Virus record (IMG/VR): IMGVR_UViG_3300008110_000159
Span: 1-37,817 of that record
DNA from: a virus
Length of the DNA stretch: 37,817 nucleotides
Strand: one strand, 5' to 3'
The notes under the pieces were generated by a model. That model saw only the letters and a program-made list of their open reading frames with translations. It did no database searches and was not told the DNA's origin. This document shows, piece by piece, positions 1-37,817 of this stretch. The position numbers were made by a program, and so were the translations under genes. How positions within the stretch are numbered: the stretch's first letter is position 1; each line of letters opens with the position of its first letter.

Positions 1-65
1 CTTCTGAAGTTACTGATGACATGCTTGACACAGCCCTTAGCTTTTGCTTTAACAATATAGTATAA
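1..65 (+). CDS. C-terminal end of an upstream gene (partial)
   Basis: The third frame is open from the left edge to a TAA at 63-65 and encodes a 20-residue tail (SEVTDDMLDTALSFCFNNIV). The other two forward frames carry stops here. The next gene starts six bases after this stop, the tight spacing seen across the window, so this is probably the last codons of the preceding gene in the same operon. In crAss-like phages the neighbours of such giant genes are other very large virion or RNA polymerase proteins, but nothing in these 20 residues can confirm that. Confidence 0.6.
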   Translation, partial: SEVTDDMLDTALSFCFNNIV

Positions 66-70
66 CCAAT

Positions 71-3000
71 ATGATAACATGTCCTAATCTTAGTAATCCT
101 ACTGTGAAAGCACAGTGGGATGCTATTGCTAATAACCCTGCTCTAGGTAATAGAGAAGCCATGCGTGAATTCATGGAAGCTGAAATGAATAACAGGCCTA
201 TTGGTACACCTGAACAGGTGATGGCTAAACTTGAAGCTAGGGAAGTAGTAAACCCTATAGCAAGTCATGACAAGTTTGTTGCAGATATGAAAAATATTAT
301 AGCTGCTAAGTCTAATGACCCTGTACTTACTGACCCAGATACACTCTACGGCTTTGCTTCCGTAGTACAACCTATTAATACTAAATCATTATCTGTTACT
401 GATAACAGTAACGGCCGTGCTATGGAAGTCTTAAACAAGCTTTCTGAGGCAACAGGCATTAATTACTCTTTCATTACACCGGAGGAAGCAGTAATCATCA
501 CTGCTAATTCCAAGAACCCATACACTATAGGTAGAGCACCCGCATTTTTCCACGGGGGCACTGTATACTTCATTAATGGTATGGTTAATACAGAACTTGC
601 TTTCCATGAATTTGCTCACCCAATTGTTCGCACTATACAACAGGACAACCCTGTTCTATTTGAAAAACTATATATGGACGCTATTAGAGCTGACCAGACT
701 CTTTTGGATGAAGCTATTGCAGAGTATCAAGATTTACAAAAGGCACTTGACAATGCTGTTGAAGATGAAGAGAAAGATGCTATCAGACTTAAGTTACAGA
801 AAGCTGTTGCGGAAGAAGTAATTGTTAAAGCACTTACTAGAGGAGCAATGCTTAAAGAAGCGGGTATTAAACCAAGCACTGGATTAGCTAAAGCACTTAA
901 CAATATATTAGCTGCTATTAAAAAGATGCTGAGGAGCGTCTTTGGCAATAAAGTAAATGTAGCCAAGTTGGATGAAACTACTTCACTTGACAAGCTTGCC
1001 GAGATGTTACATGCCGGCGGGAACTTTGTTATAAACACTGAGACTGTAAGCCAGGCGGATGTTGTTGCGTATAATCAAGACTTTCAAAATTATGTGAATG
1101 ATTTAAAGCAAGCTACTGAAGGTGACAAAGGCCAAGCTGTGATGGCTATGGCTAGAAGAATTTATGAAGGTGCTACTGATCAAATTGAAATGATTATGAA
1201 GAACAAGAATTATCAGGAGATGATTAACTTGTTTGCCGATCAATACAACCGTGGTGACTTACAGGAGATGCGTGCTAATGTATCCCGTTATGCCCGTGAG
1301 CTTGAGACCAAAGCTGAATCAATGATTGAAGATATCCAAAAGACTCAGAGTCAGGTACAATCTGTTGTAGGCGCTATGCTCCGTTTAAAAGTCATGATGA
1401 CTAAAATGGAAGAGCACTTGAATGAATTAAGAAAGGACGCTACTAATAGAGACAACGTACACAGAGCTTACTACTATGCACGAGTACTTGAGTATTGGCA
1501 AAAGTATATTTCTGAAGCTCAAGATATGATGATTAAAGCAGGTGCCAAATCTGATTCTCCAATGAATCAATTGCTTGGTAGTATAGAAACTTCTATGAAA
1601 ACTTCTGCTAAACACATCAACCAGATGAACAATGAAGGTATCTCTGATATCTTATGGGAACAATGGGAGAGCATGTCTAATAGAGCTGAAGAGTTATTTA
1701 AAGATAAGATTAAAAGATTAGAAGACCGGAACGCTAGCCAAGCTGCAATAAATAAAGAGTACGTTAAATTCTACGGTATGAATAAAGCTGATTATGAGCG
1801 TTACAAAATGCTTCAGGCTAAACAAGAATCAGGTCAGGATTTAACTTATGAAGAGAGTAAGGATTTAGAGATTGGTAAGAAAGCCAGCTTTGATGGTATA
1901 GTTATGTCTCGTGAAAAAGTTGCCCGTGCTATTCGTGGTGAGGGAGCAGATGCTAGATACATTGAGTCTTATTTTGAAGGATACCTTTATAGTAGTGACC
2001 CCGTAATTGGTGGCTTTGCTTTGTACTTTAAAAACAACATGACTGAGATGGAAGCTAGAGTACAATCTAGAGTTAGCGGCATGTCGGGAGCACTTAAAGA
2101 ATTAATTGATGATGCTGGCATAAACTTTTTAAAACCAGGAGAGCTTGGTAAAAAGATAGGCTTTGTGGATAAGTTTGGATACATTGATAAGAATGGGACT
2201 TTCCAACAAAAAGAAGTATGGGCAATGCTTAATCCTTACAAGGATTATAGATATGATGTTGATAGGTTTAACAATGAGTTAAAAGGTTTACGTGACCGTT
2301 ATAACAGAGACCGTAGTAAAGAGAACCAGGAAGCGTTTGCTGCTAAGCTTGCAGAGAAGAATGCTCACATGCGTAAATGGATGCAACAAGAATACGTTGA
2401 TGAGTACTATGAAAAAGATGACTTACTTGGTAAAGATGCATCAGATACTGTAGGACAAAGAGCTAAGTTCTTGAGAGATGAAATCTTTAATAGAATGGAG
2501 ATTATTAATCTTGCAGCTAATAGAGATGACCAGTTAGTAGATAACACTAAAGAGATGGACGATCTGTGGAAAGAGTACAATCAACTGTATTCCTCCTATT
2601 ACTTAAACGGACAAAAGAAAACAGGTGTTGATCTTGAAGTTGCCCAACGTTTACAACAACATAGAGATCTTACTCGCAAGTTCCATGAGTATAAACCTAG
2701 AACTGGTGTATATGAGAATGAACTAGCTAAGAAGGAACAACAGATCCGTGACAACTTAATCTCATTACAATATGAAGAAGGTACTGAAGAGTTTGATGAT
2801 CAGTTTGAAGCTTACCGTGATATGTGGATTAAAGCAAATACAGTTACTAAAATTAAACCTGAGTTTTATGAAATACGTTCAAAACTAATTGAGAATCTTA
2901 AAGAGATATTAGGAAGACCTGCAGCTAGACTTAGACAACAATTAAAAGATCTTGAGGCTAAAGGTATTAAAACCGCAGCTGACAGAGCGTTAAAAAAAGA

Positions 3001-5887
3001 CTTAGAAGATAAATTAGTCTCTGCTGATACTAAGGCTAAGAAGACTGATTTTACTGAATCATTTAAAACTATCTTGGACATTGCTTCTGGTTACAGAGAC
3101 AGTGATGGACAACCTATTGGTTCAGATATGCTTGATGAACGTAAGGCTGTTATCAAAGAAGCTCAAGAGGAGATGGAGAATGCACGTAATGAATGGGCTG
3201 GCTACTCAGGATTAACTCGTGACGAGATGGAGCTTTTAATTGATTTGTCTAAAAAGAAAAAAGAGAATGGTGAATTAGAACCAAATGAGTTTGAGAAGTT
3301 TAAAGAATTACTAAACAGGCAAGATTCACTAGGACTTACTAAGAATGAACGTGCTGAGATTACAGGCTTGTTTGGAGATCTTAGAGAGCTACAAACTAAA
3401 GACCCGACTACTTATTATGTTGATGCTATTAATCACTGGATGGATATAATAGACTCACAAGAAGTGTATGATGAATTAAACTTCAATGAGTTTAATGCAA
3501 GCAACATGGATAAGCTTTATAATCCGAGTGTATTAAGCAAGATGTTTGCTAAGAGTCCTGAGTTTGAAAAATGGTTTAAAGCAAATCACCTTGAGAAAAA
3601 TTATAGAGACAAAGATGCAAAGTCTGTAACAAGCTATGAAAGATTATATGTATGGAACATTATTAAACCTAATGACCCAAACATGTATGAGACAAAGCCG
3701 TCTCTTAAATACTTTACAAGAGTTGTAAAAAAAGAGTACAAGAATGGTTATGATAAAAACACAGGTGAAGTCAAATTAATAATAGGTGTACATAAAGATA
3801 ACAGAGGAGAGTGGTTACCTAAGCAAGATGTTAATTCACCTTATTACAACCAAGCTTACTTTGACTTACAAAAAAATGATCCTAAATTATTTAAACTTCT
3901 TGAGTTTCTTAAAGAAGAACATTTAAAATCACAGGACGGTCTTTCAAAACGTGGTAAGTTGTATTATGATTTCCCCCGCTACGGAATGAGTGGTTTAGAA
4001 GCTGCCCAAGCAAAAGGTATAAAAGGAACAGCTGCAGAAAAGCTTAGTCCTATTTCAGCTATGCTCACAAAGATTAAGCAATTTTTTACGGGAGCAATGG
4101 ATGAGCAGGGTAGTATTTATAACGCGGATATGGCTAACGAGTTGGTTAGAGCTGATGGTTTTAATGACCAGATAGAGAACATACCAATGCAAGGCTTATT
4201 TAATCTAGAACTTAAAGATACTTCAACAGATGTTATAAGTGGTATACTACGTTATATCTATAACGCTGAACACCACAAACAGTTGGTTAAAATGAATCCT
4301 ATTGCTCAAGGTTTAAAGAACTTGCTTGAAGATCCTAATAATAAACTTAAGGAACTAGATAAAATTAACCGTTCAAACTTTATAAACTTTGGTGCTACAA
4401 CTTACGCTAACAAGAAAGGTAAGTATATCCGTAAGGATGCAATTGCCCAGTATTATGAACGTGACTTTCAGGGCCAGTCTATAACAGGATTTGGTAAAGA
4501 TATACCATGGATACAGAATGTACAGAGACACTTGTTTGGTAAAGCAGCGTTTTCCTTCTTTGCCTTTAACATACCATCTGCTTTGAAGAACATGTTTACT
4601 AAAAAGTTTCAGAGTTTAATACTTGCTTCAGCAGGTAATGATCTTACAGTAAGTACCTTGTTTAAGGGAGAATCTTGGTCAATGAAATACATGATGAAGC
4701 TTAGTGGTTCTGATATCTATGCTAAGGGGCCTAAGTCACTGGAGCATCAGATAGGTGAGATATTTGATCCAAGCCCTAATAGATTTCAAGAAAAGTTTCA
4801 TGAGTCAATCACAAGAACATTTGCAAAAGATGTAGTGAGTACGGGTTGGTTTTATAACTTCCGTAAATGGACTGAGGTACAAGCAACCATGCAAACATTT
4901 GCTGGCATGATGTTCAAGAAGAAAATACCTATGGGTAATCAGATGATTGATTATATGGATGCATGGGAACTTAATGCTCAGGGTAAGATACAACTTAAAG
5001 CGGGTATTGATCCTACGTGGGGTATTACGTATGATGAAGAAGGTAACATGAGTGTAGGTGCTGAATTTAAAGCATTTAAAAATAAAGTTGGTGCTGTTAA
5101 TACAAAACTGGATGGAGCTTTTGCTAAGCTTGATCAGCCTTTGATGCAACGTCTTATAGCATTTAGATTTGTGCAGTTCCTTAAAAAGCATATGATCACA
5201 ATGAGTATTAACAGGTTTGGAAGAAACCGTATGGCTCCAGGATATGGTCAGGAAGATGAAGGTTACTATGTGCAAGCTGTTAAGTCTTTACTTGGGGCTA
5301 TTAAGAATAGAAACATAAATGATATGACTAGAGAAGATAGAGCAGCTTGGATGAGAATTATTACTGAAGTTGGTGTGCTTTATTTAATGGGTCTATTAAT
5401 GGGACCTTTATTTGGATGGGATGAAGACGATGAAGATAGATACAAGAAGCTACGTGAAAAGAGTGGTAAAATGACAATACCTTTCTTAGCTGATGAAGAG
5501 CCTGGACAAGAATTTAACTTAGCAGGTTTCATGGAACTGCATGCTATGAATCAAATGCTTCAGATCCGTTCAGAGAATGAGCAGTTTATTCCATGGCCAG
5601 GTATGGGTCTTGATAACTTATCAACTGTTGTGGATCTTAAGTCATTAGCCTTTGGACCAACAACAGATACATGGCAACGTATAGGAACTGACCTGGTTAA
5701 TATATGGGAAGGTAATGAACGTCAGTTTTATAAACGCCGTAGTGGTCCATTCAACTGGTCACAACAAGGCGGTCGTCAGATATGGGCCCATATAGGTAAG
5801 ATGTTTGGTGTAACAGGTTCTAACATCTCACCAGGTGATATGATTACAAACTGGGATAAGGCACAAAACATGTCTGCCAAGAGATAA
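71..5887 (+). CDS. Giant multidomain virion-type protein with zincin (HExxH) motif, 1938 aa
   Basis: This very long ORF starts at the first ATG after the upstream stop and ends at TAA. Near the N-terminus, residues 179-183 read HEFAH, an HExxH zinc-protease signature. About 65 residues later an AEEVIVKAL segment (around 247-255) could supply the third glutamate ligand, as in zincins of polyvalent phage proteins. A basic amphipathic helix follows (about 276-293). The middle 1000 residues are highly charged, helical and probably coiled coil. Near residues 1762-1780 is one hydrophobic membrane-like segment (GVLYLMGLLMGPLFG) followed by an acidic patch. Size, layout and position at the end of the + strand block resemble the giant capsid-cargo or ejected proteins of crAss-like phages and podophages. 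No RNA polymerase catalytic motif (DxDxD type) was seen, so it is probably not the catalytic polymerase subunit. A virion role is inference; the metal-binding motif is seen directly. Confidence 0.85.
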   Translation: MITCPNLSNPTVKAQWDAIANNPALGNREAMREFMEAEMNNRPIGTPEQVMAKLEAREVVNPIASHDKFVADMKNIIAAKSNDPVLTDPDTLYGFASVVQPINTKSLSVTDNSNGRAMEVLNKLSEATGINYSFITPEEAVIITANSKNPYTIGRAPAFFHGGTVYFINGMVNTELAFHEFAHPIVRTIQQDNPVLFEKLYMDAIRADQTLLDEAIAEYQDLQKALDNAVEDEEKDAIRLKLQKAVAEEVIVKALTRGAMLKEAGIKPSTGLAKALNNILAAIKKMLRSVFGNKVNVAKLDETTSLDKLAEMLHAGGNFVINTETVSQADVVAYNQDFQNYVNDLKQATEGDKGQAVMAMARRIYEGATDQIEMIMKNKNYQEMINLFADQYNRGDLQEMRANVSRYARELETKAESMIEDIQKTQSQVQSVVGAMLRLKVMMTKMEEHLNELRKDATNRDNVHRAYYYARVLEYWQKYISEAQDMMIKAGAKSDSPMNQLLGSIETSMKTSAKHINQMNNEGISDILWEQWESMSNRAEELFKDKIKRLEDRNASQAAINKEYVKFYGMNKADYERYKMLQAKQESGQDLTYEESKDLEIGKKASFDGIVMSREKVARAIRGEGADARYIESYFEGYLYSSDPVIGGFALYFKNNMTEMEARVQSRVSGMSGALKELIDDAGINFLKPGELGKKIGFVDKFGYIDKNGTFQQKEVWAMLNPYKDYRYDVDRFNNELKGLRDRYNRDRSKENQEAFAAKLAEKNAHMRKWMQQEYVDEYYEKDDLLGKDASDTVGQRAKFLRDEIFNRMEIINLAANRDDQLVDNTKEMDDLWKEYNQLYSSYYLNGQKKTGVDLEVAQRLQQHRDLTRKFHEYKPRTGVYENELAKKEQQIRDNLISLQYEEGTEEFDDQFEAYRDMWIKANTVTKIKPEFYEIRSKLIENLKEILGRPAARLRQQLKDLEAKGIKTAADRALKKDLEDKLVSADTKAKKTDFTESFKTILDIASGYRDSDGQPIGSDMLDERKAVIKEAQEEMENARNEWAGYSGLTRDEMELLIDLSKKKKENGELEPNEFEKFKELLNRQDSLGLTKNERAEITGLFGDLRELQTKDPTTYYVDAINHWMDIIDSQEVYDELNFNEFNASNMDKLYNPSVLSKMFAKSPEFEKWFKANHLEKNYRDKDAKSVTSYERLYVWNIIKPNDPNMYETKPSLKYFTRVVKKEYKNGYDKNTGEVKLIIGVHKDNRGEWLPKQDVNSPYYNQAYFDLQKNDPKLFKLLEFLKEEHLKSQDGLSKRGKLYYDFPRYGMSGLEAAQAKGIKGTAAEKLSPISAMLTKIKQFFTGAMDEQGSIYNADMANELVRADGFNDQIENIPMQGLFNLELKDTSTDVISGILRYIYNAEHHKQLVKMNPIAQGLKNLLEDPNNKLKELDKINRSNFINFGATTYANKKGKYIRKDAIAQYYERDFQGQSITGFGKDIPWIQNVQRHLFGKAAFSFFAFNIPSALKNMFTKKFQSLILASAGNDLTVSTLFKGESWSMKYMMKLSGSDIYAKGPKSLEHQIGEIFDPSPNRFQEKFHESITRTFAKDVVSTGWFYNFRKWTEVQATMQTFAGMMFKKKIPMGNQMIDYMDAWELNAQGKIQLKAGIDPTWGITYDEEGNMSVGAEFKAFKNKVGAVNTKLDGAFAKLDQPLMQRLIAFRFVQFLKKHMITMSINRFGRNRMAPGYGQEDEGYYVQAVKSLLGAIKNRNINDMTREDRAAWMRIITEVGVLYLMGLLMGPLFGWDEDDEDRYKKLREKSGKMTIPFLADEEPGQEFNLAGFMELHAMNQMLQIRSENEQFIPWPGMGLDNLSTVVDLKSLAFGPTTDTWQRIGTDLVNIWEGNERQFYKRRSGPFNWSQQGGRQIWAHIGKMFGVTGSNISPGDMITNWDKAQNMSAKR

Positions 5888-5912
5888 CTCAACATCTAGT
5901 TGGAAAAAAAAA

Positions 5913-5934
5913 GGAGAACCCCGTAAGGTTCTCC
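5913..5934. terminator. Bidirectional hairpin terminator between convergent blocks
   Basis: A perfect 8-bp stem (GGAGAACC/GGTTCTCC) with loop CCGTAA lies between the convergent stops at 5887 and 5958. Nine A residues (5904-5912) precede it, so on the minus strand the hairpin is followed by a T9 tract, a textbook intrinsic terminator for the leftward block. The + strand side has only a weak T-rich tail, so it may be less efficient for the giant gene. Confidence 0.9.
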
Positions 5935-5957
5935 TCTATAATCTAACTTTGTACCCC

Positions 5958-6593
5958 TCAACTTGTCCGAGAGGATAGGTCTTGATTAATAATCCACAAC
6001 AGAGTTTTCTTGTTCTGCGGCTTCAATATCTTATCAAGTGTTAGCATTGCATTATTTGATACAGCGGGACAACCCCAACCTTCAGGTACACCATTTGGGT
6101 ACACTTCATTGTCTGGTACATCATCCCAACTATGTAATACTATAGTTCTCTTTTCTGCATTCCGGTTTGTGTTTTCTAAACCCTGCAGAGTATACTTTAT
6201 ATGTATTCCCCAATTACTATAACCGCGTTCATTTATATAGTACTTACCTATAGATGAACAGTGACTATCAAACGCATTGCTAACTGTGGCATTGGTTTTT
6301 GATTGGTCTAAACCCCATGGATTGTTTGCACAACCATGGCTAACCGTGAAGCTGTGAGTTACTTCATTTTTATTAAAGTCCCAAACATATAATCTATTAA
6401 GACCTGAGTGTATACTCAGATCTATTAAGATATAAAAGTCAGTGTTGACTTTATGTTTGGTACAATAATCTTTGGCTTTTTGTGAATAAGCTCTAGTGTT
6501 GTCATTATGTTTAGCCACTTCTGTTTTCACAGGAGCATTGCAATTTACCATAAACATAACACACACTATGCTCAGATAAATCTTTCTTAGCAT
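5958..6593 (-). CDS. Lipoprotein murein L,D-transpeptidase-like (YkuD_2 family) protein
   Basis: The 211-aa product starts with a signal peptide and a lipobox-like FMVNC, so it is probably a lipoprotein anchored at Cys18. The core carries SHGCANNPWG, then NWGIHIKYTLQG, VLHSWDDVP and finally GVPEGWGCPAVSN. The last resembles the catalytic S-x-G-C-P-A-V-S motif of the murein L,D-transpeptidase catalytic domain family (YkuD_2), with the cysteine as nucleophile and HSW as the histidine motif. Such enzymes act on tetrapeptide stems of peptidoglycan. In a phage the likely jobs are cell-wall hydrolysis for lysis or wall remodelling during infection. It is the last gene of the leftward block, directly before the terminator, and ends in TGA. 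Family is fairly sure; the role is inference. Confidence 0.8.
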   Translation of the reverse strand: MLRKIYLSIVCVMFMVNCNAPVKTEVAKHNDNTRAYSQKAKDYCTKHKVNTDFYILIDLSIHSGLNRLYVWDFNKNEVTHSFTVSHGCANNPWGLDQSKTNATVSNAFDSHCSSIGKYYINERGYSNWGIHIKYTLQGLENTNRNAEKRTIVLHSWDDVPDNEVYPNGVPEGWGCPAVSNNAMLTLDKILKPQNKKTLLWIINQDLSSRTS

Positions 6594-6595
6594 AA

Positions 6596-6988
6596 TTAAC
6601 TTTTATTAGTAGAGAGTATTTTATTAATATCAGGCTGGGAGTATCCCGGGCCCTTTTGGATCTTGCCATCTTCTCTAAAGATAGGCTTACCGTCTGATCC
6701 TAACTTGCTCATGTTGCTACGTTGAATCTCACTAAAGACTTCTTCAATCTTGTGTTGAAGACCGTGCTTTAATATAGTTCCACATAGAATGTATAACTGA
6801 TCACCTAGTGCATCAGCTATCTCAACTAAGTCTCCGTTCCAACAAGCTTCCTTGTATTCATCATTTTCTTCAGCCATTAAATTATACCGGAGCAAAAATT
6901 CATTCTCAGGTAATAATCTTGGCTCTGTTCCATTCTCTTGTAAGAATACTTTGTGAAATTCTTCCACGGCTTTTAATTGTTCTTGCAT
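6596..6988 (-). CDS. MazG-like nucleoside triphosphate pyrophosphohydrolase
   Basis: The 130-aa helical protein contains AEENDEYKEA (around 36-45) and EIADALGDQLYILCGTILKHG (in two parts around 56-76), the EExxE and ExxD metal-binding helices of all-alpha NTP pyrophosphohydrolases. The following IEEVFSEIQRSNMSKL is typical of phage members, which end with a SNMSKL segment. The reaction is NTP or dNTP to NMP plus PPi. Its start overlaps the stop of the kinase gene upstream (TAATG), so the two are probably co-translated. Together they would adjust nucleotide pools. MazG-like phage proteins have also been linked to lowering host alarmone levels, but nothing here distinguishes these roles. Confidence 0.82.
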   Translation of the reverse strand: MQEQLKAVEEFHKVFLQENGTEPRLLPENEFLLRYNLMAEENDEYKEACWNGDLVEIADALGDQLYILCGTILKHGLQHKIEEVFSEIQRSNMSKLGSDGKPIFREDGKIQKGPGYSQPDINKILSTNKS

Positions 6989-7710
6989 TATATTATGTTG
7001 TTTAGGGTTAATATGTCTTTTACTTTGTCTATCAAATCTGATATACTACCATTGTTGTCTATCACATAATCAAATTCATGATTGTCAAGAGCTGTTTCTG
7101 AAGGGTGTTCTGTGAAAGCATCCCTACTTAACAAGTGAGTTTCTCCAGTTTTAGAGTGAGTAATAGGAAATCCTTTTCTATTAACTCTAATAGTGATACC
7201 ACCTTTAGATTTTACAGCATCCATCTCATTAGGAAATCTCATGTCTGTGATAATCCAATTAGGAAGTTTATAATGTATCTCTGATTTATTATTTAAAAAG
7301 TGTTCATTGAAAAGCTCATCCATGCTTTTATTAGGAGTAAGATGATAATCAGCCATCAAAGCATTAACCCATACATTTTCATGTAAACCATTTCTCATAG
7401 CCTCTGTACCTAGTTTTTGAAGTAACTCTCTATAAGTTATTCCCCATTCTGGGCCCATCTCTCGTTTCTTAAAATCTTGGTCTTCTAGTTGCTCTAAGGT
7501 TGCTCCTGTTAGTATAGAAGCAATCTGTTTAAGCTTACCTGCAAACTTCTTAATTTCCCAGTTACTGTGAGTATCTAATAAGTAATGTTCTTTATTTATC
7601 CAGTCTTGAACAAAGTATTTTGTAGTATTCTCATCTAACATTAAATATTGAATGATTCTACCTACTGTATCTTTACCAGAGCCTATTTTTCCATTAATCC
7701 CTATTATCAT
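6988..7710 (-). CDS. Deoxynucleoside monophosphate kinase-like protein
   Basis: The 240-aa protein begins MIIGINGKIGSGKDT, with a P-loop at residues 7-15, as in phage dNMP kinases of the T4 gp1 type and adenylate-kinase-like enzymes. Further on are RELLQKLGTEAMRNGLHENVW and NWIITDMRFPNEMDAVKSKG, matching the family pattern (LGTE..R...WV.., D.RFPNE), then THLLSRDAFTEHPSE and a DYVIDNNGS tail. The product would phosphorylate dNMPs for replication. The upstream gene overlaps by ATGA and the downstream one by TAATG, placing it in a tightly coupled nucleotide-metabolism pair. Confidence 0.85.
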   Translation of the reverse strand: MIIGINGKIGSGKDTVGRIIQYLMLDENTTKYFVQDWINKEHYLLDTHSNWEIKKFAGKLKQIASILTGATLEQLEDQDFKKREMGPEWGITYRELLQKLGTEAMRNGLHENVWVNALMADYHLTPNKSMDELFNEHFLNNKSEIHYKLPNWIITDMRFPNEMDAVKSKGGITIRVNRKGFPITHSKTGETHLLSRDAFTEHPSETALDNHEFDYVIDNNGSISDLIDKVKDILTLNNII

Positions 7711-7949
7711 AATTCTTTTTTCTTTCTAAGTGAATTAATCATTCCTTCAATTTCAATTAACAACTCAGCGGGCATACCTTCCTTTTCTTCTGTGGTTAAT
7801 TCAACCAACTGAATTTGCTCATCATACTTACATAATGATAAACAGTTTATACATATCATCAAGTTCCCTGGAGAGGGTATATCTCCAGGGTCTTTCATTG
7901 ATGTGTAATTTGCTATTACTGCTTTGCAGTGTGGGCACGTTACTTCCAT
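7707..7949 (-). CDS. Small zinc-ribbon protein, 80 aa
   Basis: An N-terminal CPHC (residues 5-8) and a later CINCLSLC (about 33-40) form a four-cysteine zinc ribbon. The C-terminal half is acidic and helical (TTEEKEGMPAELLIEIEGMI) and ends in a basic RKKKEL. It overlaps the kinase start by ATGA and its own start touches the stop of the DUF932-like gene, so it is translationally coupled to both. Function is not recognised; small zinc ribbons of phages often bind nucleic acid or host transcription factors. Confidence 0.75.
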   Translation of the reverse strand: MEVTCPHCKAVIANYTSMKDPGDIPSPGNLMICINCLSLCKYDEQIQLVELTTEEKEGMPAELLIEIEGMINSLRKKKEL

Positions 7950-9067
7950 TATAAATCTAAATTGATATTAGTAATCATTGATGCATCAGCACACTTGCTA
8001 CACAATTGGCCATCATTCCATACAGCCTCTGCTCCTTGCATCTCGTTACAAGATACACAAGGCCAACCTTCATCTTCTGAATCATCTTCTCCTACTAAAG
8101 CTGAAAACAATTCAATAACAGTTCCTGATACAAGCTCTTCTTCTAATCCAACAACGTCTTCTTGAGCAACTCTAATCTCTAAAGGTTCATTAAATACAGC
8201 TTGGATTTCTGCAGTCTTTGGTTCATCATCCCAAGGCGCTGGTTCTACAACTTGTTCTGCTTCAACTTCTGCTATTACATCTAGTATAGTGATTTGATTA
8301 CTTATTACTTCCGGTTCATTTTCATTTAAAACGTCATCCTGTTTTGTATTAACAAGCATGAACTCTTTTTCTAAGAAGTTGTGAGATATAATCTGCTGAT
8401 CCATCCAAGTCCTAGGGTGTGCTTTTTGTAAAGCGATCAGTATTGCATGGTACATATACCATACAGTATTTGATTCACCATTGATAGCATAGCTAGACTT
8501 CTTATATTGAGTTCCGATTATTGACATCTGCTCACTTGTAAACAACTCGTGTTCAAAATACATCCTGCCTGTTAACTCAGCACGTATCTTACTAGTCAAT
8601 ACTAGGTTTAACATTTTGTCTTTCTGAATAAGCAAATCTTTAAAATACTCCTCAGCGTTTATTAACTGATTATCAATTGTACTTAGTACATCACTGTCAG
8701 CATCACCCGTATGCTTACGGGCATAAGTACCCATGTTACCACTAATAATAGATGCTAGTGATTCATGTACATAACCACCAACACAGCATTTGAATCTCAT
8801 GCTCTTATCATAAGAATTACTCCATGTAAACAACATGCCGATATCCGGATCATCACCATATTTCAGGTGATAAATACCTTGTGCAATCTTTGCGTCTAAG
8901 TTGCACTTATAGAACTCACGTTCTATTTCAAATCCCATCTTCTCAAGGGTTTGCTCTGTTCTTTCTATTACATCTTTGTGAGGAACCACAGTATATGTAT
9001 CTGTGGTCTCAGGTAAAGGAGCATTGATTAAATACTCCTTTGTTGTCATGCTTGGTCTTTTACTCAT
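7949..9067 (-). CDS. DUF932-like phage/plasmid protein with C-terminal zinc ribbon
   Basis: The first 250 residues show features of DUF932-type phage and plasmid proteins: TYTVVPHKDVIERTEQTLEK near the start, a FTWSNSYDKSMRFKCCVGG segment where relatives have NSxDKS...G..VFVCDN, and ARKHTGDADSDV (RKHT). Residues about 255-335 are an acidic, low-complexity linker. Near the end, CVSCNEM and CSKCAD form a C4 zinc ribbon, an unusual addition that probably mediates nucleic acid or protein contact. The gene sits between DNA polymerase and nucleotide enzymes. The biochemical role of DUF932 is not established; the assignment rests on motif resemblance. Confidence 0.6.
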   Translation of the reverse strand: MSKRPSMTTKEYLINAPLPETTDTYTVVPHKDVIERTEQTLEKMGFEIEREFYKCNLDAKIAQGIYHLKYGDDPDIGMLFTWSNSYDKSMRFKCCVGGYVHESLASIISGNMGTYARKHTGDADSDVLSTIDNQLINAEEYFKDLLIQKDKMLNLVLTSKIRAELTGRMYFEHELFTSEQMSIIGTQYKKSSYAINGESNTVWYMYHAILIALQKAHPRTWMDQQIISHNFLEKEFMLVNTKQDDVLNENEPEVISNQITILDVIAEVEAEQVVEPAPWDDEPKTAEIQAVFNEPLEIRVAQEDVVGLEEELVSGTVIELFSALVGEDDSEDEGWPCVSCNEMQGAEAVWNDGQLCSKCADASMITNINLDL

Positions 9068-9070
9068 ATC

Positions 9071-10966
9071 TTAAAATAATGTTATTTGTTTTGGGCATAT
9101 GTTATCTATCTCCTTGTATATCTTATCCAGATAGTACCTCTCATTAATAAAATAATGTGACCACGGTTTTTCTTGAAACTTACTCATATCTTCCTGCATC
9201 CACTTACCTGACTCAAGTTGTATTTCTCTCTTGTCATATTTATTAACTTTCATAATCTTACAGCCCTTCTCTGATATATAATACCGGATAGTCTTTTGCA
9301 ATGTGTCAGTGGTTAATATACCTTTCTTCAAGCATCTTCTTTGGAATTCCCAATTGCCTTTAATCTTTACACCAGCACAATAGTCTAGTATATTTTTATT
9401 TTCCATCAGGCTTTTCTCAGGAGGAATGTCCTTTACAAAATAATTGAACAAGGCTTTAGGTATTACTAAGAAGCTTTTATTCTTGTGAAGAGCTAAGTTC
9501 TCAAACTCAAATCTGCCTTTGCACTTATACTTACCGGCAGTGTTTACTGCAATGTAGTTATTAACGTCAGCTAGAATCAATCTGCTATACTCGTCATGCT
9601 CTAATTGCAGATTAGTTATCTTCTCCCACTCAGCACATATAGCTAAGTATTTGTCCTTGTAGTTCTCCGGTATCATCATCTCTATACCGTCAGTGTTTTG
9701 CATTAACGGTACACAATCTGGTATACCTTCTGCTAGCATCTCATACAACATCATCAGCGTTAACTGACCATTGATTGTGATCTGCATACCAAACTGAGGA
9801 TCATACAAGAAACTATTTTCATCTATACTCAGACCAAATGTAGAATTCAGTATAATCTTAAAGACATAGTTCTTTGGATCTTTCTTAGGTATCTTTTTTC
9901 TCTCTTCAAAGAACCACTCATACAGATCACAGAATTCTTGTGCGGGTAGATGAGCGGGCGCCCAGCCATTTCTAATAGCCAGATTAGGATAAAAACTTGT
10001 AACATCCGAGGACATTATAATCATACCATCACCTGCTTTATAGATCCCACTCTTTCTTGCACCATGAACACCGCCTAAACCAAAGTCAGTCTTAACTCCT
10101 TTATATTGCATTGAATACTTAAACCCGCCTTTTGTATTAGCTGCGTTTATTGTGACCATTTTGAAATTATCAAGCAAGTCTTGAAACACGGGTGTACTAA
10201 ACTTAAGATAAGGGACAAGAATATCTTTGATGTTAATGAGGTTCCTCTGAGTCCTATACTGTTTTAAATCATACTTACTTATACCAGTCTTCTTAGATAG
10301 GAATAGCAAGAACAACTCTTTAGAGATCCTAGGTTCAGATGCACTGTATAAAGATATACCATACTCTGCAGTAAGATTAGCTCTAAGATTAATTTGATCC
10401 TTACTAAGCTCCATGATTCTTTTAGTGGAGCCCACATCATTCTTACAATAATCTATGATCATTGGAATTTGTTGCGCCGTTATTACAGTGCTATGATGAA
10501 GCGGCATCTCTTGGATATTATTCCAGTCCATTGAATACTGTATCCATTTCAGGCTAGAGCTTTTAGCTGCATTATCCCAATGGTTAAGTTTAAAAACATC
10601 TACCTGTCTAATAGGTATATCCTTTTCACTAAACTCTTGGAACGCGCCATCATTAGACCTGGTGATACAGTCCTGAGCTTTTACATAAACCAGTGTTGCA
10701 ATTTCTGCTGCTGTCAGTGTAACTAACTCTTTCTTCTTTTTAAGAATCATATTAGTAATCTGAGCATCAAACGCAAGACCGTTGTATGAGATATGCCATT
10801 CATTGTTTTTGATATTGCTTTCCAAGAATTCTATTAACTCTTGGATATCATTTTGTGACTCATGTACAATAAATACTTTAGTAGTATCTTCTTTGTGATG
10901 CTGAAACACTGCGATAAAACAATTGGATAGGGTTTCATAATCCATTACCCAGTGACTTTTACTCAT
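9071..10966 (-). CDS. Family B DNA polymerase with 3'-5' exonuclease domain
   Basis: The 631-aa protein carries both activities of a replicative polymerase. The exonuclease part has Exo I MDYETLSN (D9, E11), Exo II HISYNGLAFD (N62, D67) and Exo III IIDYCKNDVG (about 167-176). The polymerase part has motif A DVTSFYPNLA (about 317-326), motif B KIILNSTFGLS (about 372-382) and motif C QNTDGIEMMI (about 424-433), where DTD is replaced by NTD-G. It is shorter than cellular PolB enzymes but resembles the compact polymerase of crAss-like phages. ATGA overlap ties it to the upstream DUF3820-like gene. It is the probable replicative polymerase, working with the primase and DnaB-type helicase encoded further right. 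Confidence 0.92.
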   Translation of the reverse strand: MSKSHWVMDYETLSNCFIAVFQHHKEDTTKVFIVHESQNDIQELIEFLESNIKNNEWHISYNGLAFDAQITNMILKKKKELVTLTAAEIATLVYVKAQDCITRSNDGAFQEFSEKDIPIRQVDVFKLNHWDNAAKSSSLKWIQYSMDWNNIQEMPLHHSTVITAQQIPMIIDYCKNDVGSTKRIMELSKDQINLRANLTAEYGISLYSASEPRISKELFLLFLSKKTGISKYDLKQYRTQRNLINIKDILVPYLKFSTPVFQDLLDNFKMVTINAANTKGGFKYSMQYKGVKTDFGLGGVHGARKSGIYKAGDGMIIMSSDVTSFYPNLAIRNGWAPAHLPAQEFCDLYEWFFEERKKIPKKDPKNYVFKIILNSTFGLSIDENSFLYDPQFGMQITINGQLTLMMLYEMLAEGIPDCVPLMQNTDGIEMMIPENYKDKYLAICAEWEKITNLQLEHDEYSRLILADVNNYIAVNTAGKYKCKGRFEFENLALHKNKSFLVIPKALFNYFVKDIPPEKSLMENKNILDYCAGVKIKGNWEFQRRCLKKGILTTDTLQKTIRYYISEKGCKIMKVNKYDKREIQLESGKWMQEDMSKFQEKPWSHYFINERYYLDKIYKEIDNICPKQITLF

Positions 10967-11319
10967 ACATCATCTTTTTTAGTTAATTCTTTAATCCTCT
11001 TAGATAAAGCTGTTTTAAATCTATCATTAAGATCTTCTTTTTCTGTTAACCATATTAAATAAGATAAATGAGTACAAGTACTAATCTTATCACCTTTATA
11101 TTTACCAAAAGGAAATACTGTTACAGGTGCTGCTATTGTTGAAGAATTATCCATTTTAGACTTTCTTTCTACAAACTTGTACTTTTTTTTATTTGCTTCC
11201 AATACAAGATTTGATTTTATACTTGCTGTAACAACTGTTGTAGGTATATTAAAATATTCAGCGGCAAGTTTTTTACTTTCAAAACTTTGACCTGATATTA
11301 CTTCAGTTACTTTGATCAT
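10963..11319 (-). CDS. NUMOD1-like DNA-binding segment fused to DUF3820-like domain
   Basis: Residues 1-50 (ISGQSFESKKLAAEYFNI followed by TTVVTASIK) resemble NUMOD1-type helix-turn-helix repeats that give homing endonucleases their sequence recognition. Residues 65-118 contain FPFGKYKGDKISTC and LSYLIWL, the FGKYKG...YL.W signature of DUF3820. That domain is often next to or fused with phage exonucleases and polymerases. Here the gene overlaps the DNA polymerase start by ATGA, so a polymerase accessory role is plausible. There is no nuclease motif of its own. It may be a remnant of a homing endonuclease tail joined to a replication accessory domain. Confidence 0.7.
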   Translation of the reverse strand: MIKVTEVISGQSFESKKLAAEYFNIPTTVVTASIKSNLVLEANKKKYKFVERKSKMDNSSTIAAPVTVFPFGKYKGDKISTCTHLSYLIWLTEKEDLNDRFKTALSKRIKELTKKDDV

Positions 11320-11363
11320 AATGTTTTATTCAGTTCAGCTGTCTCCCCTTATATGACACAAAA

Positions 11364-11384
11364 AGGAGAGTGATTAGCTCTCCT
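11364..11384 (-). terminator. Intrinsic terminator-like hairpin in the leftward block
   Basis: A 7-bp stem (AGGAGAG/CTCTCCT) with a 7-base loop is followed, on the minus strand, by TTTTGTG. It lies in the 86-base gap between the stop at 11406 and the start at 11319, one of the few real gaps in this operon. The U tract is short, so it may be a partial terminator or an RNA-processing site rather than a full stop. Confidence 0.6.
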
Positions 11385-11405
11385 CCTGTGTGTATGTATG
11401 TATTA

Positions 11406-11822
11406 TTATTTAATTAATTCAATTTTAGGTTTCTCAGGTGTCACTAATAACGTGTCATCTAAATGCCCCATAAAATTAAACGTATCAGCATTAACTGCAA
11501 CACGCTTAATTAAATCAATAATCTCTGTTTTCTCTAAAATGTAATGCTCTGTATATGTATCAATGTGTAATCTTTGTTCCTTGAATGTTTTACCATTTTT
11601 ACGTGGCGCTTTAGTCATAACGGGGTCTCCGTTCTCATCAAGCCTAGGTAGCATGTGTACTGTTTCTTTTGTCTCTTTGGACATCATGATTAATATTTTA
11701 CCTTCTGGTTCATAGATGCCTTCTGTAAAGGGACACTCATTAGTAATTGGCATTAGTTTAAATGCTTTTCGCCCCTGCCATGCAGAGGTTACTAATAACA
11801 TTGTTGGTTGTGTTGCTGACAT
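11406..11822 (-). CDS. Hypothetical protein, 138 aa
   Basis: No family was recognised. The protein starts MSATQPTMLLVTSAWQGRKAFKL and is mostly beta-like with short charged stretches (APRKNGKTFKEQRLHIDTYT) and a C-terminal KPKIELIK. It starts after a short A/T-rich gap and ends just before the hairpin at 11364-11384, so it is the last gene of its sub-operon. The context of nuclease, polymerase and ATPase genes suggests a replication or DNA-metabolism accessory, but nothing in the sequence proves it. Confidence 0.7.
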   Translation of the reverse strand: MSATQPTMLLVTSAWQGRKAFKLMPITNECPFTEGIYEPEGKILIMMSKETKETVHMLPRLDENGDPVMTKAPRKNGKTFKEQRLHIDTYTEHYILEKTEIIDLIKRVAVNADTFNFMGHLDDTLLVTPEKPKIELIK

Positions 11823-11852
11823 ATTTTTTATTTTAAAATTAAGGTTACTAAG

Positions 11853-12419
11853 TTAATGTTTTTCTTTCACAATGTCTAAATTCATTATAGAAATATTAAG
11901 AGTCTCGTGTTTCATATCTGGTAATGAACACAACTCTCCTACTTCTTTAAGAACAGACTCATTTACACCCATCATCTCAGCATAGATTTTAAAATATCTG
12001 TCTGGAAATAAGAATGAATCAATATAGGGTAAGTTGGGATTACTTAAACCAATGTAGTGTCTAATACGTCTCTTGAAATCAGGAGTCAGTTTAGAGTACT
12101 TACCATTAATTACATTGTCCCATTCAGACTTCATTGAACTAAAATCAAAAACATACACACCGCGATTGTCTTCAACTTGTTTAAAGTCATGGAATAACTT
12201 GTTACCTATAAGTTTTTGTTTCTCAAATTGTTTGAACTCATCATCCCCACGTAAATAATACAGGCAGCTAAGTTTAGCATCCTCAGCTTTATGATTATTA
12301 CTCCAGGCGATGTATGTTTCAATTGGGGTTACGCTAACCCCACGCTTTATGTCCAAAGAAGGATAGAGAAAGATCCTACTTTTTTGGACATAATCTTTGT
12401 ACAGAGACTTTATTTGCAT
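11853..12419 (-). CDS. Hypothetical protein, 188 aa
   Basis: The protein begins MQIKSLYKDYVQKSRIFLYP and contains a GVSVTPIETYIAW segment followed by YYLRGDDEFKQFEK; no catalytic motif was identified. It is soluble, with mixed charge and no signal peptide. It lies 12 bases downstream of the PD-(D/E)XK nuclease gene and 30 bases upstream of the 138-aa gene, so it is part of the replication operon. The pairing with a nuclease gene might be functional, but this is inference. Confidence 0.7.
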   Translation of the reverse strand: MQIKSLYKDYVQKSRIFLYPSLDIKRGVSVTPIETYIAWSNNHKAEDAKLSCLYYLRGDDEFKQFEKQKLIGNKLFHDFKQVEDNRGVYVFDFSSMKSEWDNVINGKYSKLTPDFKRRIRHYIGLSNPNLPYIDSFLFPDRYFKIYAEMMGVNESVLKEVGELCSLPDMKHETLNISIMNLDIVKEKH

Positions 12420-12431
12420 ATGTGTTTTATT

Positions 12432-13454
12432 TTATAAGATTACTTTTGTTTTTGCAAATTTGTATGGCAAGTTATAATTCTTCTCATTATAATGCCACGC
12501 CGCTTCAGTCAACTTCTCTTCTAGTTTAATTTGCCAATCAGCTAAAGTATCTTTACTTACTTCAAATACATACACCTGTTGATATCTATCAATAACTACA
12601 AAGTTGAATACAATTTTATAATCCTGCATGATTAATTCAGCATACTGATATGCAGCTAACCTTTCATAAACAGCAGCCTGGGCCCAATAGTTATAAAAGT
12701 CTACGGTTTCAGGAAAATCTACAATGGTCTTACCTGTAGTCTTTAAGTCATTGACGTAGATAATTCTAGCATCATGGTCAATTTTTACATTGTCCACAAC
12801 ACCTTTTAATCCAAAGGGTTTATCTGTATGATCAACAGCCATGAAGATCTCATTATAAACATCTATGTTATCCATCTCAGATCTCATTAATCCAAGTAGC
12901 TCACGTACTTCATCATGATTGCGTAAAACTTCTACAGCTTCTGTACAACGCTGCATGGTAACAGAGTCTAGTAGATCTTTGTTACCTTTAATCTTCAGAA
13001 ATTCAAAGTATGACTTTGCATCCTCAGTCAATATTTTCTCTAATCTTTTTTCATCTCCCGTTTTAAATGGAGCTTTCTTGTCATCCGCTAGAGCCTGGTG
13101 TAACTTTATCTCTTTTAAATAATCCAATATCTCTACTGAATAATTTTCAAGAAGTGTTGGTTCTCCGGACACTCTTTCATAGATAGCATCTACTAATCTG
13201 CGAGTATTCTCTGTAGGTAGTGTGCTTGGCATAAGTATGAACTGGTTGTTGAATGAACCATCATCTAGTAATAAACAGTGTATTACTTTTCCATCTATAA
13301 GATAGCTGTCTAACTTTTCCTCTTGCTCCTGTAACACATAGTGTTTATAATACAGGGAAGGAGAGTAAAGCATTTTGTTTAGTCCTGAATAACTCAGGAG
13401 CAAAGGCCGAGCATAAAACTCAGCCTCTAGTTCTTGTTTTGTTTTTTTGGTCAT
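12432..13454 (-). CDS. PD-(D/E)XK superfamily nuclease
   Basis: The 340-aa protein has the pattern of RecB/Cas4/YqaJ-like nucleases. It has an early YSGLNKMLYSPSLYYKHYV region, YLIDGKVIHCLLLDD with the G..H motif, then FGLKGVVDNVKID supplying the first aspartate and IIYVNDLKTTGK supplying the D-x-K catalytic pair. FYNYWAQAAVYERL follows, like the Q-x-x-x-Y helix. Such phage enzymes process DNA ends in recombination or degrade host DNA. With a RecT-like annealing protein in the same operon it could be the exonuclease half of an annealing recombination pair. It overlaps the upstream gene by ATGA. Confidence 0.82.
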   Translation of the reverse strand: MTKKTKQELEAEFYARPLLLSYSGLNKMLYSPSLYYKHYVLQEQEEKLDSYLIDGKVIHCLLLDDGSFNNQFILMPSTLPTENTRRLVDAIYERVSGEPTLLENYSVEILDYLKEIKLHQALADDKKAPFKTGDEKRLEKILTEDAKSYFEFLKIKGNKDLLDSVTMQRCTEAVEVLRNHDEVRELLGLMRSEMDNIDVYNEIFMAVDHTDKPFGLKGVVDNVKIDHDARIIYVNDLKTTGKTIVDFPETVDFYNYWAQAAVYERLAAYQYAELIMQDYKIVFNFVVIDRYQQVYVFEVSKDTLADWQIKLEEKLTEAAWHYNEKNYNLPYKFAKTKVIL

Positions 13455-14629
13455 ACTTCATCATTTATTAAGGCATTTATATTTAAACCTTTCAGTTGCA
13501 ACTCTTCTTCTGGTTCATCATATAGCTCAGTGTTAAAGTTTACATCTAAGATATTGTTAGCTAAGCCTTCTACAATCTTATCAGACCAAATCAGTTTATC
13601 AATTGTATAATAATCACCTGATAATCTTGACTCAGCCTCCTCTGTTAACAAAGGTCTAAGCACATCAAGATTAGTTTGATTTAACAAATTGCGTTTTAAC
13701 AATGCATCTATTAAATTATCATAGCTGTAATGATACCTGAGGTTGTCTACATTAAAGAACTTCATAAAAGATTTAAAATTCACATGATTTCTATTAGGTG
13801 TGTTATACATTTTATCATGATACTCATGCACTAATAGTAGCAAGTAAACAGCGCTTCTTTCAAAATCACAATTAGCTATGGCTTCCATAGCTAAAGTACA
13901 GTTAGAAGTATCACTACTCTCAAACAAACGCTTAATACTTTCATACTGTACAGCGTCCATTATTCCACCAGTGTTTAGTTTCTTTAATAGAGTTGTCTCA
14001 GGATATATGTTGGGATCATTAATGATCTCTACAAGTTTCTTGTAAGCATCTTCATCTTTAATATAAGCACCGTTTATGTCATCATAATGTTCATCAGTAG
14101 CATCATCTAATTCTTTTTCTGTAAAAGCTTTTGATAACATGTTTGTACTAAAACTTGTTGTTAAAATACGGTTTATATGATAATCATGATGAACAAGCTC
14201 AGATGTTTGATTTTCTAAACTATCAATAGCTTTCTTAATAAAGTCATTATTAGTATTACCATACTTATATAAATGGTCAAGTAACTCAGTACGGACATAA
14301 CAAGAATGATAAAAATGTTTTAAAATATCTTTACCATAATTCTCACCTATGATTTTTACATTGGCTTTATCAGGATACTTTACTAGAGCTACCTTGTACT
14401 TTTCACAAAATGTTTTTATTTTAAATCTTGGAATAGTTGAGCCTGGATAAATATAAATCTTATCACCTTTTACTGGTGTGTAATCTTTATCTTGCAGAAC
14501 AGAGTTGATCAAATTAGATGAGCTTATATGACTGTCTTCTATAACATAAACTGTTTCTACAATAAATTTTGAATTATTGCTATCAGACCTTAAACTGGTT
14601 CTTGTTTTTATTTTGTTAATCATTGTCAT
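13451..14629 (-). CDS. Hypothetical protein, 392 aa
   Basis: No known domain was recognised. The protein is largely helical after residue 100, with polar Asn/Asp-rich stretches and an acidic end (YDEPEEELQLKGLNINALINDEV). Residues 50-95 (KGDKIYIYPGSTIPRFKIK) look beta-rich. It overlaps the 166-aa gene upstream by 14 bases and the nuclease gene downstream by ATGA. It lies in the same run as the MoxR ATPase and VWA/zincin genes, so it may belong to that machine as a substrate or adaptor. M1 (14629) and M3 (14623) are both possible starts. Confidence 0.7.
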   Translation of the reverse strand: MTMINKIKTRTSLRSDSNNSKFIVETVYVIEDSHISSSNLINSVLQDKDYTPVKGDKIYIYPGSTIPRFKIKTFCEKYKVALVKYPDKANVKIIGENYGKDILKHFYHSCYVRTELLDHLYKYGNTNNDFIKKAIDSLENQTSELVHHDYHINRILTTSFSTNMLSKAFTEKELDDATDEHYDDINGAYIKDEDAYKKLVEIINDPNIYPETTLLKKLNTGGIMDAVQYESIKRLFESSDTSNCTLAMEAIANCDFERSAVYLLLLVHEYHDKMYNTPNRNHVNFKSFMKFFNVDNLRYHYSYDNLIDALLKRNLLNQTNLDVLRPLLTEEAESRLSGDYYTIDKLIWSDKIVEGLANNILDVNFNTELYDEPEEELQLKGLNINALINDEV

Positions 14630-15116
14630 AAATTACTGGTTTTAGTTTGTCTTCTGGATTAAGGTGTTTGAATTCAGGCTTCAGCTCCATTGTAAAGTTA
14701 TAGAACTTGGAACAGGTTATACCGTTTAATCTAAACACAATATCTGAATTCAATTTAGTCATCAGTTTTTGGAAAATCTCTGGGGTTAGCCAACCTTTTT
14801 TATTAATATGTTCTATAAAGCTAGACTCTCCCATAGTTGATAAACTAAATAAAGATGTATCATCTCTGAATTGTCTACTTGCCTTTGTTCTAAGATTAAC
14901 CATTCTTTGTGTAATCCACCAACCTTTTCTAGCCAATTGCCATAACCAGTAAATTGAAAGTTGTATGTTTACTTGGTTTAAGATAAGCTGTGCCATCTTG
15001 TGATCACCTTCATCGGTGCTTGCTAACATTTGAGAAATTCTCTCATATGTCTGTTCATTAAGAACAGTAGTGCCGGCTATTACCGGCACTGTCTGTGTTC
15101 CTACTAATTCATCCAT
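14616..15116 (-). CDS. Hypothetical protein, 166 aa, following the MoxR ATPase
   Basis: No family was recognised. The sequence is helical, with aromatic clusters (IYWLWQLARKGWW at about 54-66) and a charged C-terminal part (FKHLNPEDKLKPVIYDND). Its start overlaps the ATPase stop (TAATG), so translation is probably coupled and the two products may be made in similar amounts. A perfect 8-bp inverted repeat lies within its first 16 codons. Position between the ATPase and the 392-aa gene suggests a component of the same module. Confidence 0.7.
   Translation of the reverse strand: MDELVGTQTVPVIAGTTVLNEQTYERISQMLASTDEGDHKMAQLILNQVNIQLSIYWLWQLARKGWWITQRMVNLRTKASRQFRDDTSLFSLSTMGESSFIEHINKKGWLTPEIFQKLMTKLNSDIVFRLNGITCSKFYNFTMELKPEFKHLNPEDKLKPVIYDND
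15069..15090. repeat. Perfect GC-rich inverted repeat in the start of the 166-aa gene
   Basis: AGTGCCGG and CCGGCACT form a perfect 8-bp inverted repeat around the six-base loop CTATTA, inside codons 9-16 of the gene starting at 15116. It is strikingly GC-rich for this AT-rich genome. In mRNA it would form a stable hairpin just downstream of the start codon and could damp translation or act as a protein-binding site. There is no T tract, so it is not a terminator. Confidence 0.55.
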
Positions 15117-15836
15117 TATTTCATTGTCATTTTCATTACAGACTCATTCATCAAAAGCTTTTGAAACTTCTGCTTGTTACCGTTAAGTATCTTCTTAATA
15201 ACTATATACTTCAAGTCATCAGTAAATGCTTCTTCAGTACCCAATTTGATTAATCTGTCAATGTGCTTTTGTGTAATTGAGTTCTTCTCAGAGTAATTAA
15301 TTGTAAAGTTAATTAACCTTGTTGCTAATACACTTGCAATATCAGCACGGTAGTTATGGTCTTTACCAATACATCCGCGTAACTCACCCATGATATAATC
15401 TCCATTGTCATGGCATAAAATATCTTGAGGTCTAACTAACTTATCCAACTTGTTGTTGATAAACGTAGTGAATATAGTAGTGAACTCAGGCCCCACTGAA
15501 CCTTCACCAATCATTTGGATTAAAGGTAACTCAGCAGAGAAATCTTCAATAGAACTAATACAGTTAAAGAAGGTAGTGATACTTCTAGCATTCACACGAG
15601 TACTTACTAGTTCCTCATGCATCAACAAGAAGTTAATACAACGACCATCAATACCTTGAGTCTCTGCCCAACGTGCCCATACATCTTTGTCAAACTTTAA
15701 ATTCACACTTACAAAACGAGTACGTTGTGCTGAGTCAATTGATTGTACTAAATATTCTCCATTGTCTGGATTAGCTGTCAATAAAATATGCCAGTCCTTT
15801 GGTAACTTCCATGAGATATACTCTTGTCTATCCACA
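15116..15836 (-). CDS. MoxR-like AAA+ ATPase, exon 2 (sensor 1 to C-terminus)
   Basis: This is the 3' exon of the ATPase whose first exon is 16944-17659. It encodes DRQEYISWKLPKDWHILLT, then ANPDNGEYLVQSID and SAQRTRFVSV. These are the sensor 1 strand (LLTANP) and arginine-finger region of MoxR-like AAA+ proteins, followed by the helical lid. Without splicing it has no normal start; the first in-frame codon is a GTG at 15835. Joining 716 nt of exon 1 to these 721 nt gives 1437 nt, a continuous 478-aa frame with MEL-VDRQEY at the junction. The exact splice base is inferred from frame, an exon T and an intron-final G. Confidence 0.88.
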
Positions 15837-16110
15837 CATTATTGTTATCGCTAAGTTTTTTATCTTAGCTTCTGTATATCTCTATACAGGTCAGCATATA
15901 TCTTCATACATTAGTATGCCGGGCACTCTTGGGTATATTATATTCTACAATGTAGTTTCAATACCTATGCGTTGAACCTTCCCAAATCTTTTAGATTTAA
16001 GCTTGGCTGCTGATTGTCTTATAATACTAAACTTTTCAAGCATTCACACTCACCGTTTCCAGTCATGTTGTAGCATTAGTATTTTCAAGATATCCCAGCA
16101 ATTCACCCGG

Positions 16111-16899
16111 TTAGGAGCCCGTGAATAGACTCAAGTTATGAGTATCAGCTTTAACATAAGATGCTAAATACTTTCCTCTCACTTTTCTTGTTTGTGGTTT
16201 TTGTAAAACATAAGCAAGATTACTTCTTATTATTTTCCAGTCACCTTGGTAATTAATATCTGCTGCAATGTATCTTGCACAATCAGATAAAGAGTTAAAA
16301 GACATATAGAACTCTCCTCTCAAGTTATATAAATATACAGTTCTAGTTTCTAAATTAGAACCTGTATTACACATATATTTTCCAGGAGATATTTTTTCAT
16401 AAGACCATTGAAATCCATGAGCTGATTTAGAAGCTTCTACAGAAGGATTAGCACAAGCATGTATTGCATTGTAAGAAACATTAAGTATTCTTGCAGCAAC
16501 CATAGCTGATTTCCATTCTTTAATAAAAACACCTTCAAGATCAAACTGATATACAGTTTTTTCATGAAAACCTCCTATACCTTGTATAGGATCATCTAAA
16601 TTTAACTCAGCATTAAGTTTTTCAACCCACTGCTTTTCTTTATTTCTAAGTTCTAAAAACTTTATAAGAAAATCACATTCTTCAAGTATTCTATATTCAC
16701 AGTTTTTGTATTTGTTATACAGGTTCTGTAGATACTTGTTATCATGCTTGTTGTTCCTTAAAAGAGTTCTGTGTCTTCTTAGTCTTTTCTTTATGTTGAC
16801 ACTACTGCCTACATATTGTTTACCATTAATTTTCAAGAGATAAACACCACATGGATTTTTACCTCTTAATTCATCAAGCTGTTTAAATAAATCTTTCAT
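16111..16899 (-). CDS. Intron-encoded GIY-YIG homing endonuclease with NUMOD1 repeats
   Basis: The 262-aa protein has CGVYLLKINGKQYVGSS (residues 17-33), a GIY-YIG nuclease signature with the variants GVY and YVG, followed by IKKRLRRHRTLL with the conserved arginine. Two DNA-recognition repeats of the NUMOD1 type follow: TVYQFDLEGVFIKEWKSAMV with AARILNVSYNAIHAC, and VYLYNLRGEFYMSFNSLSDC with ARYIA. This matches I-TevI/I-BmoI-like enzymes, which cut intronless alleles and spread the intron. It lies wholly inside the intron, before the ribozyme core. A host-type promoter ends four bases before its ATG. Confidence 0.92.
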   Translation of the reverse strand: MKDLFKQLDELRGKNPCGVYLLKINGKQYVGSSVNIKKRLRRHRTLLRNNKHDNKYLQNLYNKYKNCEYRILEECDFLIKFLELRNKEKQWVEKLNAELNLDDPIQGIGGFHEKTVYQFDLEGVFIKEWKSAMVAARILNVSYNAIHACANPSVEASKSAHGFQWSYEKISPGKYMCNTGSNLETRTVYLYNLRGEFYMSFNSLSDCARYIAADINYQGDWKIIRSNLAYVLQKPQTRKVRGKYLASYVKADTHNLSLFTGS

Positions 16900-16903
16900 A
16901 CTA

Positions 16904-16935
16904 CAAACATATGTAATATAAATAAGTTATCCAAA
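16904..16935 (-). promoter_or_regulatory. Bacteroidota-type promoter for the intron endonuclease
   Basis: On the minus strand TTTG (16935-16932), a 20-base spacer and TATGTTTG (16911-16904) match the Bacteroidota primary sigma promoter consensus TTTG-N19-21-TAnnTTTG exactly. The last G is four bases before the endonuclease ATG at 16899. Transcription would therefore start at or next to the start codon, giving an almost leaderless mRNA. This would let the endonuclease be expressed independently of the spliced host-gene transcript. Confidence 0.7.
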
Positions 16936-16943
16936 ATTATTTG

Positions 16944-17659
16944 AGCTCCATTACAGCTTGTATGAATCTTGTATCGGACCTGTTCCAGTCATCTAAGATT
17001 AAGAAACCACCGCCTTGCTTGTCAGCAATCCACTCAGGAGGACAATAAGACATACGCTTGTTTCCCGTAAAGTCATATCCACGCTTTACATATTCATTCA
17101 CGGCATTCTCATCCACCCAGATGCACTCACCTTCAGAATAAGATAATACAACTTCAGAAGATACAGGTACAATTTCTTCCTCTGTAACTTGTTTCTCAAC
17201 AGGAACTTCTACTTCCTTCTCAACTTTAACAGCTACTGTTACATCACGAAGAACAAGCTTGCCATCTGGACCCATTACTTGTTTCTTAACTGTTTTGTTT
17301 TCTGTTACAGTTTGCATTTGCTTTTCCATAACAGTAATTGTTTTAGTTACAAAACGCTTTTCTGTAGTTGGAATACCAGGTAAAGGTTTACCATCTTTGC
17401 ATAACTGGAACTGTCTGATTGGAAAACCAACCAAGTCACCCAACTCTTCTATCTGAGCTAAGTTTAACTTCACTACATTCATCCCAGTCTCGTTGGCTAA
17501 CTGTAATACAGAACTTGTCTTACCAATACCTGATTCACCAACAATCTCCACAGCTACTGGTGGCTTACCGCCTGACTGTAAGAAGCGATTGTTATTCATG
17601 ATGTGAGTTAAGAATCCTTTTACCTCATCAATATTTAAGTTTACTTGTGCGTTGCTCAT
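16944..17659 (-). CDS. MoxR-like AAA+ ATPase, exon 1 (P-loop and Walker B)
   Basis: Exon 1 encodes 238 full codons plus two bases. It shows Walker A GESGIGKTS (residues 41-49) and Walker B FLILDDWNR (219-227), ending in RFIQAVMEL, the helix before the next conserved strand. Between them, residues about 100-170 are an unusual Val/Glu/Lys-rich insert (KVEKEVEVPVEKQVTEEE) not typical of MoxR. Unspliced, the frame runs only one codon past the junction before TAA. MoxR-like ATPases work with VWA-domain partners to remodel or insert cofactors into protein complexes. The VWA/zincin gene lies immediately upstream with nine intervening bases, supporting a functional pair. Confidence 0.9.
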
Positions 17660-17668
17660 AATTTGTTT

Positions 17669-18889
17669 TTAATTTAATTTAATTTGTGGACCTACTAAAT
17701 CTGGGTTTAACGGGGACTGACTACTCAATACCCAAAGCATTCTTCCGCGTGCAGGTGTTGGCGCGGATGCTTCACCGTCTGTAAAATAAATCAGACAGGT
17801 AAATTTATGTGTGTTCTCGTTATAATAATCTATAACCGGTTGGAAGCTTGTGCCTCCTCTACCATGAACTTTGAATTCAGCTCTATGATTAAACTTGCTT
17901 ATGTCACTGATGGCTGTATCAGCTTGTATTACTGTAATCTCAGTACCAGTCTTGTGAATATGATACAACTCTTGTACACACTCATTTAATTCATTAGTAC
18001 TTACAGAACCTGAGGTATCAATTGCAAACAAGATATGACGGCGAGGCTTGATCTTCAGACCAGGATTCTCTTCATATCTCTTATTGAATTTCCTACGTAT
18101 TTTCTTTGTATAAACTTTAGTTGATCCACCTGTGAATCTTCTAAGATATCCTTTCCAATCAAACTTGGGAGGCTCTGTTTTATTTATGTTATCAAGGATC
18201 TCGGCAAACTCTCCAGGTATATGACCTTGAGATTTCTTAACTTGATCAGCAACTTCTTTAAGAATATGCTCAGTTTGTTTACGGATTAACTTCTGTGTTG
18301 CTTCTGGTAGCGCATCCATATCACCCCAACCAGAATGATCAGGAAGATTAACTTTAATATTTCCGTCACCATCTACAGAGATTGTTACCTCGCACTGACC
18401 TTGCCTCATTCCTTCTAGTATCTTATCCAGGTTAGGACAAGTACCAGGTTGCTTAGCAGCTTTACCTAGTTTATCATAATAGTACTGAGTACCTTTTCTT
18501 GATTCAAGATTTAGTTCAGGAAATTTATCAAGGGTCATACCACCAGGAGGAAGGAAGTCTTCATGAATGAACTGGTTAATCTCCAAGTCCATTGCTATGT
18601 TGGCTATCTCATGATCAGTCAGATGTTTAAAGTCTGTGATGTGAAACAAGCCTATGTGCAGTAGCTCATGCTTAAGTAAACCTATCCTATGCTTAGGAGT
18701 TAAATTATCCCAAAATTTTGGGCCTATATCTAGTTGATAGTTAATTCCATTTAAACTTACACAAGCTGTAGAAACTCTATCACTCCACCTCTTATTCAGC
18801 ATTATCAGGAACATCCCATAAAATGCTTCCGTCAGCATTAGTTCCTTGGAGGTCATTGCCAACTGTTCCGGTCTTGTAGTCATAGTCAT
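17669..18889 (-). CDS. VWA-domain protein with N-terminal zincin-like (DUF2201-type) domain
   Basis: The 406-aa protein has an N-terminal putative metallopeptidase domain: STACVSLNGINYQLD then LLKHELLHIGLFH, with HELLH at residues 74-78 and MDLEIN supplying a later acidic residue. A C-terminal von Willebrand A-like domain carries a complete metal-ion-dependent adhesion site: DTSGS (291-295), GGTSF (T347) and YFTDGEA (D371). This two-domain layout is typical of DUF2201-like partners of MoxR ATPases. The ATPase gene follows directly. The start overlaps the preceding 163-aa gene by 98 bases in another frame. Later ATGs (M11, M18) would shorten the overlap, but the family's first helix supports an early start. 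Confidence 0.85.
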   Translation of the reverse strand: MTMTTRPEQLAMTSKELMLTEAFYGMFLIMLNKRWSDRVSTACVSLNGINYQLDIGPKFWDNLTPKHRIGLLKHELLHIGLFHITDFKHLTDHEIANIAMDLEINQFIHEDFLPPGGMTLDKFPELNLESRKGTQYYYDKLGKAAKQPGTCPNLDKILEGMRQGQCEVTISVDGDGNIKVNLPDHSGWGDMDALPEATQKLIRKQTEHILKEVADQVKKSQGHIPGEFAEILDNINKTEPPKFDWKGYLRRFTGGSTKVYTKKIRRKFNKRYEENPGLKIKPRRHILFAIDTSGSVSTNELNECVQELYHIHKTGTEITVIQADTAISDISKFNHRAEFKVHGRGGTSFQPVIDYYNENTHKFTCLIYFTDGEASAPTPARGRMLWVLSSQSPLNPDLVGPQIKLN

Positions 18890-19283
18890 TAATTTTAATT
18901 GTTAGTTTATTGATTGGGTTATCTTTTAAACCCAATGTATAGTTGAGATAATCTCTCATTTTATCTGCATATTTATCCATAATAAATTGGATATCATGCA
19001 AGGGTGCGTTATATGTCTTAGCCATTTTTAAGACTGTGTCAAATGTGATAGGCTTGTCTAGGTTTATACCTAGTTGAATAAACATATGGTGCATTGTTGG
19101 TGCATTATCATGCCACATGTTGTCGTATTTAACATTAGCTTCTTTGGCCATAAGTAATACATACAAGAAATTATCTTTAAAGTCTGTTGTATCCATTGCA
19201 GATATTCCAAGTACTATATCCTCTTTGTCAAGAGATTCTAACATCATCTTTACTCTGTCAAATGTTTCACTGTTCAATTTCAT
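18792..19283 (-). CDS. Hypothetical protein, 163 aa, overlapping the VWA gene
   Basis: No family was recognised. It is a mostly helical acidic protein (FDRVKMMLESLDKEDIVLG; FIMDKYADKMRDYLNYTLG) with a short polar C-terminal tail (TGTVGNDLQGTNADGSILWD). The last 98 bases are shared with the start of the VWA/zincin gene in a different frame, the longest overlap between real genes in this window. Close coupling suggests it belongs to the MoxR/VWA module. Confidence 0.72.
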   Translation of the reverse strand: MKLNSETFDRVKMMLESLDKEDIVLGISAMDTTDFKDNFLYVLLMAKEANVKYDNMWHDNAPTMHHMFIQLGINLDKPITFDTVLKMAKTYNAPLHDIQFIMDKYADKMRDYLNYTLGLKDNPINKLTIKINDYDYKTGTVGNDLQGTNADGSILWDVPDNAE

Positions 19284-19287
19284 TTTA

Positions 19288-19710
19288 TCAAATTTTATTT
19301 TTATAGAAGCGCCCTAGTATATTACCATTTAGGTACATGTCATCTTCCAATACGCTCAGTAAGAACTGATGCTTTACCTCTTGGTAAGTCAATTCATTCT
19401 TGCTATAACATATTCTTAAGATTTCTCTTTTAATTTTTATCCCATCTTTATGGGCTTGCTTTAATGTTTCATTACTACTAAAATAGTTCTGGTAAGATGT
19501 TTTAGTTACACGTTTGTATGTCTTGAGTCTCTTATCAGTAGGCATAGATTTCTTGCTCAGCTTTGTTTTAATACTTGCATAAAAGTTTTTCTTTCCTATA
19601 TAACTAACAACTTTACCATCAATGATAGCTGACATTTGATATATGAATCCTACAGCACCATCTGGTATATGTTCATCTGTGAACAAAATTCCTTTATATG
19701 ACCAACTCAT
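19288..19710 (-). CDS. SegE-like GIY-YIG endonuclease-family protein (free-standing)
   Basis: The 140-aa protein reads GAVGFIYQMSAIIDGKVVSY followed by IGKKNFY, then ESN-like TSYQNYFSSNETLKQAH, IKREILRICYSKNELTYQEV and NGNILGRFYKNKI. These fit phage SegE-type GIY-YIG proteins (GF.Y.I...YIGKK, W..Y.GS, REIL, Y.E, N.ILG.F). The family is related to free-standing homing endonucleases, though many members could serve other nuclease roles. It overlaps a 46-codon gene upstream by ATGA. It is not in an intron. Confidence 0.75.
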   Translation of the reverse strand: MSWSYKGILFTDEHIPDGAVGFIYQMSAIIDGKVVSYIGKKNFYASIKTKLSKKSMPTDKRLKTYKRVTKTSYQNYFSSNETLKQAHKDGIKIKREILRICYSKNELTYQEVKHQFLLSVLEDDMYLNGNILGRFYKNKI

Positions 19711-19847
19711 TTTCCACTCATGTTTCTTAACATTTCTACTAATTCTGATTGTATCATAGCATTTACTTCAGAGAGTATTTCTATTTTTAATTCATCAGTT
19801 AATGTCTGCACTGGCAGGGTCATTAACCAGTCTTCAAACTCATTCAT
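19707..19847 (-). CDS. Small ORF, 46 aa, between primase and SegE-like gene
   Basis: A short frame starts at an ATG that overlaps the primase TGA (ATGA) and ends in a TGA that overlaps the next ATG (ATGA), filling the whole interval. The product (MNEFEDWLMTLPVQTL... ending EMLRNMSGK) is an acidic helical peptide. The double ATGA coupling is the best evidence that it is translated. Function is unknown; it may simply maintain translational coupling from primase to the downstream genes or be a small regulator. Confidence 0.65.
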   Translation of the reverse strand: MNEFEDWLMTLPVQTLTDELKIEILSEVNAMIQSELVEMLRNMSGK

Positions 19848-20836
19848 TGTAATGCTTGTTTTAAGATTGGGGTTAATACTTGTTTTACTTTTAGGATACC
19901 ATGATCTCTACCTGAGTCACTTAAGTCTTTGGATAACGGGAGCAATACGCCTTTAATCCCATAGGTCTTCTCATAATTCTCCATAGCTTTTATGCCGGCG
20001 GGATCATTATCAAACAGTGTAGCTATACCTTTATACTTAAGCTTAAGTGAATTGATCACATGCGGTAGTATAAGCGTGTTCTCACTATCCGGTGCAATGG
20101 TCTCTGCCTCCGAGTATCCTAGTTTATCAAAGAACATTACATCTTTAAGAGAGCTGTTGATTATAAGATAAGGTTTGGTATAAGTCAATTGGTCCATACC
20201 TTGTATGTAATCTCTAACCTTTATGAATTTACTTTCCATAATCATAGGCTGATAGATCTTATACAGTGTACCATCTTCTCTAAAATAACCATACATAAAA
20301 TGTCTATCCTTAATTACAATCTCTTGCAATTGACCGTCATCTTCTCTACTCATTGTATATGTACTAAGAGGAAACACGTAATACTTATTAAGCAAGGTGG
20401 TTCCAATATGGAACTTAGTCCAGAACTTCTGATCTAAGGTAGTCCAATTTCTTTTTGCAAAGCTTGTTACTTTATACCTCTCAACTACTTTAAAGTTTAC
20501 AGAAGAGTGATCAGCGTCTTTATTGTTTAACCAGGCTTCATAGTCCTGTAGTATTTTTTTAACAGCCTCATTCCTAGAGCCAAGCTTAAATAAAGTTTCT
20601 ACAAAACAGATAGCGTCTCCTGATTGATTTGTGGAAAAACATTTAAACCTATAACTATCTTTATACTTAAGACTAACAAATAGACTCAAGGAAGGTCTTT
20701 TATCATTAGGGTTAAATGGAGAGAGCACCATTATGTTCTGACCACCTAATCTTTCTGGTAAAGTTATATACTGTTCAAAGATCCATTCCGGAGATACATC
20801 TGATAATACCGGTTTAAATTTAGTTGTACTTATCAT
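19844..20836 (-). CDS. DnaG-like primase with TOPRIM domain
   Basis: The 330-aa protein has an N-terminal region FNPNDKRPSLSLFVSLKYKD and YRFKCFSTNQSGDAICFVE, resembling the zinc-binding fold of DnaG primases but without a full set of cysteines. A catalytic TOPRIM domain follows with YLIINSSLKDVMFFDKLG, APDSEN, ATLFDNDPAGIKAMENYE (DxD-like) and LLPLSKDLSD. It would make RNA primers for the phage polymerase and act with the DnaB-type helicase. It lies just after an intrinsic-terminator-like hairpin and ends in ATGA with the next small gene. Confidence 0.88.
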   Translation of the reverse strand: MISTTKFKPVLSDVSPEWIFEQYITLPERLGGQNIMVLSPFNPNDKRPSLSLFVSLKYKDSYRFKCFSTNQSGDAICFVETLFKLGSRNEAVKKILQDYEAWLNNKDADHSSVNFKVVERYKVTSFAKRNWTTLDQKFWTKFHIGTTLLNKYYVFPLSTYTMSREDDGQLQEIVIKDRHFMYGYFREDGTLYKIYQPMIMESKFIKVRDYIQGMDQLTYTKPYLIINSSLKDVMFFDKLGYSEAETIAPDSENTLILPHVINSLKLKYKGIATLFDNDPAGIKAMENYEKTYGIKGVLLPLSKDLSDSGRDHGILKVKQVLTPILKQALQ

Positions 20837-20851
20837 GACTTGTTTAAATGG

Positions 20852-20875
20852 AAAAGGAGGATTACTCCCCCTTTT
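20852..20875. terminator. Symmetric hairpin between SSB-like gene and primase
   Basis: A 9-bp stem (AAAAGGAGG/CCCCCTTTT, one G-U pair) with loop ATTACT lies in the 58-base gap between the SSB-like stop and the primase start. On the minus strand the stem ends in TTTT, like an intrinsic terminator with the U tract in the stem. It may lower primase relative to SSB-like expression. Confidence 0.6.
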
Positions 20876-20894
20876 TATTCCATATTTTTAGTGA

Positions 20895-21575
20895 TTATAA
20901 ACTAAAATCTGCACCTGCTGGACCACTCAAATTGATGTCCTCACCAGATTCAAATTCACTAATTTCCTCTGTCTTCTTCTTCTTGATATGATCAATAGGA
21001 TCAAACGTTACAACCTTAGCACCATAAGCTGCACCAGCTTTGCTATACTTAGGTAAGAATAAATCATAAGCTGTGTAGCCATTTCTGTTGGTATACTCTT
21101 TACCACCAATACAGAAGTCAATAAACTTCTCTTTAAAAGGACGGTCTTTACTAAACGCCGCTATAAGAGATTCAATTGTATCATGTTTGTCATCCTGAGC
21201 ATCTAACCAATCAGTGCAACCAAATGCAATACATAAGTTCTTCATAACTTTTAAGATCTCAGCATCTCTGCTAATCTCAATACCGCTTTTAGTTTTACCG
21301 TCAGCATAAGCCCATTCACTTGCTTTTACATCACCAACTTGACCGGCGTGCTTACCAAGAGACTCATCATTCTTGTCTATCCAAAAACCTTCAAAGTCTT
21401 TTTCAATAGGAGCACCTTCTAAACTTAATACTAGATGATAACCACCTGGTATAAATTTGAATTCTTCTAAACGCGCTCCGTTTAATTTACATTTCTGATT
21501 ACCTGGTTGTAGCGTCTTAGGTACACCACCATCTCCACCGACTTTGATGTCTTTTGTGTTTAATTTTCCACTCAT
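20895..21575 (-). CDS. Candidate phage single-stranded DNA-binding protein
   Basis: The 226-aa protein has a beta-rich core (GNQKCKLNGARLEEFKFIPG, YHLVLSLEGAPIEKDFEG) and an acidic tail ending GEDINLSGPAGADFSL, comparable to the acidic C-terminal tips of SSBs that recruit partners. It lies between the RecT-like gene and primase, and is followed by a terminator, as expected for a highly expressed SSB. No OB-fold signature can be proved from sequence alone, so this is a context-supported candidate. Repeated Gly/aromatic segments (FWIDKNDESLGKHAGQVG) have no other clear match. Confidence 0.6.
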   Translation of the reverse strand: MSGKLNTKDIKVGGDGGVPKTLQPGNQKCKLNGARLEEFKFIPGGYHLVLSLEGAPIEKDFEGFWIDKNDESLGKHAGQVGDVKASEWAYADGKTKSGIEISRDAEILKVMKNLCIAFGCTDWLDAQDDKHDTIESLIAAFSKDRPFKEKFIDFCIGGKEYTNRNGYTAYDLFLPKYSKAGAAYGAKVVTFDPIDHIKKKKTEEISEFESGEDINLSGPAGADFSL

Positions 21576-21594
21576 GTTTTTATTTTTTATAGGG

Positions 21595-22215
21595 TTATTT
21601 TACTTCTGTTGCTGTTACATTAATGATCTCAGCTATTGTTCCATCATCATTTCTCCTTACGTCTGACTCTTTCAAGAATGTATCAGCCATTTCCTCCGCT
21701 GTATATAATCCTAATAATAAATCAGCACCTATTCTGTTTGCACCTTTAGCTAAACAGCGAGCGTATAACATTTCCTTTGGCATACGCTTCCAGTTATCCT
21801 TAGTAGTTAAACCTTGTAACTCAGCATCTCTCCAAGTGAATGAACAAATTTCTTCCATACCATCTCTTACAAACTTAATAGTAGTTCTTCTACCATCAGG
21901 TTTCTGATCAGGGCTAGTAGGTTCTGTCCTATTACCATAGGTGAATACACCATCTTCTACAGTTACAAAAGCGATACCGCCTTTTCTCAATAAAGCATTT
22001 GTTGCTTTAGCAGATAAGCTTAGCTTGCCTTGAATAGGTATGATGTAATGAAAGGCCTGCATTGTTGGGAAGCCTAACTCTTTACCCATCTGTGCAATAG
22101 TAAACGCATCTTCTACAGTTTTAATGTGGGTTGGTAGTTTCTTTGATTCTATCAAAGTACTTAAGAATTGCTTAAGAGCATCTTCTGTTGTGGTTGTTAC
22201 TTGGTTGTTTTCCAT
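21595..22215 (-). CDS. recT: RecT-like single-strand annealing protein
   Basis: The protein has TVEDAFTIAQMGKELGFPTM and AFHYIIPIQGKLSLSAKATN, then CSFTWRDAELQGL and MLYARCLAKGANRIGADLL with GLYTAEEM. This combination (AxxMGxELGxPxMxA, GK, ARxxAxAxRxxxPD, GxYTxEE) is typical of RecT-like annealing proteins of phages. It would promote recombination and repair, probably with the PD-(D/E)XK nuclease and the SSB-like protein. An ATG at 22239 would extend it by 8 residues into the preceding gene. The ATG at 22215, one base after the preceding TAG, matches the junction style of the window and was chosen. Confidence 0.8.
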   Translation of the reverse strand: MENNQVTTTTEDALKQFLSTLIESKKLPTHIKTVEDAFTIAQMGKELGFPTMQAFHYIIPIQGKLSLSAKATNALLRKGGIAFVTVEDGVFTYGNRTEPTSPDQKPDGRRTTIKFVRDGMEEICSFTWRDAELQGLTTKDNWKRMPKEMLYARCLAKGANRIGADLLLGLYTAEEMADTFLKESDVRRNDDGTIAEIINVTATEVK

Positions 22216-22216
22216 T

Positions 22217-22765
22217 CTATGATTGTTTAATGATTTCATTTAACCACGGCTTTTGACTTACTGGTCTCTTTAACATAATTGCTGCTAAATCTCTAATAGT
22301 TAATTGATCTAATGGCAAGTCTGTATTAGCATCTACTAATTCAAATTCCATTTGTTCAATTGGTTCTACTACAGGAGCTGATGTTTCATTCTCCGGAGCT
22401 TTAACATAAGTTAATTCCTCTGTTGGAACAAGATATCTGATATGACCAGTAACCGGATGAGGTTCCGTCTTATCATATTCTTCTTCAAAGTGAGGATTAA
22501 AACGCCATTTGTATAAGCGTCTTTCAGGATCTTCAGGTACTAATTCTTTACTAGTGAATTCTACGTATACGTCTTCACCCTTGTTAATCTCACTTGCAAA
22601 AAATGCAATGTGCTGTTCTGTTTTTCCATATGGTCTATATGCCATCTTAGGAATAAACAAAGCGTCTGATACACCTATAGCATCAAGAGTTTTTTGATGA
22701 TACTCTCTCAACTTTTTAAGTCTATCACGCTTGTCTTCTGGTTTGTCTGTTGTTGATATGCTCAT
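22217..22765 (-). CDS. Hypothetical replication-operon protein, 182 aa
   Basis: The protein begins with a charged helix (KPEDKRDRLKKLREYHQKTL), has a basic/aromatic middle (KMAYRPYGKTEQHIAFF; LYKWRFNPHFEEEYDKTEPH) and an acidic Pro/Glu linker, then a helical end (LTIRDLAAIMLKRPVSQKPW). No family was recognised. It overlaps the helicase stop by ATGA and precedes the RecT-like gene, so it is probably a replication or recombination accessory such as a mediator or loader. That role is inference from position only. Confidence 0.7.
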   Translation of the reverse strand: MSISTTDKPEDKRDRLKKLREYHQKTLDAIGVSDALFIPKMAYRPYGKTEQHIAFFASEINKGEDVYVEFTSKELVPEDPERRLYKWRFNPHFEEEYDKTEPHPVTGHIRYLVPTEELTYVKAPENETSAPVVEPIEQMEFELVDANTDLPLDQLTIRDLAAIMLKRPVSQKPWLNEIIKQS

Positions 22766-23757
22766 GTCTTTAATCTTCTTTCTTGTGTTGGCGGCGTATC
22801 CATTTCCACAATCTGCATCTTACCAAATTCAGTTTTAAAGAAACTCATTCTTGTGTCTCCATTTCTGCACTTAAGAAAATGCATAACCATTATATCTTTT
22901 TCAGCTATGATGTACCTATCAGGTCCATAATATCTAATGTTTTGTTTACCGGGTTTGTTAATCCCAATAAGTAAATCAGCATGTTGTAGTAACGCGTCTG
23001 CTCCAAATAGATCTGATTCTAGTACGTAGTTTCCATACTTACCATCTTCAGCTCTTTCAGGATTATCAATGTTCCTATTCAACTGGCTTAGTATGATAAA
23101 AGCAATTGGGTATTTTCTCTTTAAATAAGTAAGAGCTTCACCTAATGAGTTTAACATATCATGCTTATCTTTTTCATAAGCAGCTTTCTTCAGCAGAAGA
23201 CTATGGTCTAGTGTAATAATGGTTTTAGTATACACTTTCTTTTCATCTTCTCCTATTGTGGAATACTCTTCCATGTATGCGGCGATGATGTCTTTAAACT
23301 CACCAACCGTACAAGGTTCTTCTACAATGTCTATAGGGTATGTCACCCTAACTTTTGCATAATTGTAACATGCAACAAGCTCTTCATTTGTTAATTTACC
23401 ATCCGCGCTACACAAGTGTTTGTAAGTCTTACCAAGTAGACTTGAGTACTCTCTGATAGCTGATGTTCTAGCTAGCATCTCGAGCTGAAACTCTAATACC
23501 CTAAACTTCTGACCGGTGTTTAGTTTAAAAGCTTCACGTACAATCTGATCTTTAATCAAAGTCTTACCACTTGCAGGCCTTCCTCCAATTACAGTAGTGG
23601 AATGCCATTCTAGCCCGTCAGTACCAGCATCATTAAACTTGGGCCAAGGAGTTTGAATACTCTTTATCTCCCCTTTCATTCTTCCTTGCAAGTAATGCAA
23701 AGATTCCTGAAATCCGTGACGCTGGTCTTTCCAAGCTTTATTCTTTTTTAGATTCAT
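22762..23757 (-). CDS. dnaB: DnaB-type replicative helicase (RecA-like domain)
   Basis: The 331-aa protein holds the C-terminal motor domain of DnaB helicases with little N-terminal domain. It shows Walker A IGGRPASGKT (57-66), an acidic E-like FQLEMLARTSA segment, Walker B TIITLDHSLLL, IAFIILSQLNRNID (motif H3), YVLESDLFGADALLQHADLL (H4) and VMHFLKCRNGDTR. These are diagnostic. It would unwind the fork for the phage polymerase. A perfect host-type promoter and an 84-base leader with three hairpins lie upstream, so expression is probably set separately from the genes to its right. It is shorter than bacterial DnaB (about 450 aa), as in other phages. Confidence 0.9.
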   Translation of the reverse strand: MNLKKNKAWKDQRHGFQESLHYLQGRMKGEIKSIQTPWPKFNDAGTDGLEWHSTTVIGGRPASGKTLIKDQIVREAFKLNTGQKFRVLEFQLEMLARTSAIREYSSLLGKTYKHLCSADGKLTNEELVACYNYAKVRVTYPIDIVEEPCTVGEFKDIIAAYMEEYSTIGEDEKKVYTKTIITLDHSLLLKKAAYEKDKHDMLNSLGEALTYLKRKYPIAFIILSQLNRNIDNPERAEDGKYGNYVLESDLFGADALLQHADLLIGINKPGKQNIRYYGPDRYIIAEKDIMVMHFLKCRNGDTRMSFFKTEFGKMQIVEMDTPPTQERRLKT

Positions 23758-23770
23758 TGGTATAATTAAG

Positions 23771-23819
23771 GGGATAGCTTTCCCTGGTTGTTTCCAACCT
23801 TCAAATTACTGTATTTGAA
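23771..23819 (-). promoter_or_regulatory. Structured 5' leader of the dnaB gene: three tandem hairpins
   Basis: Between the predicted transcription start near 23843 and the ATG at 23757, three hairpins follow one another. The first is a perfect 7-bp TTCAAAT/ATTTGAA with a 6-base loop (23800-23819). The second is GGTTG-GAAA-CAACC with a GNRA-type tetraloop (23786-23799). The third is GGGA/TCCC with a 6-base loop (23771-23784). No T tract follows, so this is not a terminator. It may be a translational operator or RNA-stability element. No known riboswitch class was recognised. Confidence 0.55.
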
Positions 23820-23847
23820 TTGAGGGGGATGCTTGACTTCCTTGTTA

Positions 23848-23879
23848 CAAATATAATATATCTGTAGTAAAAAAGCAAA
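23848..23879 (-). promoter_or_regulatory. Perfect Bacteroidota-type promoter upstream of dnaB
   Basis: On the minus strand TTTG (23879-23876), a 20-base spacer and TATATTTG (23855-23848) match TTTG-N19-21-TAnnTTTG exactly. The -33 element starts two bases after the stop of the preceding gene (TGA at 23881-23883). This would start transcription near 23843 and produce a leader of about 84 bases. It is the best host-sigma promoter in the window. Confidence 0.78.
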
Positions 23880-23880
23880 C

Positions 23881-24504
23881 TCAAATAACCTTTTCTGAAA
23901 AATATTTCTGATCATTATCAGTAGATCCATTCTCCGCTTGAGCGCACCAATTAGCTAGTTCAGAAGCCCAGCTTTTATCAGGATTCTGTTTCCGGATAAA
24001 GTATTGGGATGTCTGCATATACTTGTAGTTGGCCCGTTCATACTCATCAACATACATTTTAGTAGCGTTGAGTATTATAGTCCAGTCATAAGAATAAGTT
24101 TGTATAAACCATCTCAGTGCCATCTCAATATTCTTCTTATCAGATCTTGCAAACTTACCGCTAGGCAATTTCATTTTAGGGAATATATCAAGAAATTCTA
24201 GCACTTTGCTGGCATAGTCCTGACCCATGATCTGGTTATTAGTTTTCTTCTTAGTTATACTGAATAAAGCTTCTAACTGATTAACAAATGTGATAGCTTC
24301 AACACTAAGCTTATAGTTTACTTTATGTTCATCTTCTGTTATCCAACCATCTGTAACCAAACTTCTCAATTCTTGATGGACATTAATAAACTTAGATGCT
24401 TCATTCTCTTTTAGACAACACAGTAAATAAAACTGATTAGGGGAGAGTTCTTTTTCACGGATGAGATGAAACATCTCCATCATTTCTAAACTTTTTTTTA
24501 CCAT
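23881..24504 (-). CDS. Hypothetical protein with winged-helix-like N-terminus, 207 aa
   Basis: Residues 1-80 (KELSPNQFYLLCCLKENEAS, then VHQELRSLVTDGWITEDEHK) resemble a winged helix-turn-helix: helix, recognition helix and beta wing. The C-terminal half has RSDKKNIEMALRWFIQTYSY and DVEYERANYKY-like helices ending in an acidic, Asn-rich tail. It overlaps the UDG stop by seven bases and is followed by the dnaB promoter. A role as helicase loader, replication initiator or regulator is plausible, but no family was identified. Confidence 0.7.
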   Translation of the reverse strand: MVKKSLEMMEMFHLIREKELSPNQFYLLCCLKENEASKFINVHQELRSLVTDGWITEDEHKVNYKLSVEAITFVNQLEALFSITKKKTNNQIMGQDYASKVLEFLDIFPKMKLPSGKFARSDKKNIEMALRWFIQTYSYDWTIILNATKMYVDEYERANYKYMQTSQYFIRKQNPDKSWASELANWCAQAENGSTDNDQKYFSEKVI

Positions 24505-24968
24505 ACTATGTCATAATTAAATTGTTTTTTAACTGTCTTTGATATGTTGTTGAACATGTCATTTGAATCCCACTTTTCAAGTTTGTTATGGATGGCTGAT
24601 GCCGGATGACTAACCACAATCTTGTAGTTATTATCAGGGATTGACTCTGCCCATTCCTCCGCTTTCTTACCTAAGAATACATACACGGTACCTGGATTGT
24701 TATACATAAGTATATCAAACAAGAATGCTATGAAGGGTTGCCAGAGTTTATAGTGCTGACCTACCTTATTAATTGTTGTAGTAAGAGCTGTGTTAAGCAT
24801 TAGTATACCTTGATTAGACCATCTCTTTAGATCTGGATCTCGCGTAAATCCATTAGTGTAATGAGTATCTTCCAGTTCATTATACATAAACTTCAAGGAA
24901 GCCTCAATTTTTTGAGCATTACTACATGAAAAGGCTATACCGTCTGCTACACCTATGTATGGGTACGG
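24498..24968 (-). CDS. ung: Uracil-DNA glycosylase, exon 2
   Basis: The 3' exon encodes PYPYIGVADGIAFSCSN, the second half of the UDG active-site loop (GQD-PYP..G.A.G.AFS). It then has NQGILMLNTALTT (the GIL.LN..LT strand), VYVFLGKKAEEW, and KIVVSHPASAIHNK, which corresponds to the HPSPLS leucine loop with the catalytic histidine. Joined to exon 1 (82 codons) the product is 238 aa, normal for family 1 UDG. Without splicing this exon can start only at an ATG inside the intron (24977) and lacks the catalytic Asp. The enzyme removes uracil from DNA and is a common gene in crAss-like phages. Confidence 0.92.
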   Translation of the reverse strand, partial: PYPYIGVADGIAFSCSNAQKIEASLKFMYNELEDTHYTNGFTRDPDLKRWSNQGILMLNTALTTTINKVGQHYKLWQPFIAFLFDILMYNNPGTVYVFLGKKAEEWAESIPDNNYKIVVSHPASAIHNKLEKWDSNDMFNNISKTVKKQFNYDIVW

Positions 24969-25771
24969 CTGTACCACATTTGTCTCATGTTTCCATGAGG
25001 ATCGGACTATATCATCACTTATTTTTATTATAAGTGGAGGATGCTATGGGCTCACCGTAGTGTCCCTAGTCTCTGAACCTGCTTGAGTCTTCCCTCAAGA
25101 TCGGCTGCTGATTGGCTTATCTTCACAGACTTAGCTTTCCAGCAATTCTTCCTCTTTATTCAGGACCCGTTTAAGATTATTAATAAGTAATTCTAGCTCT
25201 TCTAAAGTAAGATTGTTTTTAGCACAATTTGCTTTATGAGATATAACTTGTACATTACCTTTAATATACCCTTTTTCACAAATAATTCGGTCTATAGTAG
25301 GACTATTTGGTCCTACTTTATCTTTTGTTACATGAAGAGGTATATTTAATAAAGGGCACATTTTAGGTACAATTACATCATCATATGTAATATTAAAATC
25401 CAAGTTTGCTTTTTTAGCTCTACGGCGAGCATGAATTAACATAACTTTTCTAGGATCTTTTTTATGTTGTTTTCTTCTAGCTTCAGGACTACAGTATTCA
25501 GCTGTATTCACTGTAGCAAGAGAACATTTTTTACAGTCACTTCTGTAGTAAAGAGTTGGAACTTTTTTACCTGAATCTTTTGTTGTAGGACTAGGCATTC
25601 TTACTCTTGAACTAAATAGTGATATATCTAACCAACATTTACATTTTTTACATAATCTGGTGTTATTATCAGAGTTGTAATTTTTTAAAGGAGCTATTCT
25701 TTCATGTACCATATACGATGTATTTATTGTCTAAGGTACTACTTATTTATTAATAATCCAAATACTTGTTA
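24969..25771 (-). ncRNA. Group I self-splicing intron in the uracil-DNA glycosylase gene
   Basis: Canonical core elements occur in order on the minus strand: P AATTGCTGGAAAGC (25134-25147), Q AATCAGCAGCCGA (25101-25113), R GGTTCAGAGACTAGG (25065-25079) and S GATGATATAGTCC (25004-25016). R GACTA pairs with S TAGTC (P7). A P9 hairpin CTCATG-GAAA-CATGAG sits at 24984-24999. The exon 1 end is GGTCAGGAT, the intron begins TAACAAG and ends GTACAG, and exon 2 starts CCGTAC. This rebuilds GQD-PYP in frame with the required exon T and intron G. Length is about 803 bases including an HNH ORF whose stop lies inside element P. Confidence 0.95.
25131..25712 (-). CDS. Intron-encoded HNH homing endonuclease
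   Basis: The 193-aa protein has an N-terminal zinc site (CKKCKCW at about 21-27, DCKKCS at about 58-63). After a basic linker (EARRKQHKKDPRKVMLIHAR) comes an HNH-type core: CPLLNIPL, SPTIDRIICEKGYIKGNVQV and ISHKANCAKNNLT. The DRI...GY..GN...S..AN..K pattern is characteristic of phage HNH homing enzymes. It is entirely within the UDG intron, and its last codons EELLES plus TAA overlap the ribozyme P element, so coding and RNA structure are selected together. It presumably cuts intronless UDG genes. Confidence 0.9.
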   Translation of the reverse strand: MVHERIAPLKNYNSDNNTRLCKKCKCWLDISLFSSRVRMPSPTTKDSGKKVPTLYYRSDCKKCSLATVNTAEYCSPEARRKQHKKDPRKVMLIHARRRAKKANLDFNITYDDVIVPKMCPLLNIPLHVTKDKVGPNSPTIDRIICEKGYIKGNVQVISHKANCAKNNLTLEELELLINNLKRVLNKEEELLES

Positions 25772-26017
25772 ATCCTGACCAATCATCACAACCTTCAATT
25801 GATCATAAGGACATTCTTCAAAAGCCCTGAATACTTGCTTTAAAGGTGGTGTGAATCTGTTGTTCTGTTGGGCTTCTTTGAGTAGTTGTTTTAGGATCTT
25901 ATCAAAGTCTTCACTCATGATAAATGTTTTAAGTTTATCTCCCCATCCTGAAGGTTTAAGTTTCTCATAAAGTTTTAACTTTACATCATCTAAATTTATA
26001 GTGTTTAAGACTGTCAT
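25772..26017 (-). CDS. ung: Uracil-DNA glycosylase, exon 1
   Basis: Eighty-two codons encode the N-terminal part of UDG: PSGWGDKLKTFIMSEDF, FTPPLKQVFRAFEECPYDQL and KVVMIGQD, where D82 is the catalytic water-activating aspartate. The frame then meets TAA immediately in the intron, so an unspliced product would stop right after this residue. The start lies opposite the divergent + strand gene at 26058, with a 40-base AT-rich interval. No convincing TAnnTTTG promoter was seen on the minus strand there, so transcription may come through from upstream. Confidence 0.9.
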
Positions 26018-26045
26018 AAATTTTTAAAGTTTAAATTTTTAATTG

Positions 26046-26053
26046 TATATTTG
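26046..26053 (+). promoter_or_regulatory. -7 type promoter element directly before the lone + strand gene
   Basis: TATATTTG matches the Bacteroidota -7 element TAnnTTTG and ends four bases before the ATG at 26058. The -33 position has only TTTT (26022-26025), so the match is partial. Spacing to the ATG is identical to the promoter before the intron endonuclease, again predicting a nearly leaderless transcript. Confidence 0.5.
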
Positions 26054-26057
26054 AGTC

Positions 26058-26387
26058 ATGGAAAATAATCAACAACCTTCTGACAAAAATACAAGTGTGG
26101 TTTATATACCACAAGATGCCATCATCAATGTGGAAATCTCCGGTAATTTTCTGGGTAAATGTCAATCTTTATTAGTAGGTGCTTGTACTAGTATTGGTAA
26201 TGACAAAGTAAAAGAGGCCTATGAAAAGTTTAAAGATGACAAAGAACCAGAAAATTTAGAAGAACATGTGATATTTATCATGACTTCTCTTGTACATGCT
26301 ATTGAAACAGCAGCAAAAGAACAGTCAAAGACTGAAATAAAAGTCTTTACTGAAGATGAGATTAATCAGTTAAAAAAGAACAGCTAA
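26058..26387 (+). CDS. Hypothetical protein, 109 aa, only + strand gene in the leftward block
   Basis: The protein starts MENNQQPSDKNTSVVYIPQD, contains AIINVEISGNFLGKCQSLLV and a helical half (LEEHVIFIMTSLVHAIETAA), and ends in a polar tail. No family was recognised. It is the single rightward gene among about fifty leftward genes, divergent from UDG and overlapping the stop of the next minus-strand gene by four bases. It has its own -7-like element, so it is transcribed separately, possibly early or in antisense to the operon. Confidence 0.75.
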   Translation: MENNQQPSDKNTSVVYIPQDAIINVEISGNFLGKCQSLLVGACTSIGNDKVKEAYEKFKDDKEPENLEEHVIFIMTSLVHAIETAAKEQSKTEIKVFTEDEINQLKKNS

Positions 26388-26788
26388 CGGAAGTTAATCC
26401 CTACAGTATCACCTACTTGTATAATTGACTCAATTACCATCCCTAAATCTTCTTTGGAAGCATCTGCTAGAGATTTGCAGAATAGAACTTTTTCTCCTGC
26501 ATGATCTGTTATAAAACACATACCAGACATCTTTAATACTTCAAGTTTCATATCTTCAAACGTGTATCCAAGTTCTTTTGCAAGAACTCTGATATTAACG
26601 TGCACCTTTGCCAATTGTGCAAGAGTTCCGTCATCTTTATTAGCTTCTAAAAAGATATCTATGGTTTGACCCACTTCAATATGCTTGACAAACTCTTCAT
26701 ACTTTGTTTTACTTGTAGCCACAGGCACTAGCTTGTTTTCTGCAGTTTTTGTAAACTTGCCATGAAATATGTTATGCTTTTGTGCCAT
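26384..26788 (-). CDS. Hypothetical phage protein, 134 aa, weakly NinB-like
   Basis: Residues 60-134 (HVNIRVLAKELGYTFEDMKL, EVLKMSGMCF, SLADASKEDLGMVIESII, VGINFR) recall a phage domain found in NinB-type recombination proteins: a helix with LAxxxGY, MKxEV, then SLadcSkeEL and G+L. The N-terminus is beta-rich (FHGKFTKTAENKLVPVATSK). It may contribute to recombination, but the match is loose. The stop is TAG. Its start lies within the 3' end of a 46-codon gene. Confidence 0.6.
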   Translation of the reverse strand: MAQKHNIFHGKFTKTAENKLVPVATSKTKYEEFVKHIEVGQTIDIFLEANKDDGTLAQLAKVHVNIRVLAKELGYTFEDMKLEVLKMSGMCFITDHAGEKVLFCKSLADASKEDLGMVIESIIQVGDTVGINFR

Positions 26789-26912
26789 TCTTTCCGTATG
26801 CTTTTTTCCAAACAGCTTTAGCTTCTTTTAACTCAACTCTTTCTTGAGGAGTCTTTTTAAACTTTTCAGATTTAAGTCTGTTAATCTCTTTTTTTTGTTC
26901 TTCAGTTGTCAT
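26772..26912 (-). CDS. Small basic ORF, 46 aa, between ClpS and NinB-like gene
   Basis: A short frame starting ATGACAACTGAAGAAC fills the 125-base interval between two genes. The product (MTTEEQKKEINRLKSEKFKK ... AYGKNGTKA) is a strongly basic helical peptide. It begins one base after the ClpS stop and overlaps the next gene's start by 17 bases, the close packing typical of this operon. Lysine-rich coding with few rare features supports real translation, but function is unknown. Confidence 0.65.
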   Translation of the reverse strand: MTTEEQKKEINRLKSEKFKKTPQERVELKEAKAVWKKAYGKNGTKA

Positions 26913-26913
26913 G

Positions 26914-27192
26914 TTATTCTATTTTTGCGGTTAAATTATTTTCACACAGCGCCTCCTTGATGGGCTTGAGTGTTTTCATATCTCCTTCTTTTACGGAGCA
27001 CTTACCATTGTTGTGTATAATCAGAGCACATTGTTCAGCTTGAGACGGTTGATGACTGCAGTATTTTGTAAAGCAGTATATAACATGTTCAAACGTGTTG
27101 TGATCATCATTGTATACAACAATGCTTTTTGATTTTGCTACTTGTTCTTCAACAAGCACGTCTTCTTCATCTATAAACGGATCAAATGTCAT
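26914..27192 (-). CDS. clpS: ClpS-like adaptor of the ClpAP protease
   Basis: The 92-aa protein contains SIVVYNDDHNTFEHVIYCF, the VxxxNDdxNtfehVi signature of ClpS, then QAEQCALIIHNNGKCSVKEG (A..~a...H..G...v..G) and a TLKPIKEAL helix. The conserved H of the IHNNGK segment and the N-D-D residues that bind the N-terminal amino acid are present. ClpS delivers N-end-rule substrates to ClpAP and blocks other substrates. Bacteroidota hosts have ClpS, so the gene was probably acquired from a host. In a phage it could redirect host proteolysis. Confidence 0.88.
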   Translation of the reverse strand: MTFDPFIDEEDVLVEEQVAKSKSIVVYNDDHNTFEHVIYCFTKYCSHQPSQAEQCALIIHNNGKCSVKEGDMKTLKPIKEALCENNLTAKIE

Positions 27193-27445
27193 CTGATTTA
27201 TTTAAAATGTTAAGCATCTTGTTTCTTTCAGCTATAGCTTCTAGCTTAGGCTTGTCTAGTTCTATAATAGATTCACCTCCGATTTCTAAATCAGATTCAA
27301 TCTCATCATATAACTTAATAACCTCATCTAACTTTCTTGCTAAGCCTTTTGTTACGTCTTGTTCTCTAAGAATAGACTGTATGTATTTTACGGCTTCCTT
27401 AGTCTTCACTAGGTCCTTTAGGTTGATCTCCATTGTCTGTTTCAA
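27182..27445 (-). CDS. Hypothetical coiled-coil protein, 87 aa
   Basis: An almost fully helical, charged protein (EINLKDLVKTKEAVKYIQSI; REQDVTKGLARKLDEVIKLY; PKLEAIAERNKMLNILNK) with heptad-like spacing. No family was recognised. It overlaps the ClpS start by 11 bases and the preceding gene by 47 bases, or 35 if M5 (27433) is the start. Adjacent to ClpS, so it could be a partner or substrate, but this is only positional. Confidence 0.65.
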   Translation of the reverse strand: MKQTMEINLKDLVKTKEAVKYIQSILREQDVTKGLARKLDEVIKLYDEIESDLEIGGESIIELDKPKLEAIAERNKMLNILNKSDDI

Positions 27446-27644
27446 ATAATTTGTTAAACATTGTGTGATTCCAGCATAGTTTTATCTGGCTGCTGTTATA
27501 GTGCTTTATCTCCCGTGTCTTCTCATTGCCGACAACCCAGATTGTATTCTCATGTGGACCATAGTCCATTAAGAATAATACTACACCATCTCCGTGAGGT
27601 GTCTCCACCCATAGCACTTGTTGTAATTCATGTATTACCGTCAT
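27399..27644 (-). CDS. Hypothetical protein, 81 aa
   Basis: The protein is beta-rich with aromatic residues (VIHELQQVLWVETPHGDGVV, LFLMDYGPHENTIWVVGNEK) and ends in a polar tail (TDNGDQPKGPSED). The pattern resembles small phage proteins of SH3-like or barrel folds, but no family can be named. ATGA overlap with the preceding gene supports expression. Confidence 0.65.
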   Translation of the reverse strand: MTVIHELQQVLWVETPHGDGVVLFLMDYGPHENTIWVVGNEKTREIKHYNSSQIKLCWNHTMFNKLFETDNGDQPKGPSED

Positions 27645-27922
27645 TCTAATGCTTTGGCTTTAAAGTTATTAATATATTCTTTCATCTCCTCAAGATACTT
27701 ATAGGTAGAGGTATCTTCAATCTCTCCAGTCACCAGCCCGCTACCAACAAGTTTCTTGTGTATTTCTTTATACTGTTTTACCATAAGCTTAACAGTAATC
27801 AGAGCATTCTTCTTAGCATTGTTCATATCATAAGCCGCGTAAGACTTATAATTCTCAATGTAATGCTGCCTCATTATATCATGAGCTTGTTCTGTAGCTG
27901 TTAATACTTTTGTTAATGCCAT
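27641..27922 (-). CDS. Hypothetical helical protein, 93 aa
   Basis: A helical protein (TKVLTATEQAHDIMRQHYIE, AKKNALITVKLMVKQYKEIH, TYKYLEEMKEYINNFKAK). No family was recognised. It starts at the base where the preceding gene ends (TAATG overlap) and overlaps the next by ATGA, in a run of four coupled small genes. Confidence 0.65.
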   Translation of the reverse strand: MALTKVLTATEQAHDIMRQHYIENYKSYAAYDMNNAKKNALITVKLMVKQYKEIHKKLVGSGLVTGEIEDTSTYKYLEEMKEYINNFKAKALE

Positions 27923-28137
27923 TATAATCCAGCTTTTTGTTTAAAGTGATTAAATACTCCAGGTATATGCTTCTTGTAATAAGGTTGGTTGTCCATGCAC
28001 CAGCTCTTAAGTTCATCTTTAGACTTAAAAGGTTTTTGCCAAGAGTTTCCTCCCATTATCATATTGAACATAGGCTCTAGGTCATCAATAAATGATTGTA
28101 CTGTCCAACCTTCCCATATGTGTTTGTTGTTCTCCAT
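27922..28137 (-). CDS. Hypothetical small protein, 71 aa
   Basis: The product (MENNKHIWEGWTVQSFIDDL ... YYKKHIPGVFNHFKQKAGL) is rich in aromatic and basic residues. The ATG at 28137 overlaps the lipoprotein stop (TAATG), the junction form used repeatedly here, so it is preferred to an in-frame GTG two codons earlier at 28143. No family was recognised. Confidence 0.68.
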   Translation of the reverse strand: MENNKHIWEGWTVQSFIDDLEPMFNMIMGGNSWQKPFKSKDELKSWCMDNQPYYKKHIPGVFNHFKQKAGL

Positions 28138-28373
28138 TACCACTTACCGCTGTTAGTGATACAATAATTACTACCTACATGAGCATCCATCCAATCTGAT
28201 GGAGCTAGAGTAAAGGTTTTGTTGTTACCACTACATTCATTCTTGATTACTACTGAGTAATCTTGTACATTATCACTCTGTACTATACCACAATTACATG
28301 GGCCTTCTTCTTCTTTCTTCTTGCAGGAACTAATTAAAGCTACAACTGCTATTGCTAATACTATTTTCTTCAT
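28137..28373 (-). CDS. Small predicted lipoprotein, 78 aa
   Basis: A classic type II signal peptide, MKKIVLAIAVVALISSC, ends in a lipobox (LISSC, Cys17). The mature protein starts CKKKEEEGPCNCG. The charged residues just after the lipidated Cys recall lipoprotein export signals of Bacteroidota, which could send it to the cell surface. The remaining 60 residues contain three more cysteines and a TLAPSDWMDAHVGSNYC segment. Phage lipoproteins of this size often mediate superinfection exclusion. Function here is inference; the signal peptide is clear. Confidence 0.78.
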   Translation of the reverse strand: MKKIVLAIAVVALISSCKKKEEEGPCNCGIVQSDNVQDYSVVIKNECSGNNKTFTLAPSDWMDAHVGSNYCITNSGKW

Positions 28374-28390
28374 GTTAGTTTTTTGTGTTA

Positions 28391-28603
28391 TTATTCTGGT
28401 TCTCTACCATTAAGTTTTGCCAAGACTATTCTTGCTATACCATCAAATGATTCTGCTCTACTGTGAGTAGCTATCCATGTTTCATACATGGCAATGCTAA
28501 GCTCTTTTCTGCTGTAACTTCTTTCACATTCATGACAAGCTTTTCTTTCTGGATGCATGTCTCTCCTACATGTAGGACAAGGTATTAATTTTGATTTTTC
28601 CAT
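28391..28603 (-). CDS. Small zinc-finger protein, 70 aa
   Basis: CPTCRRDMHPERKACHECER (residues 9-28) forms a C4 zinc site. The C-terminal half is a helix-loop-helix (RKELSIAMYETWIATHSRA; FDGIARIVLAKLNG). No family was recognised. It may bind nucleic acid or a host regulator. It lies between the lipoprotein gene and a 95-aa gene with short A-rich gaps. Confidence 0.68.
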   Translation of the reverse strand: MEKSKLIPCPTCRRDMHPERKACHECERSYSRKELSIAMYETWIATHSRAESFDGIARIVLAKLNGREPE

Positions 28604-28608
28604 CTTAT

Positions 28609-28896
28609 TTAGTTTTTATAGTTAATAATGTTTTCTGCATCTTCTAATGACAAACCATGACCTATACAATCCATAGGATTAAGCATTTCTTTTGTCTTAT
28701 AATCTAGAAGTTCTTCTAAATAAGTAGGTAACTCATTTGGTAAATTCTCACAATTCCAAAACCACCATTGATCTCCCATACTTTGTGGTGTTGAATGTTG
28801 GTAGGTAATCCCTAACTCTTTCATTACTATTTGTGGATGCCTATTTTCTTTACAGTTAATTCCTGCTTCCATCATACAATATCTTAAATGTTTCAT
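28609..28896 (-). CDS. Hypothetical protein, 95 aa
   Basis: The protein has a Cys/Met-rich start (MKHLRYCMMEAGINCKENRH), a tryptophan-rich centre (MGDQWWFWNCENLPNELPTY) and a helical end (LSLEDAENIINYKN). No family was recognised. The W..WNCE.LP.ELP.YL segment may be a conserved core. It is in the leftward run of small genes with five- or one-base gaps. Confidence 0.65.
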   Translation of the reverse strand: MKHLRYCMMEAGINCKENRHPQIVMKELGITYQHSTPQSMGDQWWFWNCENLPNELPTYLEELLDYKTKEMLNPMDCIGHGLSLEDAENIINYKN

Positions 28897-28897
28897 C

Positions 28898-29314
28898 TTA
28901 TTTGTTTTTACAGATTTCTATTAGTTTATCTAGACAAGAACTTTCTGCTTCTTCGTAGGTATGAGGAATGTTTTCATCCAAGTCATCACAGTCCCATCTC
29001 TTTCCATTATATACACCATGTTTTGTTGTTGATGAAGTTTCCCAAATTGTTATTAGCCAACTATCTTTTTGTACAGAGTTTAGTTCATGTAAAAGATTAT
29101 GTTTCTCTCTAAAAAATTTAAAGGCTTGTTGGTAAAGAGGAGCTGAAACCCATTCTTTCATTAAATCTGAATTAGATGGATAAATTGTTCCTTTTTGTGA
29201 ATAAGATGCAGGAATCCATTCCTTAGTTTCTATATAATACCCAAAACAGGATTCATCAAAACCTAACTCTTTAAGAGCTACTGCTTGGGTATAGTTAATA
29301 AACTCATTTTCCAT
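28898..29314 (-). CDS. Conserved phage/Bacteroidota-type hypothetical protein, 138 aa
   Basis: The start MENEFINYTQAVALKELGFD ESCFGYY resembles a group of small Bacteroidota phage and prophage proteins with an ALKELGFDEPC...YY motif, followed by SAPLYQQAFKFFREKHNLL and a WDCDDLDENIPHTYEEAESS end. No function is known to me for this group. It is separated from neighbours by one base at each end. Confidence 0.68.
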   Translation of the reverse strand: MENEFINYTQAVALKELGFDESCFGYYIETKEWIPASYSQKGTIYPSNSDLMKEWVSAPLYQQAFKFFREKHNLLHELNSVQKDSWLITIWETSSTTKHGVYNGKRWDCDDLDENIPHTYEEAESSCLDKLIEICKNK

Positions 29315-29315
29315 A

Positions 29316-29789
29316 TTAGTTTTGTTTTTTAGTTGGTGGATTATAATTTTCTGCTAACCAACACTCAATCATAAGGGGTGGTGCTCCTATAGGTACTTTT
29401 TGAGCATCTCTATAAAACTCTCTGATTATTTCTTCCCAAACTTGTTCTCTTAATTGGTCAGCTCTAGTCTGATAATGAGGCCATTCATCTACAAGCTTGG
29501 CATAGTAATTTACATGACCTAGATTATCTGTTTTATACCCATCATTACAGCAAGCTACAAAATGAGTTATATTAGGATCTCTATGACATGCACAGTTACA
29601 TCTTTGCCTATTGTCAAAAATCTCAAAGTCTACTTCTTTACCTTCATTTTTGCTGTCAGTATCTTGTATAAATAATCCAGCAGCATCATCTGGAAGTAGT
29701 GGTAGTGATTGTAATAATGGTCCGTTTAGTGTTGCTTGTATGTTTATAACTTCCCAACCATTTTCTGTTTTATGCAGTGTTCCTTTCAT
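29316..29789 (-). CDS. Hypothetical Cys-rich protein, 157 aa
   Basis: The protein has a beta-rich first half (GTLHKTENGWEVINIQATLN; DSKNEGKEVDFEIFDNRQ), a CNCACHRDPNITHFVACCND segment with six cysteines and two histidines suitable for metal binding, and a helical end (YYAKLVDEWPHYQTRADQLR). No family was recognised. It ends TKKQN, a variant of the NKQD tails of the next two genes to the right. Confidence 0.66.
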   Translation of the reverse strand: MKGTLHKTENGWEVINIQATLNGPLLQSLPLLPDDAAGLFIQDTDSKNEGKEVDFEIFDNRQRCNCACHRDPNITHFVACCNDGYKTDNLGHVNYYAKLVDEWPHYQTRADQLREQVWEEIIREFYRDAQKVPIGAPPLMIECWLAENYNPPTKKQN

Positions 29790-29809
29790 ATTAGTCTTGT
29801 TTGTTTAGT
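29786..29809. repeat. 24-bp direct repeat at a gene junction, copy 1
   Basis: The 24 bases here are identical to 30105-30128. On the minus strand they encode LNKQD, the TAA stop, and the ATG of the following gene. The two copies are 319 bases apart, exactly one gene. A diverged third copy sits at the junction near 29312 (tail TKKQN, stop, TATG). Confidence 0.85.
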
Positions 29810-30108
29810 TTATAATAAAAACTATCCTTTGGAATCTCTTGTTTTGATTTTTCTCCACATATAGGACAAAAGAAAATAGGAATACTTTTATAATCTTCCT
29901 CAAGCCTATCTTTTGTACATTCATTAAAATTATTAGTTACTTTAACTCTAAACCTAACAAATGTTTGAAATATAATCCATGATGTAACTACAGATTTAAT
30001 AACTCTTGTTCCAAATTGTTCTATGTCATAGTTATGGTTATCTTCATCAGCTTTTATAATTGATTTTAAACAATTACAATTCATATGTGAATATACTCTA
30101 TCACTCAT
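29791..30108 (-). CDS. Hypothetical protein with zinc-ribbon, 105 aa
   Basis: The N-terminus MSDRVYSHMNCNCLKSI and the later FFCPICGEKSKQEIP form a possible CxC...CPxC zinc site. The middle is basic and beta/helix mixed (VTSWIIFQTFVRFRVKVTN). It ends YKLNKQD, the same LNKQD tail as the next gene. The 24-bp repeat bounds it on both sides, suggesting it can be gained or lost as a cassette. Confidence 0.66.
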   Translation of the reverse strand: MSDRVYSHMNCNCLKSIIKADEDNHNYDIEQFGTRVIKSVVTSWIIFQTFVRFRVKVTNNFNECTKDRLEEDYKSIPIFFCPICGEKSKQEIPKDSFYYKLNKQD

Positions 30109-30128
30109 ATTAGTCTTGTTTGTTTAGT
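30105..30128. repeat. 24-bp direct repeat at a gene junction, copy 2
   Basis: Identical to 29786-29809. This copy carries the last codons of the 99-aa gene, its stop and the start of the 105-aa gene. Identity including silent positions indicates recent duplication or recombination. Confidence 0.85.
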
Positions 30129-30409
30129 GAGTTGATAACCTCATTGTTTAGTTTATTTTTAACCCATTTATCTATTTGAGTAGTAAATGTGCCGTCATCT
30201 TTAGATTTATTCGTAATACCAAAATGAATAGCACAATCTTGAAGCATTATTACAACTTCTCGTTCTGTATATTTCTTATCAGCCATATCATTTTGGCATT
30301 GGGTGTAGCCTTGCTTATAAGCAAAATGTTCAAATCCTTCATTTGTTGGATATTCTTCTATTGGAAAATTTTTTTCAGCTAACTGCTCTATTTCTTGTTT
30401 AGTTTTCAT
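30110..30409 (-). CDS. Hypothetical protein, 99 aa
   Basis: The protein begins with a charged helix (MKTKQEIEQLAEKNFPIEEY), has FEHFAYKQGYTQCQNDMADK and YTEREVVIMLQDCAIHFGIT, and ends NSLNKQD. A pattern of NxGFxxFAYKxGY... is common in small phage proteins of Bacteroidota that look like short regulators, but no function is established. It follows the HDAC-like gene by four bases. Confidence 0.66.
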   Translation of the reverse strand: MKTKQEIEQLAEKNFPIEEYPTNEGFEHFAYKQGYTQCQNDMADKKYTEREVVIMLQDCAIHFGITNKSKDDGTFTTQIDKWVKNKLNNEVINSLNKQD

Positions 30410-30413
30410 GTTA

Positions 30414-30851
30414 TTAGTTGTTAATTGTTTTTTGACAAATTAATAATGATTTTATGTGCAGGTCAAGTACAAAGTCATAGTTGTCTTTACGGTATCCACC
30501 AAATAAACAAAGTACTACAGGAACACGTTTGCATAGTTTAACTGATACATCATTAATCCAATTAGAAAATATCTCAGCTGCTTTAAGCCAGTTTTCTGTA
30601 CTAAGCTGTCCTCCTAGATCATCTTCATCATGGCTATCAGCGCCGTGACAAAACACTACGTAATGTACTTTGTTACTTAGAATCATCTCCTCTACGTGTT
30701 TTAACTTTTCTTTAAAGTCTTCAAGGTATGAGTTATTACGACCTTGAGGGTTTATGTTACACCCTTTTGGTATAGCTTTCAGAAGAGTTGGATTAAAGAT
30801 ATAAGCATCTTCTATACTGTTACCGTAATGACCATCAAGATCTAGATAAGA
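30414..30851 (-). pseudogene. HDAC-like gene, C-terminal half after an in-frame TGA
   Basis: The frame of the N-terminal half continues past TGA (30854-30852) without shift: SYLDLDGHYGNSIEDAY, HYVVFCHGADSHDEDDLGG and VVLCLFGGYRKDNY. These are the DxDxH..GN zinc motif, the D..D motif and the terminal GGY motif of the class I/II histone-deacetylase and acetoin-utilisation family. Every catalytic element missing from the first half is found here. No good start exists before them; the first in-frame ATG (30686) is after the zinc motif. A full product of 298 aa requires decoding, readthrough or absence of the stop. Confidence 0.8.
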
Positions 30852-31310
30852 TCAAGATAAACCAAACTCATCATAAATTTTTATAGCTGATATGACTTGA
30901 CCTGAAAATGTACAGAATCCTGAGCCACTATCAGGATGTGCATGATGCATACCAGATACGGGAGCAAAGCACAGTTGATCTGGATTTTGTATAGCATGTC
31001 TTTTTGCTGCTAGCAGTGACCCTGTTGTGTAATGTAAACTGTTTACTAATTCTTTGCTCCAGGGTAAAGCATTGCTTGAATAATTACCCGTCATATTAAA
31101 TACATTATTCACGTATTCTTTAGTATGAGCTATATAAAAATCAGTTTTCTTGATTGGTTGGAAGTAGTCAATTATATCAAAGTGACTTCTAAGTCCTGTG
31201 TTTTCTATTTTCTCCATCAAAAGCTTTGGCTTAAGAGGACTTTTAGAAAAGGACGCACTCATCTTAGTACACACTTGTTTGGGCGTGTAAAATGTTTTTA
31301 TTTTTTCCAT
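30852..31310 (-). CDS. Histone-deacetylase-like hydrolase, N-terminal half ending at TGA
   Basis: The 152-aa product includes IIDYFQPIKKTDFYIAHTKE YV, then FAPVSGMHHAHPDSGSGFCT with the tandem-histidine motif, and FSGQVISAIKIYDEFGLS. These match the first half of HDAC-family amidohydrolases (PxGHHA...GFC.FN). It breaks off just before the DxDxH zinc motif at a TGA. Alone it lacks the metal site and is probably inactive. The family removes acetyl or acyl groups from lysines, polyamines or other amines. Replacing the TGA by one residue aligns perfectly, as does deleting six bases around it. Confidence 0.82.
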   Translation of the reverse strand: MEKIKTFYTPKQVCTKMSASFSKSPLKPKLLMEKIENTGLRSHFDIIDYFQPIKKTDFYIAHTKEYVNNVFNMTGNYSSNALPWSKELVNSLHYTTGSLLAAKRHAIQNPDQLCFAPVSGMHHAHPDSGSGFCTFSGQVISAIKIYDEFGLS

Positions 31311-31318
31311 ATTGTTTA

Positions 31319-31573
31319 TTAGTCTTGCATGTCGCCAACAGTTAAGTCAGTGTCATCAATGTTGTCCATAAGTTCATTCTCTTCTCCAAGAGCTTTTGTT
31401 GTTGACAATAAATGTCTTGTTGTATTCATCATTAACATGAATTCAAAAGTGGGATCACCATTTGCATTAGTAGCACCTATTTTTTCATCAATAAGCATGG
31501 CCTCTATAGACTTAATCTTTTTTAAAAAACTAAATCTTAACTCTTTAGCTGTGTAATTTTCTTCTTCTTTCAT
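31319..31573 (-). CDS. Hypothetical helical protein, 84 aa
   Basis: An acidic, helical protein (KELRFSFLKKIKSIEAMLID; EFMLMMNTTRHLLSTTKALG) ending in an Asp-rich tail (DNIDDTDLTVGDMQD). No family was recognised. It overlaps the preceding gene by ATGA and lies nine bases before the HDAC-like gene, so both may be co-expressed. Confidence 0.65.
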   Translation of the reverse strand: MKEEENYTAKELRFSFLKKIKSIEAMLIDEKIGATNANGDPTFEFMLMMNTTRHLLSTTKALGEENELMDNIDDTDLTVGDMQD

Positions 31574-31791
31574 GGTTGTTGTTTTATACCAAACTCAATA
31601 CCAGCTTGAGAGTTATAGATAAATCTGTCCATAGCTCCTGCAGATAATTGAGGATTGATCTCTGTTAATAATGATTGAAATTCTTGATGAGGAATTATTA
31701 CTAGTAATCTCATGTTACTAGGTATCTCACCCATATTATGAGCAATGTGAAACCCAAAGGCTTCAATGTCATGTCTTGTTTTTATTTCCAT
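31570..31791 (-). CDS. Hypothetical protein, 73 aa
   Basis: The product (MEIKTRHDIEAFGFHIAHNM, then LLVIIPHQEFQSLLTEI) looks like a small alpha/beta protein. No family was recognised. It starts 18 bases after an intrinsic terminator, so it needs readthrough or an undetected promoter. Confidence 0.65.
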   Translation of the reverse strand: MEIKTRHDIEAFGFHIAHNMGEIPSNMRLLVIIPHQEFQSLLTEINPQLSAGAMDRFIYNSQAGIEFGIKQQP

Positions 31792-31809
31792 ATGTGCGAT
31801 GATTAAAAA

Positions 31810-31827
31810 AGCCGGTCTTTCCCGGCT
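31810..31827 (-). terminator. Intrinsic terminator at the 3' end of the structured region
   Basis: A GC-rich 6-bp stem (AGCCGG/CCGGCT) with loop TCTTTC is followed on the minus strand by T6. It would end transcripts coming from the right, including a possible noncoding RNA from 32008 to 31828. Confidence 0.75.
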
Positions 31828-32008
31828 GTCAGTCTTTGATAACCATGATGCCTATGAATTTAAGCTACCAGCATTTTCTATATATGTCACTGTTAAATTG
31901 AAACCTTGTTAGGTTTAGTTGGGTACAGCTCTAACACATACGATGGATATCCATCTATTAACTCTCACACTCCGACAAGAGTGTGCGCAAATTGGGTAGA
32001 CCCCAACT
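31828..32008 (-). ncRNA. Candidate structured noncoding RNA, class unknown
   Basis: This interval has no ORF longer than about 20 codons and contains clustered inverted repeats: TTGGG/CCCAA (31992-31996, 32002-32006), a 7-bp CACACTC/GAGTGTG with 6-base loop (31966-31985), the palindrome GATGGATATCCATC (31942-31955) and AAACCT/AGGTTT with a 4-base loop (31901-31916). GTTGGG at 31919-31924 can also pair with CCCAAC at 32002-32007, which excludes the first hairpin, so two folds compete. An intrinsic terminator follows. No tRNA, hammerhead or known riboswitch core was recognised. It may be an sRNA or a regulatory leader. Confidence 0.5.
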
Positions 32009-32305
32009 TTAATTAACTTCTGCGTTTTCTTCTATGCTTTCTTCTAATATACGGTCAAGTACATTCTCAGCCCATTGGGCTCCGGGAGATCCTAGTAATG
32101 CAAATCTACTTGCGTCAAAATACTGGTAAGGAAAGCAATCATCAATATTAACCTCAGCTAATTTGAATCCAAGCTTTCCTCCTTGTATCATTAACTTTGT
32201 AACATGCGTTACCGTATAGACTTCACTTTCTTTAATCCATTTACTTGATGGTATTCCATCAGGTCTTGCCTTATCATTGATACAAATCACCTTGAACTTG
32301 ATCAT
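32009..32305 (-). CDS. Conserved-type hypothetical phage protein, 98 aa
   Basis: The sequence FKVICINDKARPDGIPSSKW, then EVYTVTHVTKLMIQGGKLGF and DCFPYQYFDASRFALL, follows a pattern common in small Bacteroidota phage proteins (ICI...RP..IP..KW...G..YTV...GL.L.E). No function is known. It overlaps the preceding gene by 32 bases and is followed by the structured noncoding region. Confidence 0.68.
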   Translation of the reverse strand: MIKFKVICINDKARPDGIPSSKWIKESEVYTVTHVTKLMIQGGKLGFKLAEVNIDDCFPYQYFDASRFALLGSPGAQWAENVLDRILEESIEENAEVN

Positions 32306-32588
32306 AATCTGAGTTTATAGGTTCAACATAATCAGGATTCCATTCTGGATGAGTAGAAAACTCTGCTACAAATTGATTATTCTCTGATGCAAAGTGACGT
32401 AAGCTTTTATGATATGCTTCATCACTAGCATGTTCTGATACACCTACTGAAGGTGTACCTACTGGTAAGAAATCATCATCTGCTGTGAATATATCCACAT
32501 CAATTACACCATTACCTTTATCCACTGTCATGAATAAAAGCTTTTGAATTTTGTTGTCTGTTTTAAAGATAAGCGCTGTTGTTGCCAT
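32274..32588 (-). CDS. Hypothetical protein, 104 aa
   Basis: The protein is beta-rich at the start (ALIFKTDNKIQKLLFMTVDK, GVIDVDIFTADDDFLPVGTP) and acidic/polar at the end (EWNPDYVEPINSDYDQVQGD). No family was recognised. It overlaps the next gene by 32 bases in another frame and starts three bases after the preceding stop. Confidence 0.65.
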   Translation of the reverse strand: MATTALIFKTDNKIQKLLFMTVDKGNGVIDVDIFTADDDFLPVGTPSVGVSEHASDEAYHKSLRHFASENNQFVAEFSTHPEWNPDYVEPINSDYDQVQGDLYQ

Positions 32589-32590
32589 TG

Positions 32591-32893
32591 TTATAATAGA
32601 TTTTTATTGTGTTTTGGACCATACATTAAGTTACTGTCGGGCTGTCTTTTGACAGTGACTTTGTAGAACTTTTTACTTGTTACTGGAGCTAAATCAATTT
32701 CCTCTACTATTAAGAGCGGGTTCTTTACATCAATTACGCTTGTAGTTTTTAATGTGATTTCTTTTAAACCAGCAAAGTAATTCCAAACATTTTGAAGTTT
32801 TAACAAAGGCCCATTGGGTATTTGCACATCTACTGTGGTTTTTAAAGAGCTTTGCATTATCTCATACTCTTCATGTTTATCTTTGTTTAGCAT
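32591..32893 (-). CDS. Hypothetical protein, 100 aa
   Basis: A beta-rich protein (SLKTTVDVQIPNGPLLKLQN; KEITLKTTSVIDVKNPLLIV; FYKVTVKRQPDSNLMYG). No family was recognised. It lies between the 104-aa and 167-aa genes with short gaps. Confidence 0.65.
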   Translation of the reverse strand: MLNKDKHEEYEIMQSSLKTTVDVQIPNGPLLKLQNVWNYFAGLKEITLKTTSVIDVKNPLLIVEEIDLAPVTSKKFYKVTVKRQPDSNLMYGPKHNKNLL

Positions 32894-32909
32894 GTTGCAA
32901 TTTACAAAA

Positions 32910-33413
32910 TTATTTTAATCTCCATATCCTACCACTAATATATTTTTTCTGAGCATCACCAGAAAATGTACTCTTAATAGTGTAAACTAATTCACCCTTG
33001 TTAGTTTTAGCAATATAATTTTTTGCTTGCTGAAAAATATTACCTGCAGCTTTCTTAGAGTCAGCTATACTATTAGGTATATATATTGAATCAAGCTTAT
33101 CAGCTTTTATACTCAACATCTGTTTAGCTAACATGATTACAATATCTGGTGTAGTTCTAGTACCTGTAAAAGGTACTTGCTCAATCTTAAAAGGATTAAC
33201 TTTAATAGTGTTATCAACCTTAGATTTAACATCAGCAACTTTTGTTACTGAATACCTTTTAGAGTCTTTTCTATTGCCAAACATTCTACCAAACTTAATC
33301 TTTGCTGCATTAAGTGTACACCCAATAAGTTTAGGAGCATCATTTAATTTACCAGTAAGTCCTAGACTTTTTAATACTGTTAATTTTTCTTTAGTCCATT
33401 CTATTCTTGCCAT
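32910..33413 (-). CDS. Putative DNA-binding protein with Myb/HTH-like N-terminus, 167 aa
   Basis: Residues 1-45 (RIEWTKEKLTVLKSLGLTGK, then CTLNAAKIKFGRMFG) resemble a Myb/SANT or GcrA-like helix-turn-helix with the usual W at the start and a basic third helix. A basic middle is followed by LAKQMLSIKADKLDSIYIPN and YIAKTNKGELVYTIKSTFSG with a basic C-terminus. It lies just after the SF2 helicase, so a DNA-related accessory is likely. No precise family. Confidence 0.65.
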   Translation of the reverse strand: MARIEWTKEKLTVLKSLGLTGKLNDAPKLIGCTLNAAKIKFGRMFGNRKDSKRYSVTKVADVKSKVDNTIKVNPFKIEQVPFTGTRTTPDIVIMLAKQMLSIKADKLDSIYIPNSIADSKKAAGNIFQQAKNYIAKTNKGELVYTIKSTFSGDAQKKYISGRIWRLK

Positions 33414-33424
33414 TGTCTTTTCTT

Positions 33425-34513
33425 TTAAGTTATTACATAATTAATTTTAGATTGATCAAAGTCCTCAAGTGCTTGTGCTACCCAGTTCTCATCAACAGTA
33501 TTAGCATAACATAGTATGTTGATTGTTGATGTGTCATTTGGGTTTAATCTTAACAAGCGTCCCAATCTTTGGGCTGTCTTACGTTCATTACCATAAGCAT
33601 GCATTATTATTCCCTCTTTTAAATTAGGGATGTTAACACCTTCATTTAATTGGAGCACACAAGATAGCTTAGTAATCTCACCATTTTTAAACTTGATTAA
33701 ATTTTCTTCAGAGTAACTGTTGTTACTGTGATAGCTGTGAGTGCATAAATTATCTGCTTGCTCTTGTGTGTTAGCAAATAAGATTACTTTATCAGATGTT
33801 GATTCAAATAATTTCTTAGCCAGATTTTCTTTACTAGGAAAACCCATAAGAGCTTTCATACGCATTACGCGCATTATCTGTTGTTCTTTTTTAGTTGAAG
33901 CCGCATCAAGTCTATTAGTCCAGTAGTTATAAGTATCATACTCTGAAGCGTACCAGGTTTTACCCTGTTTGGTCTTCATCTCCATTGTCTTAAGCTTATT
34001 CAAGTTAAGCATATGGATTACAATCTGATAATCATTTAAGATCTTATCATTGATTGCGGTGTCTGTCTTATACTTGTAAACTATAGGACAATACTTATCC
34101 ACCATCTCTCCTTTCTCAGAAGCTTTATATTTTGGTGGAGTACCTGTTAATCCTAAAATCTTTCCCTTGTAACCATTTAACCATTCATCATGTGAATAAA
34201 GAAGTGAATGGCATTCATCTAAATAGACTACATCATAATCAATATCTTGTTTATACAATGATAAATAAGTTGTTGTATCTATATGAGGTATAAGATAAGC
34301 TAACTTGTGTTGTTCAGCTTGCTGTATCCATTCTTTAAGAATAGACATTTTAGGAGCAACTACAAGGAAGCGCGCGTATTCTGAGTAATTCTTACTCATA
34401 TGTTTTAAACCTATTAAAGTTTTACCTGAACCCATTGAAGCACCTACACCACATCTATTAAGATTGCCTATTGCATTCTCTGCTTCTTTTTGTATGTCAT
34501 CTCTCTTTTTCAT
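33425..34513 (-). CDS. SF2 DEAD/H-type helicase
   Basis: The 362-aa protein has the full motif series: motif I VGASMGSGKT (23-32), motif Ia LVVAPKM, motif II YLDECH (DECH, around 96-101), motif III LGLTGTP, a motif IV-like VILFANTQEQADNL, motif V LNEGVNIPNL and motif VI QRLGRLLRLNP. It is a compact two-domain helicase or translocase like those in crAss-like phages and other phages, acting in replication, recombination or transcription. It overlaps the upstream zinc protein gene by ATGA. Confidence 0.88.
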   Translation of the reverse strand: MKKRDDIQKEAENAIGNLNRCGVGASMGSGKTLIGLKHMSKNYSEYARFLVVAPKMSILKEWIQQAEQHKLAYLIPHIDTTTYLSLYKQDIDYDVVYLDECHSLLYSHDEWLNGYKGKILGLTGTPPKYKASEKGEMVDKYCPIVYKYKTDTAINDKILNDYQIVIHMLNLNKLKTMEMKTKQGKTWYASEYDTYNYWTNRLDAASTKKEQQIMRVMRMKALMGFPSKENLAKKLFESTSDKVILFANTQEQADNLCTHSYHSNNSYSEENLIKFKNGEITKLSCVLQLNEGVNIPNLKEGIIMHAYGNERKTAQRLGRLLRLNPNDTSTINILCYANTVDENWVAQALEDFDQSKINYVIT

Positions 34514-34896
34514 GCTTCTAAGTTTACGCCGGGTAATTTCATCTGAGCAGCAACTGTTACATCAACAAAAGCAATTCCTGATTTAGGCGCACCATGCGGT
34601 GCAAATAATTCTTCTGCTACTTGTTGTTCAACACACCATATATTACCTGACCTGTAAGGATTAGTAACATCTGTTGTCTTTGCTTCCACAGCACCTATTA
34701 GTATAAAGCCTTTATCTTTCATATCTGTGCAATCCGGGCAAAATGTTTTAGACCAAGTTGTTTTACCATCCATTTTTTCTACTTCTTCAGCAGATTTTTG
34801 TGTCAGTTTTTTGTTAATGAAAATTGAGCCTTCCATTTCTTTTGTGCATATTGGACATAGTTCATGTACAAGTGCAACACCTATTTTCTTTTTCAT
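34510..34896 (-). CDS. Hypothetical zinc-binding protein, 128 aa
   Basis: CPIC (residues 14-17) and CPDC (about 53-56) form a C4 zinc site with a helical insert between (KKLTQKSAEEVEKMDGKTTW). The C-terminal half (FILIGAVEAKTTDVTNPYRS, GAPKSGIAFVDVTVAAQMKL) is beta-rich. It lies directly upstream of the SF2 helicase and overlaps its start by ATGA, so it may act with it. No family was recognised. Confidence 0.68.
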   Translation of the reverse strand: MKKKIGVALVHELCPICTKEMEGSIFINKKLTQKSAEEVEKMDGKTTWSKTFCPDCTDMKDKGFILIGAVEAKTTDVTNPYRSGNIWCVEQQVAEELFAPHGAPKSGIAFVDVTVAAQMKLPGVNLEA

Positions 34897-34897
34897 A

Positions 34898-35485
34898 TTA
34901 GTTTAAACTGATGTTATTGTTTTTAATTAATTCTGCTAACTCACTGTAATTTTCTTCAAGTAAGTTAGTTAAAACGCCTGAAGCATTTTTGTCTGCCTTG
35001 GGCTGTAGGTTTAAATCTTCTATAAGTTTTAAATCTGTTACATCACCCATTTTAATCATCTCCCAGTACATTACACCTTCATCTTTAAATGTTTCAAAGC
35101 TTATCATCAAGCATTCTTTGCTGTCAGGATTAACGCTTGGTCTAAATGAATCATCTAGATATACACCATCATCATCAATAACAGTTTTACCAATAGGTGC
35201 TGTTGCAATGTATGCTTCACTGGCAAATGCTATTGCCATAGGTTTTAGTTCTTTATTAAACTCCCGCATCAATTCAGCCGCTTTTAGTTTCATTTCATCA
35301 TCACCGCTAAACAATTGAGTTAGTCCTCCAAGTACGGCTATTGATACTTTATTGTCTTTAATAACAAGAGCCATCATTATAGGGTCAACACCACCAAATT
35401 CATTTACCATGTCTTTGACCATCATAACTACTTGTTCTTTAAAGTTTTCTATCTCTTTATTGTAAAATTCTTGTATTGTCTTCAT
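34898..35485 (-). CDS. Hypothetical protein, 195 aa
   Basis: The protein has a helical N-terminus (TIQEFYNKEIENFKEQVVMM), a repeated hydrophobic/charged core (VDPIMMALVIKDNKVSIAVL; LMREFNKELKPMAIAFASEA), an acidic loop (DDDGVYLDDSFRPSVNPDSK) and an Asn-rich end (ELIKNNNISLN). No family was recognised. It overlaps the preceding gene by TAATG. Confidence 0.67.
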   Translation of the reverse strand: MKTIQEFYNKEIENFKEQVVMMVKDMVNEFGGVDPIMMALVIKDNKVSIAVLGGLTQLFSGDDEMKLKAAELMREFNKELKPMAIAFASEAYIATAPIGKTVIDDDGVYLDDSFRPSVNPDSKECLMISFETFKDEGVMYWEMIKMGDVTDLKLIEDLNLQPKADKNASGVLTNLLEENYSELAELIKNNNISLN

Positions 35486-35775
35486 TAAGCTTTATTTAAA
35501 AATATTTCTAACTCTTCTAATGTGTACTTAGCAACTAGATCAAAAATTACTTTATCTTTTAACCAGTCTTGTACAGTACCTTCTTCATCTGCAGGTTTAC
35601 CTGCTGTATCATAGCGTAAAGCTTCTCTGATATTAAATCTAAGATCTTTAAGATACTTAGGGTCATTTTTCTTTTTATATAACTTTACTTTATACTCAAT
35701 GATCTCTATTAAATCATCATCACTGATTTCATCAAAGTTTATATCTACATCTGTGTTTATTGTTATGTAACTCAT
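35485..35775 (-). CDS. Hypothetical acidic protein, 96 aa
   Basis: A very acidic N-terminal half (TINTDVDINFDEISDDDLIE) and a basic/helical middle (YKVKLYKKKNDPKYLKDLRF). No family was recognised. Strong negative charge next to DNA-acting genes may suggest a DNA mimic or inhibitor, but this is speculative. Confidence 0.66.
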   Translation of the reverse strand: MSYITINTDVDINFDEISDDDLIEIIEYKVKLYKKKNDPKYLKDLRFNIREALRYDTAGKPADEEGTVQDWLKDKVIFDLVAKYTLEELEIFLNKA

Positions 35776-35776
35776 A

Positions 35777-36196
35777 TTACTTATTTAATCTGTTAATACT
35801 AAAGCCCATTTCCTTGGCTTCTCTAGGGTGTTCTTCAATCCACATGTGGCAAGCTCTACACAGAGCTAACCAATGTGTTTCATCTAAGTATAATTCTCCA
35901 ACTCTGCCGGCCATGTGATGTACGTCAGTTGCTAACTGTGTACATATACCGGGGAGATGAGCTTTACACATAGAGTGTTTACTCAAGTATATCTTTCTTT
36001 TCTCAGAATATACTGATTCTTGTATAATACGTTTAGGAGAGCGTTGAGGCAGCCTTTTTTGCACAGCCGTTGGTTTAGGCTTGGACTTAGCTGAATGAGC
36101 ACTCCAGCACTGCTTGCAAAAACGCTTGCCTCCATCATTTTTCCAAATGATGTTTAACTCCCCACACCTATCACACGGTTTCTTTTTGATCTTCAT
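35777..36196 (-). CDS. HNH-type nuclease-like protein with N-terminal zinc ribbon
   Basis: The 139-aa protein has an N-terminal C4 ribbon (CDRCGE at 8-13, FCKQCW at about 31-36) and a C-terminal HNH-like fold: DVHHMAGRVGELYLDETHWL, ALCRACHMWIEEHPREAKEM. The paired HH, the R..E and the CRACH..IE.HP features match small phage HNH proteins. It could nick DNA for packaging or homing, or be a free-standing mobile endonuclease. It overlaps the next gene by 26 bases. Confidence 0.78.
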   Translation of the reverse strand: MKIKKKPCDRCGELNIIWKNDGGKRFCKQCWSAHSAKSKPKPTAVQKRLPQRSPKRIIQESVYSEKRKIYLSKHSMCKAHLPGICTQLATDVHHMAGRVGELYLDETHWLALCRACHMWIEEHPREAKEMGFSINRLNK

Positions 36197-36410
36197 CTGA
36201 TATTATTAAACCAGGTATCTCTTTTGTTGCAGATTTCTTACAGATAAGCACACCATTTCTGAATGTTTTACTTAATACTGTAACAGCAGATCTAATCTCT
36301 GTAAGATCATTGTCCTGTTTCATCATCTGTTTAAGCAATGCTTCTTCAGCTTCATTCTCAGGAGCAAAAAGTAATGATACTCCGCCATTTACTATAAATT
36401 CTACTTGCAT
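36171..36410 (-). CDS. Hypothetical protein, 79 aa
   Basis: The product (MQVEFIVNGGVSLLFAPENE, then LLKQMMKQDNDLTEIRSAVT) is a small mixed alpha/beta protein. No family was recognised. Its end overlaps the HNH gene start by 26 bases in another frame. Confidence 0.65.
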   Translation of the reverse strand: MQVEFIVNGGVSLLFAPENEAEEALLKQMMKQDNDLTEIRSAVTVLSKTFRNGVLICKKSATKEIPGLIISDEDQKETV

Positions 36411-36412
36411 GT

Positions 36413-36892
36413 TTAAGTTGTTTTAAGTTCATAAAAATTACTAGGTAAGATGTCTTCTACTATGAGCTTTTTAACTATATCTTTCTTTGTAACACCTAGT
36501 GTTTTAAAGGATATGCAGCTTGTGTAATTCACATCTATTTCATTTGTTGTTTGCTCAAGATACTTAGTTATTTCCATATTAGGAAATAATTGTTTGAAAA
36601 ATCCTGTGCTAAACTTATTAACTATTTGCTGTTTCCAAATATTTAACGTGGTGCGCGTTTTTCTGTGTTTCTTTTCAATTCTCTTGCGCTTTTCCCAGTT
36701 CATACTCTTGATTTCCTCCGGTGAATAAACGGATAAACCAAACAATGCTCTGTTATACAAGAAAATCTGATAATTATTTAGCTGTGATGGTGTCATGAGA
36801 TTGTATTTTTTCTCATTATATGTGTTACCTTTTAGTTGGTAATCACTCAATTTACCTGAATATTCAGGATTTGCTTTGATTGTTTGCGCCAT
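36413..36892 (-). CDS. Hypothetical basic protein, 159 aa
   Basis: A lysine-rich helical protein (NTYNEKKYNLMTPSQLNNYQ; NWEKRKRIEKKHRKTRTTLN; QQIVNKFSTGFFKQLFPNME), probably nucleic-acid binding. No family was recognised. It follows a strong terminator, so it needs readthrough or an unrecognised promoter. Confidence 0.68.
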   Translation of the reverse strand: MAQTIKANPEYSGKLSDYQLKGNTYNEKKYNLMTPSQLNNYQIFLYNRALFGLSVYSPEEIKSMNWEKRKRIEKKHRKTRTTLNIWKQQIVNKFSTGFFKQLFPNMEITKYLEQTTNEIDVNYTSCISFKTLGVTKKDIVKKLIVEDILPSNFYELKTT

Positions 36893-36950
36893 GTTATGAT
36901 TTTTAAGATTAAGTTAACTTGCTTTACTTACTTTGCTTGGAAAAAAAAGG

Positions 36951-36986
36951 GGTTGAAGAATAAGATAAACACCTTATTCTTCAACC
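36951..36986 (-). terminator. Strong intrinsic terminator after the 166-aa gene
   Basis: A perfect 14-bp stem (GGTTGAAGAATAAG/CTTATTCTTCAACC) with an 8-base loop is followed on the minus strand by CC and T8 (36948-36941). It begins 15 bases after the stop at 37002. This is the strongest terminator in the window and should isolate the gene at 37002-37502 as a separate transcript. Confidence 0.9.
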
Positions 36987-37001
36987 ACCTTAATATCTAA
37001 A

Positions 37002-37502
37002 TTACATGATATTCAAATCTGTTTCTTGAGTCTGCTTTTGAGCATCTTGATCAGCTAATTCTAAATAAGCTGCGCGGATGTCATCAACATTGTTATGAGA
37101 AACAGGATTACCAAATTCATCAATGATAAATACATCTGATGCTTCAGCATTAGTGCTATAAAACGCTTTACGGTAAATTGGTTGACCGTCAATGCAGCAT
37201 GGAATATTTGTTCTTCCAGCAATTTTATAATCACGCTCTGGTTCTTTAGGGTTAAATGGCTCTAATTGCTCTTTAACAATAATAGTTCCTTTTAATTCTT
37301 GCTCAGCTTTCCAGTTAAAAGATTTTAAATCTTTAATTAAACCGGGGATAAGTGCACTTACACTCTTTAAACGAGCAAAGCCTCGGTCATCAATAACAAC
37401 ACGCTCTTGGCTAACACGAATGTGTCCCCATATTGAATTGTTTTTTGATGGTACTACTACATTACCTGCAGGATCTGCTTTTACTTTAACTTTTGAGTTC
37501 AT
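37002..37502 (-). CDS. Hypothetical protein, 166 aa, monocistronic between two terminators
   Basis: A beta-rich protein (NSKVKVKADPAGNVVVPSKN; NSIWGHIRVSQERVVIDDRG; GTIIVKEQLEPFNPKEPERD) with a polar C-terminal tail (DQDAQKQTQETDLNIM). No family was recognised. It is bounded by terminators at 37552-37573 and 36951-36986, the arrangement of an abundant, separately regulated protein. The promoter should lie in 37503-37547, but no TAnnTTTG element is present there. Confidence 0.72.
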   Translation of the reverse strand: MNSKVKVKADPAGNVVVPSKNNSIWGHIRVSQERVVIDDRGFARLKSVSALIPGLIKDLKSFNWKAEQELKGTIIVKEQLEPFNPKEPERDYKIAGRTNIPCCIDGQPIYRKAFYSTNAEASDVFIIDEFGNPVSHNNVDDIRAAYLELADQDAQKQTQETDLNIM

Positions 37503-37551
37503 TTTTAATTTTAATTTTGAGTTGATAATAGCTCTTTACATAATGCAAAAA

Positions 37552-37573
37552 AGACAGGGAGCTTGTCCTGTCT
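37552..37573 (-). terminator. Intrinsic terminator after the right-edge gene
   Basis: A 7-bp stem (AGACAGG/CCTGTCT) with an 8-base loop is followed on the minus strand by T5 (37551-37547), the last stem pair being A-T. It would end transcripts of the partial gene at the right edge. Confidence 0.75.
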
Positions 37574-37611
37574 AATAACATAATCCGTTACCTTCTGTGT
37601 GAGTCTGAGGC

Positions 37612-37817
37612 TTACTGATCTAAACTGTCTGGATCTGGTATCTCTGGTAATTCATCCAAGTAAATTGTATCTGTATTTGGGTTGTCCCCGTGGCTTTTAT
37701 CTTCATCAGGATCAGTGTAATCTATTTCATTAGTCACATAATCTTTGTTTTTATAAGCATTTGGCTTAATAGATGAACCTACCCAGGGTGAATTAGCATA
37801 GTCTCCCGCATTAATAC
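37612..37817 (-). CDS. C-terminal part of a gene running off the right edge
   Basis: On the minus strand one frame is open from the right edge to TAA (37614-37612) and gives 67 residues: INAGDYANSPWVGSSIKPNA YKNKDYV, then a very acidic tail ending YLDELPEIPDPDSLDQ. The other frames are closed by stops. An acidic C-terminal tail ending in hydrophobic or polar residues recalls SSB-type or chaperone partner tails, but the N-terminal part is missing, so no function is assigned. Confidence 0.65.
   Translation of the reverse strand, partial: INAGDYANSPWVGSSIKPNAYKNKDYVTNEIDYTDPDEDKSHGDNPNTDTIYLDELPEIPDPDSLDQ

Follow-up and report, generated by a model that had tools for sequence, protein, structure and literature searches.

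A window of 37,817 nucleotides (positions 1 to 37,817 of the IMG/VR virus record IMGVR_UViG_3300008110_000159), which is part of a tailed-phage genome, appears to encode a real noncoding RNA of about 205 nt, conserved and folded, running on the minus strand from 32009 to 31804 and ending in an intrinsic terminator. We consider it rather probable that this is a standalone structured phage RNA with a pseudoknotted core, acting in trans, with tRNAs or translation as its most likely point of action. Its structure and covariation, its strand, its membership of a family and the linkage of the family's 3' hairpin to tRNA genes were established by comparing related sequences. This conserved pseudoknotted RNA is present in many environmental phages, is absent from Rfam and has been missed by current annotation.

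The RNA occupies a gap of about 215 bases flanked by two minus-strand genes (31570-31791 and 32009-32305). As the original prediction had stated, no plausible ORF lies in this gap among packed genes, and the stems that it claimed do exist there. The minus strand of the gap folds with an energy of -64.8 kcal/mol (z = -4.0, none of 200 shuffles being as good), compared with -48.3 (z = -1.76, 10 of 200 shuffles as good) for the plus strand. The intrinsic terminator also predicted is clearly present, namely, the hairpin AGCCGGGAAAGACCGGCT followed by TTTTT, but on the minus strand, where the genes on either side and the stronger of the two folds also lie; since these three features agree, the RNA is assigned to that strand. 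This terminator sits 13 nt ahead of the start of the 73-aa ORF at 31570-31791, and three terminator-like sites were detected compared with 0.3 expected. No promoter of the Bacteroidota type was seen in a search by eye, and a sigma-70 scan stayed at chance level. A 74-kb viral contig (L014/L001) is 99.99% identical to the window across the 13.9 kb compared. The features of the RNA are collected in Table 1.

Table 1. Elements of the noncoding RNA, in coordinates of the window.
Feature	Position	Strand	Remarks
Whole noncoding RNA	31804..32009	-	5' end near 32009 inferred; 3' end = T-run near 31805
Helix A1, 5' strand, AGUUGGG	32002..32008	-	Invariant in three close relatives; covaries in L096, L097 and L148
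Helix A1, 3' strand, CCCAACU	31917..31923	-	Within helix PX, hence a probable pseudoknot
Pseudoknot helix alpha, 5' strand, CUACC	31995..31999	-	Partner is 31865-31869
Helix alpha, 3' strand, GGUAG	31865..31869	-	In the loop of stem zeta
Hairpin P2, CACACUCU-UGUC-GGAGUGUG	31966..31985	-	UGUC-cap enrichment and covariation
GAUGGAUAUCCAUC, conserved GG-n-UAUCC element, possibly hairpin P3	31942..31955	-	Sequence conserved
Helix PX, 5' strand, GUAUGUG	31935..31941	-	Compensatory changes in L003, L002 and L096
Helix PX, 3' strand, CAUAUAU	31880..31886	-	Pairs with 31935..31941
Hairpin P4, AAACCU-AACA-AGGUUU	31901..31916	-	Alignment with close relatives
Stem zeta, 5' strand, AUGC	31871..31874	-	Partner is GCAU at 31848-31851
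Stem zeta, 3' strand, GCAU	31848..31851	-	Swapped-partner test
Invariant linker AUGGnUAUCAAAGACUGACA	31827..31846	-	Contains the search-pattern part AUCAAAGACUG
3' hairpin AGCCGG-GAAAGA-CCGGCU	31810..31827	-	With the T-run (to 31805), the intrinsic terminator in the window virus

With regard to known RNAs, Rfam 15 gave a single match on the window, a group I intron elsewhere, and none in the gap at or above the gathering threshold. The gap alone, searched up to an E-value of 10, returned chance matches only, with no riboswitch and no ribozyme among them; the relative L125, searched up to an E-value of 5, gave no match, 15 further loci gave tRNAs only, and permissive thresholds yielded nothing credible. 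ARAGORN finds no tRNA in the gap, in agreement with the original prediction that the RNA is not a tRNA, and neither ARAGORN nor Rfam reports a tRNA or tmRNA there. The proposal of an unexplained structured noncoding RNA is borne out by covariation across many phages. A group I intron remnant, an RNase P-like RNA, tmRNA, a hammerhead, a CsrA site and a tracrRNA-like RNA were also considered and rejected, as the order of the conserved elements does not fit them (by inspection, with Rfam as the test).

Through the flanking gene, the same arrangement was recognised in two close relatives, L003/L013 and L002/L012, which are 84% and 82.5% identical to the window over the gap. Identity at four-fold degenerate sites nearby is similar (84% and 77%), so that identity by itself proves nothing, and the two relatives taken alone fold weakly better than their shuffles (z of -1.1 and -1.4), so that the case rests on comparison and not on energy. 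Inside the gap, the close relatives show single-base differences in length, which is consistent with noncoding sequence. The consensus fold of the three sequences already predicts helix PX and its inner helix, and PX shows paired changes, the window pair being replaced by GUAUAUA/UAUAUAU in L002. Hairpin P4 is replaced in the relatives by a different hairpin of the same shape, (A)GUCA-GCGA-UGAC(U), in an alignment judged by eye with a gap shifted by hand, the 83% of paired positions being counted on the MAFFT alignment. In the structure combining PX and A1, 95.5% of cells are paired, whereas shuffles reach 91.9% and slid controls 48.6% at most; because the 3' strand of A1 lies inside PX, the two helices would form a pseudoknot and not alternatives. 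In L004, a noncoding-looking stretch (3300-3530) with a 9-bp closing stem follows the homologous upstream gene; this gap gives no family match, and its folding energy is no better than that of shuffles.

A covariance model built from the three close sequences was searched against 1.36 Mb of sequence from 88 sources, namely, the window together with related phage loci, and matched L039, at the same place as L096, and L018/L019, at the same place as L097, with 38 bits and an E-value of about 5e-8. These loci retain PX, and A1 through the compensating changes CUGGG/CCCAG and CCGGG/CCCGG; outside the model, they have in common a 3' part, UUAAAUUCAU...AUGGnUAUCAAAGACUG, followed by a hairpin with a GAAAGA loop. 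Scanning viral contigs with two parts of this 3' motif yielded L099 first and then 78 contigs, about half of them genuine and the remainder coding or chance; these scans added about 35 further viral contigs. By our count, the RNA is carried by about 43 viral contigs; in addition, one genome of the Flavobacteriaceae belongs to the family. L015 and nine genome-contig pattern matches were rejected as coding sequence or chance, and matches of Gordonia phages to the hairpin are coding and probably due to chance.

A second covariance model, R2, covers the 3' part only and does not include P2. Among 397 Flavobacteriaceae genomes, it found two matches. One of them, L196, has the whole architecture, with P2 (UUAGU-UGUC-GCUAA), alpha (GGUCAAGG/CCUUGACC), zeta (AGCUC/GAGCU) and a terminator, by which the family can be assigned to (pro)phages of Flavobacteriaceae. 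The other match, L197, scores 31.5 bits and is without the GGAAAGAC hairpin. R2 also gave one strong match apiece in the larger contigs checked, of 74, 120 and 102 kb. A search of 395 Bacteroidota genomes, a set with no positive control, found none. Compared by blastn with named phages, the gap and two relatives returned only the 3' hairpin, or nothing. The match of mEp390 to the 3' module has an E-value of 4e-5; full membership is not claimed for relatives in phages of Proteobacteria, since only this module is supported in them. No description of this RNA was found in the open-access literature: structured phage RNAs near tRNAs are of a known kind, and this family appears undescribed.

Members share a common layout, consisting of P2, a 5' strand that forms a pseudoknot with the loop of a 3' stem, the linker AUCAAAGACUG, which does not vary, and a 3' hairpin whose loop is GAAAGA; a T-run is missing in most of them. 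In the window RNA, all the elements that define the family were found, i.e., the UGUC-capped P2, the alpha/zeta pseudoknot, the AUCAAAGACUGAC linker and the GAAAGA-loop 3' hairpin. The invariance of GAAAGA and AUCAAAGACUG is due in part to their use as search terms, the AUGG and GAC that flank the latter in the linker being outside the pattern. UGUC was in neither search pattern, and 20 of 24 members have, at the expected place, a hairpin with this cap and a stem of 4 bp or more; among stretches drawn at random from the same loci, 0.86% do. The P2 cap is usually UGUC, with AGUC or GGUC in a few members, and after the hairpin comes a G-rich element, GAAGG or GAGG, often with UAUCC; the P3 hairpin form of GAUGGAUAUCCAUC is broken in some members.

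The P2 stem covaries at all eight pairs (0.915 compared with 0.262, reached by none of 500 shuffles), in rows that were chosen to contain the hairpin, so that the comparison with random stretches is the cleaner control. Covariation was also found in the stem of the 3' hairpin (0.622 compared with 0.183; none of 500 shuffles). With regard to the pseudoknot, alpha duplexes average -17.8 kcal/mol with their own partners and -14.5 kcal/mol with swapped ones (none of 5000 permutations), and the swapped-partner test of zeta gave 0 out of 10000; no arms were picked by eye in these swap tests, whereas the alpha and zeta arms were so picked for the pair count, in which all 126 chosen pairs of alpha are standard in 19 members. 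For the window group, the energy-based test of alpha is weak, and the evidence lies in base-by-base covariation. Helix A1 changes from GUUGGG/CCCAAC in the window to CUGGG/CCCAG in L096, CCGGG/CCCGG in L097 and CCAGG/CCUGG in L148; a swap test on its duplex energies did not discriminate own from swapped partners. A1 is best taken as a conserved long-range helix, compatible with the others and likely forming a second pseudoknot. Furthermore, the UGUC loop is complementary to the linker CUGACAG, and the two may touch each other.

In 24 of 41 cases, a tRNA gene on the same strand is found no more than 400 nt from the 3' hairpin; the cases include related contigs and are thus not all independent, and the figure for random positions is 3.9%. 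The tRNA concerned is usually Arg(UCU). The hairpin stands 3-6 nt ahead of tRNA genes in L028, L122, L139, L142 and L166, and tRNA-Arg(UCU) precedes it by about 150-190 nt in the marine group; the order of the two is not fixed. No tRNA lies near the RNA in the window virus, L097, L110, L154, L161 and L170. Since the window virus has none in the approximately 74 kb examined, nor the L097 virus in the parts scanned (most of its genome), the link is not universal. Genes downstream of the RNA differ among relatives (L097, L096 and others), and in L170 the RNA is found downstream of groEL, at the end of the operon, and is followed by a convergent gene; there is thus no shared regulated gene.

ROOL RNAs, of about 600 nt, are much larger than the window RNA, and we know of no function for either GOLLD or ROOL, both of which lie near tRNA genes. 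The proximity of the 3' hairpin to tRNAs recalls these two families, although GOLLD exceeds 800 nt, compared with about 205 nt here, and neither GOLLD nor ROOL was matched by Rfam in the loci scanned, ROOL being a distinct family. The resemblance to ROOL is that it, too, is a phage RNA located close to tRNA islands; it contains multiple pseudoknots, and no protein partner is known for it (PMC12286853).

We infer transcription, processing, action in trans and the target of the RNA as follows. Its transcription would probably be part of that of the packed minus-strand operon; the terminator of the RNA would define the 3' end, and processing or an unrecognised promoter the 5' end. A compact core, in which the long-range pseudoknot joins the 5' strand to the loop of zeta, the 3' stem, probably with A1 as a second such helix, may then present the constant elements, namely, the UGUC loop, GGnUAUCC, AUCAAAGACUGAC and the GAAAGA-loop hairpin. 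The RNA would act in trans, and tRNAs or translation during infection are its most likely field of action, a role also suspected for GOLLD and ROOL (PMC12286853). A free-standing trans-acting RNA is best supported by the absence of a shared regulated gene, the variable position, the own 3' terminator in the window group and the single detected copy per genome, and the target suggested by the tRNA linkage is tRNA or translation. Three cis-acting or processing explanations rank lower.

First, the RNA could be a processive antiterminator acting in cis, like HK022 put or EAR, the nascent RNA binding RNA polymerase so that later terminators of the operon are read through. It lies in a long same-strand operon, is folded, conserved and noncoding, and has a terminator immediately after it in the window group; in mEp390-type phages, the CI repressor has more distant relatives of this 3' module on its downstream side, and put is likewise a phage element of an early operon that works as RNA alone. 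However, put is an RNA of about 70 nt with two stem-loops, for which no pseudoknot is mentioned (PMC9378689), and the architecture of the window family differs from it. Moreover, a family member can sit at the end of an operon, the L170 copy being the last element and facing a convergent gene, and other copies lie between or beside tRNA genes; we regard antitermination as unlikely.

About equally improbable is a processing or leader element of tRNA transcripts, in which the RNA, above all its 3' hairpin, would direct the cutting of tRNA precursors or protect them, and would have survived without tRNAs in the window virus. The hairpins placed immediately ahead of tRNA genes and the upstream tRNA-Arg(UCU) of the marine group favour it, whereas the six loci with no nearby tRNA and the variable order relative to the tRNA do not, and a conserved pseudoknotted core would be needless in a spacer.

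The original prediction favoured riboswitch-like or sRNA-like behaviour, based on CCCAAC pairing either with TTGGG (31992-31996) or with GTTGGG. Both pairings can form, CCCAAC lying at 32002-32007 and GTTGGG at 31918-31923, the latter one base away from the position first given. In a riboswitch or attenuator of the 73-aa gene, such alternative folds would make or break the terminator, and the folded region followed by a terminator ahead of an ORF does resemble a transcription-attenuating riboswitch. The supposed mutual exclusivity was not confirmed, since the long-range pairing is kept, with both sides changing together in relatives, whereas conservation of the local hairpin ends with the three nearest viruses: in the two closest relatives it weakens to G-U pairs, and by inspection L097 and L096 do not have it. 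The family has no shared downstream gene, most of its members are without a T-run, and no Rfam riboswitch matches; the differing downstream genes and the copy between groEL and a convergent gene argue for action in trans and against a riboswitch, which we deem very unlikely. The sRNA-like part appears to be the better half of that guess. Finally, stems that arose by chance in a normal stretch between genes, next to a terminator, would suit the weak folds of the two closest relatives and an overall identity (84%) near that of four-fold sites, but are scarcely credible given the covariation and swap tests (P2, 3' hairpin, alpha and zeta) and the independent recovery of the UGUC hairpin; the original prediction had listed absent covariation in homologous regions among what would refute it, and the covariation observed speaks in favour of a structured RNA.

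Returning to the trans-acting RNA, its relatives now make its function testable. Its size, roughly a quarter of that of GOLLD, its clear invariant elements and the copy in a genome of the Flavobacteriaceae make probing, deletion and pull-down practical. Phages that are more distant (Vibrio phages, Pokken, mEp390 and DIBBI) carry the hairpin by itself, often near tRNAs. Tentatively, we can propose an unrecognised class of phage RNA, in which a 3' hairpin module, UGACAGC-nn-GGAAAGAC-nn-GC, common to phages of Bacteroidota and Proteobacteria (Vibrio, mEp390-type and Xanthomonas DIBBI) and repeatedly found beside tRNAs and tRNA-like elements without an anticodon arm, might constitute a common RNA-based device acting on tRNA or ribosome function; this wider reading is possible but doubtful.

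Several other observations were made in related phages. Directly after the GAAAGA hairpin, L063 (3066-3120) and L028 (12262-12340) carry tRNA-like elements with acceptor and T-arm sequences and apparently no anticodon arm. In L166, two CUGACA..GGAAAGAC hairpins flank a tRNA-Met gene (6659-6733, minus strand), possibly indicating a second copy of the RNA. In L180 and L190-L195 (mEp390 and prophages of Klebsiella, Salmonella and E. coli), a long unannotated hairpin-rich region is present downstream of the CI repressor; its 5' and 3' modules are mosaic, the 3' module resembling that of the window RNA. The gene directly upstream of the family member on the viral contig L170 (735-2315) is GroEL-like, a name given from its sequence, and L079 (2163-2299, plus strand) harbours a Hatchet ribozyme (81 bits).

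In the window itself, the group I intron (24983-25215, minus strand; 84.8 bits in Rfam) overlaps a possible HNH-type ORF and is accompanied by an ORF at 25131-25712; the ORF adjoining the intron is presumably a truncated uracil-DNA glycosylase-like gene. The stretch 24969-25771, which covers the intron region, is absent from the relative L012. A GIY-YIG/NUMOD1 homing-endonuclease ORF (16111-16899) lies in the minus-strand region 15836-16936, which has no Rfam intron match, and the ORFs on either side (15116-15835 and 16937-17659) look like halves of one ATPase gene. A histone-deacetylase-like gene (30414-31310, minus strand; Pfam Hist_deacetyl) is interrupted by a single in-frame stop; it is intact in L012 and L013 (about 295 residues) and has 299 residues in L018. 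The window also encodes a ClpS protease adaptor (26914-27192, minus strand; Pfam), and a ClpS-like ORF directly follows the helicase gene in L018.
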